Shown here piece after piece: positions 1 to 64,000 of a stretch of 64,000 nucleotides of DNA. This stretch comes from Sneathiella limimaris. Its GTDB lineage: Bacteria; Pseudomonadota; Alphaproteobacteria; Sneathiellales; Sneathiellaceae. Location: the NCBI RefSeq assembly GCF_012932565.1, contig NZ_JABBYJ010000001.1, positions 2,418,001-2,482,000 on the forward strand, read 5' to 3'. The position numbers and the translations under genes were made by a program. A model generated the notes under the pieces. That model saw only the letters and a list, made by a program, of their open reading frames with translations. It searched no databases and was not told where the DNA came from. How positions within the stretch are numbered: the stretch's first letter is position 1; every line of letters begins with the position of its first letter.

Positions 1-221
1 GCGACAAACGCATTTATAACCTTGTTATTGATCAGATGAATTGAGACATCATTTGCATTAAGTCCTGCTGCCGTAAAGAGAGGGGTTGCGTAGGACCGCA
101 GGGTATGCTCAATTTCAGCATCCCGGATATAGGAAAGCTTTGGTTGATTAGCTGCAACCGGTTGCGTGAAAAAGGCCGATACCAGAATGACCGACAAAAA
201 TGTTGTAAATCGTTTGTTCAA
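1..221 (-). CDS. M48 family metallopeptidase, N-terminal fragment (runs off window)
   Basis: The minus strand is open from 221 to the window edge. It starts with a hydrophobic signal peptide (LNKRFTTFLSVILVSAFF, cleavage probably after VAA) followed by the segment SYIRDAEIEHTLRSYATPLF and then NNKVINAFVA. In the M48 peptidases of alphaproteobacteria (BepA/YfgC-like), 'IRDAEIE' and 'INAFV' lie just before the HExxH zinc motif, which would fall outside the window. The family acts in the periplasm on outer-membrane protein assembly. TTG at 221 is the best start: AAAGGGA lies about 10 bases upstream, and an ATG eight bases upstream is out of frame and stops at once. The frame stays open further upstream, so a longer start is possible. 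It is divergent from the gamma-glutamyltransferase gene and may overlap its 5' end. Confidence 0.75.
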   Translation of the reverse strand, partial: MNKRFTTFLSVILVSAFFTQPVAANQPKLSYIRDAEIEHTLRSYATPLFTAAGLNANDVSIHLINNKVINAFV

Positions 222-1728
222 CAGTTCATTCCCTTTGTTGAACTTTAAAGTTAAGAAGTGTCATAGCTCTCGTCAATGGAAGGCTCTAACATCTTTACTC
301 GCTGCAGGCTCACTTTTATTTTTGGCGGCTTGCGAAGATAGCTCCACAACCCAACTTGGCGTAATCGGCAGTGTTGAGGGCCCACTTGGGGGAGCAGCGG
401 CTGATGAGCCACGCGCTGTATTGATCGCTGAAGATATTCTGTCAGCCGGAGGAACTGCCGCGGACGCGGCCACGGCACTTTATTTTACCCTTTCTGTAAC
501 CTATCCCGTCGCAGGTTCCTTAGGGGGCGGTGGTGAATGTCTTGCCTATAGCAAGCAAAACAACCGGATAGATAATCTGAAGTTTCCCGTTGGTGTTGGA
601 GAGAAGGGGGGTGCCATTGGTATCCCAGGAAATATACGCGGCTTTGCTGCTCTTCATGCGCGCTACGGAAAACTGAGTTGGTCCAGCTTGCTGGCTCCGG
701 CTGAGAAGCTGGCGAACTTCGGCGAAAATATGTCTCGGGCACAGTATATGGCCATGGCTGATGCTGGTCGGGATTTATATCTAGATCGTCAATTGCGAGA
801 GTTATATCTGAGCGAGGACGGTACCCTTAAAAAGGAGGGATCTCGAATTCAGCAAATACGTCTGTCTTCCGTCTTGAGTAATATCCGCTCTAACGGCGGT
901 GCTTTCTTCTATTCAGGTAATCTTGCGAAAGCCTTTATTGAAGAAGCAAATCGGATAGGGGGCGAGCTAACAACCACTGACCTTGTGTATTACAGGCCCG
1001 TTTGGCAGCAGGCGAATACATTTGATGTGGATGTTTTGACTGTCGGCACGTCAAACAGTGAATATGGAAAACTGTTTCAAAGTGTTTGGCAAAAAATGTT
1101 TCAGGGTAAAGGTTTCTTGCATATTGGAACTGATATTTCCTATGAGAAATTAGCTGAGTCTTCAGCAACTACATTCAAGGACTATGCCCGATATAATCCG
1201 TTCGGTGCGGGTGGACAGACCTCTTTCGTAACAGCAGATAATGAGGGTAATGCAGTTGCTTGTGTCGTTGGGCTAGGAAAACCATTCGGTTCAGGAAATG
1301 TTGGATCTATATCTGGAATCGTTCTTGCTGAACCTTTAACCGATAAGGATGCGGCCTTTCCAACGACACCAGTTCTCATCATGAACCGCCCCAATAAACT
1401 ATTGTTTTATGCGGGAGGGGTAACCGGTGGAGCCGCCGGTACATTGAGTTCTGTATACACGGCGCTCAAGGTGGTTGCTGAAAACAAAAGTTTGGATGAA
1501 GCGATCAGAGTGCCTCGCTTGTTTACGATGGGGCCAGGGTTACCTCTGCTTTACGAACGTGGCATTGAGCCTGATGTTTTGCAGGATTTGACCAAGGCCC
1601 ATCCGGTCATGTTGGAAGTCAACAAAATTGGGTCTGTAAACGCCATACATTGTGCTGAAGGAAAACCTGAATTCTGCCAATCGAGTGCAGATCCAAGAGG
1701 GTTTGGACTTTCGATAAATCAGCGATAA
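187..1728 (+). CDS. Gamma-glutamyltransferase family protein, predicted lipoprotein
   Basis: This is an N-terminal nucleophile hydrolase of the gamma-glutamyltranspeptidase family, which cleaves or transfers gamma-glutamyl groups (for example from glutathione) outside the cytoplasm. Numbering from an upstream GTG at 166, there is a lipoprotein signal with lipobox LAAC (Cys56). The N-terminal GGT block follows, with AEDILSAGGTAADAA and GSLGGGGECL, and then GIPGNIRGFAALHARYG. The autoprocessing Thr is probably Thr352 in GGQTSF. Length is close to the family norm. The start is unclear: GTG 166, ATG 187, or TTG 235/238. The last pair would clear the divergent M48 gene and give a normal-length signal peptide, but no start has a good ribosome-binding site. 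Lipid anchoring is unusual for GGT. Substrate is unknown; cephalosporin acylase-like activity is possible in this fold. Confidence 0.8.
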   Translation: MTDKNVVNRLFNSSFPLLNFKVKKCHSSRQWKALTSLLAAGSLLFLAACEDSSTTQLGVIGSVEGPLGGAAADEPRAVLIAEDILSAGGTAADAATALYFTLSVTYPVAGSLGGGGECLAYSKQNNRIDNLKFPVGVGEKGGAIGIPGNIRGFAALHARYGKLSWSSLLAPAEKLANFGENMSRAQYMAMADAGRDLYLDRQLRELYLSEDGTLKKEGSRIQQIRLSSVLSNIRSNGGAFFYSGNLAKAFIEEANRIGGELTTTDLVYYRPVWQQANTFDVDVLTVGTSNSEYGKLFQSVWQKMFQGKGFLHIGTDISYEKLAESSATTFKDYARYNPFGAGGQTSFVTADNEGNAVACVVGLGKPFGSGNVGSISGIVLAEPLTDKDAAFPTTPVLIMNRPNKLLFYAGGVTGGAAGTLSSVYTALKVVAENKSLDEAIRVPRLFTMGPGLPLLYERGIEPDVLQDLTKAHPVMLEVNKIGSVNAIHCAEGKPEFCQSSADPRGFGLSINQR

Positions 1729-1763
1729 ATAGAAAAGTGTTATTTTCTTAAGGTAGTTGTCTC

Positions 1764-2903
1764 GTGATTACAGCATCTCGTGCAGATATTTCGCCCTTTT
1801 ATGCAATGGAAGTCATGAAGGCTGCCAATAAGAGGGAGGCAGAAGGCAAGCAGGTTTTTCACATGGAGGTTGGCCAGCCTGCAACTTCCGCCCCGGCTCC
1901 TGTTATGGAAGCTGCTAAGAAAGCGCTTGATACTCGACCTATTGGATACACTGAGGCCCTGGGAATTCCAGAATTGAGAGAGGCTATCGCTGGTCACTAT
2001 CAGAATATGTATGATCTTGACCTTCCGGCAGATCGGATCGTCGTTACAACGGGATCTTCCGCTGGTTTCTTGCTCAGCTTCTTATCCATGTTTAACGCAG
2101 GGGATCGGGTTGCCTTGGCGGAACCCGGCTATCCAGCCTACCGCAACATTATGAAGGCGGTTGATTTGAATGCCGTTGGTATTTCTTGTGGTCCAGATAC
2201 AAACTTCCAGCCCTCTCCGGAATTGTTGGCATCCTTCAGAGATCAATTAGACGGACTGTTAGTTGCCAGTCCTTCAAACCCAACCGGGACTATGCTGACG
2301 CCAACGGCATTGAAAGATTTGGTAGATTATTGCAAATCCGAGAAGATTGCCTTTATCTCTGATGAGATTTACCACGGGCTTACATATGGGCAAAAAGCGG
2401 TTTCCGCTTTGTCTTACAGCTCGGATGCCGTGATCATAAACTCCTTTTCTAAATATTTTTCGATGACCGGTTGGCGGCTTGGGTGGATGGTAGTGCCCGA
2501 AACATTATTGAAACCCATCGAAAAGCTAACGCAAAGTTTGTATATTTCAGCACCTGCAATTAGCCAGTATGCGGCGGTAGAAGCCTTTAATTGTGAAGAC
2601 GAGCTTGAAGGTTTTATCGGAAATTATGCCCGCAACAGGGATCTGCTTTTAACTGAATTTCCAAAACTAGGTTTAGATAAGCTAGCAGCGGCTGATGGGG
2701 CGTTTTACATCTATGCTGATGTCAGCCACCTGACAGATGACAGTATGAAGTTCTGTCAGGAGATGTTGGACGTTACTGGAGTTGCTGCGACCCCGGGAAT
2801 TGATTTTGATCCCAATCTTGGACACAAATTTGTGCGATTTTCTTTCGCTGGCTCATTTGAAGATATGCGAGGCGCTGTTTATGCCTTGAAAAGCTGGTTA
2901 TAA
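1764..2903 (+). CDS. Class I/II pyridoxal-phosphate aminotransferase
   Basis: Fold-type I aminotransferase of 379 residues, of the aspartate/aromatic aminotransferase group. It transfers an amino group between an amino acid and a 2-oxo acid in the cytoplasm. PLP contacts are visible: SPSNPTG with Asn172, SDEIYHG with Asp200, the Schiff-base Lys230 in NSFSKYFSMTGWR, and the carboxylate-binding Arg near the C terminus (KFVRFSF). The GTG start at 1764 has AAGG about 9 bases upstream. It begins 35 bp after the GGT gene on the same strand, so the two may be cotranscribed, and it ends at a strong bidirectional terminator. The substrate cannot be read from sequence. Confidence 0.85.
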   Translation: MITASRADISPFYAMEVMKAANKREAEGKQVFHMEVGQPATSAPAPVMEAAKKALDTRPIGYTEALGIPELREAIAGHYQNMYDLDLPADRIVVTTGSSAGFLLSFLSMFNAGDRVALAEPGYPAYRNIMKAVDLNAVGISCGPDTNFQPSPELLASFRDQLDGLLVASPSNPTGTMLTPTALKDLVDYCKSEKIAFISDEIYHGLTYGQKAVSALSYSSDAVIINSFSKYFSMTGWRLGWMVVPETLLKPIEKLTQSLYISAPAISQYAAVEAFNCEDELEGFIGNYARNRDLLLTEFPKLGLDKLAAADGAFYIYADVSHLTDDSMKFCQEMLDVTGVAATPGIDFDPNLGHKFVRFSFAGSFEDMRGAVYALKSWL

Positions 2904-2933
2904 AAAAAGGGAGTGAATTTCACTCCCTTTTTA
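2902..2933. terminator. Bidirectional rho-independent terminator
   Basis: Twelve-base perfect stem (AAAAAGGGAGTG with CACTCCCTTTTT) and loop AATTT, with A/T runs on both sides. It lies between the convergent aminotransferase and rne genes and can serve both. Confidence 0.85.
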
Positions 2934-2935
2934 AT

Positions 2936-5626
2936 TTATGACCGACGCCGGTTCCACCAACCTCTACGACGCGGTTTGCGTTCAGTTTTTGGCTCTTCAG
3001 TCGTCACCGTCTCTGTCTCAGAGGGGGCAGGAGCCTCAGTGGAAGCTTCGTTAGAAGACTGGGTTTCCGTCACCTGTGCTTCCGAAGGAGCCGTTGATGG
3101 AGCATCAGAAGGAGTTTGCTCAGTTTCTTCTTTTGCTTTTGGTTTGCGGCGAGAAGCTCTTTTCGGTTTTTCCTCAATAACTTCTGTAAGAGGGACCATC
3201 TCAGGTTCAATCTCTGAGTTTGCTTCTGCTACCGCCATTTCAGCAGCCTTTTCAGAAGTCTTTTCACTTTTCCGCCGACCGCGGCCTCTTCGGGGACGCA
3301 CCTTTTCGGGTGTTTCTCCCTCTTCGCTACTCTGATTTTCCTCATCGGACTGTTTGGCATCTGAGGTTTCGTCTTCGGATTTTTTCCGACGACCACGGCG
3401 AGGTTTGCTTTTCTTCTCCTCACTGGCAGGCTCTTCAGAGGTAGTTGCCGTTTGCGCAGAATCATCAGAAGCAGCAATCGGAATAACAATAACTTCCGGT
3501 TCTGAACCGTCTTCAGATGTTACGTCATTTTGATCAGTTTCGTCCGAGGTGGCTGTGCGAGAGCGTCTGCGACCACCCCGTTTGCCACGGCGGCGTTTCC
3601 GAGGTTCATCATCTTCAGCGTTTTCAGATGTTTCCTCAGTTTCATTTTCCTGAGTAGCTTCAACGCCCTCTTGCTGATCCTGACGATTGTCCCGATTGTT
3701 TTTCCGGCGACGTCTCCGACGGCGACGTTTAGCTGAATTACTTTCACCTTCAGGTTTATCTTCATCTTCCCCTGAACGGTCTTCGATAGGCTCAACGGGA
3801 CTTTCCTGGACTTGCTGCTGCCGTTGTGGGTTGGGTTCACCTTTTTCACGATCGATCCGATGATCGTTCAAGTTCATGGTCGGGTCTGCCATAATCATGA
3901 TGGTCAGACCATACAAGGTTTCCAACTCCTGAATGACAGATCGCTTCTGGTTCAGAAGATAAATGGCGACTTCTGTATTCACCGTTACCGTCAAGCGAGA
4001 GCTTCTTTCCCGGACACCTTCCTCTTCCAGCGCTCGAATAATTAGCAGAGCTGTAGATTCTGTTGATCGCACAAAACCGGATCCACCACATGTGTGGCAT
4101 GTGTTTGTAGATGTTTCCAGGAAGGACGGCCGTAGACGTTGACGAGACATCTCCAGAAGGCCAAATGCACTGATGCGACCGACCTGAATACGGGCACGAT
4201 CAGATTTAAGGCACTCTTTGAGCTTGCGTTCCACTGCTTTGTTGTTGCGATTGTCATCCATATCGATGAAGTCGATCACAATCAAACCTGCAAGGTCCCT
4301 GAGACGCAACTGACGGGCAATCTCTTCTGCCGCCTCCATATTGGTCTTAAGGGCAGTTTCCTCGATGCTTCGCTCTTTGGTTGCTTTGCCAGAGTTTACG
4401 TCAATTGAAACCAGCGCTTCAGTTGGGTTGATGACAATATAACCACCAGATTTCAACTGAACTTCTGGATTGTACATCGAGGCAAACTGCTGCTCCACCT
4501 GAAAACGATGGAAGAGGGGGATACGATCCCGGTAGGGCTGAACCTTTTTGGCATGGCTTGGCATCAGTTTTCGCATGAAATCTTTTGCCGTCCGGTAGCC
4601 TTCGTCACCTTCCACAAGGATTTCGTTGATATCCTTGTTGTAAAGATCCCGAATTGACCGTTTAATCAGGTTCGCTTCTTCATACACACAGACAGGCGCG
4701 ATTGATTTCAGGGTCAATTCCCGAATATCGTCCCACAGCCGCAGAAGAAACTCATAGTCACGCTTGATTTCGACTTTCGTCCGGTTCAAACCAGCGGTTC
4801 GAATGATCACACCGATCCCTTCTGGAACCTCCAGTTCGGAAGCGATTTTTTTCAATCGTTTACGGTCTGCCGGATTGCTAATTTTCCGGCTAATACCACC
4901 GCCACGGCCCGTATTTGGCATCAAAACACTATAACGCCCAGGAAGCGAGATATAGGTAGTCAGGGCAGCACCTTTGTTACCCCGTTCTTCCTTCACGACC
5001 TGTACGAGCAGGATCTGCCGGCGCTTAATGACTTCCTGAATTTTGTAATTCCGCTTGTTAAGCGCTTTACGAGTGATTTCAGGCTCATCATCACCGCCTA
5101 AATTCTCAACAACGTCTTCAGCATCGTCATCTACGGTTTCAAGGCCTCCTAGTGTGTCGCCTTCATCGTCAACAACACCTTCTTCATCTTCATCCGGGGA
5201 TGCTTGAGAAGCCGCGTCAGAACCTTCTTCCGGTTCTGACACATCGGTTTTTTCTGTCTCAGACGATTCAGCTGTTTCACCTTCAGAGGAAGTGGGTGCC
5301 TCTAGTTCCTCATCAACTTCATCTTCAGCCTGCTTTTCAGCGAGATTTTCTTCCGCCAGCAATTCTTCCCGATCCGAAACAGGAATTTGATAGTAATCAG
5401 GGTGAATTTCTGAAAAGGGAAGAAAACCGTGGCGATTACCACCATACTCAACAAATGCTGCTTGTAGGGATGGTTCGACCCGGGTGACTTTGGCAAGATA
5501 AATATTGCCTTTTAATTGTTTCTTTGAGGCTGTTTCGTAATCGAATTCCTCAAGCCGGGTACCTTTTACTATTACTACGCGCGTCTCTTCATCGTGAGAC
5601 GCGTCAACTAACATACGCGTAGCCAT
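2936..5626 (-). CDS. rne: Ribonuclease E (RNase E/G family)
   Basis: Endoribonuclease that starts mRNA decay and processes rRNA and tRNA, and scaffolds the RNA degradosome. Residues 1-90 begin the S1 RNA-binding domain, which is split by a very acidic insert (about 91-190) before it resumes. The RNase H-like and DNase I-like catalytic part follows, with the metal-binding Asp409 in SIDVNSG and the Asp residues of IDFIDMDD (452-458). The zinc-link cysteines are in TCHTCGG (510 and 513). The C-terminal third (about 590-896) is low complexity, alternating acidic stretches with Arg/Lys blocks such as KRRRRRRRRKN, and ends in GWWNRRRS. That is typical of a disordered degradosome scaffold. The start ATG has GGAG 8 bases upstream. 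A promoter-like site predicts a leader of about 340 nt, consistent with the autoregulation through the 5' UTR known in enterobacteria (inference here). Confidence 0.95.
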   Translation of the reverse strand: MATRMLVDASHDEETRVVIVKGTRLEEFDYETASKKQLKGNIYLAKVTRVEPSLQAAFVEYGGNRHGFLPFSEIHPDYYQIPVSDREELLAEENLAEKQAEDEVDEELEAPTSSEGETAESSETEKTDVSEPEEGSDAASQASPDEDEEGVVDDEGDTLGGLETVDDDAEDVVENLGGDDEPEITRKALNKRNYKIQEVIKRRQILLVQVVKEERGNKGAALTTYISLPGRYSVLMPNTGRGGGISRKISNPADRKRLKKIASELEVPEGIGVIIRTAGLNRTKVEIKRDYEFLLRLWDDIRELTLKSIAPVCVYEEANLIKRSIRDLYNKDINEILVEGDEGYRTAKDFMRKLMPSHAKKVQPYRDRIPLFHRFQVEQQFASMYNPEVQLKSGGYIVINPTEALVSIDVNSGKATKERSIEETALKTNMEAAEEIARQLRLRDLAGLIVIDFIDMDDNRNNKAVERKLKECLKSDRARIQVGRISAFGLLEMSRQRLRPSFLETSTNTCHTCGGSGFVRSTESTALLIIRALEEEGVRERSSRLTVTVNTEVAIYLLNQKRSVIQELETLYGLTIMIMADPTMNLNDHRIDREKGEPNPQRQQQVQESPVEPIEDRSGEDEDKPEGESNSAKRRRRRRRRKNNRDNRQDQQEGVEATQENETEETSENAEDDEPRKRRRGKRGGRRRSRTATSDETDQNDVTSEDGSEPEVIVIPIAASDDSAQTATTSEEPASEEKKSKPRRGRRKKSEDETSDAKQSDEENQSSEEGETPEKVRPRRGRGRRKSEKTSEKAAEMAVAEANSEIEPEMVPLTEVIEEKPKRASRRKPKAKEETEQTPSDAPSTAPSEAQVTETQSSNEASTEAPAPSETETVTTEEPKTERKPRRRGWWNRRRS

Positions 5627-5965
5627 ATATAAGCTCCGTGACTGGGATTCCTCCTGTGAGAGGGAAGAATGCAGTCGTATTTTTTGGAAATCGCTAGCGC
5701 CGGTCCCATATTACTTTTCGAGTTTTCCCTCAAGTTTACTTAAGGGTCCCCTCATCACCTGGGGTTATCGGCTGCCGGGCCCGCCTACCTTACAAATACA
5801 AATAGGGGCGGAACGATTTCAGTTTCACAAATCTTTCTCTGCATTGTCTTGAGCACTGATTTCTGACGCTCAGGGGATCTCTAAAAGATGCCAGCTTAAG
5901 CTGTCGAAACCGGCGCCGTCCGGTTGTACAAATTGTACAAGGGGAACTGACCACAGAAACTCACA
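5627..5965 (-). promoter_or_regulatory. Long structured leader of rne
   Basis: About 340 nt between the predicted transcription start and the rne ATG hold no convincing ORF but several inverted repeats. A tandem pair of perfect palindromes, TTGTACAA-A-TTGTACAA, sits at 5924-5940. CAGCTTAAGCTG lies near 5891-5902, a CCCTTAAG/CTTGAGGG arm pair near 5727-5747, and GC-rich arms near 5700 and 5775. It matches no riboswitch consensus I know. Known biology: E. coli RNase E controls its own mRNA through the 5' UTR. The same role here is inference. The rest of the gap, to 6197, holds the two divergent promoters. Confidence 0.5.
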
Positions 5966-5971
5966 GGCATG

Positions 5972-6000
5972 ATGATAGTTACTTGTTAGCAACATCACAA
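5972..6000 (-). promoter_or_regulatory. Candidate sigma-70 promoter for rne
   Basis: On the minus strand, TTGTGA (-35, 5995-6000) is separated by 17 bases from TATCAT (-10, 5972-5977), which matches TATAAT in five of six positions. The predicted start is near 5965. Confidence 0.5.
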
Positions 6001-6060
6001 TTGAATAATTACCCTTTGGGAAAAAAACTTTTGACCCATCGGCATTGATAAACCATTGCC

Positions 6061-6089
6061 TTGTTTATGACGTTTAGTCATTCCATAAT
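6061..6089 (+). promoter_or_regulatory. Candidate sigma-70 promoter for the amidase gene
   Basis: TTGTTT (6061-6066), 17-base spacer, CATAAT (6084-6089). It would give a leader of about 100 nt before the ATG at 6198. The -35 is weak, so this is tentative. Confidence 0.4.
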
Positions 6090-6197
6090 AATGTTATGGT
6101 TTAAAAGTAGATCAGGTGAGCTATTTCTCTATTGGTCTTAAACCGGTAGAATAGGCTGTCTTCTGGGGTTGATTAAGAGAAAAGTATTACTGGAAGT

Positions 6198-7385
6198 ATG
6201 AAAAACATTCTCAATATTTTCTGTCTGTCAGCCATCTGTGTTTTTTTGTTTCTGACAAGTTCCTTTGCCGCGCCAGCAAATATTACCTCGGTTCGGTTGG
6301 GGATTCACCCCGATAAAACGCGCTTTGTGTTGGAAATTGACGAGAAACCGGAATATCGGATTTTTTATTTACCGAATCCTGACCGGCTCGTTATTGATAT
6401 GCAGCAGGTTAATTGGCAGACCTCAGACAAATCCAAAGCCGGTATTGGGTTGATTGAAAACTATCGCTATGGATTGTTTCGTCAGGGGACAAGCCGAATT
6501 GTTTTGGACTTAAAACAGCCTGTTGAGTTAATTCGCGAAGAGACCCTACCTCCAAGTGAGGGAAAACCTTATCGCTTCTTCATTGATATTCGAAAGACCA
6601 GTCGAGAGAATTTTGGAAAACTGGTTCAGCAGAGCCGTCAGCAGCAGGTTGCTGCTCTGGCTCCACGGATTTCTGCCATACCGACCCCGCGTAGCCATCA
6701 GAAATACACAATCATTGTTGATGCCGGTCACGGCGGCATTGATCCTGGTGCGATTGGGGGAAGCGGGATTTACGAGAAGCAACTAACCTTGCAAGTGGCA
6801 AAACGGCTGAAATCTGTATTGGAGGCCGATGCAAAATATAATGTTATTTTGACGCGAGAGACGGATACTTTTCTGAGCCTTCGGGAAAGAGTGGAAATTG
6901 GCCGAAAATATAAGGGCGATCTTTTTATTTCTGTTCATGCGGACAGTATTGGTCGTTCAGATATTCGGGGCTCTACGGTGTATACGCTTTCCGAAAATGC
7001 TTCCGATGATGAAGCAGCTGAACTTGCCCGTATGCATGATAAAGCTGATGTGATTGCGGGTGTCGACCTTGAAGAACAGGATGATACTGTACAGGGAATA
7101 TTGATAGATCTGGCGCAGCGGGAAACCATGAATTTTTCAGTGAAGTTTGCGAAATTATTGTTGCCAGAATTTCGCGGCGTTGGGATTAAGACGGGAAGTC
7201 GCTCCCATCGCTTCGCTGGATTTCGTGTTCTGAAAGCCCCAGATGTTCCTTCTGTACTTGTCGAATTAGGCTATTTGTCTAATCGACATGATGAGGCATT
7301 TTTGAAATCCGAAAAGGGACAGAAGAAAATGGCCGAAGCTATTTCAAACGCCTTGGATAAGTATTTTGCAACACTGGAGCCTTGA
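6198..7385 (+). CDS. amiC: N-acetylmuramoyl-L-alanine amidase (AMIN + Amidase_3)
   Basis: Periplasmic zinc amidase that removes stem peptides from peptidoglycan to split daughter cells. A signal peptide (residues 1-25, ending SSFAA) is followed by an AMIN domain (about 28-135, with TRFVLEID and PDRLVIDM) that targets the septum, a linker, and the Amidase_3 catalytic domain (about 170-390). The zinc ligands are His178 (DAGHGG), Glu193 (IYEK) and His247 (SVHADS), and the catalytic Glu is Glu356 (LVELGYLSN). It is divergent from rne and is followed 81 bp later by PBP1A, an order common in alphaproteobacteria. AmiA, AmiB and AmiC cannot be told apart reliably, so the symbol is by best resemblance. 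Confidence 0.9.
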   Translation: MKNILNIFCLSAICVFLFLTSSFAAPANITSVRLGIHPDKTRFVLEIDEKPEYRIFYLPNPDRLVIDMQQVNWQTSDKSKAGIGLIENYRYGLFRQGTSRIVLDLKQPVELIREETLPPSEGKPYRFFIDIRKTSRENFGKLVQQSRQQQVAALAPRISAIPTPRSHQKYTIIVDAGHGGIDPGAIGGSGIYEKQLTLQVAKRLKSVLEADAKYNVILTRETDTFLSLRERVEIGRKYKGDLFISVHADSIGRSDIRGSTVYTLSENASDDEAAELARMHDKADVIAGVDLEEQDDTVQGILIDLAQRETMNFSVKFAKLLLPEFRGVGIKTGSRSHRFAGFRVLKAPDVPSVLVELGYLSNRHDEAFLKSEKGQKKMAEAISNALDKYFATLEP

Positions 7386-7466
7386 TGCTGCCTTATCTTA
7401 TCTTTAAGGGTTAAAAGTTATTGTCAGATATCTAGCGCTGTTGTCTGAGCCAAATTAAGAGGGTGA

Positions 7467-9935
7467 ATGTTTATTGGCATTCACGAGAACATGAAGCTTT
7501 TTGCACGAATTTTACTTCTTCTGTTTAGTCTATCAGTCGTCGGTATTCTGATTGCTGCAGGGGTTGTTTTTTATGGCTTCTGGCATTTTGGTAAGGGCCT
7601 GCCGGACTACGAACAGCTCGCAAGCTATGAACCTCCTGTGATGACACGGGTCCATTCAGCCGATGGAAGCCTGATTGCCGAATATGCTCGGGAACGTCGG
7701 TTATTTGTTCCGATAAACGCAATTCCCCGGAAAGTGAAACAGGCATTTATCGCAGCGGAAGATCAAAATTTTTATAATCACATTGGGATCGATTTCCTCG
7801 GAATTTTTCGGGCAATCGGGGTGAATGTTAAAAACCTCGGTAGCGGTCGACGATTGGTTGGCGCGTCAACGATCACCCAGCAGGTTGCCAAAAATATGCT
7901 ACTGACAAATGAAGTCAGCTATGAGCGAAAAGCAAAGGAAGCGATCCTCGCAATTCGAATTGATCGAAGCCTTTCCAAAGATCGCATTCTCGAGCTTTAT
8001 TTGAATGAAATTTATCTGGGACATCGGGCTTATGGGGTTGCAGCAGCTGCTCTTTACTATTTCGATAAGTCCTTAAACGATCTAACCATTGCGGAAATGG
8101 CTTATTTGGGGGCGCTGCCGAAAGCGCCAAATAACTATAATCCTTTTCGATACCCTGAGCGGGCGATCGCGCGTCGTAACTGGGTTATCGGCCGAATGCT
8201 TGAGGAAAAGTTCATCACACCGGAACAAGCTGAGATAGCTATAAATAGCCCGTTGAAAGTTAAAGAAGGTCGTGACGCCCAAGTCCTCGCAGCTGAATGG
8301 TTTGTCGAGGAAGTCCGTCGGGAACTCTACGATTTATACGGAACGAAAGGCCTTTATGACGGGGGTCTATCAGTTCGAACAACCATGCAAGCCTCATTAC
8401 AACAGGCGGGTGAAGCTGCTCTTCGTGCGGGATTGCGCCGTTATGATCGTAAACATGGATGGCGGGGTGCGATTGGCCAAATTAAGCTGGCTGAGGATTG
8501 GCAAAAAGCACTAGCGGAGTTTCCGGAGCCAAAGGGGTTGGATCCCTGGCGATTGGCTGCAGTTTTAGAGGTTCATGATAAAGAAGTAATCATAGGCCTG
8601 AAGTCTGGTGATAAAGGACGAATTCTGTTTGAGGATATGAAGTGGGCGCGACCATGGATAAAAGGTCAGAAGGTTGGAGCTAAGCCCAAGAAACCGTCCG
8701 ATGTCTTAAAACCGGGTGAAGTGATTGCCGTTACCGAACTTGAGGGCGAAAACGCAGATGTTGGTCTTTTTATTTTGGAACAGATTCCCAATGTGGGGGG
8801 CGGTCTTGTTGCAATGGATCCTCACACAGGGCGGATTCTTGCGCTTGTCGGAGGCTGGAGCCATGAGGTTTCAGAGTTTAACCGGGCCGTCCAGGCGCGG
8901 CGGCAACCTGGCTCCTCATTCAAACCTTTTGTTTATGCAGCGGCTCTGGATAATGGATTTACACCTGCAAGCAAGATCATGGATGGTCCATTTGTGTTGA
9001 CCCAGGAAAATGGGGAGAGGTGGAAGCCTTCCAACTACACTAAGAAATTCTATGGCCCGAGTACTCTGCGACTTGGTATTGAAAAGTCCCGGAACTTGAT
9101 GACGGTCAGGCTAGCCCGTTCGATCGGTATGGATACTGTCGCAGATTATGCGCGGCGATTTGGTATTGATGACAATTTACAAGAAACACTGGCGATGTCA
9201 TTGGGGGCGATGGAAACAACCCTTTTAAAAATGACCACAGCCTATGCGAGCTTGGTAAATGGGGGTAAGGAGGTTACTCCAACCCTGATTGACCGTGTTC
9301 AAAACCGCCGGGGATCGACAATTTATCAACATGATGCGCGCGAATGCCAAGGATGTAAGGCTGCATCATGGAGAGATCAGGATGCGCCTGAGATTAGTGA
9401 CCCACGTGAGCAAATCGTCAGCCCAGCGACTGCTTATCAAGTTGTTTCCATGTTGGAAGGCGTTGTTCAAAGAGGTACTGGAAGTGTCATTTACAGAACG
9501 ATTAAGAACAAGCCCTTGGCTGGTAAAACCGGTACGACTAATGATGGGAAAGATGCCTGGTTTGTTGGGTTCTCTCCAGACCTTGCTGTTGGAGTTTATG
9601 TTGGTTTTGATCAACCTAAGTCCCTTGGTCCTCGTGAAGGTGGTGGTGGTGTTGCAGCCCCTATTTTTAGGGATTTTATGGTTGAAGCTCTCGCTGACGA
9701 GCCCGCAATTCCTTTCCGTGTACCTGAAGGGATACGGCTTGTACGAGTTAAGGCAGATACTGGTCTTCCCGCCCAACCCGGTGATCGAGGCGTGATTCTG
9801 GAAGCTTTTAAGGTAACCGATCAGATTTCTACTGATGGACCCGTCTTGGATGGAAGTGAAAATTCCAATGCAACGGGCATTTCCCTTGATCAGGTTAAAA
9901 ATCCTGTCACATCAGGCACAGGTGGTCTTTACTGA
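7467..9935 (+). CDS. mrcA: Penicillin-binding protein 1A (bifunctional)
   Basis: Inner-membrane peptidoglycan synthase with both glycosyltransferase and transpeptidase activity. One N-terminal membrane anchor (about 10-35) precedes the GT51 domain, with catalytic Glu98 in AAEDQNFYNH and the ITQQVAKN block. A linker of about 130 residues matching PBP1A OB-like inserts follows, then the transpeptidase domain with Ser483-xx-Lys486 (SSFK), the SRN motif (EKSRNL) and Lys687 of KTGTT. At 822 residues it is full length. An in-frame ATG at residue 9 (MKLFAR) is an alternative start, but GAGGG lies just upstream of the first ATG. prfB follows on the same strand 59 bp later. Confidence 0.95.
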   Translation: MFIGIHENMKLFARILLLLFSLSVVGILIAAGVVFYGFWHFGKGLPDYEQLASYEPPVMTRVHSADGSLIAEYARERRLFVPINAIPRKVKQAFIAAEDQNFYNHIGIDFLGIFRAIGVNVKNLGSGRRLVGASTITQQVAKNMLLTNEVSYERKAKEAILAIRIDRSLSKDRILELYLNEIYLGHRAYGVAAAALYYFDKSLNDLTIAEMAYLGALPKAPNNYNPFRYPERAIARRNWVIGRMLEEKFITPEQAEIAINSPLKVKEGRDAQVLAAEWFVEEVRRELYDLYGTKGLYDGGLSVRTTMQASLQQAGEAALRAGLRRYDRKHGWRGAIGQIKLAEDWQKALAEFPEPKGLDPWRLAAVLEVHDKEVIIGLKSGDKGRILFEDMKWARPWIKGQKVGAKPKKPSDVLKPGEVIAVTELEGENADVGLFILEQIPNVGGGLVAMDPHTGRILALVGGWSHEVSEFNRAVQARRQPGSSFKPFVYAAALDNGFTPASKIMDGPFVLTQENGERWKPSNYTKKFYGPSTLRLGIEKSRNLMTVRLARSIGMDTVADYARRFGIDDNLQETLAMSLGAMETTLLKMTTAYASLVNGGKEVTPTLIDRVQNRRGSTIYQHDARECQGCKAASWRDQDAPEISDPREQIVSPATAYQVVSMLEGVVQRGTGSVIYRTIKNKPLAGKTGTTNDGKDAWFVGFSPDLAVGVYVGFDQPKSLGPREGGGGVAAPIFRDFMVEALADEPAIPFRVPEGIRLVRVKADTGLPAQPGDRGVILEAFKVTDQISTDGPVLDGSENSNATGISLDQVKNPVTSGTGGLY

Positions 9936-9994
9936 TTGCGTTTCTGCGATTAGGTTCTCGTCCAGAATTTTAAAGTTTTGAAATGGAGTAGTTT

Positions 9995-11105
9995 ATGCGC
10001 GCCGAACACCAGGCCGTTGTCGATGAAATCAAGCAGGCCATGAGCTTGCTGAGGAGGCATCTTTGACTGGGATAATGCAATCCGTCGTTTGGAAGAGCTG
10101 AACTCCCTCGTAGAAGACCCTGATCTTTGGGATAATCCCAGCAAGGCACAGGGCCTGATGCGGGAAAGAACTAACTTGGAAACGGCCATTAACGCCTACA
10201 ATGCTATTCAACAGGATCTTGAAGATACAGTTGAGCTGATTGATTTGGCTGAAATGGAAGAGGATGACGAAACCTTGAAGGAGGCTGAAGAAGCTCTTCA
10301 AGACCTTCATGCTTTGGCCGAAAAGCGTCGTTTGGAAAGTATGCTGTCCGGGGAAGTGGACGGCAATGATGCTTATCTTGAAATTCATTCTGGCGCAGGT
10401 GGAACAGAGTCTCAGGACTGGACACAAATCCTGTTGCGGATGTACATGCGTTGGGCAGACCAGCATGGCTATAAGGTCAAAACACTTGAAGAAAGTGCTG
10501 GAGAGGAAGCTGGTCTTAAATCAGTGACCATTGAGATCACAGGTGATAACGCATACGGTTGGTTGAAAACTGAATCAGGCGTTCATCGTCTTGTACGTAT
10601 TTCGCCTTTTGATTCAAATGCGCGCCGTCATACCAGTTTCTCCTCTGTTGGCGTGTATCCGGTTATCGATGATGATATTGATATCGAAATTGATGAGAAA
10701 GACCTTCGGATCGACACTTATCGGGCTTCCGGTGCTGGCGGTCAGCACGTGAACCGGACAGAATCTGCAATCCGTATTACTCATATCCCGACAAATGTCG
10801 TTGTTCAGTGTCAGAACGACAGATCCCAGCATAAAAACAAGGCAGCGGCCATGAAAATGCTGAAATCTCGTCTTTATGAACTGGAGTTACAAAAACGAGA
10901 AGAGGCTGCAGCCGAAGCGCGCGGGACACAGACGGACATTGGCTGGGGGCATCAAATCCGGTCATACGTTCTGCATCCATACCAAATGGTAAAAGACCTC
11001 AGGACTGGGGTTGAAAAAGGAAACGCGCAAGGGGTGCTGGATGGAGATTTAGATGATTATCTCGCAGCTGCACTCTCGCAACGTGTTGGAGAGGACGACA
11101 ACTAA
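9995..11105 (+). CDS. prfB: Peptide chain release factor 2, made by programmed +1 frameshift
   Basis: RF2 reads UAA and UGA stop codons and releases the finished protein. Translation starts at ATG 9995 and runs 23 codons to CTT (10061-10063), where an in-frame TGA (10064-10066) must be bypassed by a +1 slip. Reading resumes at GAC (10065), giving about 369 residues. The main frame carries the codon-recognition SPF motif ([11 protein letters not shown]) and the catalytic GGQ (GAGGQHVN). A search for uninterrupted frames would give only a 338-residue form starting at 10089 and lose the N terminus. The mechanism is self-regulating: scarce RF2 allows the slip that makes more RF2. It follows mrcA and ends at a strong terminator. 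Confidence 0.95.
10051..10067 (+). other. Programmed +1 ribosomal frameshift site of prfB
   Basis: The sequence reads GAGGAGGCATCTTTGAC. An internal Shine-Dalgarno element (AGGAGG) sits three bases before the slippery CTT, followed by TGA and C. This is the classical bacterial RF2 arrangement, in which CUU-tRNA slips onto UUU and GAC (Asp) is decoded next. Confidence 0.95.
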
Positions 11106-11133
11106 GAAAAAGTGGTCTAAGAAACTGATGTAA

Positions 11134-11170
11134 TGAGCCGGCTCCCTTATAGGAAGCCGGCTTTTATTTT
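11134..11170 (+). terminator. Rho-independent terminator after prfB
   Basis: AGCCGGCT (11136-11143) pairs with AGCCGGCT (11155-11162), followed by TTTTATTTTA. It lies between prfB and the convergent esterase gene. Confidence 0.85.
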
Positions 11171-11179
11171 ATGGATGAG

Positions 11180-12214
11180 TTAGACTTTATTTTGAAAGGC
11201 TTGACTGACGGCCTCTGCAATAGTTTTCAAAGACTTATCGGCATCAGGTAAGAGACCACTTAAGGAGGAAAATCCGTGGATCATTCCTTCAAAACGGATC
11301 ATGCCAACAGGAACGCCTGCGTCTTTTAACCGTTTTGCATAGTCTTCTGCTTCATCTCGCAAGGGATCAAAACCCGCTGAAATAATAAGGGCTGGAGCAA
11401 GACCGCTGACATCATCTGCTACGAGGGGAGAGGCACGCGGATTATCCATATCTTCTGGCGAGTTCAGATACAGATCCCTGTACCAATGCATCCGCTCTTC
11501 AGTCAGGAAGAAACCCTTGGCAAATAGTTTATGGCTGTTTGCTGTAAAATGGCTGTCAGTTGTCGGATATATCAGGACCTGTATAAGAGGTTGCTCTGTC
11601 TTGTTCCGTTTCGCATCCTGACAGGCAACGGCAGCCAGGTTTCCACCTGAGCTATCGCCTCCAATTGCTATTTTCTTTGGATCAAGTCCTTTAGAAGGAC
11701 CATTTTCCTGAACCCAAGTTAGCGCTTTGTAGGCATCGTCAACGGCCGCAGGAAATTTATGCTCTGGAGCAAGACGGTAATCAACAGAAAGAACAGCAAA
11801 ATTACCAAAGCTGACTAAGCGTCTGAATAATCCGTCATGGGAATTGACTGAACCCCTGATAAAACCACCGCCATGAAACCCGATCAGGACGGGTAATAAC
11901 TCATCTGTGTCGGTCGGCTTGTAAAGACGCACCGGGATGGGTCCACCATCACCTGGAATAGTGAAATCTTCCACATAGGGCAGGGGAATATAATCACCCC
12001 CGAGCGTTGTGGATAATGCCTCGATTTGCTCACGCTCATTCTCGACCGTATCTTCGCTGGCAGGAAGGGTTTGTTTATCGACAACCTTACAGAGGAACTG
12101 GGCCTTTGCGTTCAACATTTGACCATCTATTTTGATGCGACGCCCAACGTAAAGCAGATTGAAAACACCAACAGGTATTTTGCCCAGCAATCGCGCCAAT
12201 TTTTCCTGATCCAT
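11180..12214 (-). CDS. Alpha/beta hydrolase, hormone-sensitive-lipase (family IV) esterase
   Basis: Esterase/lipase of 344 residues. The oxyanion-hole motif HGGGF (114-118) and nucleophile Ser188 in GGDSSGGN define the HSL family. The Asp of FDPLRDE and the His of MIHGFSS complete the triad. There is no signal peptide, so it is probably cytoplasmic and acts on short or medium acyl esters. ATG at 12214 has GGAGGGGG about 7 bases upstream. It lies downstream of grxD on the same strand, but a terminator separates them, so it is likely transcribed alone. Substrate is unknown. Confidence 0.85.
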   Translation of the reverse strand: MDQEKLARLLGKIPVGVFNLLYVGRRIKIDGQMLNAKAQFLCKVVDKQTLPASEDTVENEREQIEALSTTLGGDYIPLPYVEDFTIPGDGGPIPVRLYKPTDTDELLPVLIGFHGGGFIRGSVNSHDGLFRRLVSFGNFAVLSVDYRLAPEHKFPAAVDDAYKALTWVQENGPSKGLDPKKIAIGGDSSGGNLAAVACQDAKRNKTEQPLIQVLIYPTTDSHFTANSHKLFAKGFFLTEERMHWYRDLYLNSPEDMDNPRASPLVADDVSGLAPALIISAGFDPLRDEAEDYAKRLKDAGVPVGMIRFEGMIHGFSSLSGLLPDADKSLKTIAEAVSQAFQNKV

Positions 12215-12255
12215 GCCCCCTCCTGGAATTTATCTGTGATTTTATATCACATGAT

Positions 12256-12290
12256 AATAAAAAAATGCGGCTGTGGTCAGCCGCATTTTC
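12256..12290 (-). terminator. Terminator after grxD
   Basis: On the minus strand, ATGCGGCTG and CAGCCGCAT form a nine-base stem followed by seven T. It ends the purSQL-bolA-grxD unit. Confidence 0.85.
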
Positions 12291-12313
12291 CCGTAACGAT
12301 TTAAAATTTGTGA

Positions 12314-12655
12314 TCAGGATGCGCGAGCAACCTGTTTGTCCTGAAACAGGCTTTCCAACTCACCAGTTTCAAACATCTCGCGCATAATGTCGCATCCACC
12401 AACAAATTCACCTTTGACGTAAAGCTGAGGAATAGTTGGCCAATCACTGAATTCTTTGATCCCTTCACGCACGCTAGGGTCAGTCAGAACGTCAATGCTG
12501 TTAAACTTGACATTCAGGTGAGATAGAATTTGGACAGCGGTCGCGGAAAACCCACATTGCGGAAATACTGCAGACCCTTTCATGAAAAGGACAACATCGC
12601 TACCAGCGATTTCCTGTGTGATCCGATCTTTCGTAGCTTGGTCAAGCATTTGCAA
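12314..12655 (-). CDS. grxD: Monothiol glutaredoxin, Grx4/GrxD family
   Basis: The 113-residue CGFS glutaredoxin has its active site at Cys34 in [10 protein letters not shown], with the glutathione-contact region [21 protein letters not shown] glutaredoxins carry [2Fe-2S] clusters and pass them on, usually with BolA proteins. The gene lies 24 bp after bolA on the same strand, which supports a Grx4-BolA heterodimer in iron-sulfur delivery or iron sensing. It is the last gene before a terminator. Confidence 0.95.
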
Positions 12656-12679
12656 GTCCTTCCTTACCTTAAACTTTCA

Positions 12680-12916
12680 CTATTGTTGAGGAACCGACGT
12701 CTGCAGTGCAAGCGCGTGTAAATCCCCACCCATCTTTCCTTTTAGAGCTTCATACACCATTTGATGCTGTTTGACACGGGGTAAACCTTCAAAGGCAGAT
12801 GATTCAACAAGTGCGGCATAATGATCACCATCTCCACGCAGGTCGGTGATTTGCACACGGGCATCAGGAATACCTTCCTTAATCAGACGCTCAATTTCAT
12901 TTGCATCCATAGCCAT
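12680..12916 (-). CDS. bolA: BolA family protein
   Basis: Small (78 residues) BolA-fold protein with the family helix-turn region (EGLPRVKQHQMVYEALKGKMG), including the invariant His used to bind a [2Fe-2S] cluster together with a CGFS glutaredoxin. It starts 15 bp after purL, with GGAG upstream, and is followed by grxD. The partner pairing is established for the families; membership of the pur transcript is inferred from spacing. The exact BolA subfamily cannot be assigned. Confidence 0.9.
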   Translation of the reverse strand: MAMDANEIERLIKEGIPDARVQITDLRGDGDHYAALVESSAFEGLPRVKQHQMVYEALKGKMGGDLHALALQTSVPQQ

Positions 12917-12931
12917 GGATATCTACTCCTG

Positions 12932-15130
12932 TTAATTCCCTGGTACTGTCATCAATTGAGGAAGCCAGTTGGCATGTACCTCTTTAACTTCTTTCACTGA
13001 TATGGCGAATTGCTCATTAACCTTCAACTCATTATGACCGGTCGTTCCAACTATTTGAAGGGGGATGCCAGAATTTTTCGCCATTTCAACGATTTTTTCG
13101 CTGTTTTCTGGGGCGGCTGTCACAATATATCGCGCCTGATCCTCAGCGAAACAATAAGCATGAAGGGGAATATCTGTCTCAATCTCCAGATTTGCCCCTA
13201 AATTTCCAGCCAACGCCATTTCTGTAAGAGCGACCAAGAAACCACCATCTGAAATATCGTGACTTGCGGTTAGCAGGCCTTGCTCAATCATATCACGGAC
13301 AAAGTCACCGTTCTGGCGTTCGGCCTTCAGGTCGATACTTGGTGGGGCGCCTTCTTCACGACCTTCGATTTCCTTCAGATAAATTGATTGACCCATCTCC
13401 CCGCGGGTTTCACCAACGACAAAGATTGTTTCACCCGCAGATTTCAGAGCGAGAGTCGACATTTTCTCAGAATCAGCTAGTAAACCAACACCGCCGATCG
13501 CAGGAGTTGGGTAAATTCCGGTTCCATTGGTCTCGTTGTAAAGCGAGACGTTACCTGAAATCACTGGATAGTCGAGGGCAAGGCAGGCCTCTCTCATTCC
13601 ATTAATGCAGCCAACAAACTGACCCATAATCTCTGGCCGTTCAGGATTACCAAAATTCATGCAGTCTGTAATCGCGAGAGGCTTTGCGCCTGTTGCGGTC
13701 AGGTTTCTCCAGGTTTCAACAACTGCCTGGGCACCACCTGTCTGCGGGTCTGCTTTGCAATAGCGAGGCGTGCAATCAGTTGTTATGGCAAGCGCTTTCT
13801 GGGTTCCATGAACGCGGACTACGCCTGCATCACCGCCTGGTCGCTGAATGGTATCACCCATAACCATGTGGTCATACTGCTCCCAAATCCATTTGCGGCT
13901 GGCAATTGCGGATGATCCCATCATTTTCAAAAGCGTTGCTTTCAAATCATCAGGCGCACTTAAAGCATCACCCATAAGCGGTGCTGCGGGTTCTGTCTTA
14001 ACCCAAGGGCGGTCATATTCGGGAGCGCTGTCGGCGAGTGGAGCAACTGGCAAGTCAGCAGCGACCTCTCCGTTCATGGTGAGGACCATGCGACCTGTGT
14101 CCGTGACCTTACCGATTACCGCAAAGTCCAGTTCCCATTTTTCGAAAATGGCTTTGGCTTCTGCTTCGCGGCCCGGTTTCAGGATCATGAGCATCCGCTC
14201 CTGACTTTCTGACAGCATAATTTCATATGGTGTCATACCTTCTTCACGCATGGGGACATGATCCAGATCCAATTGGATGCCAACACCGCCTTTATCTGCC
14301 ATTTCAAAGGAGGAGGAGGTAAGACCTGCGGCGCCCATATCCTGAATGGCAACGATTGCATCTGTCGCCATCAGTTCAAGACAGGCTTCCAATAAAAGTT
14401 TTTCTGTGAAGGGGTCACCGACTTGAACGGTTGGGCGCTTCTCTTCACTGTCGTCATCAAATTCAGCGGAAGCCATAGTCGCGCCATGAATTCCGTCACG
14501 ACCGGTTTTTGAGCCTACGTAAACAACTGGATTTCCGACGCCTGCAGCAGCCGAATAGAAAATATTGTCAGTATCTGCTAGTCCAACTGTCATGGCGTTG
14601 ACAAGGATGTTGCCATCGTAACTTTCATGGAAGTTGGTTTCGCCGCCAACGGTTGGAATACCCATGCAGTTCCCGTATCCACCGATACCGGCGACGACAC
14701 CGGAAACCAGATGACGAGTTTTGGGATGATCAGGCCGTCCAAAGCGGAGGGCGTTCATATTTGCAATGGGGCGGGCTCCCATGGTGAAGACATCCCGAAG
14801 GATCCCGCCAACACCGGTAGCTGCCCCTTGGTAAGGTTCAATATAGGAAGGGTGGTTATGACTTTCCATTTTGAAAATGGCGGCTTGCCCGTCACCAATA
14901 TCAATTACGCCCGCGTTTTCACCAGGCCCACAGATAACCCATGGGGCTTCTGTTGGGAGTGTTTTCAGCCACTTTTTGGATGATTTGTAGGAGCAGTGTT
15001 CACTCCACATTACAGAGAAGATTCCCAGCTCTGTAAGGTTAGGCTCTCGGCCCAGGATTGTCAGAACTTGTTCATATTCACTCTCTGACAACCCATGTTC
15101 CGCTACGATTTCTTTAGTGATCTCAGTCAT
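12932..15130 (-). CDS. purL: Phosphoribosylformylglycinamidine synthase, large subunit
   Basis: Small-type PurL (732 residues). It forms FGAM from FGAR, ATP and the ammonia supplied by PurQ, the fourth step of IMP synthesis. The N-terminal substrate region ([32 protein letters not shown]) and the two AIRS-type ATP domains are present, with [11 protein letters not shown] and [15 protein letters not shown] in the expected order. It works with PurS and PurQ, encoded directly upstream with 8- and 29-bp gaps. It lacks the glutaminase domain fused to the enterobacterial enzyme, as expected with separate PurS and PurQ. Confidence 0.97.
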
Positions 15131-15138
15131 ATGTACAC

Positions 15139-15828
15139 TCAGTTCAGAGAGTTAATCAGGTTGTCAAAGAAGGTTTTGCCATCAGTTCCGCCAAGCTGAT
15201 CACTTATCAGCCTCTCAGGGTGTGGCATCAGGCCAAGGATATTGCCAGCTTCATTGTATATGCCCGCAATGTTTTCTACAGACCCGTTAATGTTTGTGTC
15301 GTCAGTGACTTCGCCTTCGCTATTGGCATATTTGAAGGCAATCATGCCTTCACCGTTCAGACGCTTCAGACTTTCATCATCGGCATAAAAATTACCGTCA
15401 TGATGTGCGACGGGGAAGCGAACCGTTTGACCTTGTTCAAAGGCACCTACAAAACGTTCGTTCTGGGAAATCACCTTTAAGTCAACATCCTTGCAGATAA
15501 ATTTCTGATTGGCATTGCGAAGCAAAGCGCCCATTAACATACCCGTTTCCGTAGCGACCTGAAAACCGTTACAGACGGCAAGGACTGGCGTTCCATTCGC
15601 GGCTTTTTTAACAACTTCCCGCATAATCGGGGAATTGCCAGCAATGGCGCCGCATCGGAGGTAGTCTCCGTAGGAAAATCCGCCTGGAATTGCAATTAGG
15701 TCAGTTTCCGGCAGTTCAGTGTCTCCATGCCAGACCATATCTGGGCTTTTGCCCATGGACTGTTCAATGGCAACTTTCATATCCCTGTCGCAGTTCGACC
15801 CGGGAAAAACAATCACAGCAGCCTTCAT
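15139..15828 (-). CDS. purQ: Phosphoribosylformylglycinamidine synthase, glutaminase subunit
   Basis: Class I glutamine amidotransferase of 229 residues that supplies ammonia to PurL. The nucleophile is Cys86 in LAVCNGFQV. The His-Glu pair is in LMPHPER near the C terminus, and the N-terminal FPGSNCDRD is typical. It sits between purS (29 bp upstream) and purL (8 bp downstream), so translation is probably coupled. Confidence 0.97.
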
Positions 15829-15857
15829 TTGGCAGTATCTCCTTCAATCTTCTGGAG

Positions 15858-16100
15858 TTAATCCAGCAACTCGATGCTGTAATTCTCGATAACAGTGTTT
15901 GCCAGCAACTGGGTGCACATTTTCTCAACCTGGGCAGGCGCTGAAGCCTTATCCAGATCACCAAGATCTAGTTCAATGACTTTCCCCTGACGGACATCAT
16001 TTACGCCTTCGAAACCGAGACCGTGCAGAGCATGTTCAATGGCTTTGCCTTGTGGGTCCAGAACGCCGTTTTTAAGAGAAATGGTTACGCGTGCTTTCAT
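15858..16100 (-). CDS. purS: FGAM synthase subunit PurS
   Basis: An 80-residue protein that bridges PurL and PurQ in the FGAM synthase complex. The start (KARVTISLKNGVLDPQGKAI) and the GFEGVNDVRQGKVIEL block are diagnostic. It is the first gene after the terminator-like hairpin that follows purC, so its expression depends on read-through or on a promoter within that gap of about 60 bp. Confidence 0.95.
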   Translation of the reverse strand: MKARVTISLKNGVLDPQGKAIEHALHGLGFEGVNDVRQGKVIELDLGDLDKASAPAQVEKMCTQLLANTVIENYSIELLD

Positions 16101-16123
16101 GAGTTTCTACCTTGAAACAGTTT

Positions 16124-16158
16124 GCCAAGAAAAAAGGCGCAGTTAATGCGCCTTTTGG
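16124..16158 (-). terminator. Terminator or attenuator between purC and purS
   Basis: On the minus strand, AAAAGGCGCA pairs with TGCGCCTTTT around a loop of about four bases, followed by a run of six T. It looks like a full intrinsic terminator inside an otherwise continuous pur cluster. It may set the ratio of purC to purSQL; regulation is not shown by the sequence. Confidence 0.75.
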
Positions 16159-16159
16159 G

Positions 16160-16924
16160 TTATTGCAGTGAATTCGACCCTTTCAGATCGTTAGGCCCGC
16201 TTTCGGGCAAGATCCCCAAGCGTCGGGCGACTTCTTGATAAGCATCCTCTACGCCGCCGAGATCTCGACGGAAACGATCCTTATCCAGTTTCTCATTGGT
16301 TGCCATGTCCCAAAGACGACAGTTGTCCGGGCTAATCTCATCAGCGAGGATGATCTGCATTTCATCGTCTTCGTAGTGGCGGCCAAATTCCAGTTTAAAA
16401 TCAATCAGTCTGATACCGATTGCCGTGAACAGGCCGCAAAGGAAATCGTTGACCCGAAGTGTAAGGGTCATGATGTCTTCGATCTCTTCTGCAGTGGCCC
16501 AGCCGAATGTGGTGATATGCTCTTCAGCAATCAAAGGATCGTTCAGTTCATCCGATTTGTAACAGAACTCGACCAGTGTTCGGGGCAGGGGCGCGCCTTC
16601 TGTTAGACCCAGCCGGGAACAAATGGAGCCAGCGGCGACGTTACGAACAATAACTTCAACAGGAACAATTTCGACTTCCTTGATGAGTTGCTCGCGCATG
16701 TTCAGGCGGCGAATAAAATGATTGGGGATACCAATTTCGCCTAACCGGCTCATCAAATGCTCAGAGATCCGATTGTTCAGAACCCCCTTGCCAGTTACCG
16801 TTGATTTTTTGACGCCATTAAAAGCGGTTGCATCATCTTTAAAATATTGAACGAGAGTACCAGGCTCTGGCCCTTCAAAAAGAACTTTGGCCTTACCTTC
16901 GTAGACACGTCTACGGCGGGTCAT
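16160..16924 (-). CDS. purC: SAICAR synthase
   Basis: Joins CAIR and aspartate to make SAICAR in IMP synthesis. The 254-residue protein starts [18 protein letters not shown]. The family signatures are [28 protein letters not shown] and [17 protein letters not shown] at 16924 is chosen because GGAG lies 8 bases upstream and the glycine-rich start matches the family. A longer frame to 16963 exists but lacks family similarity. It is divergent from the ATPase-inhibitor zeta gene, which is a common alphaproteobacterial arrangement. Confidence 0.97.
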
Positions 16925-17238
16925 GGATGTCACTCCAAATCTATGACCAGACTTTCCGGTCAAAAAAGAAAAACAGTCGGGAATCTGTAGGGCGACTACT
17001 CTATTAAGTCAGAAAGTTGCCTGAATTCCTGGAACAGGACATGTGCGTATGCCCAAATTCAAGCGGAACATAGTTCAGAAGTCAGATAAACACAATATTT
17101 CCTGCAGCGGAATCTGTTAAAAAAGCAAAAAATAGTCTTGTCGCTTGACGATCCGATAGACATGTAAGAGAAATAGGCCATCTGAATATAATTAATTCGC
17201 GGTATTTGGGTCGAATTGGAATTCTAGAGGAATAGAAA
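16925..17238. promoter_or_regulatory. Divergent control region purC / zeta subunit
   Basis: This 314-bp gap has no supported ORF. On the minus strand TTGTGT (17090-17095) and TATGTT (17067-17072), 17 bases apart, form a candidate purC promoter. On the plus strand a perfect TATAAT lies at 17187-17192, about 45 bp before the zeta ATG, but without a good -35. No clear PurR-type operator was seen. Confidence 0.4.
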
Positions 17239-17562
17239 ATGTCAGGTATTGATGATCGGGGTAAGGCTCACGAAAACAAGTTCGCGCATGACAGTGACCT
17301 TGAATTCAAGGCGGTTGCCCGTCGTAATAAATTATTAGGTGAATGGGCTGCTGGTCTGATGGGACTGGAAGGTGATGCTGTTGCGGCTTATGCCAAAGAG
17401 GTTGTGATTGCAGATCTTGAAGAAAAAGGCCACGAAGACGTGTTCCGCAAAATCCGTCAGGATTTGGATGCTAAAAACGTCGATATGTCTGATCACCGTA
17501 TTCGCCGGGAAATGGAAGATCTATTGGTAAAGGCTCGCGATCAGATTCAAAACGAATCCTGA
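17239..17562 (+). CDS. F1Fo-ATPase inhibitor zeta subunit (DUF1476)
   Basis: The 107-residue protein matches the DUF1476 family throughout (DDRGKAHENKFAHD, KAVARRNKLLGEWAA, HEDVFRKIRQDL). In Paracoccus denitrificans this protein is the zeta subunit, which blocks reverse ATP hydrolysis by F1. It is all-helical, with a basal N-terminal inhibitory segment. ATG 17239 is preceded by GAGGAA. It stands alone and ends at a terminator. Family assignment is strong; the physiological role in this organism is inferred. Confidence 0.9.
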   Translation: MSGIDDRGKAHENKFAHDSDLEFKAVARRNKLLGEWAAGLMGLEGDAVAAYAKEVVIADLEEKGHEDVFRKIRQDLDAKNVDMSDHRIRREMEDLLVKARDQIQNES

Positions 17563-17589
17563 TTATTAACTTCCTTTGAAGTTTAAGTG

Positions 17590-17620
17590 GAAGCCCGCAT
17601 TTTGCGGGCTTTTGTTTTAT
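17590..17620 (+). terminator. Terminator after the zeta subunit gene
   Basis: AGCCCGC (17592-17598) pairs with GCGGGCT (17604-17610), followed by TTTGTTTTA. It overlaps the stop codon of the convergent GNAT gene. Confidence 0.85.
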
Positions 17621-18165
17621 TTAGTGTGGTGGATCCAGTCTTTCTTTTGAAGTCGATAGAGAACGTGCTGACTGAGTGCGTGGTCTGCCGGCAGCATAGG
17701 ATGGGCAAATGTCTCTTCATTGTGAGTAAATCCCAGTCTTTCCATTAAATTTCTCGAGGGTTGGTTCTGAGCCGCCGTGAAGGAAACAATTTCCTCTTTG
17801 TTCAAGTTTTGGAATGCAAAAGCTAAAGAGGCCTTCGCAGCCTCGTAGGCAATACTTTGACCCCAAAATTCTAATGCCAGGCGCCAACCGATCTCAAAGG
17901 TTGGTTCAAATGGGAGTTCATATCCCGGTACATTTAAACCAGTGAAGCCCGCAAATTGACCTGTTTTCTTGACTTCAATTGCCCAAAACCCAAACCCATT
18001 TTCCTCTATTCGTTCTTTGATCTTGGCGGCAAGCTGATCACTTTCTTGACGAGAAAGACATGACGGAAAGTACTGCATGACTTTTGGATCTGCGCTCATT
18101 TGAGCAAAGGGTTCAAAGTCACAGTCTTGCCACTGCCGTAATATCAATCTTTCGGTTTCGACCAT
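17617..18165 (-). CDS. GNAT family N-acetyltransferase (RimJ/RimL-like)
   Basis: Acetyl-CoA-dependent acetyltransferase of 182 residues. ETERLILRQW at the start, FWAIEVKKTGQFAGFTGL, and the C-terminal RNLMERLGFTHNEETF are typical of the RimJ/RimL branch. Acceptor unknown. ATG 18165 is preferred because GAGGG lies 8 bases upstream; an in-frame TTG at 18180 lacks this. That Shine-Dalgarno begins directly where the T-run of the purB terminator ends. So unless there is a promoter inside purB, the gene is transcribed only by read-through. Confidence 0.85.
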   Translation of the reverse strand: MVETERLILRQWQDCDFEPFAQMSADPKVMQYFPSCLSRQESDQLAAKIKERIEENGFGFWAIEVKKTGQFAGFTGLNVPGYELPFEPTFEIGWRLALEFWGQSIAYEAAKASLAFAFQNLNKEEIVSFTAAQNQPSRNLMERLGFTHNEETFAHPMLPADHALSQHVLYRLQKKDWIHHTK

Positions 18166-18177
18166 AAATTCGGCCCT

Positions 18178-18210
18178 CAAAAGAAAACCCCGCCGGTTGG
18201 GCGGGGTTTA
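18178..18210 (-). terminator. Terminator after purB, abutting the GNAT ribosome-binding site
   Basis: AAACCCCGCC and GGCGGGGTTT form a ten-base stem with a five-base loop; on the minus strand it is followed by TTTTCTTTT. The next bases, GAGGG, are the likely ribosome-binding site of the downstream acetyltransferase. Confidence 0.85.
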
Positions 18211-18236
18211 AACTGCGCATCATACTGAATTTATGA

Positions 18237-19526
18237 TCAGAATACCCGCTTGAACAAAGTATCCACATGCTTGGTATGATATTCGAGGTCGAAAACGCTC
18301 TCCAGCTGTTCATCTGAAAGCGCTGCACTCACTTCTTTATCATTTTTCAGAAGTTCCAAGAAGTCAGCGCCTTCGCGCCAGACAACCATGGCGTTCCGCT
18401 GAACGAGACGGTAGGCATCTTCCCGACTAACACCCGCTTGCGTAAGGGCAAGCAGAACACGTTGAGAGTGGATTAGACCGCCCAATTTGTTCATGTTGTT
18501 CATCATGTTTTCAGGGTAAACAACAAGCTTTTCAATAACACCAGTAAGCCGCGCAAGTGCAAAATCAAGTGTAATCGTTGCGTCAGGACCAATTCCGCGT
18601 TCAACGGAGGAGTGGGAAATGTCCCGCTCATGCCAGAGCGCTACATTTTCCATTGCTGGAATTGTGGCCATCCGCACCAAACGTGCAAGACCTGTCAGGT
18701 TTTCTGTCAGCACTGGGTTTCTTTTATGTGGCATGGCAGAAGAGCCTTTTTGCCCTGGTGAGAAATATTCTTCCGCTTCTAGAACTTCAGTCCGCTGTAG
18801 GTGACGGATTTCAACAGCTACACGTTCAATTGAGCTCGCAATAACGCCAAGTGTTGCGAAGAACATCGCATGGCGATCCCGTGGGATAACCTGAGTGGAG
18901 ATGGGTTCGACTTCCAAGCCCATGGATTTAGCGACATGCTCTTCGACAAAGGGATCGATGTTGGCGAAGGTACCGACAGCTCCGGAAATTGCACAGGTTG
19001 CGATTTCTTTGCGGGCGTGTTCAAGCCGTTCCTTGTTGCGGGCGAATTCCGCATAGGCTTGTGCCATTTTGAGGCCAAATGTCACAGGTTCTGCATGAAT
19101 ACCGTGGGACCGGCCAACACAGACGTCCATTTTGTGGGCCAACGCTTTCGCTTTGATAACTTCCAGAAGCTTATCCATATCTTCAAGGAGGATATCTGCC
19201 GCTTTCGTGAGCTGTACGTTCAGGCAGGTGTCCAAAACATCCGATGAGGTCATTCCTTGATGTACAAACCGCGCTTCGTCACCAACATACTCTTGAAGAT
19301 TGGTTAGAAAAGCGATCACGTCATGTTTGGTTTCCCGTTCAATCTCATCAATGCGATCAATATCAAAGTTGCCACGCTCCCAAACGGCTTTTGCGGCTTC
19401 TTTTGGAATAACCCCCAATTTAGCCTGAGCGTCACAGGCGTGGGCTTCAATTTCAAACCAGATCTGGAATTTGGATTTAGGCTCCCAGATGGCTGTCATA
19501 TCGGGGCGTGAATAACGGGGTATCAT
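18237..19526 (-). CDS. purB: Adenylosuccinate lyase
   Basis: Cleaves SAICAR to AICAR and adenylosuccinate to AMP plus fumarate, so it serves two steps of purine synthesis. The 429-residue protein has the fumarase/aspartase-superfamily signature SSAMPHKRNP, the TSSDVLDTCLNVQL and GRSHGIHAEP regions with catalytic His, and full family length. It is separated from the other pur genes by the GNAT and zeta genes. A perfect TATAAT on the minus strand at 19692-19697 is a possible promoter element. Confidence 0.97.
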   Translation of the reverse strand: MIPRYSRPDMTAIWEPKSKFQIWFEIEAHACDAQAKLGVIPKEAAKAVWERGNFDIDRIDEIERETKHDVIAFLTNLQEYVGDEARFVHQGMTSSDVLDTCLNVQLTKAADILLEDMDKLLEVIKAKALAHKMDVCVGRSHGIHAEPVTFGLKMAQAYAEFARNKERLEHARKEIATCAISGAVGTFANIDPFVEEHVAKSMGLEVEPISTQVIPRDRHAMFFATLGVIASSIERVAVEIRHLQRTEVLEAEEYFSPGQKGSSAMPHKRNPVLTENLTGLARLVRMATIPAMENVALWHERDISHSSVERGIGPDATITLDFALARLTGVIEKLVVYPENMMNNMNKLGGLIHSQRVLLALTQAGVSREDAYRLVQRNAMVVWREGADFLELLKNDKEVSAALSDEQLESVFDLEYHTKHVDTLFKRVF

Positions 19527-19691
19527 TGGTCGTCACCTTATGTTTAACTTCGAAAACCGCCTGTGCGAAACACTGACCTTTCGCATATAGAACTGCAGGG
19601 GTTCTCTAACAGAGCCTGAGAAAAACCACAACTGCATTATCCTGAACGGCAGGTTTCTGCGCCAAAACCAAAATAATACAACTTTAATTAC

Positions 19692-19720
19692 ATTATATGG
19701 TGTTTTACATTCTCGCTAAA
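19692..19720 (-). promoter_or_regulatory. Candidate promoter for purB
   Basis: On the minus strand, TTTAGC (19715-19720), 17 bases, TATAAT (19692-19697). The -10 is perfect and the -35 weak. It predicts a leader of about 160 nt. It also lies just upstream of the divergent TetR gene, so it could be that regulator's target. Confidence 0.35.
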
Positions 19721-19770
19721 CTAGGTATCTTCTCAAGCAGAGGATAATTTTTGTCTAAGCATGAGTAAGT

Positions 19771-20322
19771 ATGAACACTGAAACGGACCAAGAGATTTTA
19801 GAGGCGACCATATTTGTTTTTGCGAACAAGTTGGATGGAACTTTGGATGATGTTGCAAAGAAAGCGGGTGTTTCGAGGGTTACCATTAATCGACGTTTTG
19901 GCAAAAAAACAGACCTTCTGATTTCAGCACAGAAATTTAGCATTCGCCAGTTCAACAGTGTTTTGCGAAAAGCTCGGTCATCAAAACAGAACTCCATGGA
20001 CAAACTTTTGTTCGTTTTGACTGAATATTACCGTCTCAGGCATCATCATCTGTTTTTAATGAGAACTTTGGTGGATGAAGAAGACAAAAACAGAAAGAAT
20101 TTTGCCCGGCAGCTTGAAGTAATTGAGCAGTTGGTAAAGAACGCTCAAGCAAGGGGGTACATTCGGCAGGAGCTTCCGCCAGCATGGGTTGCTGCCTTTA
20201 TGGATTTTCTGGTGATAACCGCAAATAGTACAAGATATCGGGGAATTGTTGCCGAGAGAGATCTGCGTGATCATATCTGGAATACGTTTAAATATGGCGT
20301 CGCGCCAACTCGCACCATTTAA
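19771..20322 (+). CDS. TetR family transcriptional regulator
   Basis: 183 residues with an N-terminal TetR helix-turn-helix (about 8-50: DDVAKKAGVSRVTINRRFGKKTDLL) and a helical C-terminal ligand/dimer domain with no recognisable ligand signature. It is divergent from purB and convergent with radC, with only 8 bp between the two stops. The start has a weak ribosome-binding site; an overlapping ATG at 19761 is out of frame. TetR proteins often act on their own intergenic region, so the purB/TetR gap is the first place to look for an operator (inference). Confidence 0.85.
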   Translation: MNTETDQEILEATIFVFANKLDGTLDDVAKKAGVSRVTINRRFGKKTDLLISAQKFSIRQFNSVLRKARSSKQNSMDKLLFVLTEYYRLRHHHLFLMRTLVDEEDKNRKNFARQLEVIEQLVKNAQARGYIRQELPPAWVAAFMDFLVITANSTRYRGIVAERDLRDHIWNTFKYGVAPTRTI

Positions 20323-20330
20323 GAAGCTTT

Positions 20331-21155
20331 CTAGAGAAGTCCCATTGACTTCATACTGCTATATTCGTTTGCACTGACAATCAGATGATCGTGAATAGTG
20401 ATTTGCAAAGCTTCTGCTGCCTTGACGATTTCTTCAGTGATTTGAATATCTGAGCGGGAAGGAGAGGTGTCTCCTGATGGGTGGTTATGCACTAATATGA
20501 GAGATGTAGCCCCAAGTTCCAAAGCGCGTTTGATCACTTCGCGGGGGTAAACGGCTGCTTGATTGATGGTTCCTGTTTGTTGGACTTCGTCTGCGATCAG
20601 GAAATGTCGATTGTTCAGAAATAATATCCTGAAATGTTCAATTTCTTTTCGCCCCATCGTTCCTTGGCAATATTCCAGCAAAGCCTGCCAGGAGCCAATG
20701 ATGTTTCGATTTTCTACGCGGCTGCGAAGGATCTTTTCGCCCAATTTCTCTGCAACTTTGATTATAGCAACAGATGTATCCCCAACCCCGTTTATTTTTT
20801 TTAGTTTTTCTGGGCTGGCGGTAAGCACACCACCCAGATCCTTAAACTCGTGGATCAGGCGTTTTGCAAGGGGCTTTGTATCTCCCCGCGGGTAAGCGCT
20901 GAACAAGAGGAATTCAAGAAGTTCATAGTCGGCGAGGGCTTCAGCCCCGCTATTCAGAACTTTTTTTCTCAGCCTTTCCCGATGACCTTCTTTGTGGTTT
21001 TTGGAATCAGCTGAATCCTCAACGGCGAAGGATTGCTCTGTTTCATCGGGAAAATTAAATAATATTTCTTTCGAAGGGGAGATCGGTGTCTCTTCAATTC
21101 CTGTGTCTGGAATTTTTGATGGAGAGACTGGGTATTGCCGATCTTCAGATGTCAT
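20331..21155 (-). CDS. radC: RadC family protein (JAB/MPN domain)
   Basis: 274 residues. The N-terminal part carries a UPF0758 helix-hairpin-helix region (GVLTASPEKLKKINGVGD). The C-terminal JAB domain has the metal motif VHNHPSGDTSPSRSD, with a Glu upstream. RadC was linked to repair, but its direct biochemical function is unclear, so read 'DNA repair' with care. It overlaps the 3' end of map by 11 bp, so translation is likely coupled. The first 60 residues are a low-similarity, acidic tail. Confidence 0.92.
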   Translation of the reverse strand: MTSEDRQYPVSPSKIPDTGIEETPISPSKEILFNFPDETEQSFAVEDSADSKNHKEGHRERLRKKVLNSGAEALADYELLEFLLFSAYPRGDTKPLAKRLIHEFKDLGGVLTASPEKLKKINGVGDTSVAIIKVAEKLGEKILRSRVENRNIIGSWQALLEYCQGTMGRKEIEHFRILFLNNRHFLIADEVQQTGTINQAAVYPREVIKRALELGATSLILVHNHPSGDTSPSRSDIQITEEIVKAAEALQITIHDHLIVSANEYSSMKSMGLL

Positions 21156-21969
21156 ATGGGGGACAGTTTAACCCTTTTGGTGAAAGTGTAAATATCTCAT
21201 ATCCAGTTTCGGTCACGCCAAGTGAATGTTCGAACTGAGCGGAGAGGGACCGATCTTTTGTTACGGCAGTCCATCCATCCTCCAGAACTTTAACTTGCCA
21301 TTTACCCAAATTAATCATGGGTTCAATAGTGAAAATCATTCCAGGGCGCAGTTCCACGCCTTCACCCGGCCGTCCATAATGGACAATGTTGGGGACATCA
21401 TGGAAAACTTGTCCAAGCCCATGACCACAAAAATCCCGAACAACAGAGCAACGATTTTTTTCTGCATATTGTTGAATGGCAAAACCGATATCACCAGTCG
21501 TAGCACCGGGTTTCACAACCTCAATGCCACGCATCAGGCATTCATAGGTAACGTCAATAAGCCGCTTGGCCTTGATGCTGGGTTTGCCCGCGACAAACAT
21601 ACGGCTTGTATCCCCATGCCAGCCATCGAGGGTCGGCGTGACATCAATATTGACGATGTCCCCATTTTGCAATTTTTTGGGTCCGGGAATACCGTGACAA
21701 ACAACATGATTGATCGAGGTGCATACAGATTTTGGAAACCCTCTATATCCAAGCGGAGCGCATTTGCCGCCGCGTTCAGTAATAAAATCATGGCAAAGAG
21801 TGTTGATCTCATCTGTTGTGATGCCTGGAACAATATGCTCTGCAATCATATCCAGGGTCTCAGCTGCCAGTTGACCAGCTTTGCGCATACCTTCAAAGCC
21901 TTCTTCACCATGAAGTTTGATGACGCCTGTGTTTTCAACAGGGGTTTCGCTGCTGGCTTTGTATTTCAT
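21145..21969 (-). CDS. map: Type I methionine aminopeptidase
   Basis: Removes the initiator Met from new proteins. The five metal ligands are visible in order: two Asp in NIDVTPTLDGWHGDTSR, His in GHGLGQVFHD, Glu in FTIEPMI, and Glu in SAQFEHSLG. The 274-residue length is normal for alphaproteobacteria, with a short N-terminal extension. It sits between sfsA (49 bp) and radC (overlap) on the same strand, a conserved trio. Confidence 0.95.
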   Translation of the reverse strand: MKYKASSETPVENTGVIKLHGEEGFEGMRKAGQLAAETLDMIAEHIVPGITTDEINTLCHDFITERGGKCAPLGYRGFPKSVCTSINHVVCHGIPGPKKLQNGDIVNIDVTPTLDGWHGDTSRMFVAGKPSIKAKRLIDVTYECLMRGIEVVKPGATTGDIGFAIQQYAEKNRCSVVRDFCGHGLGQVFHDVPNIVHYGRPGEGVELRPGMIFTIEPMINLGKWQVKVLEDGWTAVTKDRSLSAQFEHSLGVTETGYEIFTLSPKGLNCPPYDI

Positions 21970-22018
21970 TTCTATACTGTGTCCTCAAATACCAAATGGT
22001 TTCTCTTGGCTGCTCTGA

Positions 22019-22720
22019 TCAAAGGGCCAAGGGAACCGGTTTGTTTATCTCGATCGCATCTGCAGATAACTTGCAATCATAGCATAAGACTTCAACACCA
22101 TGTTTGCGTGCCTTCTTTAAGGCATCGGCATATGCCAGGTCAATATCTGCCGCTATCTTAAATTGGGAACTGTCATCCCTCTGAACAAGGTAAAACATGA
22201 CGGCCCGATGCCCGGCTTCGACCATATCGATAAGTTCGAGTAGGTGTTTTGTCCCTCTAGCTGTCACAGCATCCGGAAACTCCGCGACGCCTTTTTCGCG
22301 TAACAAAGTCACATTTTTGACTTCGACATAGCAGTCTGGTTGATCTTCAGCTTGTAATAACACATCAATTCGGGAATTTTTGCCGTACTTAACTTCGTTA
22401 CGAATGTTAGTGTATCCCGCTAGTTCCGGAACCAAACCTTCTGAAATGGCCTCCGTTACAATCTTATTGGGGTGGGACGTGTTAATTCCAACCATAGCTG
22501 TTCCGGTGTTGACCAACTCCCAGGTATATTTAAGTTTTCGGTTGGGGTTGTTTGCTGGGGAGACCCAAACTTTATAACCAGGTTCCTTTAAGCCCATCAT
22601 GGATCCGGAGTTTGCGCAATGAGCGGTAATAATGTCGCCATTATCAAGCTCGATATCAGATAGAAACCGCTTATAGCGTTTGATAAGGGTGCCTTTAATT
22701 AGGGGGCTTGGGAATTTCAT
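22019..22720 (-). CDS. sfsA: SfsA, sugar fermentation stimulation protein
   Basis: 233 residues from the ATG at 22720, beginning MKFPSPLIKGTLIKRYKRF, which is the usual family start. A longer frame reaches 22882, but its first 54 residues are unlike the family and overlap the divergent CinA-type gene. Motifs include CANSGSMMGL, the nuclease-like YVEVKNVTL (conserved Glu and Lys) and FPDAVTARGTKHL. The domain resembles restriction-endonuclease-like nucleases and binds DNA in E. coli; the true role is unsettled. It is first in the sfsA-map-radC group. Confidence 0.93.
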   Translation of the reverse strand: MKFPSPLIKGTLIKRYKRFLSDIELDNGDIITAHCANSGSMMGLKEPGYKVWVSPANNPNRKLKYTWELVNTGTAMVGINTSHPNKIVTEAISEGLVPELAGYTNIRNEVKYGKNSRIDVLLQAEDQPDCYVEVKNVTLLREKGVAEFPDAVTARGTKHLLELIDMVEAGHRAVMFYLVQRDDSSQFKIAADIDLAYADALKKARKHGVEVLCYDCKLSADAIEINKPVPLAL

Positions 22721-22836
22721 AAATTCGAACTGACTTATTCTTTGACTGTAGGTGATAGTTGACAGCATAGTATCTAAAGCTATGTGATAAGCGCTATCAT
22801 CTTTGTCACAATAATAACAAGACAGGTAATTCGCAA

Positions 22837-23610
22837 ATGTCATCTGAAAGTGAGAGTTCCCGTAAAATTGTAACGGCTGCAATGCTGGTTATCGGCGATG
22901 AAATCCTCTCAGGCAGGACGCAGGATAAGAATGTGGCCCATGTAGCGACACATATCGGTGAGATAGGCATTCAGATGAAAGAGGTGCGTGTCATCCCTGA
23001 TGTCGAGGATGAGATTGTCGATGCTCTTAATCATTGCCGTGAAAAATACGATTATGTGTTCACCAGCGGAGGTATTGGTCCCACACATGATGATATTACT
23101 GCAGATTCCGTTGCTAAGGCATTTGGTGTAGAAATTGATTACCATCCTGAAGCCATGGACATCCTGACGCGTCATTATCAGACATCAGGGATTGAATTTA
23201 ACGAGGCTCGCAAGCGAATGGCCCGAATTCCGTTTGGGGGAGAATTGATCGACAATCCTGTTAGCAAGGCCCCCGGTTTCAGAATAGAAAATGTTTTCGT
23301 CTTGGCTGGCGTTCCCATGATCCTGCAGGCCATGATGGAAAGTGTTTTGCCGCAGTTGAGTGGCGGTGCGAAAATGCTCAGTAAATCGATTGGCGCCCAT
23401 TTGCCGGAAGGTAAGGTCGCTGAGCAACTGGGGGCGTTGCAAAAGCGCTATCCTGAAGTCTCTATGGGATCTTATCCCTATTTTAAGCATGGGAACGTGG
23501 GAACAAACCTCGTTCTTCGGTCAGTCAATGAGGGTGACTTGGAAGACGCTTATCAAGAGCTGCAAAAGATCCTAACAGAGCTGGGAGCCGAATTCGATCT
23601 TCCAGAATAG
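22837..23610 (+). CDS. CinA-type molybdopterin-binding (MoCF) domain protein
   Basis: 257-residue stand-alone MoCF domain of the CinA N-terminal type: AAMLVIGDEILSGRTQDKN at the start, FTSGGIGPTHDDITADSVAKA, then APGFRIENVFVLAGVPMIL. In full CinA a C-terminal PncC-like nicotinamide-nucleotide amidase domain follows; it is absent here, so amidase activity is not expected. The MoCF part of CinA acts as an ADP-ribose pyrophosphatase in some species. It is divergent from sfsA and 11 bp upstream of an acyl-CoA ligase gene, so the two are probably cotranscribed. Confidence 0.88.
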   Translation: MSSESESSRKIVTAAMLVIGDEILSGRTQDKNVAHVATHIGEIGIQMKEVRVIPDVEDEIVDALNHCREKYDYVFTSGGIGPTHDDITADSVAKAFGVEIDYHPEAMDILTRHYQTSGIEFNEARKRMARIPFGGELIDNPVSKAPGFRIENVFVLAGVPMILQAMMESVLPQLSGGAKMLSKSIGAHLPEGKVAEQLGALQKRYPEVSMGSYPYFKHGNVGTNLVLRSVNEGDLEDAYQELQKILTELGAEFDLPE

Positions 23611-23621
23611 GGGAGCAAATA

Positions 23622-25229
23622 ATGATAAAAACAATCCCGGAACTTTTAAACCAAACACAAAAAAACCGGGGTCAGGGAATTGCTATTGTAGACCGAACAA
23701 ACTCCGTTAGTTATACGGAATTTGAAGAACGTGTGCATAGACTTGCATGTGGGTTGAAGGCGCAAGGACTTAAAAAAGGAGATTTGGTCGGGATATGGCT
23801 TCCCAACATAACTGCCTATCTTGAATTCTTTTGTGCTTGTGGATATCTCGGCGTAACTGTTGTATCGGTGAACACTAAGTTTAAATCCTTCGAAATGTCG
23901 GATATCGTTTCCCGGTCTAACTGTAAGATGCTGATTTTATGGCCGGATTTCAAAAATATTCCATTTCTTGATATTCTCTCGGAAATTCCCGATGGAGAAC
24001 TACAAGGCCTAGAAAGTGTCGTTTTTTATACCGAAGGTGAGCCCTTTCCATCCGAAATCCCATCCTGTATTTCTGATAAACGGATTATAAGTTACAGAGA
24101 TTTGGTTGATACCGAGCCAACGGAGCTGCCAGCGGTAGCAGAAGATGATGGGCTGGTCATTTTCACGACAAGCGGAACCACTGGTAAACCAAAATTCGTT
24201 TTTCATCATCACCATAGCATTGTTCAGCATGCCTATGACGTGGCGTCCAACTTTGAGTTTGATAAGCGCGCCTGTCGACTGCTCCAGGTCAATCCACTAT
24301 GCGGAACCTTTGGACTTACTCAGGCTTTGGCAGGTCTTTCAAGCGGCGCAACCGTCTATTGCGTGGCGGTCTTTAATGGAGGTGAAGCGGCCCGGATCAT
24401 GACAGAGGAGAAAATCACAGATGTTTTTGGCTCTGATGACATGTTCTCCATGATGCTGGCAAATACTGAAGGGTCTAATCCATTTCCGGACCTGCAATAT
24501 GCTGGCTTTGCAGCTTTCAATCCGGCTCTAACGCAACTTGTAGCTGACGCAGACAAAAAGAATGTCAAACTTGTTGGGCTATGGGGCATGAGTGAAGTGC
24601 AAGCATTTGTTGCTCATCAGGATCCTAAAGCGCCAATTGAGGAGCGGCGTCTTGGTGGGGGCAAGCTCATGTCTGATGCCGCGGAAATTCGAATAACCGA
24701 CCCAGAAACCGGAAATAGACTTCCCATCGGCGAAAAGGGGGAACTTGAAATCCGTTGTCCAAGTCAAATGGCTGGATATCTTGGAAACCCAGAAGCGACA
24801 AAAAAAACAATTACCTCTGATGGCTTCATTAGAACCGGTGATTTGGCGATTCAAACGGATGACCGGCATTTTACGTTTCTATCGCGGATGGGAGATGTTT
24901 TGCGTCTCGGTGGCTATTTGACAGATCCTGTCGAAATAGAAAGCTGTTTGAAAGATCATCCGTCTGTTGAAAAGGCTCAAGTTGTGGGTGTTGAAAGTGA
25001 CAAGGGGGCTCGCGCATTTGCTTTTGTCATTTTGAAGCAAGGGGCCCTATGGCAGGAGGAAGAAGTCTCGGCCTTTTGTAAGTCCAGGCTCGCAGGCTAT
25101 AAAGTTCCTGCTGGATTTGAAGTGTTAGAGGCTTTTCCAACAACTTTGAGTGCTAACGGAGAAAAAGTGCAACGAAGTAAATTGCGTGAACAAGCTCAGA
25201 ATCTATGGTCTCAAAAGGGTGCTAACTGA
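23622..25229 (+). CDS. AMP-forming acyl-CoA synthetase/ligase
   Basis: ANL-superfamily enzyme (535 residues) that activates a carboxylic acid through an acyl-adenylate and then makes the CoA thioester. The P-loop is FTTSGTTGKPKFVFHHH, followed by WGMSEVQAF (A5 region), RTGDLAIQTDDRHFTFLSR and the hinge. The catalytic C-terminal Lys is probably in SANGEKVQRSKL. GGGGAG lies 7 bases before the ATG. It begins 11 bp after the CinA-type gene. The acid cannot be named; the overall layout resembles medium/long-chain fatty acid ligases. Confidence 0.87.
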   Translation: MIKTIPELLNQTQKNRGQGIAIVDRTNSVSYTEFEERVHRLACGLKAQGLKKGDLVGIWLPNITAYLEFFCACGYLGVTVVSVNTKFKSFEMSDIVSRSNCKMLILWPDFKNIPFLDILSEIPDGELQGLESVVFYTEGEPFPSEIPSCISDKRIISYRDLVDTEPTELPAVAEDDGLVIFTTSGTTGKPKFVFHHHHSIVQHAYDVASNFEFDKRACRLLQVNPLCGTFGLTQALAGLSSGATVYCVAVFNGGEAARIMTEEKITDVFGSDDMFSMMLANTEGSNPFPDLQYAGFAAFNPALTQLVADADKKNVKLVGLWGMSEVQAFVAHQDPKAPIEERRLGGGKLMSDAAEIRITDPETGNRLPIGEKGELEIRCPSQMAGYLGNPEATKKTITSDGFIRTGDLAIQTDDRHFTFLSRMGDVLRLGGYLTDPVEIESCLKDHPSVEKAQVVGVESDKGARAFAFVILKQGALWQEEEVSAFCKSRLAGYKVPAGFEVLEAFPTTLSANGEKVQRSKLREQAQNLWSQKGAN

Positions 25230-25306
25230 CTTAATAGAAGAAAAATGCACTTCAGGTTGATTTCCTCTTGTGTCCTTGAGTGACTGTTATTAGGTTATGC
25301 AGCGCT

Positions 25307-25393
25307 GCCCTCATGGTGAAATTGGTAAACACAGTAGACTTAAAATCTGCCGCCCGTAAGGGCTTCCCGGTTCAAGTCCGGGTGAGGGCACCA
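25307..25393 (+). tRNA. tRNA-Leu (anticodon UAA)
   Basis: 87 bases including encoded CCA. The acceptor stem pairs GCCCTCA with TGAGGGC. The anticodon loop is CTTAAAA, with anticodon TAA. A class II long variable arm (GCCGCCCGTAAGGGCTTCC) and the T arm GGTTCAAGTCC are present. Confidence 0.95.
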
Positions 25394-25437
25394 TCCTTAC
25401 AATTTTCTGCTGAAATATTTATCCAAGGTGAGATTGC

Positions 25438-25899
25438 CTAGTATGGCGTTCCATCTTTTTTAGCGGCTAAAAATTTTCCATCCTTCTCTATCCACTGAAA
25501 ATCATCGTCTGGGTAAATGGCTTTGTCTCCGGGTACCCTAGAGCCTACGACTATAAACGAGGCGCTTTTGTTCGTCTCATTCAGGAGATGATGGGCATCT
25601 GTAACATTTGCTTTGAAGCCGACACACATTCCAGTGGTCATTTGAGTTTTACCTGAGTTTGTAACGAGCGTGAGTTCGCCTTTCAGTACATAAACGAACT
25701 CATCCGATTGTGTATGCCAGTGCCGAAGCGATGATTTTCCTCCTGGATGAATGACTTCAAGATTCACCCCAAATTGTGAAAGGCCAAACTGATCACTAAG
25801 CCCACGCCATTCGGCTTTTCCCAGGGAACTTTTAAATGGTTCAGGAAGATGATTTTCGGTTTCTCCCTTTATGCTCATGCTATGAATTGGAAATGTCAT
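25438..25899 (-). CDS. Cupin-domain protein
   Basis: 153-residue single cupin. The metal motif HWHTQSDEFVYVLKGELTLV shows His-x-His and Glu; the second motif has the conserved PGD (VPGDKAIYPDD) and an earlier His pair (AHHLLNET). Such proteins are dioxygenases, isomerases or simple sensors; nothing here narrows it. The start is uncertain, with a second Met at residue 8 (MSIKGETEN). It lies convergent with tRNA-Leu and downstream of the membrane protein gene on the same strand. Confidence 0.75.
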   Translation of the reverse strand: MTFPIHSMSIKGETENHLPEPFKSSLGKAEWRGLSDQFGLSQFGVNLEVIHPGGKSSLRHWHTQSDEFVYVLKGELTLVTNSGKTQMTTGMCVGFKANVTDAHHLLNETNKSASFIVVGSRVPGDKAIYPDDDFQWIEKDGKFLAAKKDGTPY

Positions 25900-25961
25900 T
25901 TAGGTCTCGCCCCATTTGATGAAATTGGATCTTCAAAGATGAAGAGAGCTTAAGATGTGGT

Positions 25962-27176
25962 TTATTCGACAGGAATAGCGAAAATCACAATCCAGGCCAG
26001 TATGCAGATCATGACCGTAAAGAATGTGTAACGATAGGGCTTATGACTGACTTCCTTAGAGCGATAGACAACAACCAAAGCAACCAGTGTTTGGGTCAGG
26101 TAATAAAAGGCAAAGGCGCGAGAAGCAAAGGCAACAATTTCAAAGATGTTAGCAATCCAGATTAAAAGGCATGCTCCCGCAGTGATGATCAGATAACCAA
26201 CTTTAGATGACACATTGCCTCTGGTTTCCTCACGGATTAGGCCGCCCCCGCCTAAAGTATCTGCAATCGCCGCACTGAATTGGCTCGCAAGTGCCGCTAG
26301 GATCAAAAGGTAGGGAAGGGTGTCTGCAACATGGCCCGATAGCTGAATAATGGCTGTCTCGTCGGCGGTTTTATTTTCCAACAGTCCCAATAAAGGCATA
26401 ACGAGAACGACAAAGCCAACATAAACAAGGCCTGATAGAATCTGGGCAATTCGCATTGAGCGCACACGATCACTGGCTGAATATTCGTCGCCAAGGTATC
26501 TGGACGTTTCAAAACCCTGAACAACAAGCAACATGCCAGCTAGTAGGCCAAACATGTGCCAGTCGACATCCTTGGAAATTAAGTCAGGAAGTTTTTGACC
26601 ATTTTCAATATCAAAAAACAGAAGTCCGGCAAGGAGCGCTGCAATTATGGAAAGCTTGATGCTGACAGAGAATTTCTCCAATGCTTCAAGAAAGCGCAGC
26701 CCTTTCAGCACACCAACCACAGCAATAGAGCCAAGAATAGCAGTTGTCAGCAGATTAGCTGAAAAGTCTGAGCTGTGATCAAATAGCTTGAGGGCGTAAG
26801 AGGATAGGAGCCGCAAATAAAACGCAACAGAGATTAGATAGGCGAAGAAAACCGCTGCATTAGACAGCTGCTCTGCCCGAAAGACCCATCCGTGCCCCTT
26901 GGCTTTTTCAAGAAGAGGCTCTCCGTAACGGATATTGAATCGAATGACATGACCTATCAGAAAGGCAAAGCAAACAATACCCAGCATTGCCCATCCCGCA
27001 AGCGGGCCTACAGCCTGACCTAAGACCGGTGCGATGATTAAGAAGCCACTTCCGATAATCGAAGCAAGAGGGGTAACTGTCGCGCGCCACAAGAGGCTGC
27101 TACGAACCTTTGGAAGGAATAGCAGCACCAGGGTAATTACCGTTACACTCGTGACGATCAGATCTATGATTGGCAA
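25962..27176 (-). CDS. Integral membrane protein, APC/LeuT-fold-like
   Basis: 404 residues with about 11-12 predicted membrane helices and no signal peptide. A Gly-Ser-Gly break in the second helix (LASIIGSGFLIIAPVLG) recalls the unwound TM1 of the APC/LeuT transporter superfamily, but no family signature fixes it. Later features are VVQGFETSRYLGDEYSASDR, a loop often seen in APC-type proteins, and LGGGGLIREETRGNVS. It starts at TTG with GCGAG upstream. The substrate is unknown. It is probably cotranscribed with the cupin gene (62-bp gap). Confidence 0.65.
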   Translation of the reverse strand: MPIIDLIVTSVTVITLVLLFLPKVRSSLLWRATVTPLASIIGSGFLIIAPVLGQAVGPLAGWAMLGIVCFAFLIGHVIRFNIRYGEPLLEKAKGHGWVFRAEQLSNAAVFFAYLISVAFYLRLLSSYALKLFDHSSDFSANLLTTAILGSIAVVGVLKGLRFLEALEKFSVSIKLSIIAALLAGLLFFDIENGQKLPDLISKDVDWHMFGLLAGMLLVVQGFETSRYLGDEYSASDRVRSMRIAQILSGLVYVGFVVLVMPLLGLLENKTADETAIIQLSGHVADTLPYLLILAALASQFSAAIADTLGGGGLIREETRGNVSSKVGYLIITAGACLLIWIANIFEIVAFASRAFAFYYLTQTLVALVVVYRSKEVSHKPYRYTFFTVMICILAWIVIFAIPVE

Positions 27177-27295
27177 AGTGACATCTCGCAGATCTCAGGC
27201 TGAAGCAAAATAGTCAGCGATTTAGATTGGGTGAGATTTCAAGACAACAAAAAACCCCTTAAAAATCAACATGATTATTTAAGAGGTCAAAAAAA

Positions 27296-27371
27296 TGGTG
27301 AGCCCGACAGGATTCGAACCTGTGACCCACTGATTAAAAGTCAGTTGCTCTACCAACTGAGCTACGGGCCC
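27296..27371 (-). tRNA. tRNA-Lys (anticodon UUU)
   Basis: 76 bases with encoded CCA. The acceptor stem pairs GGGCCCG with CGGGCTC, discriminator A. The anticodon loop is CTTTTAA, giving TTT. D arm AGCTCAGTTGGTAGAGC and T arm GGTTCGAATCC are standard. Confidence 0.97.
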
Positions 27372-27418
27372 ACTATGTTGTACCAGGAAGCTGTGATACA
27401 GCGTCGCGATGCGGCTGC

Positions 27419-27447
27419 AACATAGAAAGGGTTTGAAGATTGGTCAA
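27419..27447 (-). promoter_or_regulatory. Promoter of tRNA-Lys
   Basis: On the minus strand, TTGACC (27442-27447), exact 17-base spacer, TATGTT (27419-27424). It predicts a start near 27412, about 40 nt before the tRNA. Confidence 0.6.
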
Positions 27448-27578
27448 GCCGCTTTTTGTATTTTTTTTTACAGCCAAATTTTTTTTCGACATAAAGCTGT
27501 GATATACGAATAAAGATGAACCAAGAATATGACTATATCCCTTGGAATTATTGAATTTTTTAATGGAGTTTGGAAGAA

Positions 27579-28136
27579 ATGGGTTTTCGATCGGCTGTAA
27601 AGGCCCTGATCCTTGCGATGGTTCTCTCTCTTGCGATTTCGCCAGCAAAGGCCAATGAACTGGATCCTGAAAATACGCTTTATCTGGATTTGCAGTATGG
27701 ACGAGTCATTATTGAACTTTTTCCTCGTGTCGCTCCAAATCATGTTAATCGGATTAAGGAGCTCACCCGTGAAAAATTTTATGACGGAATAAAATTTCAC
27801 AGGGTGATTGACGGTTTTATGGCTCAAACGGGAGATCCAACCGGCACGGGCTCTGGTGGATCCTCGAAGAAAGACCTGCGGGCAGAGTTTTCGAATATCC
27901 CGCATGATCGAGGGATCGTGTCCATGGCCCGAACAAATAATCCAAACAGCGCTAACAGTCAGTTCTTTATCGTTTTTGAAAACTCAAGCTTCTTGGACGG
28001 AAAATATACTGTCTTCGGACGTGTTGTTGAAGGAATGGAGTATGTGGATCAGATCAAGCGGGGATATGGCAGAAGCGGTACCGTTCGGAACCCAGACATC
28101 ATCATCCAGATGCGCGTAATGGCGGACGTTCAATAG
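27579..28136 (+). CDS. Peptidyl-prolyl isomerase, cyclophilin type, periplasmic
   Basis: Cyclophilin that speeds proline isomerisation during folding. A signal peptide (about residues 1-26, ending SPAKA) puts it in the periplasm. Active-site blocks are FYDGIKFHRVIDGFMAQTGD, SMARTNNPNSANSQFFI and LDGKYTVFGRV, all intact. ATG 27579 is preferred over the TTG at 27570 because of the normal signal-peptide start and nearby GGAAG. It ends at a strong terminator. It is paralogous to cytoplasmic PpiB, so the exported/cytosolic call rests on the signal peptide. Confidence 0.9.
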   Translation: MGFRSAVKALILAMVLSLAISPAKANELDPENTLYLDLQYGRVIIELFPRVAPNHVNRIKELTREKFYDGIKFHRVIDGFMAQTGDPTGTGSGGSSKKDLRAEFSNIPHDRGIVSMARTNNPNSANSQFFIVFENSSFLDGKYTVFGRVVEGMEYVDQIKRGYGRSGTVRNPDIIIQMRVMADVQ

Positions 28137-28154
28137 TCTGATATTATCGATATG

Positions 28155-28184
28155 AAAAAAGCCGGGAATTTCCCGGCTTTTTTA
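28155..28184. terminator. Bidirectional terminator between cyclophilin and SDR genes
   Basis: AAAAAAGCCGGGA, loop ATT, TCCCGGCTTTTTT. The stem and both A/T runs allow termination on either strand. Confidence 0.85.
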
Positions 28185-28202
28185 TTTAGCAATTTTGATG
28201 TC

Positions 28203-28961
28203 CTAGATACAGCGACCGCCATCGACCTCTAAGGCAACGCCTGTAATAAAAGAGGCTTCGTCAGAGGCAAGGTAAAGAGCTGCATTGGCAAGATCGCGTG
28301 GCGTATTCACACGGCCAATAGGAATGGATGATTGGAATTTATCTCGAATTTCAGGTGTATCTTCACCCCCCATAAACTCGACTGCCATGTTGGTAAGAGC
28401 AAAAACGGGGCAAAGGGCATTTACGCGAACCTGATTTGGTGCCAATTCGATAGCCATGGATTTTGACATGGTCAATACAGCGCCTTTACTGGAGTTATAC
28501 CAGACAAGACCCGGACGAGGGCTAAGGGCGGCCGTTGAAGCAATGTTGATAATGCTCCCACCTTTTTGCTCTAGCATGACCGGTACGATGGCTTTAGAGG
28601 TCAGGAAAATGCTTTTAACATTTACGTCATAGATTTTCTGGAAGGTCTCTTCATCCGTATCCAGCATGTTGCCATTCCGTTGGGGCATACCTGCATTATT
28701 AACAAGGATATCAATACGTCCAAAATGCTTTAAAGCATTGTCTTTCATTGCTTCGACCTGACTTGCGACAGTTACGTCGGTCGTATCGGCAATAGCGGTT
28801 CCACCATTTGCATTGATAGCATCTGCAACCTTGGTAGCGGCGTCACCATTGATATCGCTGACGACGATTTTTGCGCCTTCTTCGGCAAACCGAAGTGCCA
28901 TGCCTTCACCAAAACCGGCTCCGGCGCCGGTAATGACGGCGACTTTATCCTTTAGTCTCAC
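28203..28961 (-). CDS. Short-chain dehydrogenase/reductase
   Basis: Classical SDR of 252 residues with NAD(P) motif TGAGAGFGEG, the NNAG motif (LVNNAGMPQRNG), catalytic Ser in ASTAALSPRPG and YNSSK. It oxidises or reduces a hydroxyl/carbonyl substrate. GTG at 28961 is chosen because AAGGGAG lies about 6 bases upstream; a longer frame to 29018 lacks family similarity. The long C-terminal segment after VNALCPVFA, with TGVALEVDGGR, is as in the family. Substrate unknown. Confidence 0.88.
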   Translation of the reverse strand: MRLKDKVAVITGAGAGFGEGMALRFAEEGAKIVVSDINGDAATKVADAINANGGTAIADTTDVTVASQVEAMKDNALKHFGRIDILVNNAGMPQRNGNMLDTDEETFQKIYDVNVKSIFLTSKAIVPVMLEQKGGSIINIASTAALSPRPGLVWYNSSKGAVLTMSKSMAIELAPNQVRVNALCPVFALTNMAVEFMGGEDTPEIRDKFQSSIPIGRVNTPRDLANAALYLASDEASFITGVALEVDGGRCI

Positions 28962-29058
28962 AGGTTTCTCCCTTGAAATTGAAATAGCTGTCTTCTCGCA
29001 GTGTTCTGGTGACTGCAATTAGATTTGGATCAAACAATATAGGGAAGCGAGGCGGGAA

Positions 29059-31140
29059 TCAAGCCGCAGTCAGGGCAACACGTTTTCCGGGGATACGGAT
29101 GGTAACTGTCGTTCCAGAGCCAAACTGACTATCAATATGTAAACTGCCACCATGCAGTTCCATGAGGTTTTTGGAAAGAGGGAGACCGAGGCCGGTTCCC
29201 TGGTATTTTCGATTAAACTCACTGTCTACCTGCATGAACGGTGTCAGTGCTTTTTCAATATCATCTTTTCGAATGCCGATACCTGTATCTTCGACTGATA
29301 TCGCCAAATCACCGTTTCGTTCAATAAGGCTCGAAATTGTAATCTGTCCGCCTTTAGGGGTAAATTTCACCGCGTTTGACAGCAGGTTGATCATAACCTG
29401 TTTTATCATTTTACTGTCAGCAACCACGTTAGGTAGGACAGAACTGAGCTTCGAAGTGATTTCCACGTCGGCTTTTTCGCGCTGTGGCTCCATCAAGCGC
29501 CGGCAATCTTCTACTAGACTGAAGAGGTCGAGAGTTTCTTCGTAGATTTCCTGATTACCGGATTCTATTTTTGAAAGGTCCAGAATTTCATTGATCAGAT
29601 CTAAAAGATGAACACCACTTGCATTAATATCTGATGCGTATTCGATGTATTTTTCAGAGCCGACTTCCCCATAATACTGGTTTTTTATGACTTCTGAGAA
29701 ACCAATGATGGCATTCAGCGGAGTTCTCAGCTCATGGCTCATATTTGCAAGGAAGGTTCCTTTCAGCTGAGCTGCAGATTCTGCTTCTTCCTTGGCTTGT
29801 TTAAGAAGCTTTTGTGCCTTGATGGTTGCAGAGACATCTCTAGCAATCAATTGCATAACAGGCCGGTCGCCATAAAGCAGGGCTGAAGCCTCAAGCTCTA
29901 CATCAATTCGATTTCCAAGGCGCCCAATAACCTGGCTTTTCGCTGTTGGAACTGTTTGACCTGGCTGCAGATGGTCTGCACCACCAAAATGAGCATCCAG
30001 ATTATCGTGATCGGCAACAGGGAAGAATTTATGGATTTTCTCCCCAACAATTGAATGAAGGTCTTTGACTTCCAGCAGTTGAATGGCTGCTTCGTTGGAA
30101 TAAATCACAATGCCATCTTTGTGGACCAGAATTGCATCTGGCGAAAGCTCCACCATTTTCCGGTATCGGTTTTCACTCTCTTTCAACAGTTGTTGGGTCG
30201 ATTTTTCAAGGGTGATGTCTTTAAATGTGCACACAGCGCCGCCATCAGGCAAATGAGATTGGGAAATCTCGACAATGCGACCACTTTTAAATTTCCGCTC
30301 GATGTTACTGGTATGTGGAGAATGCGTTCTTTCAGCGACCATCTCGGCGAAAGCTTCAGGGTCATCTCCAACTTCATCAAAATAGCTGAAACAATTGAAT
30401 AAGTGTTCCTTCAGGGGCATTCCTACGCTAATTGTATCGGAAGGAACTTCCATGATCTCAATGTATTTTTCGTTCCAACTAACAACATTGAGATCTGGAT
30501 CGTAAACACAAAGGCCAATAGGAATAGCCTGATAAACACCTGTAATTAGGCTATGGGTCGCTTCCAACTCATTTCGTTTTTCGACTTCATCCGTGACATC
30601 GCGAAAGATGGAAACAACGCCACCCTCAGCAGTATATCTTTCTTTAAACGAGACAATTTTCCCGTTTGGGAGTGTAAGCTGTAAATCCCCAGGTTTTTTT
30701 CCGGCTTTGACTTTCGCGATATATTCTAGAAATTCACCATAAGCAGGAGAACCTTTGAGCCATTCTACAAATGCGGCTCCCAGGTTTTCGCGAGACTGGC
30801 CTGGTGTGAACATATGTTTAAAATTTGACAGAATCTGGCTTATTCTTCGGTTTGTGATAAGCGCATTTTCGTTGATGTCGTATATTACGAGCCCTTCATC
30901 AAGCGCATCAATCGCCTCCATCATTTGGGTGAATTTACGAGTATCCGAAGTTGTTTCGCCGCTGCCTTGCTGTGATTTTAGTAGGTAAAAGACGAGGAAG
31001 ACACCAAAGCCAACTGTGGTTCCGACAACAAAGTAGGAAATTTCTGAGGTGAGAGCATTAGCTGTAATCGCTACTGAAATAAGGATCAGTGCGGTAGCCA
31101 GCAAAAAGACGGCAGGTATGTACTTTTTTAAACTTGCCAT
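29059..31140 (-). CDS. PAS-domain sensor histidine kinase
   Basis: Orphan membrane kinase of 693 residues. Two N-terminal helices (about 10-28 and 32-53) have almost no periplasmic loop, so sensing is probably cytoplasmic or within the membrane. Three PAS-like domains follow (about 70-190, 195-320 and 325-445), linked by a short helix to HisKA (phospho-His in SHELRTPLNAIIGF) and HATPase_c (VINLLSNAVKFTP, VEDTGIGI, GTGLGL). There is no receiver domain and no regulator gene next to it. The first PAS has the LDEGLVIYD fold start, and the third SPDAILVH. Signal and partner are unknown. Confidence 0.92.
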   Translation of the reverse strand: MASLKKYIPAVFLLATALILISVAITANALTSEISYFVVGTTVGFGVFLVFYLLKSQQGSGETTSDTRKFTQMMEAIDALDEGLVIYDINENALITNRRISQILSNFKHMFTPGQSRENLGAAFVEWLKGSPAYGEFLEYIAKVKAGKKPGDLQLTLPNGKIVSFKERYTAEGGVVSIFRDVTDEVEKRNELEATHSLITGVYQAIPIGLCVYDPDLNVVSWNEKYIEIMEVPSDTISVGMPLKEHLFNCFSYFDEVGDDPEAFAEMVAERTHSPHTSNIERKFKSGRIVEISQSHLPDGGAVCTFKDITLEKSTQQLLKESENRYRKMVELSPDAILVHKDGIVIYSNEAAIQLLEVKDLHSIVGEKIHKFFPVADHDNLDAHFGGADHLQPGQTVPTAKSQVIGRLGNRIDVELEASALLYGDRPVMQLIARDVSATIKAQKLLKQAKEEAESAAQLKGTFLANMSHELRTPLNAIIGFSEVIKNQYYGEVGSEKYIEYASDINASGVHLLDLINEILDLSKIESGNQEIYEETLDLFSLVEDCRRLMEPQREKADVEITSKLSSVLPNVVADSKMIKQVMINLLSNAVKFTPKGGQITISSLIERNGDLAISVEDTGIGIRKDDIEKALTPFMQVDSEFNRKYQGTGLGLPLSKNLMELHGGSLHIDSQFGSGTTVTIRIPGKRVALTAA

Positions 31141-31337
31141 AATCTATTCGTACTCAGAAACAACTTGAAAAAACTAAATAAAATTCCTTGATAGAAAGGG
31201 TATAAGGCTTTTCAGTTAATTAATGGTTATTCTCATGTAAAAAATGATTTGCATGACGGACGGCTGTCTGGCTGATATGTTAAAATTTCCAGATCTGCCG
31301 TCAGGCAGGCTATTTAAGTCTATTCAAAAAATTGAGT

Positions 31338-32108
31338 ATGAAAAAACAGTCTTCTAGCCAATCCTCGGAATCAGAAAATCAGGATCACCTGAAAGCACTG
31401 GTGGAACCAGCACCAAAAGTGGGGCTTCTCGCACGACTTAGAACCTATTTCCTGACAGGCATTGTGATCACCGCGCCGATCGGGATTACGGTGTATCTCA
31501 CATATGTTTTTGTTGATTTTGTTGATGCCAATGTGACGCCGCTGATCCCGGCTCGCTATAATCCAGAAACCTATCTACCCTTCAGTGTGCCTGGCCTAGG
31601 ATTATTTGTTGCTGTGCTGGTTTTAATTCTAATCGGGTTCTTCACAGCTAATTTCTTGGGGCGTTCCCTCCTTCATTTTGGGGAGAGAATTGTGAGTCGG
31701 ATGCCGGTCATCCGGACGATCTATACTGCTCTAAAGCAAATAATAGAAACAGTTTTGGCTCAATCCAGTACGTCATTTCGGGATGTTGTTTTAATCGAAT
31801 ATCCCCGAAAAGGTCTTTGGGCGATTGCCTTTGTGACAAGTGAGGCAGAAGGCGAGATCGCTGATTTGGATGATGAAGCCATGATCAGTGTATTTTTGCC
31901 AACAACCCCGAACCCGACTTCCGGTTTTCTTTTGTTTGTTCCAAAGAAGGACCTTAAGTTCCTTCACATGTCGGTGGAAGAGGGGGTAAAACTGGTTATT
32001 TCTGCAGGCATGATCTGGCCCGAAGAAGGTGAGGCTGGAGCTCCTGAAAACAAAAAGATCCAAAAGCCTGCAGAGGAGGAAAAATCTAACCAGACTGCAG
32101 ATACTTAA
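31338..32108 (+). CDS. DUF502 family membrane protein
   Basis: About 256 residues with two membrane helices (about 35-58 and 85-108) and the DUF502 core: LRTYFLTGIVITAPIGITVYL, VSRMPVIRTIYTALKQI and PTTPNPTSGFLLFVP. The family is common in Proteobacteria and of unknown function. ATG 31338 is preferred over the TTG at 31332. It is divergent from the histidine kinase gene, and its last 23 bp overlap the convergent end of recG. Confidence 0.88.
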   Translation: MKKQSSSQSSESENQDHLKALVEPAPKVGLLARLRTYFLTGIVITAPIGITVYLTYVFVDFVDANVTPLIPARYNPETYLPFSVPGLGLFVAVLVLILIGFFTANFLGRSLLHFGERIVSRMPVIRTIYTALKQIIETVLAQSSTSFRDVVLIEYPRKGLWAIAFVTSEAEGEIADLDDEAMISVFLPTTPNPTSGFLLFVPKKDLKFLHMSVEEGVKLVISAGMIWPEEGEAGAPENKKIQKPAEEEKSNQTADT

Positions 32109-34179
32109 TAGCGCTGTCCCGTTCAAATAAATAAAGCAAAGTTCGGATGGCGGAACCACGGCTTGTCGAAAGTTTAGGATCTTGCTGTAAAAAGGATCGG
32201 GCGTCATCACGGGCAATTTCCAGTAGACGTCCATGCAATTGTAAATCCGCTAACTTAAATTCAGGAAGTCCGCTTTGACGGGTGCCTAACAATTCTCCTG
32301 CACCCCTTAGCCTCAGGTCTTCTTCAGCAATTCGAAAGCCATCTTCGGTCTCTCGCATAATTTTTAATCGGGCTTTTTGTGTTTCACCCAGAGGGCCGGA
32401 GTAGATCAGCAAACAAGTACCTGCGAGCCCCCCACGCCCGACACGCCCTCTTAATTGATGTAATTGGGCAAGTCCGAACCGTTCGGAATGCTCGATGATC
32501 ATGACGGTTGCCTCAGGAACATCAACCCCAACCTCAATCACTGTTGTCGCGACTAGGATTTGGATGTCACCATTCTTAAAGGCTTCCATTACGGCTTCTT
32601 TTTCGTCGCCCTTCATGCGGCCATGAACAAGGCCAACCTTTTCAGGATAGAGATGGGATAAATAGCGAAAGCGTTCCTCAGCTGCGGCCAGATCTGACAC
32701 TTCACTTTCCTCGACAAGTGGGCAAACCCAATAAATTCGCTCGTTTACCTCCAATTTCCTCTGAAGTCCGGTTGCGAGGTCCTCGAGCCTTTCAACAGGT
32801 ATGGCTCGAGTTTCAACTGGTTTTCTGCCCGGTGGTTTTTCTGCGATAATTGAAACGTCCATATCCCCATAGGCCGTAAGCGCCAAGGTTCTGGGAATTG
32901 GCGTTGCGGTCATTACGAGGACATCTACGCCCCCATGTTCTGGTTTTCCTTTGGCACTTAAAGAGAGACGTTGATGTACACCGAAGCGATGTTGTTCATC
33001 GATGATCGCTAAGCCAAGGTCCTGATAGACCACATCTTCTTGAAATAATGCGTGTGTCCCCACTAAAATATCAATCTCACCAGCTGAAAGGCGATCAAGG
33101 ATTTCAGCTCTTTTCTTCCCTTTAATTCGTCCTGTGAGAAGTTCAATTTTTAACCCGGCTGCATCTGTAAAAGGTTTCAAGGAATTGAGATGCTGGCGGG
33201 CTAAAATTTCTGTTGGTGCCATAAACGCTGCTTGTGCGCCAGATCCCACAGCTTTGCCAATTGCCATCAAGGCAACAGCTGTTTTTCCGCTTCCCACATC
33301 GCCCTGTACTAGGCGAAGCATGCGATATGGAGACTGCATATCCGCGAATATTTCGGACAAAGCACTATTTTGTGCATGGGTCAGCGTATAAGGTAAAGCC
33401 TGCTCCAATCGTTCGATGACATCAGCACCGCCTGTCAGGGAGCGCCCTTTCTTACGTTTCATGCTGTTTCTAACCAGCTCCAGTGCGATTTGATTTGAGA
33501 GCAGCTCATCATAGGCAAGGCGTTGTCGTTCGGGATCGTCTGGCTCCAGATCTGCATCTGTTTTCGGGTGATGAGATGCCTCTAATGCTTCCTTCCAGGA
33601 CTTCCAACCTTCTCTGGTGACGAGATTTGGATCAATCCATTCAGGCAATTGGGGGATCAGTTTTTCAGCACTACTTATGATTTTCAGGAGAACATTGTTG
33701 CTGACACCGGCTGTCAAAGGATAGACGGCTTCTTCGGTATCAATGGAACCCGCATCGCCAAGAGCTAAAATGTGATCGGGATGCGTCATCTGATAACTGC
33801 CGGAATATTCTTCTAGTTTCCCTGAAATTAATCTCGGTTCGCCAATGGGTAATTGTCGTTTCAGGTAATCCTCTCGCCCGTTAAAGAAGGTTAAGGTCAG
33901 AGGGCGATCATTTACATCTACTGTTATTCTGTATGGAACCCGTCGATTTCGAGAAGGGTAATGTTGGCGGGCCGTTCCTGTTATAATGACTTGCTGGTCA
34001 AGGAACTGTTCGTCCAATTGTTCAATTCTAGTCCGTTTTGTCAGTCCGCTGGGCAAATGGAAAAGAAGGTCCATGACATGTTCGCCAGCAAGCTTTTCCA
34101 GCGCTATTTTCAAGCGAGCCCCAACACCCTTTAGGCTATCTGTTGGTTTAAAAAGAGGGAAAAGGATTTCTGGCCGCAT
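32086..34179 (-). CDS. recG: ATP-dependent DNA helicase RecG
   Basis: Superfamily 2 helicase that remodels stalled forks and Holliday junctions. 697 residues: wedge/OB domain (about 50-170), Walker A GDVGSGKTAVAL, DEQHRFG (DExH), motif III TATPIPRT, motif VI QLRGRVGRGG, and the C-terminal TRQSGLPEFKLADL unique to RecG. The first Met is well placed. It overlaps the DUF502 gene by 23 bp at the 3' end. Confidence 0.97.
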   Translation of the reverse strand: MRPEILFPLFKPTDSLKGVGARLKIALEKLAGEHVMDLLFHLPSGLTKRTRIEQLDEQFLDQQVIITGTARQHYPSRNRRVPYRITVDVNDRPLTLTFFNGREDYLKRQLPIGEPRLISGKLEEYSGSYQMTHPDHILALGDAGSIDTEEAVYPLTAGVSNNVLLKIISSAEKLIPQLPEWIDPNLVTREGWKSWKEALEASHHPKTDADLEPDDPERQRLAYDELLSNQIALELVRNSMKRKKGRSLTGGADVIERLEQALPYTLTHAQNSALSEIFADMQSPYRMLRLVQGDVGSGKTAVALMAIGKAVGSGAQAAFMAPTEILARQHLNSLKPFTDAAGLKIELLTGRIKGKKRAEILDRLSAGEIDILVGTHALFQEDVVYQDLGLAIIDEQHRFGVHQRLSLSAKGKPEHGGVDVLVMTATPIPRTLALTAYGDMDVSIIAEKPPGRKPVETRAIPVERLEDLATGLQRKLEVNERIYWVCPLVEESEVSDLAAAEERFRYLSHLYPEKVGLVHGRMKGDEKEAVMEAFKNGDIQILVATTVIEVGVDVPEATVMIIEHSERFGLAQLHQLRGRVGRGGLAGTCLLIYSGPLGETQKARLKIMRETEDGFRIAEEDLRLRGAGELLGTRQSGLPEFKLADLQLHGRLLEIARDDARSFLQQDPKLSTSRGSAIRTLLYLFERDSAIKYLQSG

Positions 34180-34331
34180 GAATGAACCTGATTGAATTGC
34201 TTTAGTTTCAAGGCAGCTATCGCCTGTGTTGGAATTTTAGCTTAAAACAATAACATGATTTCCGTCCAGCTTCCTGCTGACAGGGCTGATCAAAAAGGCT
34301 ATATGCAGGGGCAGCATCTGGAAAGGTTATT

Positions 34332-34631
34332 ATGACTGATACTGAAGAAACAGCCATTCGTCGCAAGCGTCTGCTCCATCGTTCTCGATATACCGGGATG
34401 AAGGAAACGGATCTAATGCTGGGTCGTTTTGCAAATAAATACATCCAAAAATTCTCTGATGAAGAATTGGATATATATGAAAAATTGCTTCAGGCAGGGG
34501 ATCCGAGCATTTATGCTTGGGCTGTCGGTCGTGAGGAGATTCCCGCGGAATATGACACCTCTGTTATGCAGAAATTGAAAAATTTTGCTATTTTTGAGCA
34601 CGATCCCGCAAATCCGAACGATGACAATTGA
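34332..34631 (+). CDS. sdhE: Succinate dehydrogenase assembly factor SdhE
   Basis: 99-residue SdhE/SDH5-family protein needed to attach FAD covalently to SdhA. The family core is RRKRLLHRSRYTGMKETDLMLG, with the conserved RYTGM-ETD motif, and LLQAGDPSIYAWAVG. GGAAAGG lies about 6 bases upstream of the ATG. The mfd ATG lies inside its last codons (11-bp overlap), so translation is probably coupled; this pair recurs in alphaproteobacteria. recG is divergent from it. Confidence 0.92.
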   Translation: MTDTEETAIRRKRLLHRSRYTGMKETDLMLGRFANKYIQKFSDEELDIYEKLLQAGDPSIYAWAVGREEIPAEYDTSVMQKLKNFAIFEHDPANPNDDN

Positions 34632-37600
34632 TCCGACGATTCAGCCGATTGTCGCGCGTCTAACTGATGCTGAGAAAGGCAATCTTGACCTCACCATAGA
34701 AGCCGTCCCAGAAGGCTATGACGCGTATATTCTAGGTAAATGTACCAAGGATGTTTCCTCAGATATCTTGTATATCTTACGCGAAGATGTCCGAATGGCT
34801 GCCACTGAGGAGGCTCTAAGGTTTTTTGATCCCTCACTGGATGTGATCAAACTCCCAGCGTGGGATTGCCTGCCTTATGATCGTGTGTCCCCGAATGCCG
34901 AAGTCGTCGCGCATCGGATGAATGCGCTGGCTGAAATTACCAAGCCCTGGAGCCGGCCACGTATTATTTTGACAACTGTGAACGCTCTATTGCAGCGTTT
35001 GCCCAGCCCTGAAACCGTTAAGGCAGCACATTTTGATGTGAAAAAAGGCGATAAGCTGGATTTGCAGGAATTGACTGAATTCCTTGTAGCCAACGGCTTT
35101 TCCCGCATCGGGACTGTTATGGAGCCAGGTGAATTCGCTATCCGTGGCGGCTTGATTGATATATTTCCTCCTGGCGAGGATATGCCAGTTCGTTTAGATC
35201 TCTTTGGTGATCAGGTTGATGGTATTCGTAAGTTTGACCCAATTTCACAGCGCTCGCAGGAGCGTATTGAAAAGGTTGAGTTTATTGCAGCAACAGAGTT
35301 TCTGCTGAATGAAGATGCAGTTAGTCGGTTTCGGAGTGGTTATCGGGAACTGTTTGGCGCTACCAGTCGGGATGACGCCCTATATGAAGCGGTAACCGAG
35401 AAGAGAAAAATTACCGGTATGGAGCATTGGCTCCCGCTATTTCATGAAGAGATGGCGACCTTGCTCGACTTTCTTCCCAATTCTCTGGTTTTCTTTGATC
35501 ACTTATTTGAGGAAAGTCTGGAAGCCCGGTTAGACACGGTAGCAGATTATTACGATGCTCGTGTAACCGCATTGAAAAGCGGTGATGCTGACTATAAACC
35601 ATTACCCCCAGAGCATCTTTATCTGGATAAAGAAGAATTTCAGAGGCGGATCTCCACCAGGGCAACATGCCATTTCAGTCCTTATCGGTCCGGATCAATG
35701 GCAGAGGGAATTATGGACGCCCATGGGCATGAGGGACGGGATTTTGCGCCTGAACGGAATCGGCCTGATGCCAACGTTTATGAATTCCTGAAAGAACATA
35801 TCAAATCCCAAAGGGACGCCAAAAGGGCGGTTATTCTCAGTCATTTTACCAAAGGCTCTCGTGACCGGAACAAGACCGTTCTTGCTGATCATGGGGTTCA
35901 AAATCTAAAAGAAATCGAAAACTTCAAAGATTTAGGGGCTAAACCTGACCCAACAGCGGTTTATCTGTCTGTATTTGGTCTAGAAAAAGGCTTTGAGACC
36001 CCAAATTTTGTAGTGATTGGGGAACAGGATGTTCTGGGCGATCGCCTTGTACGCCCACGGAAATCCTCCCGCAAGAACGATAATTTTATTGCTGAGGCCT
36101 CACAGTTAAATGCTGGTGATTACGTTGTTCATGTTGATCATGGAATTGCGCAATATGAAGGCCTTAAAACCATCGATATTTCCGGTGCGCCTCATGATTG
36201 TGTGACGCTCCTATATGATGGTGGCGACAAGATTTACCTGCCTGTTGAAAATATCGAAATGCTCTCGCGATATGGCGGTGCAGATAGTCAGGCGACGCTG
36301 GATCGACTAGGGGGTTCCGGCTGGCAAGCGCGGAAAGCCAAGCTGAAGAAAAAGGTCATGGAAATGGCCGATCAGTTGATCAAGATTGCCGCAGCGAGAA
36401 TGCTTCGAAAAGGCGATCGAATTTTACCTCCTGTGGGTGCCTATTCAGAATTTTGTGCAGGCTTCCCGTTTGAGGAAACAGATGACCAGTTAAAAGCCAT
36501 TGATGATGTGATGAATGATCTCTCATCTGGCAAACCGATGGATCGGTTGGTTTGCGGTGATGTTGGGTTTGGCAAAACAGAAGTCGCATTAAGAGCGGCC
36601 TTCGTTGCTGCTATGGCTGGAAAGCAGGTGGCTGTTGTGACCCCAACAACCCTGCTATCGCGGCAGCATTATAAAACATTTGCCCAGCGCTTTAGCGGTT
36701 TACCGGTCAATGTGGTGCAACTCTCCAGAATGGTGACCACTAAAGAAGCCAATCAATCAAAAGCAGGCCTCGCTAATGGTCAGGTTGATATCGTTGTAGG
36801 AACTCATGCGCTTCTTGGTAAATCTGTAAATTTCAAGAACCTGGGTCTTGTTATCGTGGATGAGGAACAGCATTTTGGTGTTGCGCATAAAGAGCGCCTG
36901 AAGGAAATGCGGGCGGATCTTCATGTTCTCACATTAACTGCGACTCCAATCCCTAGAACCTTGCAACTGGCCATGACTGGTATTCGTGATCTCTCTATCA
37001 TTGCAACGCCGCCAGTAGATCGCCTTGCCATTAGAACTTTTGTTCTCCCATTCGATCCCGTTGTAATTCGGGAAGCTCTTCTTCGTGAACATTATAGAGG
37101 AGGGCAGAGTTTCTTTGTATGTCCACGCTTGAGTGATCTGACTGAAGTCGGGAAATACCTGAGCGAACATATTCCTGAAGTTAAGTTTGTGACGGCACAT
37201 GGCCAGATGCCGGCCAAAGAACTTGATGACGTCATGAACGCATTTTATGACGGCCGGTATGATGTGTTGGTAGCGACGAATATTGTGGAATCCGGTCTGG
37301 ATATCCCGAGCGCCAATACATTGGTGACTTACCGGGCGGATATGTTTGGCCTGGCGCAGCTTTATCAGATTAGGGGACGAATTGGCCGTTCTAAAACGCG
37401 CGCATATGCCTATTTGACTTTGCCGCCGCGCAAAAAACCGACAGAAGCCGCCGAAAAAAGGCTTAGAGTCTTGCAGTCCCTAGACACACTTGGTGCCGGC
37501 TTTACGCTCGCTAGCCATGATCTGGATATCCGCGGAGCTGGGAACCTGCTGGGTGATGAGCAATCTGGTCATGTAAAAGAGGTTGGCTTTGAGCTCTATC

Positions 37601-38127
37601 AGGAAATGCTCGAGGAAGCTGTCGCCAATGCCCGTCAATCTGGAATGGATGGGGGCGAAGAAGTTGAGGAGAAATGGTCACCAACCATCAATATTGGGAC
37701 GTCAGTTCTTATTCCTGAAGATTATGTGGCTGATTTGAGTGTTCGGATGGATCTTTACAGGCGAATTGCTATTCAAGAAACTGCGGAAGAAATTGATGCC
37801 TTTGCTGTTGAATTGGTGGATCGATTTGGGAAACTACCAGAAGAGGTTGAGCATCTGCTTGAGGTAATGACGATCAAACAATATTGCCGACAGGCAAACA
37901 TTGAGAAGATTGATGCTGGGGCGAAAGGTGCGGTCCTGACGTTCCGCAATAACAGCTTTGATAATCCTGCCGGTCTGGTTGCCTATATCTCAAAGCAGCC
38001 CGGTTCGGCGAAACTGCGGGCAGACCATAAAATGGTCTATACACGTAGTTGGGCCCATCCAGAGGACCGGCTTCGCGGTGTTAGGGATTTGGTTCGGGAT
38101 TTATCTAAGATTGCCGTATCGGATTAG
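34621..38127 (+). CDS. mfd: Transcription-repair coupling factor
   Basis: ATP-dependent translocase that removes RNA polymerase stalled at damage and recruits UvrA. From ATG 34621 it is 1168 residues. The order is the UvrB-homology region (FDPSLDVIKLPAWDCLPYD, RIGTVMEPGEFAIRGGLID), the RNA-polymerase-interaction domain (DYVVHVDHGIAQYEGL), then RecG-like helicase motifs (CGDVGFGKTEVALRA, VDEEQHFG, TATPIPRTLQLA, QIRGRIGRS) and the C-terminal D7 region. A start at 34585 is open but lies well inside sdhE and is less likely. Confidence 0.97.
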   Translation: MTIDPTIQPIVARLTDAEKGNLDLTIEAVPEGYDAYILGKCTKDVSSDILYILREDVRMAATEEALRFFDPSLDVIKLPAWDCLPYDRVSPNAEVVAHRMNALAEITKPWSRPRIILTTVNALLQRLPSPETVKAAHFDVKKGDKLDLQELTEFLVANGFSRIGTVMEPGEFAIRGGLIDIFPPGEDMPVRLDLFGDQVDGIRKFDPISQRSQERIEKVEFIAATEFLLNEDAVSRFRSGYRELFGATSRDDALYEAVTEKRKITGMEHWLPLFHEEMATLLDFLPNSLVFFDHLFEESLEARLDTVADYYDARVTALKSGDADYKPLPPEHLYLDKEEFQRRISTRATCHFSPYRSGSMAEGIMDAHGHEGRDFAPERNRPDANVYEFLKEHIKSQRDAKRAVILSHFTKGSRDRNKTVLADHGVQNLKEIENFKDLGAKPDPTAVYLSVFGLEKGFETPNFVVIGEQDVLGDRLVRPRKSSRKNDNFIAEASQLNAGDYVVHVDHGIAQYEGLKTIDISGAPHDCVTLLYDGGDKIYLPVENIEMLSRYGGADSQATLDRLGGSGWQARKAKLKKKVMEMADQLIKIAAARMLRKGDRILPPVGAYSEFCAGFPFEETDDQLKAIDDVMNDLSSGKPMDRLVCGDVGFGKTEVALRAAFVAAMAGKQVAVVTPTTLLSRQHYKTFAQRFSGLPVNVVQLSRMVTTKEANQSKAGLANGQVDIVVGTHALLGKSVNFKNLGLVIVDEEQHFGVAHKERLKEMRADLHVLTLTATPIPRTLQLAMTGIRDLSIIATPPVDRLAIRTFVLPFDPVVIREALLREHYRGGQSFFVCPRLSDLTEVGKYLSEHIPEVKFVTAHGQMPAKELDDVMNAFYDGRYDVLVATNIVESGLDIPSANTLVTYRADMFGLAQLYQIRGRIGRSKTRAYAYLTLPPRKKPTEAAEKRLRVLQSLDTLGAGFTLASHDLDIRGAGNLLGDEQSGHVKEVGFELYQEMLEEAVANARQSGMDGGEEVEEKWSPTINIGTSVLIPEDYVADLSVRMDLYRRIAIQETAEEIDAFAVELVDRFGKLPEEVEHLLEVMTIKQYCRQANIEKIDAGAKGAVLTFRNNSFDNPAGLVAYISKQPGSAKLRADHKMVYTRSWAHPEDRLRGVRDLVRDLSKIAVSD

Positions 38128-38774
38128 GGAGTAGGGGACGTTGAGCCTGCTTCCTGTTCGATCCGGTCGATGACTTGAAGAAAAATGTCACTGTCCTGCG
38201 CACCGGAGAGCGCATATTTTTCATCAACAATAAAGAATGGCACGCCGCTGACACCCATTTGCCGTGCTCTTTGATCTTCTGCCGCGACCAGTTCCATATC
38301 TCGATCGCTAGCTAGCAGATCAGCCACAATTTCTGCGTCCATACCAGCTTCTTTTGCAGCGTCCACCAACACAGAAGTATCACCCAAATCCTTGCCTTCA
38401 ATGAAGAAGTTACGGAATAAAATTTCAACGACTTCGTCCTGAACACCAGCAGTCCCTGCCCATTTGATCAGGCGATGGGAATTCAATGTATTAGGAGAGC
38501 GTTTGATTTTGCCAAATTCCAGATCCAAACCGACATTTTTTGCCGCGGCAGCAACATTTTCATAAAGCTCTTTTGCCCGCTCTTCACTTCCAAATTTTTG
38601 GGCAATAAACTTTTTCCGATCAGCTCCTTCCTTCGGCATGTCAGGATGGAGTTGGAACGGGTGCCAATAGACTTCGAAGTCTAAGTCGGGCCGAGCTTCC
38701 ATAGCTTTTTCAAGCTTGCGTTTCCCGATAAGGCACCATGGACATACAGTATCTGAAATTATATCTATTCTCAT
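38124..38774 (-). CDS. DsbA-family oxidoreductase (FrnE-like)
   Basis: 216-residue thioredoxin-fold protein with active site CPWC (DTVCPWCLIGKRKLE) and the cis-Pro loop GVSGVPFFIVDEKYALSGAQ. No signal peptide, so it is cytoplasmic, like the FrnE/2-hydroxychromene-2-carboxylate isomerase-related group. Its stop codon overlaps the mfd stop (TTAG, convergent). It could reduce or isomerise disulfides, or act on small molecules; not resolved. Confidence 0.88.
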   Translation of the reverse strand: MRIDIISDTVCPWCLIGKRKLEKAMEARPDLDFEVYWHPFQLHPDMPKEGADRKKFIAQKFGSEERAKELYENVAAAAKNVGLDLEFGKIKRSPNTLNSHRLIKWAGTAGVQDEVVEILFRNFFIEGKDLGDTSVLVDAAKEAGMDAEIVADLLASDRDMELVAAEDQRARQMGVSGVPFFIVDEKYALSGAQDSDIFLQVIDRIEQEAGSTSPTP

Positions 38775-38838
38775 AATTCAGAAGATATGTAACGCCAGCT
38801 CCAATAGCAAGTCATATTTGGAATAATCGTTCCAATAA

Positions 38839-40134
38839 TCAACACTCCATGTTGAAAGGTGACGTTATCGCTCGTTCAAATAATTCGTTGAGATTATCAT
38901 TGTCCTGAAGTTCCGTAAGCCCGAGATTGATATCGGCAAGAACGGGATCTGCAATGGCGGCAACCGCGAATTGGGTGTTACGGGTAACACCGTAAACACG
39001 GCTTAGCGCAATAAAGGCGTCTTTACGGGAGGTGCCGGGCAGGGCAATCAGGAAGCAGTTACTGCTATATCGACCTGCGAAGTCCTCACCGCGGATTAGA
39101 AAGCCCAGAATATTGCCCATTTGACGCAAGATCTGATCGCCTGCTGGATATCCATGCTCAGCGTTTATTGTGTTCAGGTTGGACAGTGTAACTGCGGCAA
39201 CAGAGAGATGCTTTCCAAGTTTCTGATGATCTTCAATCATCTGTTTCATGTGAGCCTGCACAAATCCATGAGAATAGAGACCTGTCAGCCCATCAGTCAC
39301 GGGAAGTGGTCTGGAGGATTTAAAGAGCTTCTGCATGGAGAAGCGATAATTGGATTGATCAATCAAAAGATTGGTTCGGGCAAAAAGGGAAGCAAGTTCC
39401 TCAGGATACATGACGATATCTGACGCGCCATGGATATAGGATGCTTCCCGATTGTTTTTGTTTTCCAGTACAAAAACGATTGGAAGGTTATAGAGCCGAC
39501 TATCCCCTCGAATATCCATGCAGAGCCGAAAATGGACATCACCTTGACCAGCCCCCAGAAATACAGCGGCGTCAAAAACTCCGCTACGAAGTTCTTCAAC
39601 CACAATATCAGGCGTTGGACAGAGTCTGACTTTGGCCTGACGGTTCAAATGAAGCATGATGTCGCCGACAACAGTACTGTGATTGCCGACAAGCAAAATA
39701 GACTTTTTAGCTTCTTCAGGTGACGGTTCATTAAAGTCATCCTCTGTAAAGCCATATTGAGAAGTTGTGTCACGGCGCCTTTTAAATTCCTGCTTCATCG
39801 TTTGTAAGCGGATAAGTGAAAATGCCCGTGTTTTTAATTCAAGGTCACAAAAACTGAATGGCACGGATTGAATTTCGGAACTGCGGTGATTGTTTCCAAC
39901 GATCAATAGGGGAAAGTCATTTTCCAACATATAGTCCAACAATTCATCAACAGTTTTCAGATCTGTAGAGGATGATGAGATAATCGTTAGATCAAAATCC
40001 GACAAATCTTCCTTGATGGCAGAAACATCAAAGAGTCCTGTTTTGGTGAGGGCAACATTCTCATTTTTGAAGCAATTTCGAATGCGGTCTGCAGGTTCAT
40101 CGGAGATAACGAGGATATTTGCTGTGACTGACAT
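38839..40134 (-). CDS. PleD-like protein with degenerate receiver and GGDEF domains
   Basis: 431 residues from ATG 40134 (GGGAAG 5 bases upstream; a longer frame to 40224 is unsupported). The order is two receiver-like domains (about 5-120 and 150-275) and a GGDEF-like domain (about 285-431, opening TDGLTGLYSHGF). The phospho-acceptor Asp of the first receiver is replaced in DLTIISSSS, and that of the second in FDAAVFLGAG. The GGDEF signature reads RYSSNCF instead of RYGGDEF. So it is unlikely to be phosphorylated or to make c-di-GMP. It most likely acts as a protein or c-di-GMP binding partner. Confidence 0.82.
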   Translation of the reverse strand: MSVTANILVISDEPADRIRNCFKNENVALTKTGLFDVSAIKEDLSDFDLTIISSSSTDLKTVDELLDYMLENDFPLLIVGNNHRSSEIQSVPFSFCDLELKTRAFSLIRLQTMKQEFKRRRDTTSQYGFTEDDFNEPSPEEAKKSILLVGNHSTVVGDIMLHLNRQAKVRLCPTPDIVVEELRSGVFDAAVFLGAGQGDVHFRLCMDIRGDSRLYNLPIVFVLENKNNREASYIHGASDIVMYPEELASLFARTNLLIDQSNYRFSMQKLFKSSRPLPVTDGLTGLYSHGFVQAHMKQMIEDHQKLGKHLSVAAVTLSNLNTINAEHGYPAGDQILRQMGNILGFLIRGEDFAGRYSSNCFLIALPGTSRKDAFIALSRVYGVTRNTQFAVAAIADPVLADINLGLTELQDNDNLNELFERAITSPFNMEC

Positions 40135-40303
40135 GTGACTTCCCAGTTTTTGTGTATCCTGCCAGATAAGCAAAAATTTATTAAAATACTCTTCTACTTT
40201 TGAGGTTATTTGCGGCATCAGCAATGGGGACTTGCTTTTGGGACCTTATATGGAAATGATGGCATCCAATTATCAATAATCATAATTGGGAGAAGAAATC
40301 GCA

Positions 40304-41068
40304 ATGACCCCCACATTTCTTGAAGGCAAACATGCTTTAGTAACAGGTGCATCTTCTGGGCTTGGTTGGCAGTTCGCCTTAACTCTGGCACGGGCTGGTG
40401 CCAAAGTAACGATCGCAGCTCGCAGCACCGATAAACTTGAAGAATTAGCAAAAGAAATTGAAAGTTTTGATGGGCGCGCATTCCCTGTGAGAATGGATGT
40501 TTGCGACAATTTAAGTATTCAAGAAGCCGTTGCCGCCGCAGAAACAGAATTGGGACCTGTGAATATCCTGGTAAACAATTCTGGCGTTAGCGCTCTTAGT
40601 CCTTCTGAAAGCATTAGTGAAGAGGACTTTGACAAGGTCATGGATACGAACGCTAAGGGTGCCTTCTTTGTCGCCCAAGCGGTTGCACAAAGTATGATCA
40701 AGCATGGTCATGGCGGTAAAATCATTAATATCGCCTCAGTCGCTGCCAACCGTGTTCTTCGGCAAAACATTGCTTATTGTATGTCAAAGGCTGCAGTGCA
40801 GCATATGACTTTAGCTTTGGCTGATGAATGGGGACGGTATAAAATTCAGGTCAATGGGATTAATCCCGGGTATATTGTGACTGGTATTAACCGTGACTAT
40901 TGGGAAAGTGAACCTGGTAAGAAGCTCATTCAAAAACTTCCTGGTCGACGAGTTGGTGATCCCGAACATTTAGATGGGGTTTTGCTGCTGCTTGCGGGTC
41001 CAGGTTCCGACTTCATGAACGGAAGTATGATTGAAGTGGATGATGGCTTAACGGCCAGAGGTTTTTAA
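40304..41068 (+). CDS. Short-chain dehydrogenase/reductase
   Basis: Classical SDR of 254 residues: TGASSGLG, VNNSGVSAL (Asn-Asn with Ser in place of the usual Ala), catalytic Ser in NIASVAANR and YCMSKAAVQ. It is 3-ketoacyl reductase-like. ATG 40304 has GGGAG about 11 bases upstream. It is divergent from the PleD-like gene and convergent with the small ORF at 41105. Substrate unknown. Confidence 0.87.
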   Translation: MTPTFLEGKHALVTGASSGLGWQFALTLARAGAKVTIAARSTDKLEELAKEIESFDGRAFPVRMDVCDNLSIQEAVAAAETELGPVNILVNNSGVSALSPSESISEEDFDKVMDTNAKGAFFVAQAVAQSMIKHGHGGKIINIASVAANRVLRQNIAYCMSKAAVQHMTLALADEWGRYKIQVNGINPGYIVTGINRDYWESEPGKKLIQKLPGRRVGDPEHLDGVLLLLAGPGSDFMNGSMIEVDDGLTARGF

Positions 41069-41104
41069 TTAAACTGAGTGATAAACCCTGCCTCTCTTCG
41101 AAGA

Positions 41105-41317
41105 TTACTTTTCGGAGAGTTGGGCAGGCCGTAAATTGAGGGCCACGACAGCTGACTTGGCTTCTTCATCTTCCATATTATTTAAGGAAGAAAGAAGCAT
41201 AGCTGCACCTGTAACACCTTCTTTATGGGCGACAAGGTTGCTGTGACCAGCATTGAGGGCTTCCAGAACAGTTTCGAAGTAACACTCTTCGACCATGTCT
41301 TTGATGGCGGGATCCAT
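41105..41317 (-). CDS. Small hypothetical protein
   Basis: 70 residues, mostly helical and acidic (CYFETVLEALNAGHSNLV, LLSSLNNMEDEEAKSAVV), without membrane segment or signal peptide. I do not recognise a family. No clear Shine-Dalgarno lies upstream (GAGTG about 7 bases away). It has no competing reading frame on either strand, and regular amphipathic spacing supports coding. It is convergent with the SDR and divergent from the FAD monooxygenase gene, so it could share control with the latter. Confidence 0.55.
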   Translation of the reverse strand: MDPAIKDMVEECYFETVLEALNAGHSNLVAHKEGVTGAAMLLSSLNNMEDEEAKSAVVALNLRPAQLSEK

Positions 41318-41431
41318 TTAACACTCATACATAAGAGCTAACGTGCAGGTTGATGGTGTAGACATATTTCGTAAATTTTTTATGACCGGTTGAAATATCT
41401 GTTTAAAGTTGCGGAAAATGTTGAATTAAGC

Positions 41432-41460
41432 TTGTGTGATGTATCGCAAATTTATATAGT
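41432..41460 (+). promoter_or_regulatory. Candidate promoter of the FAD monooxygenase gene
   Basis: TTGTGT (41432-41437), 17 bases, TATAGT (41455-41460). The predicted start near 41467 leaves about 25 nt before the TTG start, with GGGAG in between, so promoter and start support each other. Confidence 0.45.
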
Positions 41461-41491
41461 TACAAATAAAACTAATTTGGGAGTATTGGCA

Positions 41492-42745
41492 TTGACTAAG
41501 CCTGTTGGAATTGTAGCTGGGGGTGGACTAGTTGGTCTGACACTAGCATTAGCCTTACATCAAAAAGGATTTAAAGTTACGGTTTATGAGGCTGTGCCTA
41601 AAATTATGCCACTTGGTGTGGGTATAAACCTTTTACCACACTCAGTTAAAAGTCTCGCTAAACTCGGCCTTCTAGAAGAATTGAGATCTGTTGCAATTGA
41701 AACTTCTTCTCTTGCATACTATTCCGAAGATGGAAAGCAGATCTGGAAGGAGCCACGTGGTATTGCTGGTGGATATGATGTGCCGCAATTCTCTATCCAT
41801 CGTGGTGACTTTCATATGATTCTTCTCAAAGCTGTTCGGGAGAGGCTTGGTGATGATGCTGTAAAAACAAATCACCGCTTGGAGAATTTTGTTCAGGATG
41901 AAAATGGAGTTACTGCCACTTTTACTGACTCAGAAGGTCAGGAAACAGTTGCGGAAGTAACCGCAGACTATTTAATTGGAGCGGACGGCATCAATTCCCG
42001 AATGCGTCGGATCTTATACCCAGATGAAGGTCCTCCTCATTATTCTGGCCAAATGTTGTGGCGGGGTGTTTCAGAGATAGACCCGTATCTTGATGGACGG
42101 TCCATGTTCATGGCTGGGCATAATGATCTCAAGCTCGTGGCCTATCCTATTCGTAAAGAGGCTGCGGATCGCGGCAAGTCTTATGTGAATTGGATTGCTG
42201 AAAGACGAATTCCATCTGATCTTGCTGAACGTCAAGGTGACTGGAACAAGGAAGGGTTGCTCGAAGAGTTTGCCTCTCACTTCAGTGACTGGGATCTAGG
42301 GTGGTTGGATATTCAGAATCTTTATGAGAACGCTATTAGTATCCATAAATTCCCGATGATTGATCGTAATCCAATCCCTAAATGGACGTTTGATCGGATT
42401 ACTTTGATGGGGGACGCTGCTCACGCCATGTACCCCAATGGATCAAACGGTGTTTCTCAGGGTGTCTTGGATGCCATGACTTTTGCGGATTTGATGGAAG
42501 AGGGCGGTGACATTACCGACATCCTCCAGAAATATGAGGATGAAAGGCGGGAAGTGACGTCTCGTATTGTCCTGGCAAATCGGGAAACGGGCCCTGAAAA
42601 AGTCATGCAAATGGTTCATGAGCAATGCCCAGGGACTTGTGGAGAAGTTCACACCTGCATTGATCCAGATACGTTAGAGGAAGTTGCTACAGCCTATAAA
42701 AAACTGGCTGGATTTCATGCTGGTACACTGAATACTTCAAAGTAG
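41492..42745 (+). CDS. FAD-dependent monooxygenase (salicylate/hydroxybenzoate hydroxylase type)
   Basis: Class A flavoprotein monooxygenase, about 417 residues. The FAD Rossmann motif is GGGLVGLTLALAL, the DG motif is in ADYLIGADGINSRMRR, and the GD motif is LMGDAAHAMYPNGSNG. Such enzymes hydroxylate aromatic rings with NAD(P)H and O2. TTG 41492 is chosen over upstream in-frame starts because GGGAG lies 8 bases before it and a promoter lies just upstream. It ends in CxxxCGxxHxC-like EQCPGTCGEVHTC, which might bind metal, but this is not shown. It is near an FMN reductase and another flavin monooxygenase. Substrate unknown. Confidence 0.85.
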   Translation: MTKPVGIVAGGGLVGLTLALALHQKGFKVTVYEAVPKIMPLGVGINLLPHSVKSLAKLGLLEELRSVAIETSSLAYYSEDGKQIWKEPRGIAGGYDVPQFSIHRGDFHMILLKAVRERLGDDAVKTNHRLENFVQDENGVTATFTDSEGQETVAEVTADYLIGADGINSRMRRILYPDEGPPHYSGQMLWRGVSEIDPYLDGRSMFMAGHNDLKLVAYPIRKEAADRGKSYVNWIAERRIPSDLAERQGDWNKEGLLEEFASHFSDWDLGWLDIQNLYENAISIHKFPMIDRNPIPKWTFDRITLMGDAAHAMYPNGSNGVSQGVLDAMTFADLMEEGGDITDILQKYEDERREVTSRIVLANRETGPEKVMQMVHEQCPGTCGEVHTCIDPDTLEEVATAYKKLAGFHAGTLNTSK

Positions 42746-42769
42746 GCGTGCTCGACAGGCAAATAGAGA

Positions 42770-42793
42770 ATGGGCCAGACGGCCCCTTTTTTA
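42770..42793 (+). terminator. Terminator after the FAD monooxygenase gene
   Basis: GGGCC, loop AGAC, GGCCC then CTTTTTT. A short stem but with a clear T-run, at the junction with the convergent FMN reductase gene. Confidence 0.65.
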
Positions 42794-43396
42794 CATCCCA
42801 TTTTTGTATGATTTCAAATCCTGACATTTTTCTCTGACGGGTCCCATTGCTTCCGCCATTTCAACAAGGAAAGTTAGAGAATAATGTAGCCTTTGAGTGA
42901 GGCTCTCGTCCAATTCAGTCGGCTCTGGACTGGTAAACAGGTCCTTCACGTTTCGAAAAATCATATGATCCGGCAGCCACATCAAAAAGTTATTCTTGGT
43001 GCCGCTCATGTGAAGCTCAGCAATTGGATAGGCCCCCCCCATTCCAGAACTAACGCCTATCAGCATTCCTGGTTTATGGGCAACTTCGCCCGCATCACAC
43101 ATCAAGAGAAAGTTCTTAAGATGTGCCGGTGCCATTCCAGCCCATTCAGGGCAGACCACAACAAAGCCATCGCAGTCTGCCAGCCGTTTCGAGATTGGTG
43201 CCCATTGTTCTGACATTTCACTGTCTTTATCCCATTTCTCTTCCTGCCAGAGTGGGACATTGAGTTCCCTTAAAGAAAAGAAGTCTGTTGAAAGATTAGG
43301 ATAAAGGGCAGAGACCTGCTCTCTTGCATAGTGGCCAATCCGTTCGGATTGTGCCTCGTCTCGATTGCTGCCTGTGATAATGCCTATTTTGGTCAT
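42791..43396 (-). CDS. NADPH-dependent FMN reductase family protein
   Basis: 201-residue flavodoxin-fold protein (MTKIGIITGSNRDEAQS, phosphate loop; VVVCPEWAGMAPAHLKNFLLM; GVSSGMGGAYPIAELH). The family reduces FMN, or is an azoreductase/quinone reductase. It can feed reduced flavin to a monooxygenase. It lies between two flavin-monooxygenase genes (41492-42745 and 43478-44977), which makes a support role plausible, but both of those look self-sufficient. Confidence 0.83.
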   Translation of the reverse strand: MTKIGIITGSNRDEAQSERIGHYAREQVSALYPNLSTDFFSLRELNVPLWQEEKWDKDSEMSEQWAPISKRLADCDGFVVVCPEWAGMAPAHLKNFLLMCDAGEVAHKPGMLIGVSSGMGGAYPIAELHMSGTKNNFLMWLPDHMIFRNVKDLFTSPEPTELDESLTQRLHYSLTFLVEMAEAMGPVREKCQDLKSYKNGM

Positions 43397-43477
43397 GTAT
43401 GCGTGTCCTGAAATCTGGTCTTATCTATTGAGCTAAAGACTACAGATTTCAGGTGGAACTTAAAGAGATTGAGATCA

Positions 43478-44977
43478 CTATTTATAAATTAATGTTCCGT
43501 CCTCTAAATCCGTTGCAGGGATCTGGTCTTTTTCTTGATAGTAATCCTGATTGAAGACCCAAGGTTGCCTGTCCCCTTGTTTTGGCATCAGATGCATATC
43601 CCGCATTAGATAACCAGCATTAAAGTTCTCTGGATCCACAAATGGTAACTCCGGCATGTCTTTGTCTTCAGGACGAAGCTCCGGCACCACCATTGAAGCA
43701 CCCTTGTCTTTCATGTGATTAAGCAGCCGACAAACAAAGTCAGAGACCAGTTCAGAGCGCATTGTCCAACTTGTTCTCAAATATCCAAAGACCCAAGCCA
43801 GATTTGGCAGGCCGGAGAAAAGGATACCCCGATGCGCCCAACTGTCAGAGAAATGATATGCCTTACCATCAATTGTGAAGTCTATGTCGCCAAGAGCGCA
43901 TAGATTGAATCCGGTTGCCGTGATAATCACATCAGCATCCAGGTGAGCGCCAGATTTGAGGTCTATACCCGTTTCTGTAAACTGTTCAATCTGATCCGTA
44001 ACTACAGAAGCATCGCCCCTGCGGATTGCAAGAAAGAGGTCGCCATCAGGGATCAAGGCAAGCCGTTGCCGCCAGGGTCGGTAAGATGGTGTGAAATGAG
44101 GATCTAGGGGAATGTCGTCGCCAAGATATTGCCGCGCGGCTTTAAAAAGATCTTCTTTCAAACCTTCAGGCTCTTCAAACGACCGGCGTGTGACTTCCTT
44201 TTGCTCTTTTAAAATGGACTGGCGGGCAATCTCGTGGATCCACTCCTCAGGAATGTCCAGCTCTTTAAGCTTTTCAACAATATCTTCCCGGTTAGGTCGG
44301 GCAGCGAAATAGGTTGGGGAGCGTTGCAACATCGTGATGTGTTTGCATTTTCCTGCCATTGCGGGCACTAACGTCGCAGCCGTGGCGCCAGATCCAATCA
44401 CAACTACATTTTTATCAGTGTAATCAAAATCTTCTGGCCAGGTTTGAGGATGAATGATTTTGCCTTTGAAGTTATCGGCTCCTGGAAAATCAGGTGTATA
44501 GCCTTCGGAATGGCGATAGTATCCCTGACACATCCAGAGAAAATTGCAGCTATAGGTTTTTACGCCTTCGTCCCCGACCTCAACAGTCAAAGTCCAGGTT
44601 TTCTGCTCTGTATCCCAGTTAGCTTCCAATACTTTCTGCTTAAACTGGATATGCCGGCGAATATCCTGCTCATCCACACAGTCATTTAAGTATTTTAGAA
44701 TTTCACCTGCTGAGGCAATAGGCGCATTTGTCCATGGCTTCCATTTGTATCCAAAAGTAAAGAGGTCACTATCAGAGCGTATGCCGGGATATTTATGGGT
44801 ATGCCAAGTCCCACCCAGATCATCCTGTGTCTCTAGAAGTGTGAAGCTTCGCTCTGGGCAGCTTTTCTGAAGATGATAAGCCGCGTTAATCCCGGAGATC
44901 CCGGCTCCTACAATTATGACGTCAAAATAGTCGGTAGCAGTCTCAGCAATTGGCTTGCTTGTTGTTGCAATATTCAA
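43478..44977 (-). CDS. Flavin-containing monooxygenase, Baeyer-Villiger type
   Basis: Class B flavoprotein monooxygenase (499 residues) that inserts oxygen next to a ketone or oxygenates heteroatoms. Features are VGAGISGINAAYHLQ (FAD), GGTWHTHKYPGIRSDSD, and the BVMO fingerprint FKGKIIHPQTWPED, which fits FxGxxxHxxxW. The second Rossmann motif is VIGSGATAATLVPAM. TTG at 44977 has GGGAGG 5 bases upstream, and no ATG fits as well. It is on the same strand as the FMN reductase, 81 bp upstream of it, so a shared transcript is likely. The ketone is unknown. Confidence 0.88.
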   Translation of the reverse strand: MNIATTSKPIAETATDYFDVIIVGAGISGINAAYHLQKSCPERSFTLLETQDDLGGTWHTHKYPGIRSDSDLFTFGYKWKPWTNAPIASAGEILKYLNDCVDEQDIRRHIQFKQKVLEANWDTEQKTWTLTVEVGDEGVKTYSCNFLWMCQGYYRHSEGYTPDFPGADNFKGKIIHPQTWPEDFDYTDKNVVVIGSGATAATLVPAMAGKCKHITMLQRSPTYFAARPNREDIVEKLKELDIPEEWIHEIARQSILKEQKEVTRRSFEEPEGLKEDLFKAARQYLGDDIPLDPHFTPSYRPWRQRLALIPDGDLFLAIRRGDASVVTDQIEQFTETGIDLKSGAHLDADVIITATGFNLCALGDIDFTIDGKAYHFSDSWAHRGILFSGLPNLAWVFGYLRTSWTMRSELVSDFVCRLLNHMKDKGASMVVPELRPEDKDMPELPFVDPENFNAGYLMRDMHLMPKQGDRQPWVFNQDYYQEKDQIPATDLEDGTLIYK

Positions 44978-45062
44978 TTTTTCCTCCCCGATCGCTCATG
45001 CGATTTCTTCCTTATGCTTCTAATCATAAACCAGAATAGGGTTCAGGCAAGCCCATATAAAC

Positions 45063-45097
45063 GCAAAAAGGCTGCGGTTCCTAACGCAGCCTTTTAT
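45063..45097. terminator. Terminator downstream of the MCP gene
   Basis: AAAAGGCTGCG and CGCAGCCTTTT form an eleven-base stem with an eight-base loop. It lies on the minus strand after the chemoreceptor gene; the arm symmetry also allows plus-strand use. Confidence 0.8.
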
Positions 45098-45119
45098 ACA
45101 ATTTAATTTAAGTGAGGGA

Positions 45120-47162
45120 CTAGGCTGCCTTCACTTTTTCAAGGAATGAACGAATTTCGACTGCAAACTGGCTAGTCACGTTACTCATGACATCTGCAGT
45201 ATTTTTCAGCATGCCAGACGTTGTCGTTCCTTTTTGGGCATCGACACGAATTTCCTGCACACTTTGTGACACTTCATTCGCACCACTTGCAGCTTGCTGA
45301 ACATTCATTGAAATCTCACCAGTTGCAGCACTTTGCTCCTCAATAGCAGAGGAGATGCCGGTGGTGATGTTGCTGATTTCGTCGATAACCTTGGAAATCG
45401 TGGACATTGCGTTCACAACTTCCCCAGTTACGCCCTGCATATCTCTAATCTGGGCACTAATTTCTTCAGTCGCCTTGGCTGTCTGATTAGCGAGTGACTT
45501 AACTTCAGAAGCCACAACGGCAAAGCCCTTACCAGCTTCACCCGCTCTTGCTGCCTCGATGGTTGCATTGAGGGCGAGGAGGTTTGTCTGGTTGGCAATA
45601 TCCTGAATAAGATCCACAACCGTTTCAATATTATGGCTGGCACCTGATAGATCTTCTGCAAACTGTGCCGCCTTGTTGGCGTCATCCACAGCAGTCGTCG
45701 TAACCTGGACTGATTTATTAATTTGGCTGCTGATTTCGCGAATTGAACTGCTAAGCTCTTCCGTTGCAGACGCGACGGAATTAACGTTAGAAGACATATT
45801 GTCAGAACGCGAACTCACCATTCCAGCCAAATTATCCGTATTTTCAGCCTGAGAAGACATTTGGTTAGCAGCAGAACTGAGTTCTGTCGTTGCACCGCTC
45901 AAGGTTTCCATATTTTGGTTTACCTTGGCATCAAATTCAGAAATGAGGTCTGCAATGATTTGGGCACGGCGTGCCTGCTCAGCCATTGCGGCCTGCTTCT
46001 GTTCCGTTTCTTTTCGCTCTCGCTCAATTTCTTCCTGCTGTTGACGTTCTTTCTCAAGGCGCGCTTGCTCACGTGCTTTCTCTGTTTCTTCAGCCAAGCG
46101 TTTATTTTCAAGAGCATTGTTCTTAAAAATGTTCATTGCATTGGCCATGGCGCCCATTTCATCAGATCTTTCAGTTGCTGGAATATCGATCGATAGATCA
46201 CCTTCAGCAAGTTGGGACATTGAATTGGTCATTCGCCGAATAAGACCGGCCAGTCCTTGAGCAAGCAATATTGAGATACCCACCATGATCAGGGCGGATA
46301 CCACTATTGCAGAAATAATAGTAGTTTTAATTGTTTGAGAGACGGCTGCATTTTCGCTTGAAGCTTTATCCACTAACCCTTGAAAATATTCAACAACTTC
46401 TGCGTTCGCTGTAAAAACCGCTTCCGCGTTTTGATCAAGTGTCTTAATGGACTCCTGAACAGTAAGCCAAGAAGCGGCAAACTGACTAAAGGTGTCCTGG
46501 TAAATCTTCATTTTATCGGAAATGAGTGACTTCTTCTCTGCTGAGATATCGCTGGCCTTCAGTTGGGCAAGAAATTCTTCATGTCGCTTCGGCATCCGCG
46601 CTACATATTTAGGGTCGGAGCGGAGCATAAAATCCTTCTCATGGCGGCGCATCATTAGCATCGTCACTGTTAGGCCGTCATTCTTTTCCTTTTTCAGCGC
46701 TTCCTCGACTTCATGCACAGCAGAACGAAGAGTACCTTGTAGGCCTAACTTTTCAGTAAAGCCCAGCTTTTGATAATCGGCATACAATTTATCGAAAGAG
46801 CCTTGATAAGTCGAAATACTCGACGCAAGCTGGTCTACCTTTTCGTTTCCTTCAGGTGAATTCGTACGATCCTTGAGCAAGGACAAGTCTTTAATCATTT
46901 CTTCCAGCGTTAGGTTATGCTTTTCCTTAAAGGTTTCTTCGCGCTCGCGGAGAAAATCCTTCTCATATCCAATAGCTTCAAGAATGTTGCGATTTACAGA
47001 TTTGGTCAGATCTACATTCTCTCGTGATGCTAGATAGCGCGCAATAACATCCGTTGTTTTTGAACTGCCAAAAAAGAAGATACCTGCAATGATGGCAAGG
47101 CCTAATACAGTGACAACGACAGGAATGCAGAGCTGAACTTTAAAAGGAAATTTTGTAAACAT
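45120..47162 (-). CDS. Methyl-accepting chemotaxis protein (HBM-like sensor)
   Basis: 680-residue transducer. First membrane helix 10-32, periplasmic all-helical sensor about 35-285, second helix about 288-310, then HAMP, coiled coil and the C-terminal signalling domain with the tip [19 protein letters not shown]. The sensor has two halves with near-repeats YEKDFLRER and [15 protein letters not shown], as in helical bimodular (HBM) domains that bind organic acids. The ligand is unknown. The methylation-helix region is rich in Ala and Gln. Ends FLEKVKAA, with no CheR/CheB tail pentapeptide. Confidence 0.9.
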
Positions 47163-47436
47163 TTCTATCTCTTGAAATAACGTTTGATCATTTCCACTTA
47201 AAGTATTCGAATATCCTTACCGTTAGGTTAATTGCTAATTAAGTATACTAATAACCAACAAAATAGTGTTGGGTTGTATTTGCCAGAATTTAAATCAACT
47301 CAATTGTTACACTTTTATGACAGTAATGTTACAGTAATGAATAGAATAGTGCTGTCGGAAAATACAGAAAAGTACAACAACTCTGAGACTGAGTGGCAAT
47401 GTTTCTAGGGTTAATAGGACTTGATTTTAGGGGAAG

Positions 47437-47526
47437 TGGCGGAAGGTCGGGGATTCGAACCCCGGAAGGGCTTGCACCCTTGCTGGTTTTCAAGACCAGT
47501 GCATTCAACCGCTCTGCCAACCTTCC
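47437..47526 (-). tRNA. tRNA-Ser (anticodon UGA)
   Basis: 90 bases including CCA. The acceptor stem pairs GGAAGGT with ACCTTCC, discriminator G. The loop CTTGAAA gives TGA. The long class II variable arm (CAAGGGTGCAAGCCCTTCC) and T arm GGTTCGAATCC confirm Ser. Confidence 0.95.
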
Positions 47527-47577
47527 GCAATATAGAGGAGAAGAACTCCCTCGGGTCAGTGCCCGAACACAGAGGAT

Positions 47578-47606
47578 CGTTTAAAGTTACAGGTTGATCC
47601 TGTCAA
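47578..47606 (-). promoter_or_regulatory. Promoter of tRNA-Ser
   Basis: On the minus strand TTGACA (47601-47606, perfect), 17 bases, TAAACG (47578-47583). The -10 is poor. A hairpin CGGGCACTGACCCG sits in the leader ahead of the tRNA. Confidence 0.5.
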
Positions 47607-47765
47607 TAGCTTTGTCGATAAATTTGGGTTTATTCGAAACAGTGAAAGCCATTTTTCTCCTTCTCGGATTGAAAACGCCGTATTTTCACAAATTCTTATC
47701 TGAGAGGCATTGCACCAACATCTTGGGTGTGGCAAAAAAGAAAGCGGAAGATACAGGTGAGGTGA

Positions 47766-48749
47766 ATGATAAAAATCGCTCTAAATTTTAAATTGATCAT
47801 GGTGCTGGGCGCCATTTTGATGTTGGTTTCCCCTTCAGTACATGCGAACCAGAAAGCGTTTGGATTATGGCTTGAGGACCTGAAAGCTGAAGCCTTGGAT
47901 AAAGGGATCCGCAAAAGCATCGTTGATGAAGCCTTTGCCAACGTGAAATTCAAAGAGAAAATCATTTCCCTCGACCGTAAGCAACCTGAGGTCACGCAAA
48001 CTTTTCAGCAATATATGGAAAAGCGTCTTCCTCAGTCGCTGATCAATGATGGTCGGGCACAATTGAAGAAGCACCGGCCTCTTTTGGAAGAGGTTGGCAG
48101 GAAATTTGGTGTTCAACCCAGATTCATAGTTGCTTTGTGGGGCGTTGAAACCCGGTTCGGAAAATATACGGGTGGTTTTAATGTGGTCGAAGCTTTGACA
48201 ACCCTCGCTTATGACAATCGGCGTGCTGAGTATTTTCGTGGAGAGCTTTTCACGGCGCTGCAAATTCTCAACGAAGATCATATCTCAGTGAAGAATATGA
48301 AAGGTTCTTGGGCCGGTGCGATGGGGCAGGCTCAATTTATGCCTTCCAGCTTCATTAATTTCTCAGTTGATTATAATGGTGATGGTCGTCGGGATATCTG
48401 GACAACCAAAGCAGATGTTTTCGCATCAGCAGCCAACTATCTGGCCAGAAGCGGTTGGCGTGATGATCAAACCTGGGGGCGTGAAGTTAAGCTTCCAAAA
48501 GGTTTTGATAAAAATCTTATTGATCTCAAAGTCGAACACCCAATGCAATTTTGGCAGAATTTAGGTGTGCGCAAATTAGATGGAACCGATTTACCTTCAC
48601 GTCAGTTGATGGGATCTTTGGTGCAGCCAAAAGGTGGGAATGGTCAGACTTTCCTCGTATACAATAACTACCGGACCATCTTAAAATGGAACCGATCAAC
48701 TTACTTTGCCATGTCAGTTGGTCATTTAGCTGACAAGTTGGCATATTGA
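47766..48749 (+). CDS. Lytic murein transglycosylase, MltB-like
   Basis: Cuts glycan strands to 1,6-anhydromuramic ends. Signal peptide (about 1-27, ending VHANQ) with no lipobox. Catalytic Glu128 in ALWGVETRFGKY is present, along with MKGSWAGAMGQAQFMPSSF and the calcium-loop-like DYNGDGRRDIW. 327 residues, the size of the SLT_2/MltB family. GAGGTGA lies upstream of the ATG. It opens a run with RlpA and DacC, all on the plus strand and all cell-wall related. Confidence 0.9.
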   Translation: MIKIALNFKLIMVLGAILMLVSPSVHANQKAFGLWLEDLKAEALDKGIRKSIVDEAFANVKFKEKIISLDRKQPEVTQTFQQYMEKRLPQSLINDGRAQLKKHRPLLEEVGRKFGVQPRFIVALWGVETRFGKYTGGFNVVEALTTLAYDNRRAEYFRGELFTALQILNEDHISVKNMKGSWAGAMGQAQFMPSSFINFSVDYNGDGRRDIWTTKADVFASAANYLARSGWRDDQTWGREVKLPKGFDKNLIDLKVEHPMQFWQNLGVRKLDGTDLPSRQLMGSLVQPKGGNGQTFLVYNNYRTILKWNRSTYFAMSVGHLADKLAY

Positions 48750-48765
48750 TAAGGGAGAAAAACAC

Positions 48766-49758
48766 ATGGATCGACGTTTGAACTTCCCCCGGTTCAGAAA
48801 GCAGTCTGTGATTGTGTCTCTTTTGTTGGCCCTACCAATCCTCTCTGGATGTGCTGAGATGAATTTATTGGGTTATGCGGCTTCCAGCGTCAGTGATCCA
48901 AATGCCTCTGATAAGCAGATCGCTGCTATCAGATCGAATACAAAGGTGGGTAAGCCCTATAAAATTGATGGGATCTGGTATTACCCAAAAGTTCAGCCAA
49001 ATTACAATGAAACTGGAATAGCTTCCTGGTACGGAGATCCGTTTCATGGTCGCAAAACGGCAAACGGGGAAACTTATGATATGAACCAGCTGACAGCTGC
49101 TCATAAGACATTGCCAATGCCGACAGATGTTCGTGTGACAAATCTTGAAAATGGTCGTTCGCTTGTTGTGACGATTAATGATCGGGGCCCATTTGTGCAT
49201 GGCCGAATAATTGATTTATCGCGCCGCTCAGCTCAGTTACTTGGAATTATCCAGAAGGGGACGGCAAAGGTTCGTGTTGAAGCCTTGGGTGCCGAAGATT
49301 CCAACGTTCGCTATCTTGCAGAAGCCAATACTGCTCCTGAAGAAAGACAAGTTGCCGCAGCAGCACCTGAAAATGGTTCAGTTAAATCCACGTCTCTTGC
49401 ACCCCCGAGTAATATTCAAACAGCACCCAAACCGGATGCCGCACAGAAAATTGAACCTGTTGATACTAAAATTGGTAAAGTTCAAACAGCTAAAGTGGAG
49501 CAGGTGGTAGAGCAACTTCCTGTACAGTCGACAGAAATTTATATTCAGGCTGGAGCATTTATCGACTTTAATAATGCGAATAAGTTGAGCGCTCGTTTAT
49601 CTCCATTAGGACCGGCCAAGGTTTATCAGGTTCTTGTTAATGGCCAGGATTTTTACCGTGTGCGCCTTGGACCTGTATATGATGTTGAAGAGGCGGATCA
49701 GCTACTTGCGAAGTTGATTAATAATGGTCACACAGAAGCCAGAATTGTGATCGAATGA
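48766..49758 (+). CDS. rlpA: Septal ring lytic transglycosylase RlpA, lipoprotein
   Basis: 330-residue outer-membrane-type lipoprotein with lipobox LSGC (Cys29), the RlpA DPBB domain (about 82-170: ETGIASWYGDPFHGRKTANGE, VTINDRGPFVHGRIIDLS), a proline/alanine linker and a C-terminal SPOR domain (about 255-330: IYIQAGAFIDFNNANKL, VRLGPVY). SPOR binds denuded septal glycan. It follows MltB by 16 bp, consistent with cotranscription. Confidence 0.92.
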   Translation: MDRRLNFPRFRKQSVIVSLLLALPILSGCAEMNLLGYAASSVSDPNASDKQIAAIRSNTKVGKPYKIDGIWYYPKVQPNYNETGIASWYGDPFHGRKTANGETYDMNQLTAAHKTLPMPTDVRVTNLENGRSLVVTINDRGPFVHGRIIDLSRRSAQLLGIIQKGTAKVRVEALGAEDSNVRYLAEANTAPEERQVAAAAPENGSVKSTSLAPPSNIQTAPKPDAAQKIEPVDTKIGKVQTAKVEQVVEQLPVQSTEIYIQAGAFIDFNNANKLSARLSPLGPAKVYQVLVNGQDFYRVRLGPVYDVEEADQLLAKLINNGHTEARIVIE

Positions 49759-49855
49759 TTTTTTAAAGGGAATTGATCAGGTTTGCCATAATTGAAGCAA
49801 TTTTTAAACTTATGACAATCTGATCACGAACTATCAGAAAACTGAATAACAGAAA

Positions 49856-51013
49856 ATGTTGGGGAACCCGTTGTTATTAAAATCTGTCAAACATGCCATC
49901 GCTGGAATCTTCGCTCTCGCTATGATCTCTGGCGTCGCAAGTGCTCTGGAAACACCTGCAAAGCAAGCCATACTGTTGGATTATGATACGGGTGCTGTCC
50001 TTCTTGAAAAAGACGCTGACGTTTTAATGCCGCCTGCATCGATGAGTAAACTGATGACAGTGACCATGATGCTGGAGCGATTGAAAGATGGCTCCCTCAA
50101 GATGGAGGACACCTTTCCAGTCAGTGAGAAAGCCTGGCGAAAAGGTGGCTCCAAGATGTTTGTGGAGGTCAATAAGAGGGTCAAAGTAACGGACCTGCTT
50201 CGCGGGATTATTGTACAATCTGGAAATGACGCCTGTATCGTGGTTGCGGAAGCGCTAGGTGGATCAGAGGAAGCCTTTGCTCAATCCATGACCGATCGGG
50301 CACGTGAAATTGGTCTTACCCATAGCACTTTTCGAAATGCCACAGGCTGGCCCCATCCTGAGCATTTAATGACAGCGAGAGACTTGGCAACTCTTGCAGA
50401 CTATATCATCCGAAACTTTCCCGAGTATTACGGTATCTTCAATGAAAAGAGCTTCACTTATTCTGGGATTAAGCAGGGAAATAGAAATCCGCTGCTCTAC
50501 AGTAATTCGGGTGCTGATGGCCTGAAAACAGGTCATACCGAGGATTCAGGCTATGGCTTGGTAGCCTCAGCCAAACGGGGAGACCGAAGATTAATCCTCG
50601 TCTTCAACGGCCTTGGTAGTGCGAAGGAGCGGGGGCGCGAGGCTGAGCGCTTGATGGAATGGGGCTTCAGAGAATTCGACAACTATGCTCTGTATAAAGC
50701 CGGGCAGGAAGTTGCAAAGGCGCGGGTTTGGCTGGGAGCCAAGGACCTTGTTCCCCTTTATATCGAAAAAGACCTAAAGGTGACCATGTCCAGGAAGGAC
50801 CGTCGGTCCATGCAGGTCAAGCTTGTTTATAATGAACCTATTCCGGCGCCAATTATCAAAGGGTCACCTGTCGCAAGGTTGGTAATTACTGCCCCTGAAA
50901 TGGAAACCATCGAAGTTCCGCTGCTGGCTTCTGAAAATATAGAGCGTCCGGGTGTCGTTAAGCGCGTAATGGCCGCCATAAAATATGTGATTTTTGGTGC
51001 GACAGCCAATTAA
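49856..51013 (+). CDS. dacC: D-alanyl-D-alanine carboxypeptidase (PBP5/6 family)
   Basis: Periplasmic serine carboxypeptidase that trims the terminal D-Ala of stem peptides. Signal peptide about 1-30. Nucleophile Ser62-xx-Lys65 (ASMSKLM), SGN in VQSGNDACIV, and KTG in DGLKTGHTED. The C-terminal beta domain and an amphipathic tail near FGATAN are expected in the family. The ATG has no obvious Shine-Dalgarno; an in-frame TTG at 49871 follows GGGGA and is an alternative. The tmk gene follows 17 bp later. DacA, DacC and DacF cannot be distinguished. Confidence 0.92.
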   Translation: MLGNPLLLKSVKHAIAGIFALAMISGVASALETPAKQAILLDYDTGAVLLEKDADVLMPPASMSKLMTVTMMLERLKDGSLKMEDTFPVSEKAWRKGGSKMFVEVNKRVKVTDLLRGIIVQSGNDACIVVAEALGGSEEAFAQSMTDRAREIGLTHSTFRNATGWPHPEHLMTARDLATLADYIIRNFPEYYGIFNEKSFTYSGIKQGNRNPLLYSNSGADGLKTGHTEDSGYGLVASAKRGDRRLILVFNGLGSAKERGREAERLMEWGFREFDNYALYKAGQEVAKARVWLGAKDLVPLYIEKDLKVTMSRKDRRSMQVKLVYNEPIPAPIIKGSPVARLVITAPEMETIEVPLLASENIERPGVVKRVMAAIKYVIFGATAN

Positions 51014-51030
51014 GAGATCTGGAGATCCTG

Positions 51031-51666
51031 ATGGGCGATAAGGTTGGGAGGTTCATTACCCTTGAGGGAGGTGATGGATCTGGAAAATCGAGCCAAGCCA
51101 AAGCATTGGGTGATTTTCTTGAGAGTATGGGTAAAGAGGTCGTTTTGACCCGTGAGCCAGGTGGATCGCCTGGTGCAGACGAAATTCGAAAACTCATTCT
51201 CACTGGTGATCCTGAACGCTGGGATGGTCTTGAGGAAACTCTGCTTTTTTATACAGCCCGTGTTAATCACCTAAGACTAACTGTAAAACCAGCCTTGGCG
51301 AGAGGGGCTTGGGTTATTTCAGATCGGTTTGCAGATAGTACCATGGCTTATCAGGGCTATGGTAATCAGTTGGGCGTTGAAACCGTCCGCAAGATCCATG
51401 ACGTTGCGGTAGGAACATTTGAACCTGACTTAACTTTCATACTGGATCTGGATGTCGAAACAGGCCTCGCCAGAACTGAAGGGCGTGGGCATGATGAAGA
51501 CCGGTTCGAGCGAATGAAATTGGCATTTCATGAAAGAATGCGGCAAGGCTTTTTAGAGATCGCTCGCCAAAATCCAGATAGATGTCAGGTCGTTGATGCG
51601 AGCCAGTCAATTGATGATATTCAAATGGAACTTCGAAGTTACCTTAAAGGCAGGTTCTTCTCTTGA
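51031..51666 (+). CDS. tmk: Thymidylate kinase
   Basis: Phosphorylates dTMP to dTDP. 211 residues. P-loop GGDGSGKSS, TREPGGSPGAD, DRFADSTMAYQGYG and the lid region LARTEGRGHDEDRFERM, all in the family order. It overlaps holB by 4 bp. Confidence 0.97.
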   Translation: MGDKVGRFITLEGGDGSGKSSQAKALGDFLESMGKEVVLTREPGGSPGADEIRKLILTGDPERWDGLEETLLFYTARVNHLRLTVKPALARGAWVISDRFADSTMAYQGYGNQLGVETVRKIHDVAVGTFEPDLTFILDLDVETGLARTEGRGHDEDRFERMKLAFHERMRQGFLEIARQNPDRCQVVDASQSIDDIQMELRSYLKGRFFS

Positions 51667-52757
51667 GCGATTTGATTGACATAGATCGTCTGCCAGGTCT
51701 TGATCATCCAAGGGATTGCCAATCCCTGATCGGCCATGAGAGGGCGGAGCAGGAATTCCTCGATAGTTTCAATGGCGGCCGATTTCATCATGCATGGCTG
51801 ATCTCAGGCATTCGCGGCGTGGGCAAGGCAAGCCTGGCTTATCGTATTGCCAAATTCCTTCTCAGTCAGGAAGGGAGCGGAGGGGGACTGTTTGGTCCGC
51901 CGGACTCACTGGATGTTTCGGATGGTCATCCGGCTATTTCTCGTATTAAAGCAGAAGCCCATCCAGGTTTAACTGTGTTGAAGCGGCGGTATGATGATAA
52001 GGGCAAAAAATACTTCAAAAACATCCGGATTGATGATGTTCGAGGGCTCACCAGTTTCTTCGGGATGACAGCTTCCGATGGGGGATGGCGTGTTGTCATT
52101 GTCGATGCTGCCGATGATATGAACGTAAATGCGGCCAATGCACTTTTGAAGATCCTGGAAGAGCCGCCCGCAAAAACGGTATTCCTTTTATTGTCTCATT
52201 CTCCTGCAGCCTTGTTGCCGACGATTAAATCCCGGTGTCGTCGCTTGATTCTTAATCCGCTATCTCAGAATGATGTGATGAGCGTTTTAAGCCGCTTGGA
52301 TAATTCAATTCAACCTACAGACCTGGAGGTATTGGCATTGCTGGGGGAAGGAAGCCCCGGGAAAGCCGCGGCCTTGCATGCTGAAGGGGGTGTTCCCGCA
52401 TTTCAAGCTCTGATGTCACTCTTTGCCGAGTATCCAGGATATGACCCGGAACAACTCCATGGGTTGGCGGATCAAGCCGGGCGAAAAGACGGAGAGGGCT
52501 TATATAGAGTTCTTTGTGAATTGATCCCCTGGTGGTTATCCCGGTTTGTAAGGGCAGCGAGTAGTGGTTTTGTCGATACAAGGCTTTTGCAAGGTGAAAT
52601 GGAGATCATGGAGCATTTGTCTTCCAGGCAACCCCTTTCTTTTTGGATTGAAATGTGGGAAAAAGCGAACACGATCATCGAACGGGCAGATACAGTTAAT
52701 CTGGATCGCAAGCAGGTCATCTTGAACCTGTTTTTGTCGCCCACCATAAAAACATAG
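51663..52757 (+). CDS. holB: DNA polymerase III delta' subunit
   Basis: Clamp-loader subunit, 364 residues, TTG start overlapping the tmk stop by 4 bp. SGIRGVGKASLAYR is a Walker-like loop, IVDAADDMNVNAANALLKILEEPP is the clamp-loader box, and the sensor region is TIKSRCRRLILNPL. The zinc-binding Cys cluster seen in E. coli is not visible. The C-terminal domain is divergent, as is usual for delta'. tatD follows directly. Confidence 0.93.
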   Translation: MSDLIDIDRLPGLDHPRDCQSLIGHERAEQEFLDSFNGGRFHHAWLISGIRGVGKASLAYRIAKFLLSQEGSGGGLFGPPDSLDVSDGHPAISRIKAEAHPGLTVLKRRYDDKGKKYFKNIRIDDVRGLTSFFGMTASDGGWRVVIVDAADDMNVNAANALLKILEEPPAKTVFLLLSHSPAALLPTIKSRCRRLILNPLSQNDVMSVLSRLDNSIQPTDLEVLALLGEGSPGKAAALHAEGGVPAFQALMSLFAEYPGYDPEQLHGLADQAGRKDGEGLYRVLCELIPWWLSRFVRAASSGFVDTRLLQGEMEIMEHLSSRQPLSFWIEMWEKANTIIERADTVNLDRKQVILNLFLSPTIKT

Positions 52758-52776
52758 TAATATTAACGAGTTGGTC

Positions 52777-53565
52777 ATGTTAGTTGACAGTCATTGTCAC
52801 TTAAATTTCGAACAATTATCAAGTCAGTTGGATGATGTGGTCCGGCGGGCTACGTTGGCCGATGTAGGGCATATGCTAACCATCGGAACCAAATTACGTG
52901 AGTTTGATACGGTTCTCAAAATTGCTGAGCAATATGACAATATTCATTGCTCGGTCGGTATTCATCCTCATGAAGCGGAGGAAGAGGGGCCTGATGTTAC
53001 AGTTGAGAAGTTACTTGAACTTGCTAAACATCCGAAAGTCGTTGGCATAGGCGAGACTGGTCTAGATTATTTTTACGAGCATTCACCGCGTGACATTCAG
53101 AAGCAATCCTTTCGGATACATATTGAAGCAGCCAGAAAGTCAGGGTTACCGCTAATAGTCCATACACGCAATGCAGATGAAGATACAATCCAAATCCTGC
53201 AGGAAGAATATGTAAAAGGTCCTTTTACTGGCGTGATACATTGCTTTAGTTCAGGCTGGGATGTTGCTGAAAAATCAATGGAAATTGGATTTTATATTTC
53301 CATATCTGGAATTGTAACCTTTAAGGCGGCTACAGAGCTGCAGGATCATGTTAGGAAACTTCCGATCGAACGGTTACTGGTTGAGACGGATAGTCCTTAT
53401 CTTGCCCCAGTTCCAAACAGAGGTAAAACCAACGAACCCTCTTTTGTGCGTCATACAGCCCAGAAAGTTGCGGAACTGATTGAAGTGTCAGAAGACCGAC
53501 TAGAAGCAACGACAACAGATAACTTCTTCAAACTTTTCAGTAAGATAGAACGGAACGCTGCATGA
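52777..53565 (+). CDS. tatD: TatD family metal-dependent hydrolase
   Basis: Deoxyribonuclease/hydrolase on a TIM barrel, about 262 residues. Metal ligands: DSHCHL at the start, Glu in GETGLDY, His in IVHTRN and HCFSSGWD, Asp in ETDSPYLAP. Proposed roles include DNA trimming and oxidative-damage repair. ATG 52777 is used instead of the TTG at 52771. It overlaps the next gene by 4 bp. In many alphaproteobacteria metG lies between holB and tatD; it does not here. Confidence 0.93.
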   Translation: MLVDSHCHLNFEQLSSQLDDVVRRATLADVGHMLTIGTKLREFDTVLKIAEQYDNIHCSVGIHPHEAEEEGPDVTVEKLLELAKHPKVVGIGETGLDYFYEHSPRDIQKQSFRIHIEAARKSGLPLIVHTRNADEDTIQILQEEYVKGPFTGVIHCFSSGWDVAEKSMEIGFYISISGIVTFKAATELQDHVRKLPIERLLVETDSPYLAPVPNRGKTNEPSFVRHTAQKVAELIEVSEDRLEATTTDNFFKLFSKIERNAA

Positions 53566-54320
53566 AGGTCACAATATTAGGGTGCGGCACTTCTGGTGGT
53601 GTTCCACGCATTGGAAATGAATGGGGTGCCTGTGATCCCAATGAGCCGAAGAACCGTCGGAGAAGGTGTAGTATCATGGTTGAGGATCAGGGAACTCGTG
53701 TTCTCATAGACACCTCACCTGATATTCGAGAGCAATTGCTTGATGCAGGCGTCGATTATTTGGACGGTGTTGTCTGGACCCATGAGCATGCAGACCAGTG
53801 TCATGGCATTGATGAGCTGAGGGTTCTAGCTATTCGAAACCGGGAACGTGTAGATGTTTGGGGAGATGATGCAACGTTGAGCGTGTTGAAACGCCGATTT
53901 GATTATTGCTTTAAACAACTAGACGGAAGTCCGTACCCGGCTATTCTCAACGATCATCTTATCGAAGGGCCCTTTAAAGTTGGTAATATTGACTTTATTC
54001 CCTTTGAACAAGACCACGGAGCTATTCATAGCCTAGGTTTTCGGATGGGGAAAATCGGTTATTCAAATGACCTTGTTAATCTGGATGATCGCGGGTTTGA
54101 GATTCTGGAAGGAATTGATACCTGGATCGTTGATGCCATGCGCTATACCCCTCATCCAACCCATGTGAATGTGGAAACAGCTTTAAAGTGGATTGAACGC
54201 TTAAAGCCGCGCCGCGCTGTTTTGACAAATATGCATGTGGACCTGGACTATCAAACCCTCAAGCAGGAACTGCCTGATGGTGTTGAACCGGCTTATGATG
54301 GAATGGAGATAGTTGTCTGA
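53562..54320 (+). CDS. MBL-fold metallohydrolase (PhnP-like)
   Basis: 252-residue beta-lactamase-fold hydrolase. Starts TILGCGTSGGVPRIGN, with the metal motif THEHADQCHGIDEL, then DTSPDIR, and His/Asp ligands near GYSNDLV and TNMHVDLD. It resembles phosphodiesterases of the PhnP/RNase Z type. It often follows tatD in alphaproteobacteria. Substrate is probably a cyclic phosphodiester, but this is not established. Confidence 0.9.
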   Translation: MKVTILGCGTSGGVPRIGNEWGACDPNEPKNRRRRCSIMVEDQGTRVLIDTSPDIREQLLDAGVDYLDGVVWTHEHADQCHGIDELRVLAIRNRERVDVWGDDATLSVLKRRFDYCFKQLDGSPYPAILNDHLIEGPFKVGNIDFIPFEQDHGAIHSLGFRMGKIGYSNDLVNLDDRGFEILEGIDTWIVDAMRYTPHPTHVNVETALKWIERLKPRRAVLTNMHVDLDYQTLKQELPDGVEPAYDGMEIVV

Positions 54321-54323
54321 GAA

Positions 54324-54797
54324 ATGGAGAAAATTTCTTTCCGAAAGGCAACCATTTCTGATCTGCCGGATGTCATCAGTTTAATAGCAGATGACCAGCT
54401 TGGATCTACACGTGAAGACACCAAGCACCAGTTTCCACTAGTCTATCGCCAAGCCTTTGAGAGAATGACCAAGCAAGAAGGCAATGATATTTATGTGGCT
54501 ATTCTGGGTGAGAGCCAAATTGTTGGCTGCATGCAACTCACCTTCATCGCAGGATTATCTCGAAAGGGCATGACCCGCCTTCAGATCGAAGCTGTTCGGG
54601 TTGCAAAAGAACTTCGGTCGAAGGGTATTGGCCGGAAGATGATGAAATATGCCATTTCTCTCGCAAAATCATCCGGTTGCGGCCTGGTTCAGCTAACCAC
54701 CGATAAAAGCCGAGAAGATGCGCATCGGTTTTATGAAAGACTTGGGTTTGAAGACAGTCATATTGGAATGAAACTGTCGTTAATTCGAAAAAGCTGA
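54324..54797 (+). CDS. GNAT family N-acetyltransferase
   Basis: 157-residue acetyltransferase. The acetyl-CoA motif is RVAKELRSKGIGRKMMKYAI and the C-terminal block is DAHRFYERLGFEDSHIGMK. The gene starts 3 bp after the MBL gene, at the end of the same transcript. Acceptor unknown. Similar proteins are often called YjgM- or PanZ-like, but I would not extend that here. Confidence 0.85.
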   Translation: MEKISFRKATISDLPDVISLIADDQLGSTREDTKHQFPLVYRQAFERMTKQEGNDIYVAILGESQIVGCMQLTFIAGLSRKGMTRLQIEAVRVAKELRSKGIGRKMMKYAISLAKSSGCGLVQLTTDKSREDAHRFYERLGFEDSHIGMKLSLIRKS

Positions 54798-54881
54798 TCT
54801 TTCTGCCATTTCCAACTGGAGCGCTTATGGTTTTCGCGCTAAAACTGGAAAATAAACAAAAAAGCGCAGGGAGAATGAAAA

Positions 54882-55859
54882 ATGAAAACCAAAATCACTG
54901 AACTTTTCGGTATTCAGCACCCGATTATTCAAGGCGGCATGCATTATGTTGGCTTTGCGGAGCTGGCTGCCGCAGTCTCCAATGCAGGAGGCCTCGGAAT
55001 CATTACAGGATTAACGCAAAAGACGCCAGGTGATCTTGCCAACGAGATCGCAAGGTGCAAAGAAATGACGGACAAACCATTTGGTGTAAATTTGACTTTT
55101 CTGCCTGGTTTTACCGCTCCGCCTTATCCTGAATATATCAAAGCGATTATTGAGGGTGGTGTTAAGATCGTTGAGACCGCTGGTCGCAGTCCTGAGGCCT
55201 ATATGCCTGCGCTCAAAGATGCCGGCATTAAAGTGATCCATAAATGTACATCGGTGCGACATTCACTCAAGGCGGAAAAAATTGGGTGTGATGCGGTTAG
55301 CGTTGATGGTTTTGAATGTGGCGGGCATCCCGGTGAAGACGATATTCCCAACATGATCCTGCTCCCTCGCGCTGCAGAAGAGCTTTCTATTCCGTTCGTC
55401 GCCTCTGGCGGTATGGGAAATGGAAAACAGCTTGCCGCCGCTCTTGCGCTTGGTGCTGACGGGATCAATATGGGAACACGTTTCATTGCAACCAAAGAGG
55501 CGCCAGTGCATCAGAATGTTAAAGACGCACTTGTCGCGGCTTCTGAATTGGATACCCGTCTTATCATGCGTCCCCTTCGCAATACTGAACGCGTGCTGAA
55601 TAACGATGCTGTTGAAAAGATTATGGCAATGGAGCAAGGCAAAGGGCAGGGGCTTTCCATTGAAGATATCAAGGAGTTGGTGGCTGGTGTCTATCCAAAG
55701 GTGATGCAGGATGGGGACATGGAGGCCGGTGCCTGGAGCTGCGGCATGGTTGCAGGGCTAATCCATGATATTCCGACAGTTCAGGAACTTGTGGACGGGA
55801 TTATGAAGGAGGCTGAGGATACAATCCGCGACCGGATGTCAGCTTTGCTCGCTTCCTGA
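54882..55859 (+). CDS. Nitronate monooxygenase / 2-nitropropane dioxygenase family
   Basis: FMN-dependent TIM-barrel enzyme (325 residues) of the NMO/NPD group. Opens with IQHPIIQGGMHYVGFAELAAA, with the FMN contacts in CDAVSVDGFECGGHPG and VASGGMGNGKQLAAALALGADG. The active-site His in this family lies in the EGGGHxG-type motif, here CGGHPG. It oxidises alkyl nitronates or enoyl-type substrates; which, is not clear. GGGAG upstream supports ATG 54882. Its last 21 bp overlap the convergent VOC gene. Confidence 0.87.
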   Translation: MKTKITELFGIQHPIIQGGMHYVGFAELAAAVSNAGGLGIITGLTQKTPGDLANEIARCKEMTDKPFGVNLTFLPGFTAPPYPEYIKAIIEGGVKIVETAGRSPEAYMPALKDAGIKVIHKCTSVRHSLKAEKIGCDAVSVDGFECGGHPGEDDIPNMILLPRAAEELSIPFVASGGMGNGKQLAAALALGADGINMGTRFIATKEAPVHQNVKDALVAASELDTRLIMRPLRNTERVLNNDAVEKIMAMEQGKGQGLSIEDIKELVAGVYPKVMQDGDMEAGAWSCGMVAGLIHDIPTVQELVDGIMKEAEDTIRDRMSALLAS

Positions 55860-56282
55860 TTTCTGAAAGGCCTTAGCAATAGCGGAAGTCACATCCTGTC
55901 CATAGGAGATTTCCAAAGAATGGCCATCAGGATCTTTTAGAAAAATATAGTACCCAACGGGAGGACCTTCATCGATGGGTTCTCCCACCATTACTCCTTC
56001 AGCCCGCGCAAGGTCGGCAAAATGATCGACTTCCTCTCTGGAGGAGACGGCTATTCCAAGGTGGGCAAACGGCTTCAGAATAGGGTCCGCAGATTTGGCC
56101 TTTATCAGGACGATAACAAAAGGTCGGGTACCGTCAGACAGCCAAACTACACGGCCGTCATTTTCAATATCTGGACGATCATGGACTACCTTCATGCCAG
56201 CATATTTTTCGTAAAACTGAATGCTTGCATCCAAGTCAGTTGCAGCGAGAGCAATATGCGTAAATCCAAGATCTATTGACAT
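55839..56282 (-). CDS. VOC family (glyoxalase-fold) protein
   Basis: 147 residues with two beta-alpha-beta-beta-beta modules: FTHIALAATDLDASIQFYEKY and LAHLGIAVSSREEVDHFADLAR. Metal ligands fit His and Glu positions (DPDGHSLEISYGQD). Probably a small-molecule lyase, epimerase or resistance protein. GGAGG lies 8 bases before the ATG. The stop overlaps the end of the nitronate monooxygenase gene. Confidence 0.82.
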   Translation of the reverse strand: MSIDLGFTHIALAATDLDASIQFYEKYAGMKVVHDRPDIENDGRVVWLSDGTRPFVIVLIKAKSADPILKPFAHLGIAVSSREEVDHFADLARAEGVMVGEPIDEGPPVGYYIFLKDPDGHSLEISYGQDVTSAIAKAFQKSGSEQS

Positions 56283-56540
56283 TTCGGACCCTCCTTGAGC
56301 AGCTATCCCTCAGAATTTTACGTGATAACTTTAGTTATTACTTTTTCTAATATACCGACTTAAAATGGAAATCTAAAAATTGGCGTCAAACACAGGTATT
56401 TTACATAAAAATTCCTATACTTAAGCCTGTATTTTAGAAATACTAAGACTATGGCGCTCTGCCATCAAATAACAATGAAAATAAGCCTGGATCTCAAATC
56501 AAAAAGGTAGACCAGGTCAGATAAAAACTAGGGAGCGAGC

Positions 56541-57437
56541 ATGTCAGACCCTTCAACCGAAAACGAGTTTCCAGAACCTGTTTATGAGACGGATGAGCCT
56601 ATTCTCTATGATGTAAAAGAGGGTATCGCCAGCATTCGGATGAACCGTCCGCGTTACAACAATGCCCAGAACAACCAGATGACTTACGCGTTGGACGAGG
56701 CCTTTCAGAAAGCTGTGGCTGATGATGATGTCAAAGTCATCATTTTACGGGGGGAGGGTAAGCATTTCAGCGCCGGGCATGATATTGGCACACCGGGCAG
56801 GGATCATCATCTCTCTCAGGAGCGCAAAACGCTTTGGTATGATCATGCAAATAAACCGGGTGGTGAATTCCAGTATGTAAAAGAGCAGGAAGTATATTTA
56901 GGGATGTGCCGTCGCTGGCGGGATATTCCAAAACCAACAATTGCCATGGTGCAGGGGGCCTGTATCGCTGGCGGATTGATGCTTGCTTGGATTTGTGACT
57001 TGATCATAGCCTCTGATGATGCCTTTTTTGCAGATCCTGTCGTACGTATGGGAATTCCGGGAGTTGAGTATTTTGCTCACCCTTTTGAACTAAACCCAAG
57101 AATTGCAAAAGAATTTTTGTTTTTAGGTGAGCGTATGTCTGCAGAGCGTGCTTACCAGATGGGTATGCTCAATCGTGTTGTAGCGAGAGATCAGTTGGAA
57201 GCTGAAACCTATGCGATAGCAGAACGGATGGCGGGCATGCCCCGGTTGGGCCTGGCCTTGACAAAACAAGCCGTTAATCACATTGAGGATTTACAGGGTA
57301 AACGTACTGGAATGGACGCGGTCTTTGGCATGCACCATTTTGCCCATGCCCATAACTCCCTGATTAGTACAGACAAACTCGGCGGATTTGATGCCAAGTC
57401 AATGGCCGACTCTCAGCGTCAAAAAGATCAGAAATAA
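56541..57437 (+). CDS. Enoyl-CoA hydratase/isomerase family protein
   Basis: 298 residues, crotonase fold. It hydrates or isomerises an acyl-CoA. The oxyanion-hole segments are GEGKHFSAGHDIG and QGACIAGGLMLAWICDL. The hydratase catalytic Glu pair is not clearly both present (the second region reads FADPVVRMGIPGVEY), so it may act as another crotonase. An extended N-terminal tail (about 25 residues) precedes the core. GGGAG lies 6 bases upstream of the ATG. Substrate unknown. Confidence 0.87.
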   Translation: MSDPSTENEFPEPVYETDEPILYDVKEGIASIRMNRPRYNNAQNNQMTYALDEAFQKAVADDDVKVIILRGEGKHFSAGHDIGTPGRDHHLSQERKTLWYDHANKPGGEFQYVKEQEVYLGMCRRWRDIPKPTIAMVQGACIAGGLMLAWICDLIIASDDAFFADPVVRMGIPGVEYFAHPFELNPRIAKEFLFLGERMSAERAYQMGMLNRVVARDQLEAETYAIAERMAGMPRLGLALTKQAVNHIEDLQGKRTGMDAVFGMHHFAHAHNSLISTDKLGGFDAKSMADSQRQKDQK

Positions 57438-57471
57438 CAGTGTTCTATTGACATTATGTTCTAGTAAATTA

Positions 57472-58344
57472 TCAGGCTTTTCCCAAGATATAATCAGCAG
57501 ACAATTGAGAGTTCTGCATTGGGATGAAATGAGTGAGTTCGGGATGGTAAGCATCCCGACCGTTTTGCACCTTACTTGCCAATTCCGGCCAAGCAGATGA
57601 GCAAAGAAAATCAACCTTTTGAGTTCTCTCATAATCGTAGGATTTCGCTCTGACGACTGTGAGAGGAACCTGAAGAGTAGGGAGCTGATCAGTAAGGTTG
57701 TAGGTATGGTGGGCCATATAAACGGAGGCTTCTGTGACAGGATTGCAGCAAAGTTGATAACCGTCGCCATCAGGCGCAGGCTTCAGGCCATAATGACAGT
57801 AGTCCTCCATCACCTGAGCTTCCCAATAAGAGTAGGGGCTTCGGTCTTTGTATCTCGCAACCATATCTTGCCAGCTGTCGAACTGGTTGCGGCGGCGAGA
57901 CATGGGATTGTCTTCAGGACGACCAAGTTCAAAATCTGATTTTAGCTCATATCGACTGGGTTTGAAAATAACCGGATCCAGAAGGACAAGCCGTTCAAAC
58001 CGTTCTTGAAGACCAAGAGCGGCCTGCATCATCATATGTCCGCCAACTGAATGTCCAACGCCAATTATATTATTTAGATCAAGCTTTAAGATAAACTCTT
58101 TTAAGTCATCTCCAAATTCTGACCAATGTTGAATATTGCCATTGAATTCCGTTCTACCATGACCGCGGCTTTCGATGGCAATTATGCGGAAACTTTTGGG
58201 TATATGCTTGATTGTCTCATCCCAAACGCGCGCATGCATTCCCGTCGCGTGAGCCAAAAGAATGACTTGGCCATTTGGATCTCCCCATTCGAAGTAGGAG
58301 AATTTAAGGTCTTTTACAGGGACAAAATGATGTGTAGGGCTCAT
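57472..58344 (-). CDS. Alpha/beta hydrolase
   Basis: About 290 residues. Oxyanion region ILLAHATGMHARVWDE, nucleophile Ser in GVGHSVGGHMMMQA, and a C-terminal His in AYHPELTHFIPM. I chose ATG 58344; an upstream ATG at 58404 is open but has no family match. It has no signal peptide. Probably an esterase, haloalkane-dehalogenase-like or C-C hydrolase. It is convergent with the hydratase gene (34-bp gap). Confidence 0.82.
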   Translation of the reverse strand: MSPTHHFVPVKDLKFSYFEWGDPNGQVILLAHATGMHARVWDETIKHIPKSFRIIAIESRGHGRTEFNGNIQHWSEFGDDLKEFILKLDLNNIIGVGHSVGGHMMMQAALGLQERFERLVLLDPVIFKPSRYELKSDFELGRPEDNPMSRRRNQFDSWQDMVARYKDRSPYSYWEAQVMEDYCHYGLKPAPDGDGYQLCCNPVTEASVYMAHHTYNLTDQLPTLQVPLTVVRAKSYDYERTQKVDFLCSSAWPELASKVQNGRDAYHPELTHFIPMQNSQLSADYILGKA

Positions 58345-58537
58345 TAGAAAATCAAACTCATTATTCTTTTTTGAGCAGAATAGCATGGCAGGAAGGAATG
58401 ACAAGCTTCGGAAGTTCGCGTTTCATATGTACCGGGTGTGACTGCTTTCACAACACATGTATTCTCTATTGCGAAAGTGAAAGTCATTTCCTAAGTTGGA
58501 TGGAGGCGCACTTCAATAAGCAAAGAGTAAAATCATA

Positions 58538-59617
58538 ATGAACAAAGAATTGTTTGAGCCTTTAACGTTTAATCACGGAACTCAAATCAAGAACCGTTTG
58601 GCTGTAGCGCCCTTAACCAACATGCAAAGCCATGTCGATGGGACGTTGTCGGATGAAGAATACAAATGGCTCACCATGCGTTCCAGTGCTGGATACGGCC
58701 TGACAATGACATGCGGGGCTTTTACGGAAGTTGGCGGCAAGGGTTTCCCGGGTCAATTGGGTATTCATAGTGATGAAATGTTGCCTGGTCTGAGCCGCTT
58801 TGCTGAAGGTTTAAAAAAGGATGGATCACTGGCAATTGTTCAATTGATCCATGGTGGCATGCGGGCGCAGGAAAAATACACCGGTTTTCAACCAGTTTCA
58901 GCAAGCGATCAGCCAAAATACGATGCGCGGGCTCTGACAACGGCAGAAGTCGGTCATGTCATCGAGAATTTCATTGCTGCAGCAGAACGGGCTGAAAAGG
59001 CGGGTTTTGATGGTGTTGAGGTGCATGGTGCTCATGGATATCTTTTATGTCAGTTTTTGAGCCCTGAACTCAACCAGCGAACTGATCAATATGGCGGATC
59101 TGCAGAAAACAGATCTCGCATTATATTTGAGATTGTCGATGGGATCCGGGCTCGCTGCCGACCAGATTTCAATATAAGTGTTCGTTTATCGCCCGAACGC
59201 TTTGGCATGAAGCTTGGTGAAATCATTAACGTAGCCAAACGTCTAATGGCGGAAGAGAAAATTGATTTCCTTGATATGTCGCTATGGGATTGCAAAAAGG
59301 AACCGGAAGAAGAAGAGTTTAAAGGCAAACCTTTAATCAGTTATTTTGCAGAACTGGATCGTAAATCAGTCCGTCTTTGTGTCGCGGGTAAGATAATGTC
59401 CGCCAAAGATGTCAATGATGCATATGAAAATGGTGCTGACATTGTTATGGCTGGCCGAGCCGCAATCCTACATCATGACTTCATGCAGAAAATAAAAGAA
59501 GACGACGCGTTTACATCAATATCATTGCCTGTAACCAGAGCGTACCTTGAACAAGAAGGGTTGAGCGATGTGTTTGTAAATTACATGGCAACCTGGGATG
59601 GCTTTGTTGAGGGATAG
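58538..59617 (+). CDS. Old yellow enzyme family NADH:flavin oxidoreductase
   Basis: 359-residue FMN TIM barrel (LFEPLTFNHGTQIKNRLAVAPL at the start; VQLIHGGMRA; GVEVHGAHGYLLCQFLSP; QYGGSAENRSRII). Such enzymes reduce activated C=C bonds or act on trimethylamine-type or dienoyl-CoA substrates. No Fe-S-cluster cysteines or second domain follow, so it is a simple OYE. It ends at a strong terminator. Substrate unknown. Confidence 0.87.
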   Translation: MNKELFEPLTFNHGTQIKNRLAVAPLTNMQSHVDGTLSDEEYKWLTMRSSAGYGLTMTCGAFTEVGGKGFPGQLGIHSDEMLPGLSRFAEGLKKDGSLAIVQLIHGGMRAQEKYTGFQPVSASDQPKYDARALTTAEVGHVIENFIAAAERAEKAGFDGVEVHGAHGYLLCQFLSPELNQRTDQYGGSAENRSRIIFEIVDGIRARCRPDFNISVRLSPERFGMKLGEIINVAKRLMAEEKIDFLDMSLWDCKKEPEEEEFKGKPLISYFAELDRKSVRLCVAGKIMSAKDVNDAYENGADIVMAGRAAILHHDFMQKIKEDDAFTSISLPVTRAYLEQEGLSDVFVNYMATWDGFVEG

Positions 59618-59644
59618 AGGCATCTGACTTTATTAGAGAATTAT

Positions 59645-59683
59645 CAAAGCCGTTTACGACTTCCGTAAACGGCTTTTGTTTTG
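59645..59683 (+). terminator. Terminator after the old yellow enzyme gene
   Basis: AAAGCCGTTTACG and CGTAAACGGCTTT form a thirteen-base stem with loop ACTTC and a T-rich tail. Confidence 0.85.
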
Positions 59684-59739
59684 TAGTGAAATTCTCCGAA
59701 AACCCTAGAAACTGAGCGCGTTCATATAACATAATTTTC

Positions 59740-59755
59740 CATAATATATATTATG
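59740..59755. repeat. Perfect 16-bp palindrome
   Basis: CATAATATATATTATG is a perfect inverted repeat in the gap between the convergent OYE and SDR genes. AT-rich, so chance is possible. No gene starts within 500 bp, which weakens an operator role. Confidence 0.4.
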
Positions 59756-59829
59756 CGTAAAAATGATGTTTTTCTTTTAGGTACCCTTTCAGATCAAAAA
59801 CCTGAATTCCTCTTCTTCCCCCTTAGGTT

Positions 59830-60522
59830 TTACCAGGGATGAATTTCACCATTCCATTTATAGAAAGACCCTGTATCAGCGAGGCTGAACTTCTCTACTA
59901 CCTTATAAAGGCCTGAAGCACTTTCGGCAGGTGTTATATCCGCAGCTGTACCGCCCATATCTGTTTGCACCCACCCAGGATGTGCGACTGCTACAGCAAT
60001 CCCTTTTGGCTTCAGCTCTAAGGCTACACCCTGCATTCCTTTATTTACTGCGGCTTTAGAGGAGCAGTAAGCATGCGAAGCCGAATAAGGCAAAGACATG
60101 GATCCCATTTGACTTGATATCGTTAGGATTTTTGCTTGATCAGAAGCTTCAAGATTATCCAATAGGACCTTAATCATTCGAAACGGAGAAATGACATTTA
60201 CTAGATATGTTTGTTCCCAAGCCTCAAAATCAGCATCTAAGACCCCTTTTCCCTTATCAACATATATTCCGGCGTTATTGATGAGGACATCAACAGGCTT
60301 TCCTTCTAAACTTTGAGCAAAAGTTTCCGCCGATTTTTGATCAGTTACGTCTAGGGCTTTAATTTCGAGATTACTATCTTCCTCGCCGAGCTTGGTAAGC
60401 TCAGTTGCTGCTTCAGGGTTTCGGCAACCGGCAATCACTGCATATTTTCCCGTGCTCAGGAATATCCGGGTCAGTTCTAATCCAATACCTCTGTTTGCAC
60501 CTGTTATTACAACAGTTTTCAC
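59830..60522 (-). CDS. Short-chain dehydrogenase/reductase
   Basis: 230 residues from GTG 60522 (VKTVVITGANRGIGLELTRIF). Cofactor motif TGANRGIG, NNAG in LINNAGIYVDKG, catalytic Ser in TISSQMGSM and YCSSKAAV. GGAG lies 7 bases upstream of the GTG; an ATG at 60567 would overlap recX and is rejected. It resembles small carbonyl-reductase-like SDRs. It follows recX by 28 bp. Confidence 0.83.
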   Translation of the reverse strand: MKTVVITGANRGIGLELTRIFLSTGKYAVIAGCRNPEAATELTKLGEEDSNLEIKALDVTDQKSAETFAQSLEGKPVDVLINNAGIYVDKGKGVLDADFEAWEQTYLVNVISPFRMIKVLLDNLEASDQAKILTISSQMGSMSLPYSASHAYCSSKAAVNKGMQGVALELKPKGIAVAVAHPGWVQTDMGGTAADITPAESASGLYKVVEKFSLADTGSFYKWNGEIHPW

Positions 60523-60550
60523 TTTAGTACTCCTTTGTAAATGATTGATA

Positions 60551-61147
60551 TTATTTATCTTCTCCATAAATAATATCTTCGATCTCTTCAGTTGTTTCTA
60601 GGTCAATTAACTCTTCTGCAAGCTGGTAATTGAAACCGTTTCTCATCAGGGACATCAACTCTTTGTTTCGTTGATCTTCTTTGTTTTTATGACGTCGATA
60701 AGGCCCAAATCGTTTTTTTCGGATATATTTCGCAGCCCCTATTCGATCAGAATATCCTTCTTTTTCCTCGAGTTCCTGAACGGCATGATTTTTCTGGTCG
60801 TCGCTAAGGCCCAATGAAAAGAGTTTGCCATTTATCTGGCGAATAGATTTTCCTTGTCGCGCCATTGATCTGGCCTTGCTGTCAGCATAGAGCTGATCAT
60901 CCAACACACCTGCCTGCTCCAACTTATTAACTTCCTCTTCAATGAGCGTTTCAACCATCTCTGGATCTTGATCATGATAGGAAATTGCGCGCCGATTTTT
61001 AGTTAGAAGATGTCGTTTTAACTTATGCGTCGTTGTGCCAAAGCGATCCAAATAGGACAAAGCTTGTTCCCGGATCAGAGCTGAAGTGACTGCCCGGGGT
61101 GGTTTCCTCTTTCGTTTGGCTGGCTTTTCGTCATCTGGATCAAACAT
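60551..61147 (-). CDS. recX: RecX family regulatory protein
   Basis: 198 residues, all helical, with the tandem three-helix RecX repeats (RRAISYHDQDPEMVETLIEEEVNKLEQ; DDQLYADSKARSMARQGKSI). RecX inhibits RecA filament growth. It lies away from recA. It begins 21 bp after the unknown protein gene, and GGGGG precedes the ATG closely. A basic N-terminal segment (AKRKRKPPRAVT) is typical. Confidence 0.9.
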   Translation of the reverse strand: MFDPDDEKPAKRKRKPPRAVTSALIREQALSYLDRFGTTTHKLKRHLLTKNRRAISYHDQDPEMVETLIEEEVNKLEQAGVLDDQLYADSKARSMARQGKSIRQINGKLFSLGLSDDQKNHAVQELEEKEGYSDRIGAAKYIRKKRFGPYRRHKNKEDQRNKELMSLMRNGFNYQLAEELIDLETTEEIEDIIYGEDK

Positions 61148-61168
61148 GCCCCCTATTCTATTGAAAAC

Positions 61169-61837
61169 TTACGGATTATCCAATCTAAACTCCCGGTTTT
61201 GATATTCTCGGACATAATGAATATTCTGATGAAAAAAAGTTCTATAACCCGGTAAGCTTAGTTCTGTCGGTACGTAACTCTGGATAAAAAAGCGCCATCT
61301 TCTTCTCAATCGGGGGCGGATGCCAATGACAACAGTCCTTTTATTGGCTGAAGCGTCATAATCATTGATTGGCTGAATTATATTGAAATGGAGATTTTGG
61401 TATAAGTTTCTCAGTCTAAATATGTGGCTTTGATTGTGATTTGCCGAGAGATGAAAGATTAGTTTCGGTTCTCCAGAACTGATTGCAAGACTGCTTCCTT
61501 GAAGTTCAGATGTAAAAAAGAACCGTCGTTGTTGTCCGAGCAGAATGGGCTTTAGATTTCTGTCACTTTGTGGTGCCCAATAGGCGCCAATTGGATGGGA
61601 GTTATCGTGAAGGGAACCTAATACTTCAGGCTCCTCCGAATAAATGGTGAGTTTGACAACTGGCAAAAACCGTTGCTGTTGTGTGTCAAATGCGCTTTTT
61701 GAGTAAACTGGTATGAAAGTATAATCCGAGGAAGGTTCTGTTCGTAAATTGGGAATTTCATCTGGAATCAGGATTAGATGATCTTGCAGAAAACGAGTTG
61801 GGTTTCTTAAAAACTTTTGGTTTAATCCACCGCTCAT
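61169..61837 (-). CDS. Protein of unknown function, possible CNF/BLF1-type fold
   Basis: 222 residues, no signal peptide or membrane helix, strongly basic C-terminal half. AAGGAGA lies about 7 bases before the ATG, so it is a real gene. I do not recognise a family. One pattern stands out: residues 105-131 read RFFFTSELQGSS...HL, with Ser115/Ser116 after L-x-G and His129 about 14 residues on. CNF1- and BLF1-type deamidases use LSGC and a His 12-15 residues later; here Cys is replaced by Ser. This may be chance or an inactive relative. It is followed by recX 21 bp downstream. Confidence 0.6.
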   Translation of the reverse strand: MSGGLNQKFLRNPTRFLQDHLILIPDEIPNLRTEPSSDYTFIPVYSKSAFDTQQQRFLPVVKLTIYSEEPEVLGSLHDNSHPIGAYWAPQSDRNLKPILLGQQRRFFFTSELQGSSLAISSGEPKLIFHLSANHNQSHIFRLRNLYQNLHFNIIQPINDYDASANKRTVVIGIRPRLRRRWRFFIQSYVPTELSLPGYRTFFHQNIHYVREYQNREFRLDNP

Positions 61838-61975
61838 GCCCTGTCTCCTTGCTTACTATATCTCGGCAAAGACGGCTCTTAAAAATTGACTGTGAAAAAC
61901 CAGTGCTGATCGGTTGCGCTTGTTTTCGATTTCACTAGACTGCGAATGCAGCAGAGAAAGAAAGGCAAAGAGCCT

Positions 61976-62806
61976 ATGTCAGACACCCTTCCAGACCAGC
62001 CAATTGATAAACTTCTCAAGATTATGGAAAAGCTTCGTGATCCCGATGGGGGGTGCCCCTGGGATCTTGAGCAAACCTACGAGACGATTGCTCCTCATAC
62101 GATTGAAGAAGCCTATGAGGTTGCAGATGCGATCGCTGAAAAAGATATGGAGGAATTAAAGTCAGAACTTGGGGACTTAATGTTTCAAACTGTTTTCTAC
62201 GCCCAGATGGCGAAAGAAGAAGGACATTTTGAATTCAAGGACGTGATTGAGGGGATCAATGAAAAAATGATCCGCCGTCACCCACATGTGTTCGGTGATA
62301 AGTCTATTGAAACAGCAGAGGCTCAAACAATTGCTTGGGAAGAGACCAAAGCGATTGAGCGAGCCGAAAAATCCAAGGGAAAGCCTGTTCCGCAATCTGC
62401 ACTTGACGGCATTGCTAAAACCCTCCCGTCCTTAACTCGAGCGTTAAAGCTTCAAAACCGGGCGGCACGTGTTGGGTTTGATTGGCCCGACATCTATCCG
62501 GTTTTTGATAAAATTCAGGAGGAGCTTGGTGAGTTTCGGGAAGAGGTAGACCTTCAGTCATCCAAAGACCGGTTAGAGGATGAGTTTGGTGACATACTTT
62601 TTGCTGTTGTTAACCTGGGACGCCATATGGGACTGGATCCAGAAACAGCATTGGCAAGGACGAACCGAAAGTTCACAACCCGGTTCATGCAGGTAGAGAA
62701 AACACTTCAAGAGACTGGAAAATCAATTGAAAACAGTTCACTAGAAGAAATGGATGAGATCTGGACTCAAGTTAAAACTCAAGAAAAGAAGGCCATCAAC
62801 GAATAG
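61976..62806 (+). CDS. mazG: Nucleoside triphosphate pyrophosphohydrolase MazG
   Basis: All-alpha NTP pyrophosphatase, 276 residues from ATG 61976 (a start at 61946 is possible). The first MazG domain begins IMEKLRDPDGGCPWDLEQTYETI, with the metal Glu box EEAYEVADAI and ELGDLMFQTVFYAQMA. The second, partial, MazG-like domain has DEFGDILFAVVNLGRHMG. It hydrolyses non-canonical or excess NTPs. It is convergent with hflX (11-bp overlap). Confidence 0.93.
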   Translation: MSDTLPDQPIDKLLKIMEKLRDPDGGCPWDLEQTYETIAPHTIEEAYEVADAIAEKDMEELKSELGDLMFQTVFYAQMAKEEGHFEFKDVIEGINEKMIRRHPHVFGDKSIETAEAQTIAWEETKAIERAEKSKGKPVPQSALDGIAKTLPSLTRALKLQNRAARVGFDWPDIYPVFDKIQEELGEFREEVDLQSSKDRLEDEFGDILFAVVNLGRHMGLDPETALARTNRKFTTRFMQVEKTLQETGKSIENSSLEEMDEIWTQVKTQEKKAINE

Positions 62807-64000
62807 AGACAGGCATTTTTTCAAGGCGTCCCAAATTCTCAGGTGTGAATTTTACTTCTAGCAACACCTCGTCGTCATCCTCACTCCGTCCAACAACAGT
62901 TCCGTGTCGATAGATCCAGCTTAGGCTGGCTCCGTCGTTATGAGGGACTGCGACTTTAAGGATCCTTTGGTTGTGCGTGATGAGCGCTTCAACCTTCTCA
63001 AGGAAGCTATCTACCCCCTCACCTGTAATTGCAGACATAGTCAGAACTTCGTCATGACGCTTGGCGTCGTTTTCGATTACCAGGCGATGCTCATCTTCCA
63101 ATAAGTCGACTTTATTGAGTATTTCAAGATAACGGGTTTTATCGTCGATATTGATGCCCAAATGCTCTAGCACCTGGAATACATCCTGTTTTTGGGCTTC
63201 TGTATCGGGATGAGTAATGTCCCGAACATGCACTACAAGGTCGGCTTCTAGAACTTCCTCTAATGTCGCTCTGAAGGCAGCCACAAGTTCGGTTGGCAGA
63301 TCAGAAATAAAGCCCACCGTGTCAGAAAGAATAACTGTTTGTCCGCCGGGAAGATCCAGTTTTCGCATGGTTGGATCCAAAGTGGCAAAGAGTAGGTCTT
63401 TGGCAAAAACGTCTGAACTGGTGAGCCGATTGAACAATGTTGATTTTCCGGCGTTCGTATATCCAACGAGGGCCACAATTGGATAAGGAACACGTTTGCG
63501 TTTAGAGCGATGCAGTTCGCGGGTGCGAACGACTGTTTCCAACTGGCGTTTCAGTTTTACAATCCGCTCATCAATCAGCCGGCGGTCAATCTCAAGCTGG
63601 GATTCACCAGGCCCACCAAGGAAGCCTGCACCACCCCTCTGACGTTCCAAATGGGTCCAGGATCTCACCAAACGGGTTCGCTGATAGGAGAGGTGCGCGA
63701 GTTCAACTTGAAGAACACCCTCCCTCGTCTGGGCACGATCACCAAAAATCTCAAGGATCAAACCTGTTCGGTCGATGACTTTGCATTTTATATGTCGTTC
63801 AATGTTCCGCTGCTGAACCGGCGTTAAAGCACCATCTACAACGACCACATCAATATGAGAGGCTTCAATGAAATCCCGGAGTTCGTCCAGCTTGCCAATT
63901 CCAAATAATGTTCCAGGTTTTGGAGCAGACAGCGAAACTGTTTCGCTGTGAATTACATCCAGCGAAATAGCTGCGGTCAAAGCAACGGCTTCTTCCAGAC
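62796..64000 (-). CDS. hflX: GTPase HflX, 5' end cut by window
   Basis: Ribosome-binding GTPase. The frame is open to the window edge, where it reads LEEAVALTAAISLDVIHSE, matching the HflX N-terminal domain, so the true start lies beyond 64000; the TTG at 63980 is not the start. G motifs: GYTNAGKSTLFNRL, DTVGFISDLP, NKVDLLED; the linker QRTRLVRSWTHLERQRGGAGFLGGPGE is diagnostic. hfq is the usual neighbour upstream, outside this window. It shares 11 bp with mazG. Confidence 0.95.
   Translation of the reverse strand, partial: LEEAVALTAAISLDVIHSETVSLSAPKPGTLFGIGKLDELRDFIEASHIDVVVVDGALTPVQQRNIERHIKCKVIDRTGLILEIFGDRAQTREGVLQVELAHLSYQRTRLVRSWTHLERQRGGAGFLGGPGESQLEIDRRLIDERIVKLKRQLETVVRTRELHRSKRKRVPYPIVALVGYTNAGKSTLFNRLTSSDVFAKDLLFATLDPTMRKLDLPGGQTVILSDTVGFISDLPTELVAAFRATLEEVLEADLVVHVRDITHPDTEAQKQDVFQVLEHLGINIDDKTRYLEILNKVDLLEDEHRLVIENDAKRHDEVLTMSAITGEGVDSFLEKVEALITHNQRILKVAVPHNDGASLSWIYRHGTVVGRSEDDDEVLLEVKFTPENLGRLEKMPVSIR

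Follow-up and report, generated by a model that had tools for sequence, protein, structure and literature searches.

The gene analysed here lies on the minus strand of a 64,000-nucleotide stretch of the Sneathiella limimaris genome (hereafter the window). The listing of open reading frames with their translations showed an uninterrupted frame of 431 codons running from an ATG at 40134 to a stop at 38839-38841, as stated in a first-pass annotation of the locus. The same frame could also be entered at a TTG at 40224, which would yield 461 amino acids; this start appears less likely because all 19 orthologues in the alignment have an in-frame Met where the ATG lies. The features of the gene are as follows.

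38839..40134, minus strand: predicted PopA-type REC-REC-GGDEF protein, 431 aa (ORF, Pfam, NCBIfam, AlphaFold model)
39763..40134, minus strand: REC1 and linker helix, residues 1-124 (AlphaFold model)
39976..39978, minus strand: S53, at the site of the PleD phospho-acceptor D53 (alignment)
39406..39711, minus strand: REC2, residues 142-243 (AlphaFold model, alignment)
38863..39297, minus strand: degenerate GGDEF domain, residues 280-424, C-terminal K..GR[ND] missing (Pfam, alignment)
39082..39093, minus strand: I-site motif R348-G-E-D351 (RxxD), with RxED in 48/48 family rows (alignment)
39052..39066, minus strand: A-site remnant S357-S-N-C-F361, replacing GGEEF (alignment to Caulobacter PleD)
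38998..39000, minus strand: R379, equivalent to PleD R390, which we take to be the third I-site residue (alignment)

On the 431-aa protein, Pfam matched the GGDEF domain (E 2.8e-19) and called neither REC domain. The NCBIfam PleD model aligned with residues 97-423 (E 3e-43), but the score of 148 bits is far below the 474-bit cut-off of that model, and the closest sequence relatives in the PDB were PleD entries (E 1.6e-17). An AlphaFold model built from 19 orthologues (mean pLDDT 83.6) displayed a REC-REC-GGDEF topology. PleD was the top match to this model both in Foldseek (E 2.7e-23; TM 0.45-0.47 among the top rows) and in VIA (Z 21.2, 408 residues, rmsd 11.7). The TM value of about 0.46 and the rmsd of 11.7 indicate that the individual domains match those of PleD and that their arrangement differs. 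The modelled architecture and the best PDB match thus bear out the initial designation of a PleD-like protein. Scanning the gene for internal repeats revealed nothing remarkable. The motif TTAA-N7-TTAA, which we take to resemble a CtrA box, is absent between 38701 and 40600 and found a single time in the whole window; promoter and terminator scans gave signals at or under chance level.

Orthologues were found in 22 of the 24 genomes of the genus, the two misses (G005 and G016) being genomes that are 66% and 56% complete, respectively. The match in G023 is broken off at a contig end. In S. glossodoripedis (G008; L012/L041), a frameshift between REC1 and REC2 splits the orthologue; both an assembly error and a natural split are possible. 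Alignment A1 excludes L012 (frameshift), L028 (undetermined letters) and L030 (contig end), and the dN/dS comparison excludes L012, L028 and L026. In the 12 closest pairs of the 18 orthologues compared, none of which includes the window copy, dN/dS ranged from 0.057 to 0.116, values that are rough since dS reaches up to 1.8. Together, the occurrence of the gene throughout the genus and these ratios agree with the early proposal that the loss of catalytic motifs is selected rather than a sign of decay, and they support the classification of the protein as a conserved, non-decaying pseudo-enzyme.

For comparisons beyond the genus, 48 family rows were aligned, comprising 22 Sneathiella proteins (the window protein included), 21 other relatives and five PopA proteins. 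Two sequences with in-frame stops (L091/L182 and L105/L185) and one fetched later (L183) stand outside this set. In a survey of 385 alphaproteobacterial genomes, a match above the cut, set between 338 and 323 bits, was obtained in 31 (5 Sneathiella and 26 others, under 17 family codes), many of these matches being rows of the model itself. Control by c-di-GMP through a dead PleD paralogue may therefore be much more widespread.

Alignment to Caulobacter PleD places GGEEF at S357-S-N-C-F361, confirming the original reading of the site as SSNCF. A misread position of the motif was discarded since the AlphaFold model has its hairpin at the site given by the alignment, and an active cyclase was rejected on the ground that the A-site residues are gone. 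The PleD metal-site residue D327 is replaced by T316, and the C-terminal K..GR[ND] motif (K442/R446 in PleD) is absent. The equivalents of N335 and of D344 are retained, the latter, presumably a substrate contact, in 46 of the 48 family rows. All three I-site residues of PleD (R359, D362 and R390) have intact counterparts in R348, D351 and R379. The contention that every catalytic signature had been lost therefore holds for GGEEF, D327, K..GR[ND] and the REC1 Asp, but not for the I-site or the N335 and D344 equivalents.

This pattern extends to the family. GG[DE]EF occurs in 3/48 rows, with 39 different strings at the A-site, and the K..GR[ND] motif is found in none of the 48 rows as opposed to all 14 PleD rows. 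The three I-site residues are retained throughout, in 48/48 family rows (window protein counted) and also in 14/14 PleD rows; the Glu of RxED is present in every family row and in no PleD row (0/14). Of the 144 columns of the GGDEF domain, six have zero entropy, those of the I-site among them; A-site positions 357-360 rank 100-113. Residues equivalent to R313, R148 and R178 of Caulobacter PleD, which we take to be secondary c-di-GMP contacts, are not retained across the aligned family and vary among PleDs too. Taken together, the intact I-site indicates c-di-GMP sensing, and the window protein very likely binds this nucleotide.

Some relatives depart from the common pattern. L082 (G216), L083 (G308) and L098 (G139) combine RxED with an intact GGDEF motif and lack the C-terminal K..GR[ND]; DUF1465 is absent in G216 and G308 and present in G139. 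Outside the 48 rows, L183 (G186) has the I-site Asp replaced (RAEY). The two sequences with in-frame stops read RSED at the I-site and GGDQF at the A-site (L091/L182, G246), and RGED and GGEEF (L105/L185, G250).

Both receivers had been described as lacking the phospho-acceptor Asp. The letters are correct and REC1 has indeed lost it (S53); its acidic pair reads S11-D12, with one acid of two left, and the Lys position is occupied by F93. REC2 has no Asp at the position of PleD residue 202, but neither does any of the 14 PleD rows; therefore, only REC1 has lost anything. Of the 20 Sneathiella rows that have a residue at position 53, 13 retain the Asp, as do 4/5 PopA rows. REC1 (residues 1-95) is the least conserved of five regions, with a mean pairwise identity of 0.40 among the 19 orthologues.

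The same genome carries a separate, true PleD beside a DivK-like receiver, in a divK-pleD pair. A tree of 50 rows split 14 PleDs, among them those of both Sneathiella and Caulobacter, from 10 Sneathiella proteins, 21 other relatives and five PopAs with a support of 100/100. Three sequences (L102, L104 and L106) had been labelled PleD from their motifs prior to tree building, and the tree then put them among the PleDs. The Caulobacter reference was G531, whose PleD fragment is 100% identical to the PDB-derived stretch (as is that of G478); its popA was picked by motif and architecture, namely REC-REC-GGDEF, a dead A-site and RVED. Read from a TTG start, the Arg of RVED in Caulobacter PopA is residue 357, presumably the number given to the I-site Arg in the PopA literature. 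The best tree nests PopA within the family, on a long branch (1.93). In AU tests, two groupings were rejected: that of PopA with the PleD of Caulobacteraceae (p 8e-7), and that of the Sneathiella proteins with the Sneathiella PleD (p 8e-35). A third, in which PopA joins the full set of PleDs to the exclusion of the Sneathiella group, was not rejected (p 0.20), and so the tree alone is no proof of the link with PopA. The window protein is 18% identical to Caulobacter PopA in alignment A2; BLASTP gives 23% identity (E 9e-14) across 315 residues. On the best tree, eight losses of GGDEF are required if the motif is never regained; plain parsimony counts three changes.

Gene order provided a further comparison, made over 10 loci with flanks unequal in length. 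The surroundings of the window gene are these.

32086..34179, minus strand: recG; 6/10 loci, not in Caulobacter L148
34299..34628, plus strand: sdhE-like gene (Sdh5, PF03937); 6/10 loci, Caulobacter included
34585..38127, plus strand: mfd, convergent with the dsbA-like gene as in Caulobacter; 7/10 loci
38124..38774, minus strand: gene for a DsbA-like thioredoxin-fold protein (PF01323), directly downstream; 10/10 loci, Caulobacter included
40286..41068, plus strand: short-chain dehydrogenase, divergent neighbour; 7/10 loci, not in L148 (Caulobacter), L152 or L058
45120-47162: methyl-accepting chemotaxis protein (MCPsignal, HAMP)

The order popA, dsbA-like gene, convergent mfd, sdhE-like gene is the same in the window and in Caulobacter L148, where the best match to recG is the helicase part of mfd. 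The chemoreceptor gene reported about 5 kb away exists, and in L039 and L041 the orthologue has a similar one nearby. We discarded it as strong functional evidence, however: four other genes separate it from the window gene, and the neighbours shared with Caulobacter are on the opposite side.

Candidate partners of a PopA-type pathway are encoded in the genome. DUF1465, which we take to be the RcdA family, gave a match with an E value of 2.3e-35 and is present in 22 of the 24 genomes of the genus; among 14 control genomes, it was detected in Caulobacter only. Among the 20 non-Sneathiella genomes examined that carry a family member, 13 have it (13 of 18, plus neither G025 nor G049), compared to 14 of 36 in a comparison set from outside the genus that shares G025 and G049 with the 20. 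Since 7 of the 20 lack DUF1465, a partnership with RcdA is not universal. The genome also has a match to PF10090, presumably ChpT, and a CtrA (L187, G000:C1:1567489-1568091) 80% identical to the typed Caulobacter stretch. The presence of RcdA-, ChpT- and CtrA-type genes makes a ClpXP-adaptor role plausible. We would give somewhat less than even chances to the window protein being an RcdA-linked ClpXP adaptor at the cell pole. In the Caulobacter pathway, the C-terminal Ala-Ala of CtrA is a degron. The Sneathiella protein terminates in SRSAKAS, with no Ala-Ala at its end, a finding that lowers the claim of CtrA delivery and leaves membership in the PopA group unaffected. Delivery of CtrA via its C-terminus is thus doubtful in Sneathiella, and it is unlikely that CtrA is the substrate delivered.

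Considering that the catalytic residues are lost while the I-site is intact, that the descent appears separate from PleD's and that the neighbourhood of popA is shared, we regard the window gene as a likely Sneathiella orthologue of Caulobacter PopA, encoding a non-catalytic I-site receptor for c-di-GMP. We postulate that this PleD paralogue, unable to make c-di-GMP, would use the inhibitory I-site (R348, D351, R379) to bind it. Occupancy of the site would alter the oligomeric state of the protein or its contacts with partners; REC1 and REC2 would serve as docking and dimerisation domains and not as phosphorylation switches. Several observations tell against this reading: the AU result with a p of 0.20, the long branch of PopA and its low identity to the window protein, the choice of the Caulobacter popA by motif and architecture, the RAEY of L183, the D344 equivalent kept in 46/48 rows, the patchy occurrence of DUF1465, the end of the Sneathiella CtrA and the frameshifted S. 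glossodoripedis copy. The pseudo-enzyme label of the first-pass annotation is supported, and its suggestion of a regulator of motility or cell cycle was a fair guess because, in the excerpts available of PMC3764195 and PMC8973945, Caulobacter popA has such roles. What that annotation overlooked is the I-site and the existence of the PopA kind.

The protein could instead be a lineage-specific, degenerate PleD-like receptor that senses c-di-GMP at its I-site with no orthology to PopA and acts on other partners, for example flagellar or chemotaxis proteins. Such an origin would fit with the 18% identity to Caulobacter PopA, with the position of PopA left open by the AU test (p 0.20), with a CtrA devoid of Ala-Ala and with the lack of DUF1465 in 7/20 of the other family-bearing genomes. 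It leaves unaccounted for the gene order in common with popA, the combination of RxED and C-terminal motif loss that PopA also displays, and the nesting of PopA among the family members in the best tree; we thus deem it rather improbable.

Still less credit can be given to a structural scaffold or inhibitory partner forming heterodimers with PleD, in which the I-site residues would be kept for the fold alone. Few columns of the domain are as constrained as R348, D351 and R379, and the Asp can be replaced in an otherwise intact member (L183), even if the REC-REC-GGDEF architecture is common to PleD and the I-site residues are found in 14/14 PleD rows too. Early decay of a gene with no function under selection seems the most improbable of all: the frameshifted S. 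glossodoripedis copy and the fast evolution of REC1 are in its favour, but they are set against orthologues in 22/24 genomes of the genus, dN/dS values of 0.057-0.116 in the 12 closest pairs and an I-site invariant in 48/48 rows. Returning to the PopA reading, one may tentatively extend it to the whole line, which would represent old alphaproteobacterial I-site receptors (RxED, clipped C-terminus) in which fixation of the pocket would have preceded several losses of the catalytic motif, with GGDEF still present in some members. PopA would then not be particular to Caulobacter. The Sneathiella member might deliver substrates other than CtrA. We see this as a possibility on the less likely side.

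Literature searches returned nothing on Sneathiella and c-di-GMP or on PopA and R357G, and the word PopA does not occur in the portion available of PMC2877005. A branch of PopA-like receptors is described in the accessible part of a 2023 review (PMC10333796), which considers that none of those branching with PopA has the GGDEF motif; the accessible part of PMC7200025 lists a Hyphomonas homologue of popA. Novelty is accordingly limited by what these texts already have in print. The Sneathiella protein would belong to the PopA kind of non-catalytic I-site receptors, probably as an orthologue of PopA itself, and that kind is already known; its interest, which is moderate, resides in how widespread the family is and how it evolved. 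Proteins of the family range from those with an intact GGDEF to those with none, natural variants in which the transition from cyclase to receptor can be studied, and the members with an intact GGDEF and a clipped C-terminus (G216, G308, G139) would add to the picture in the available part of PMC10333796.

Among systems already described, Caulobacter crescentus PopA (CC1842), a c-di-GMP effector and ClpXP adaptor, resembles the window protein in its REC-REC-GGDEF architecture, dead A-site, RxED plus third Arg, lack of a C-terminal K..GR[ND], and dsbA-like, mfd and sdhE-like neighbours. It differs by its low identity (18%) and, in 4/5 PopA rows, by the REC1 Asp that the window protein has lost. 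According to the excerpt of PMC12564702, PopA is paralogous to PleD, has a degenerate A-site along with its RxxD I-site, and binds c-di-GMP; those of PMC3764195 and PMC8973945 state that it helps bring CtrA to ClpXP. The Caulobacter pathway differs in that Sneathiella CtrA has no Ala-Ala. PleD, an active diguanylate cyclase, shares the architecture, the domain folds and the I-site; unlike it, the window protein is devoid of GGEEF, the metal-binding Asp327, K..GR[ND] and the REC1 phospho-Asp. Finally, PelD and other receptors with a degenerate GGDEF have in common with it a non-catalytic GGDEF that serves, presumably in the window protein too, as an I-site receptor, but PelD is built as 3xTM-GAF-GGDEF, according to the part available of PMC10333796, in contrast to the REC-REC-GGDEF of the window protein.
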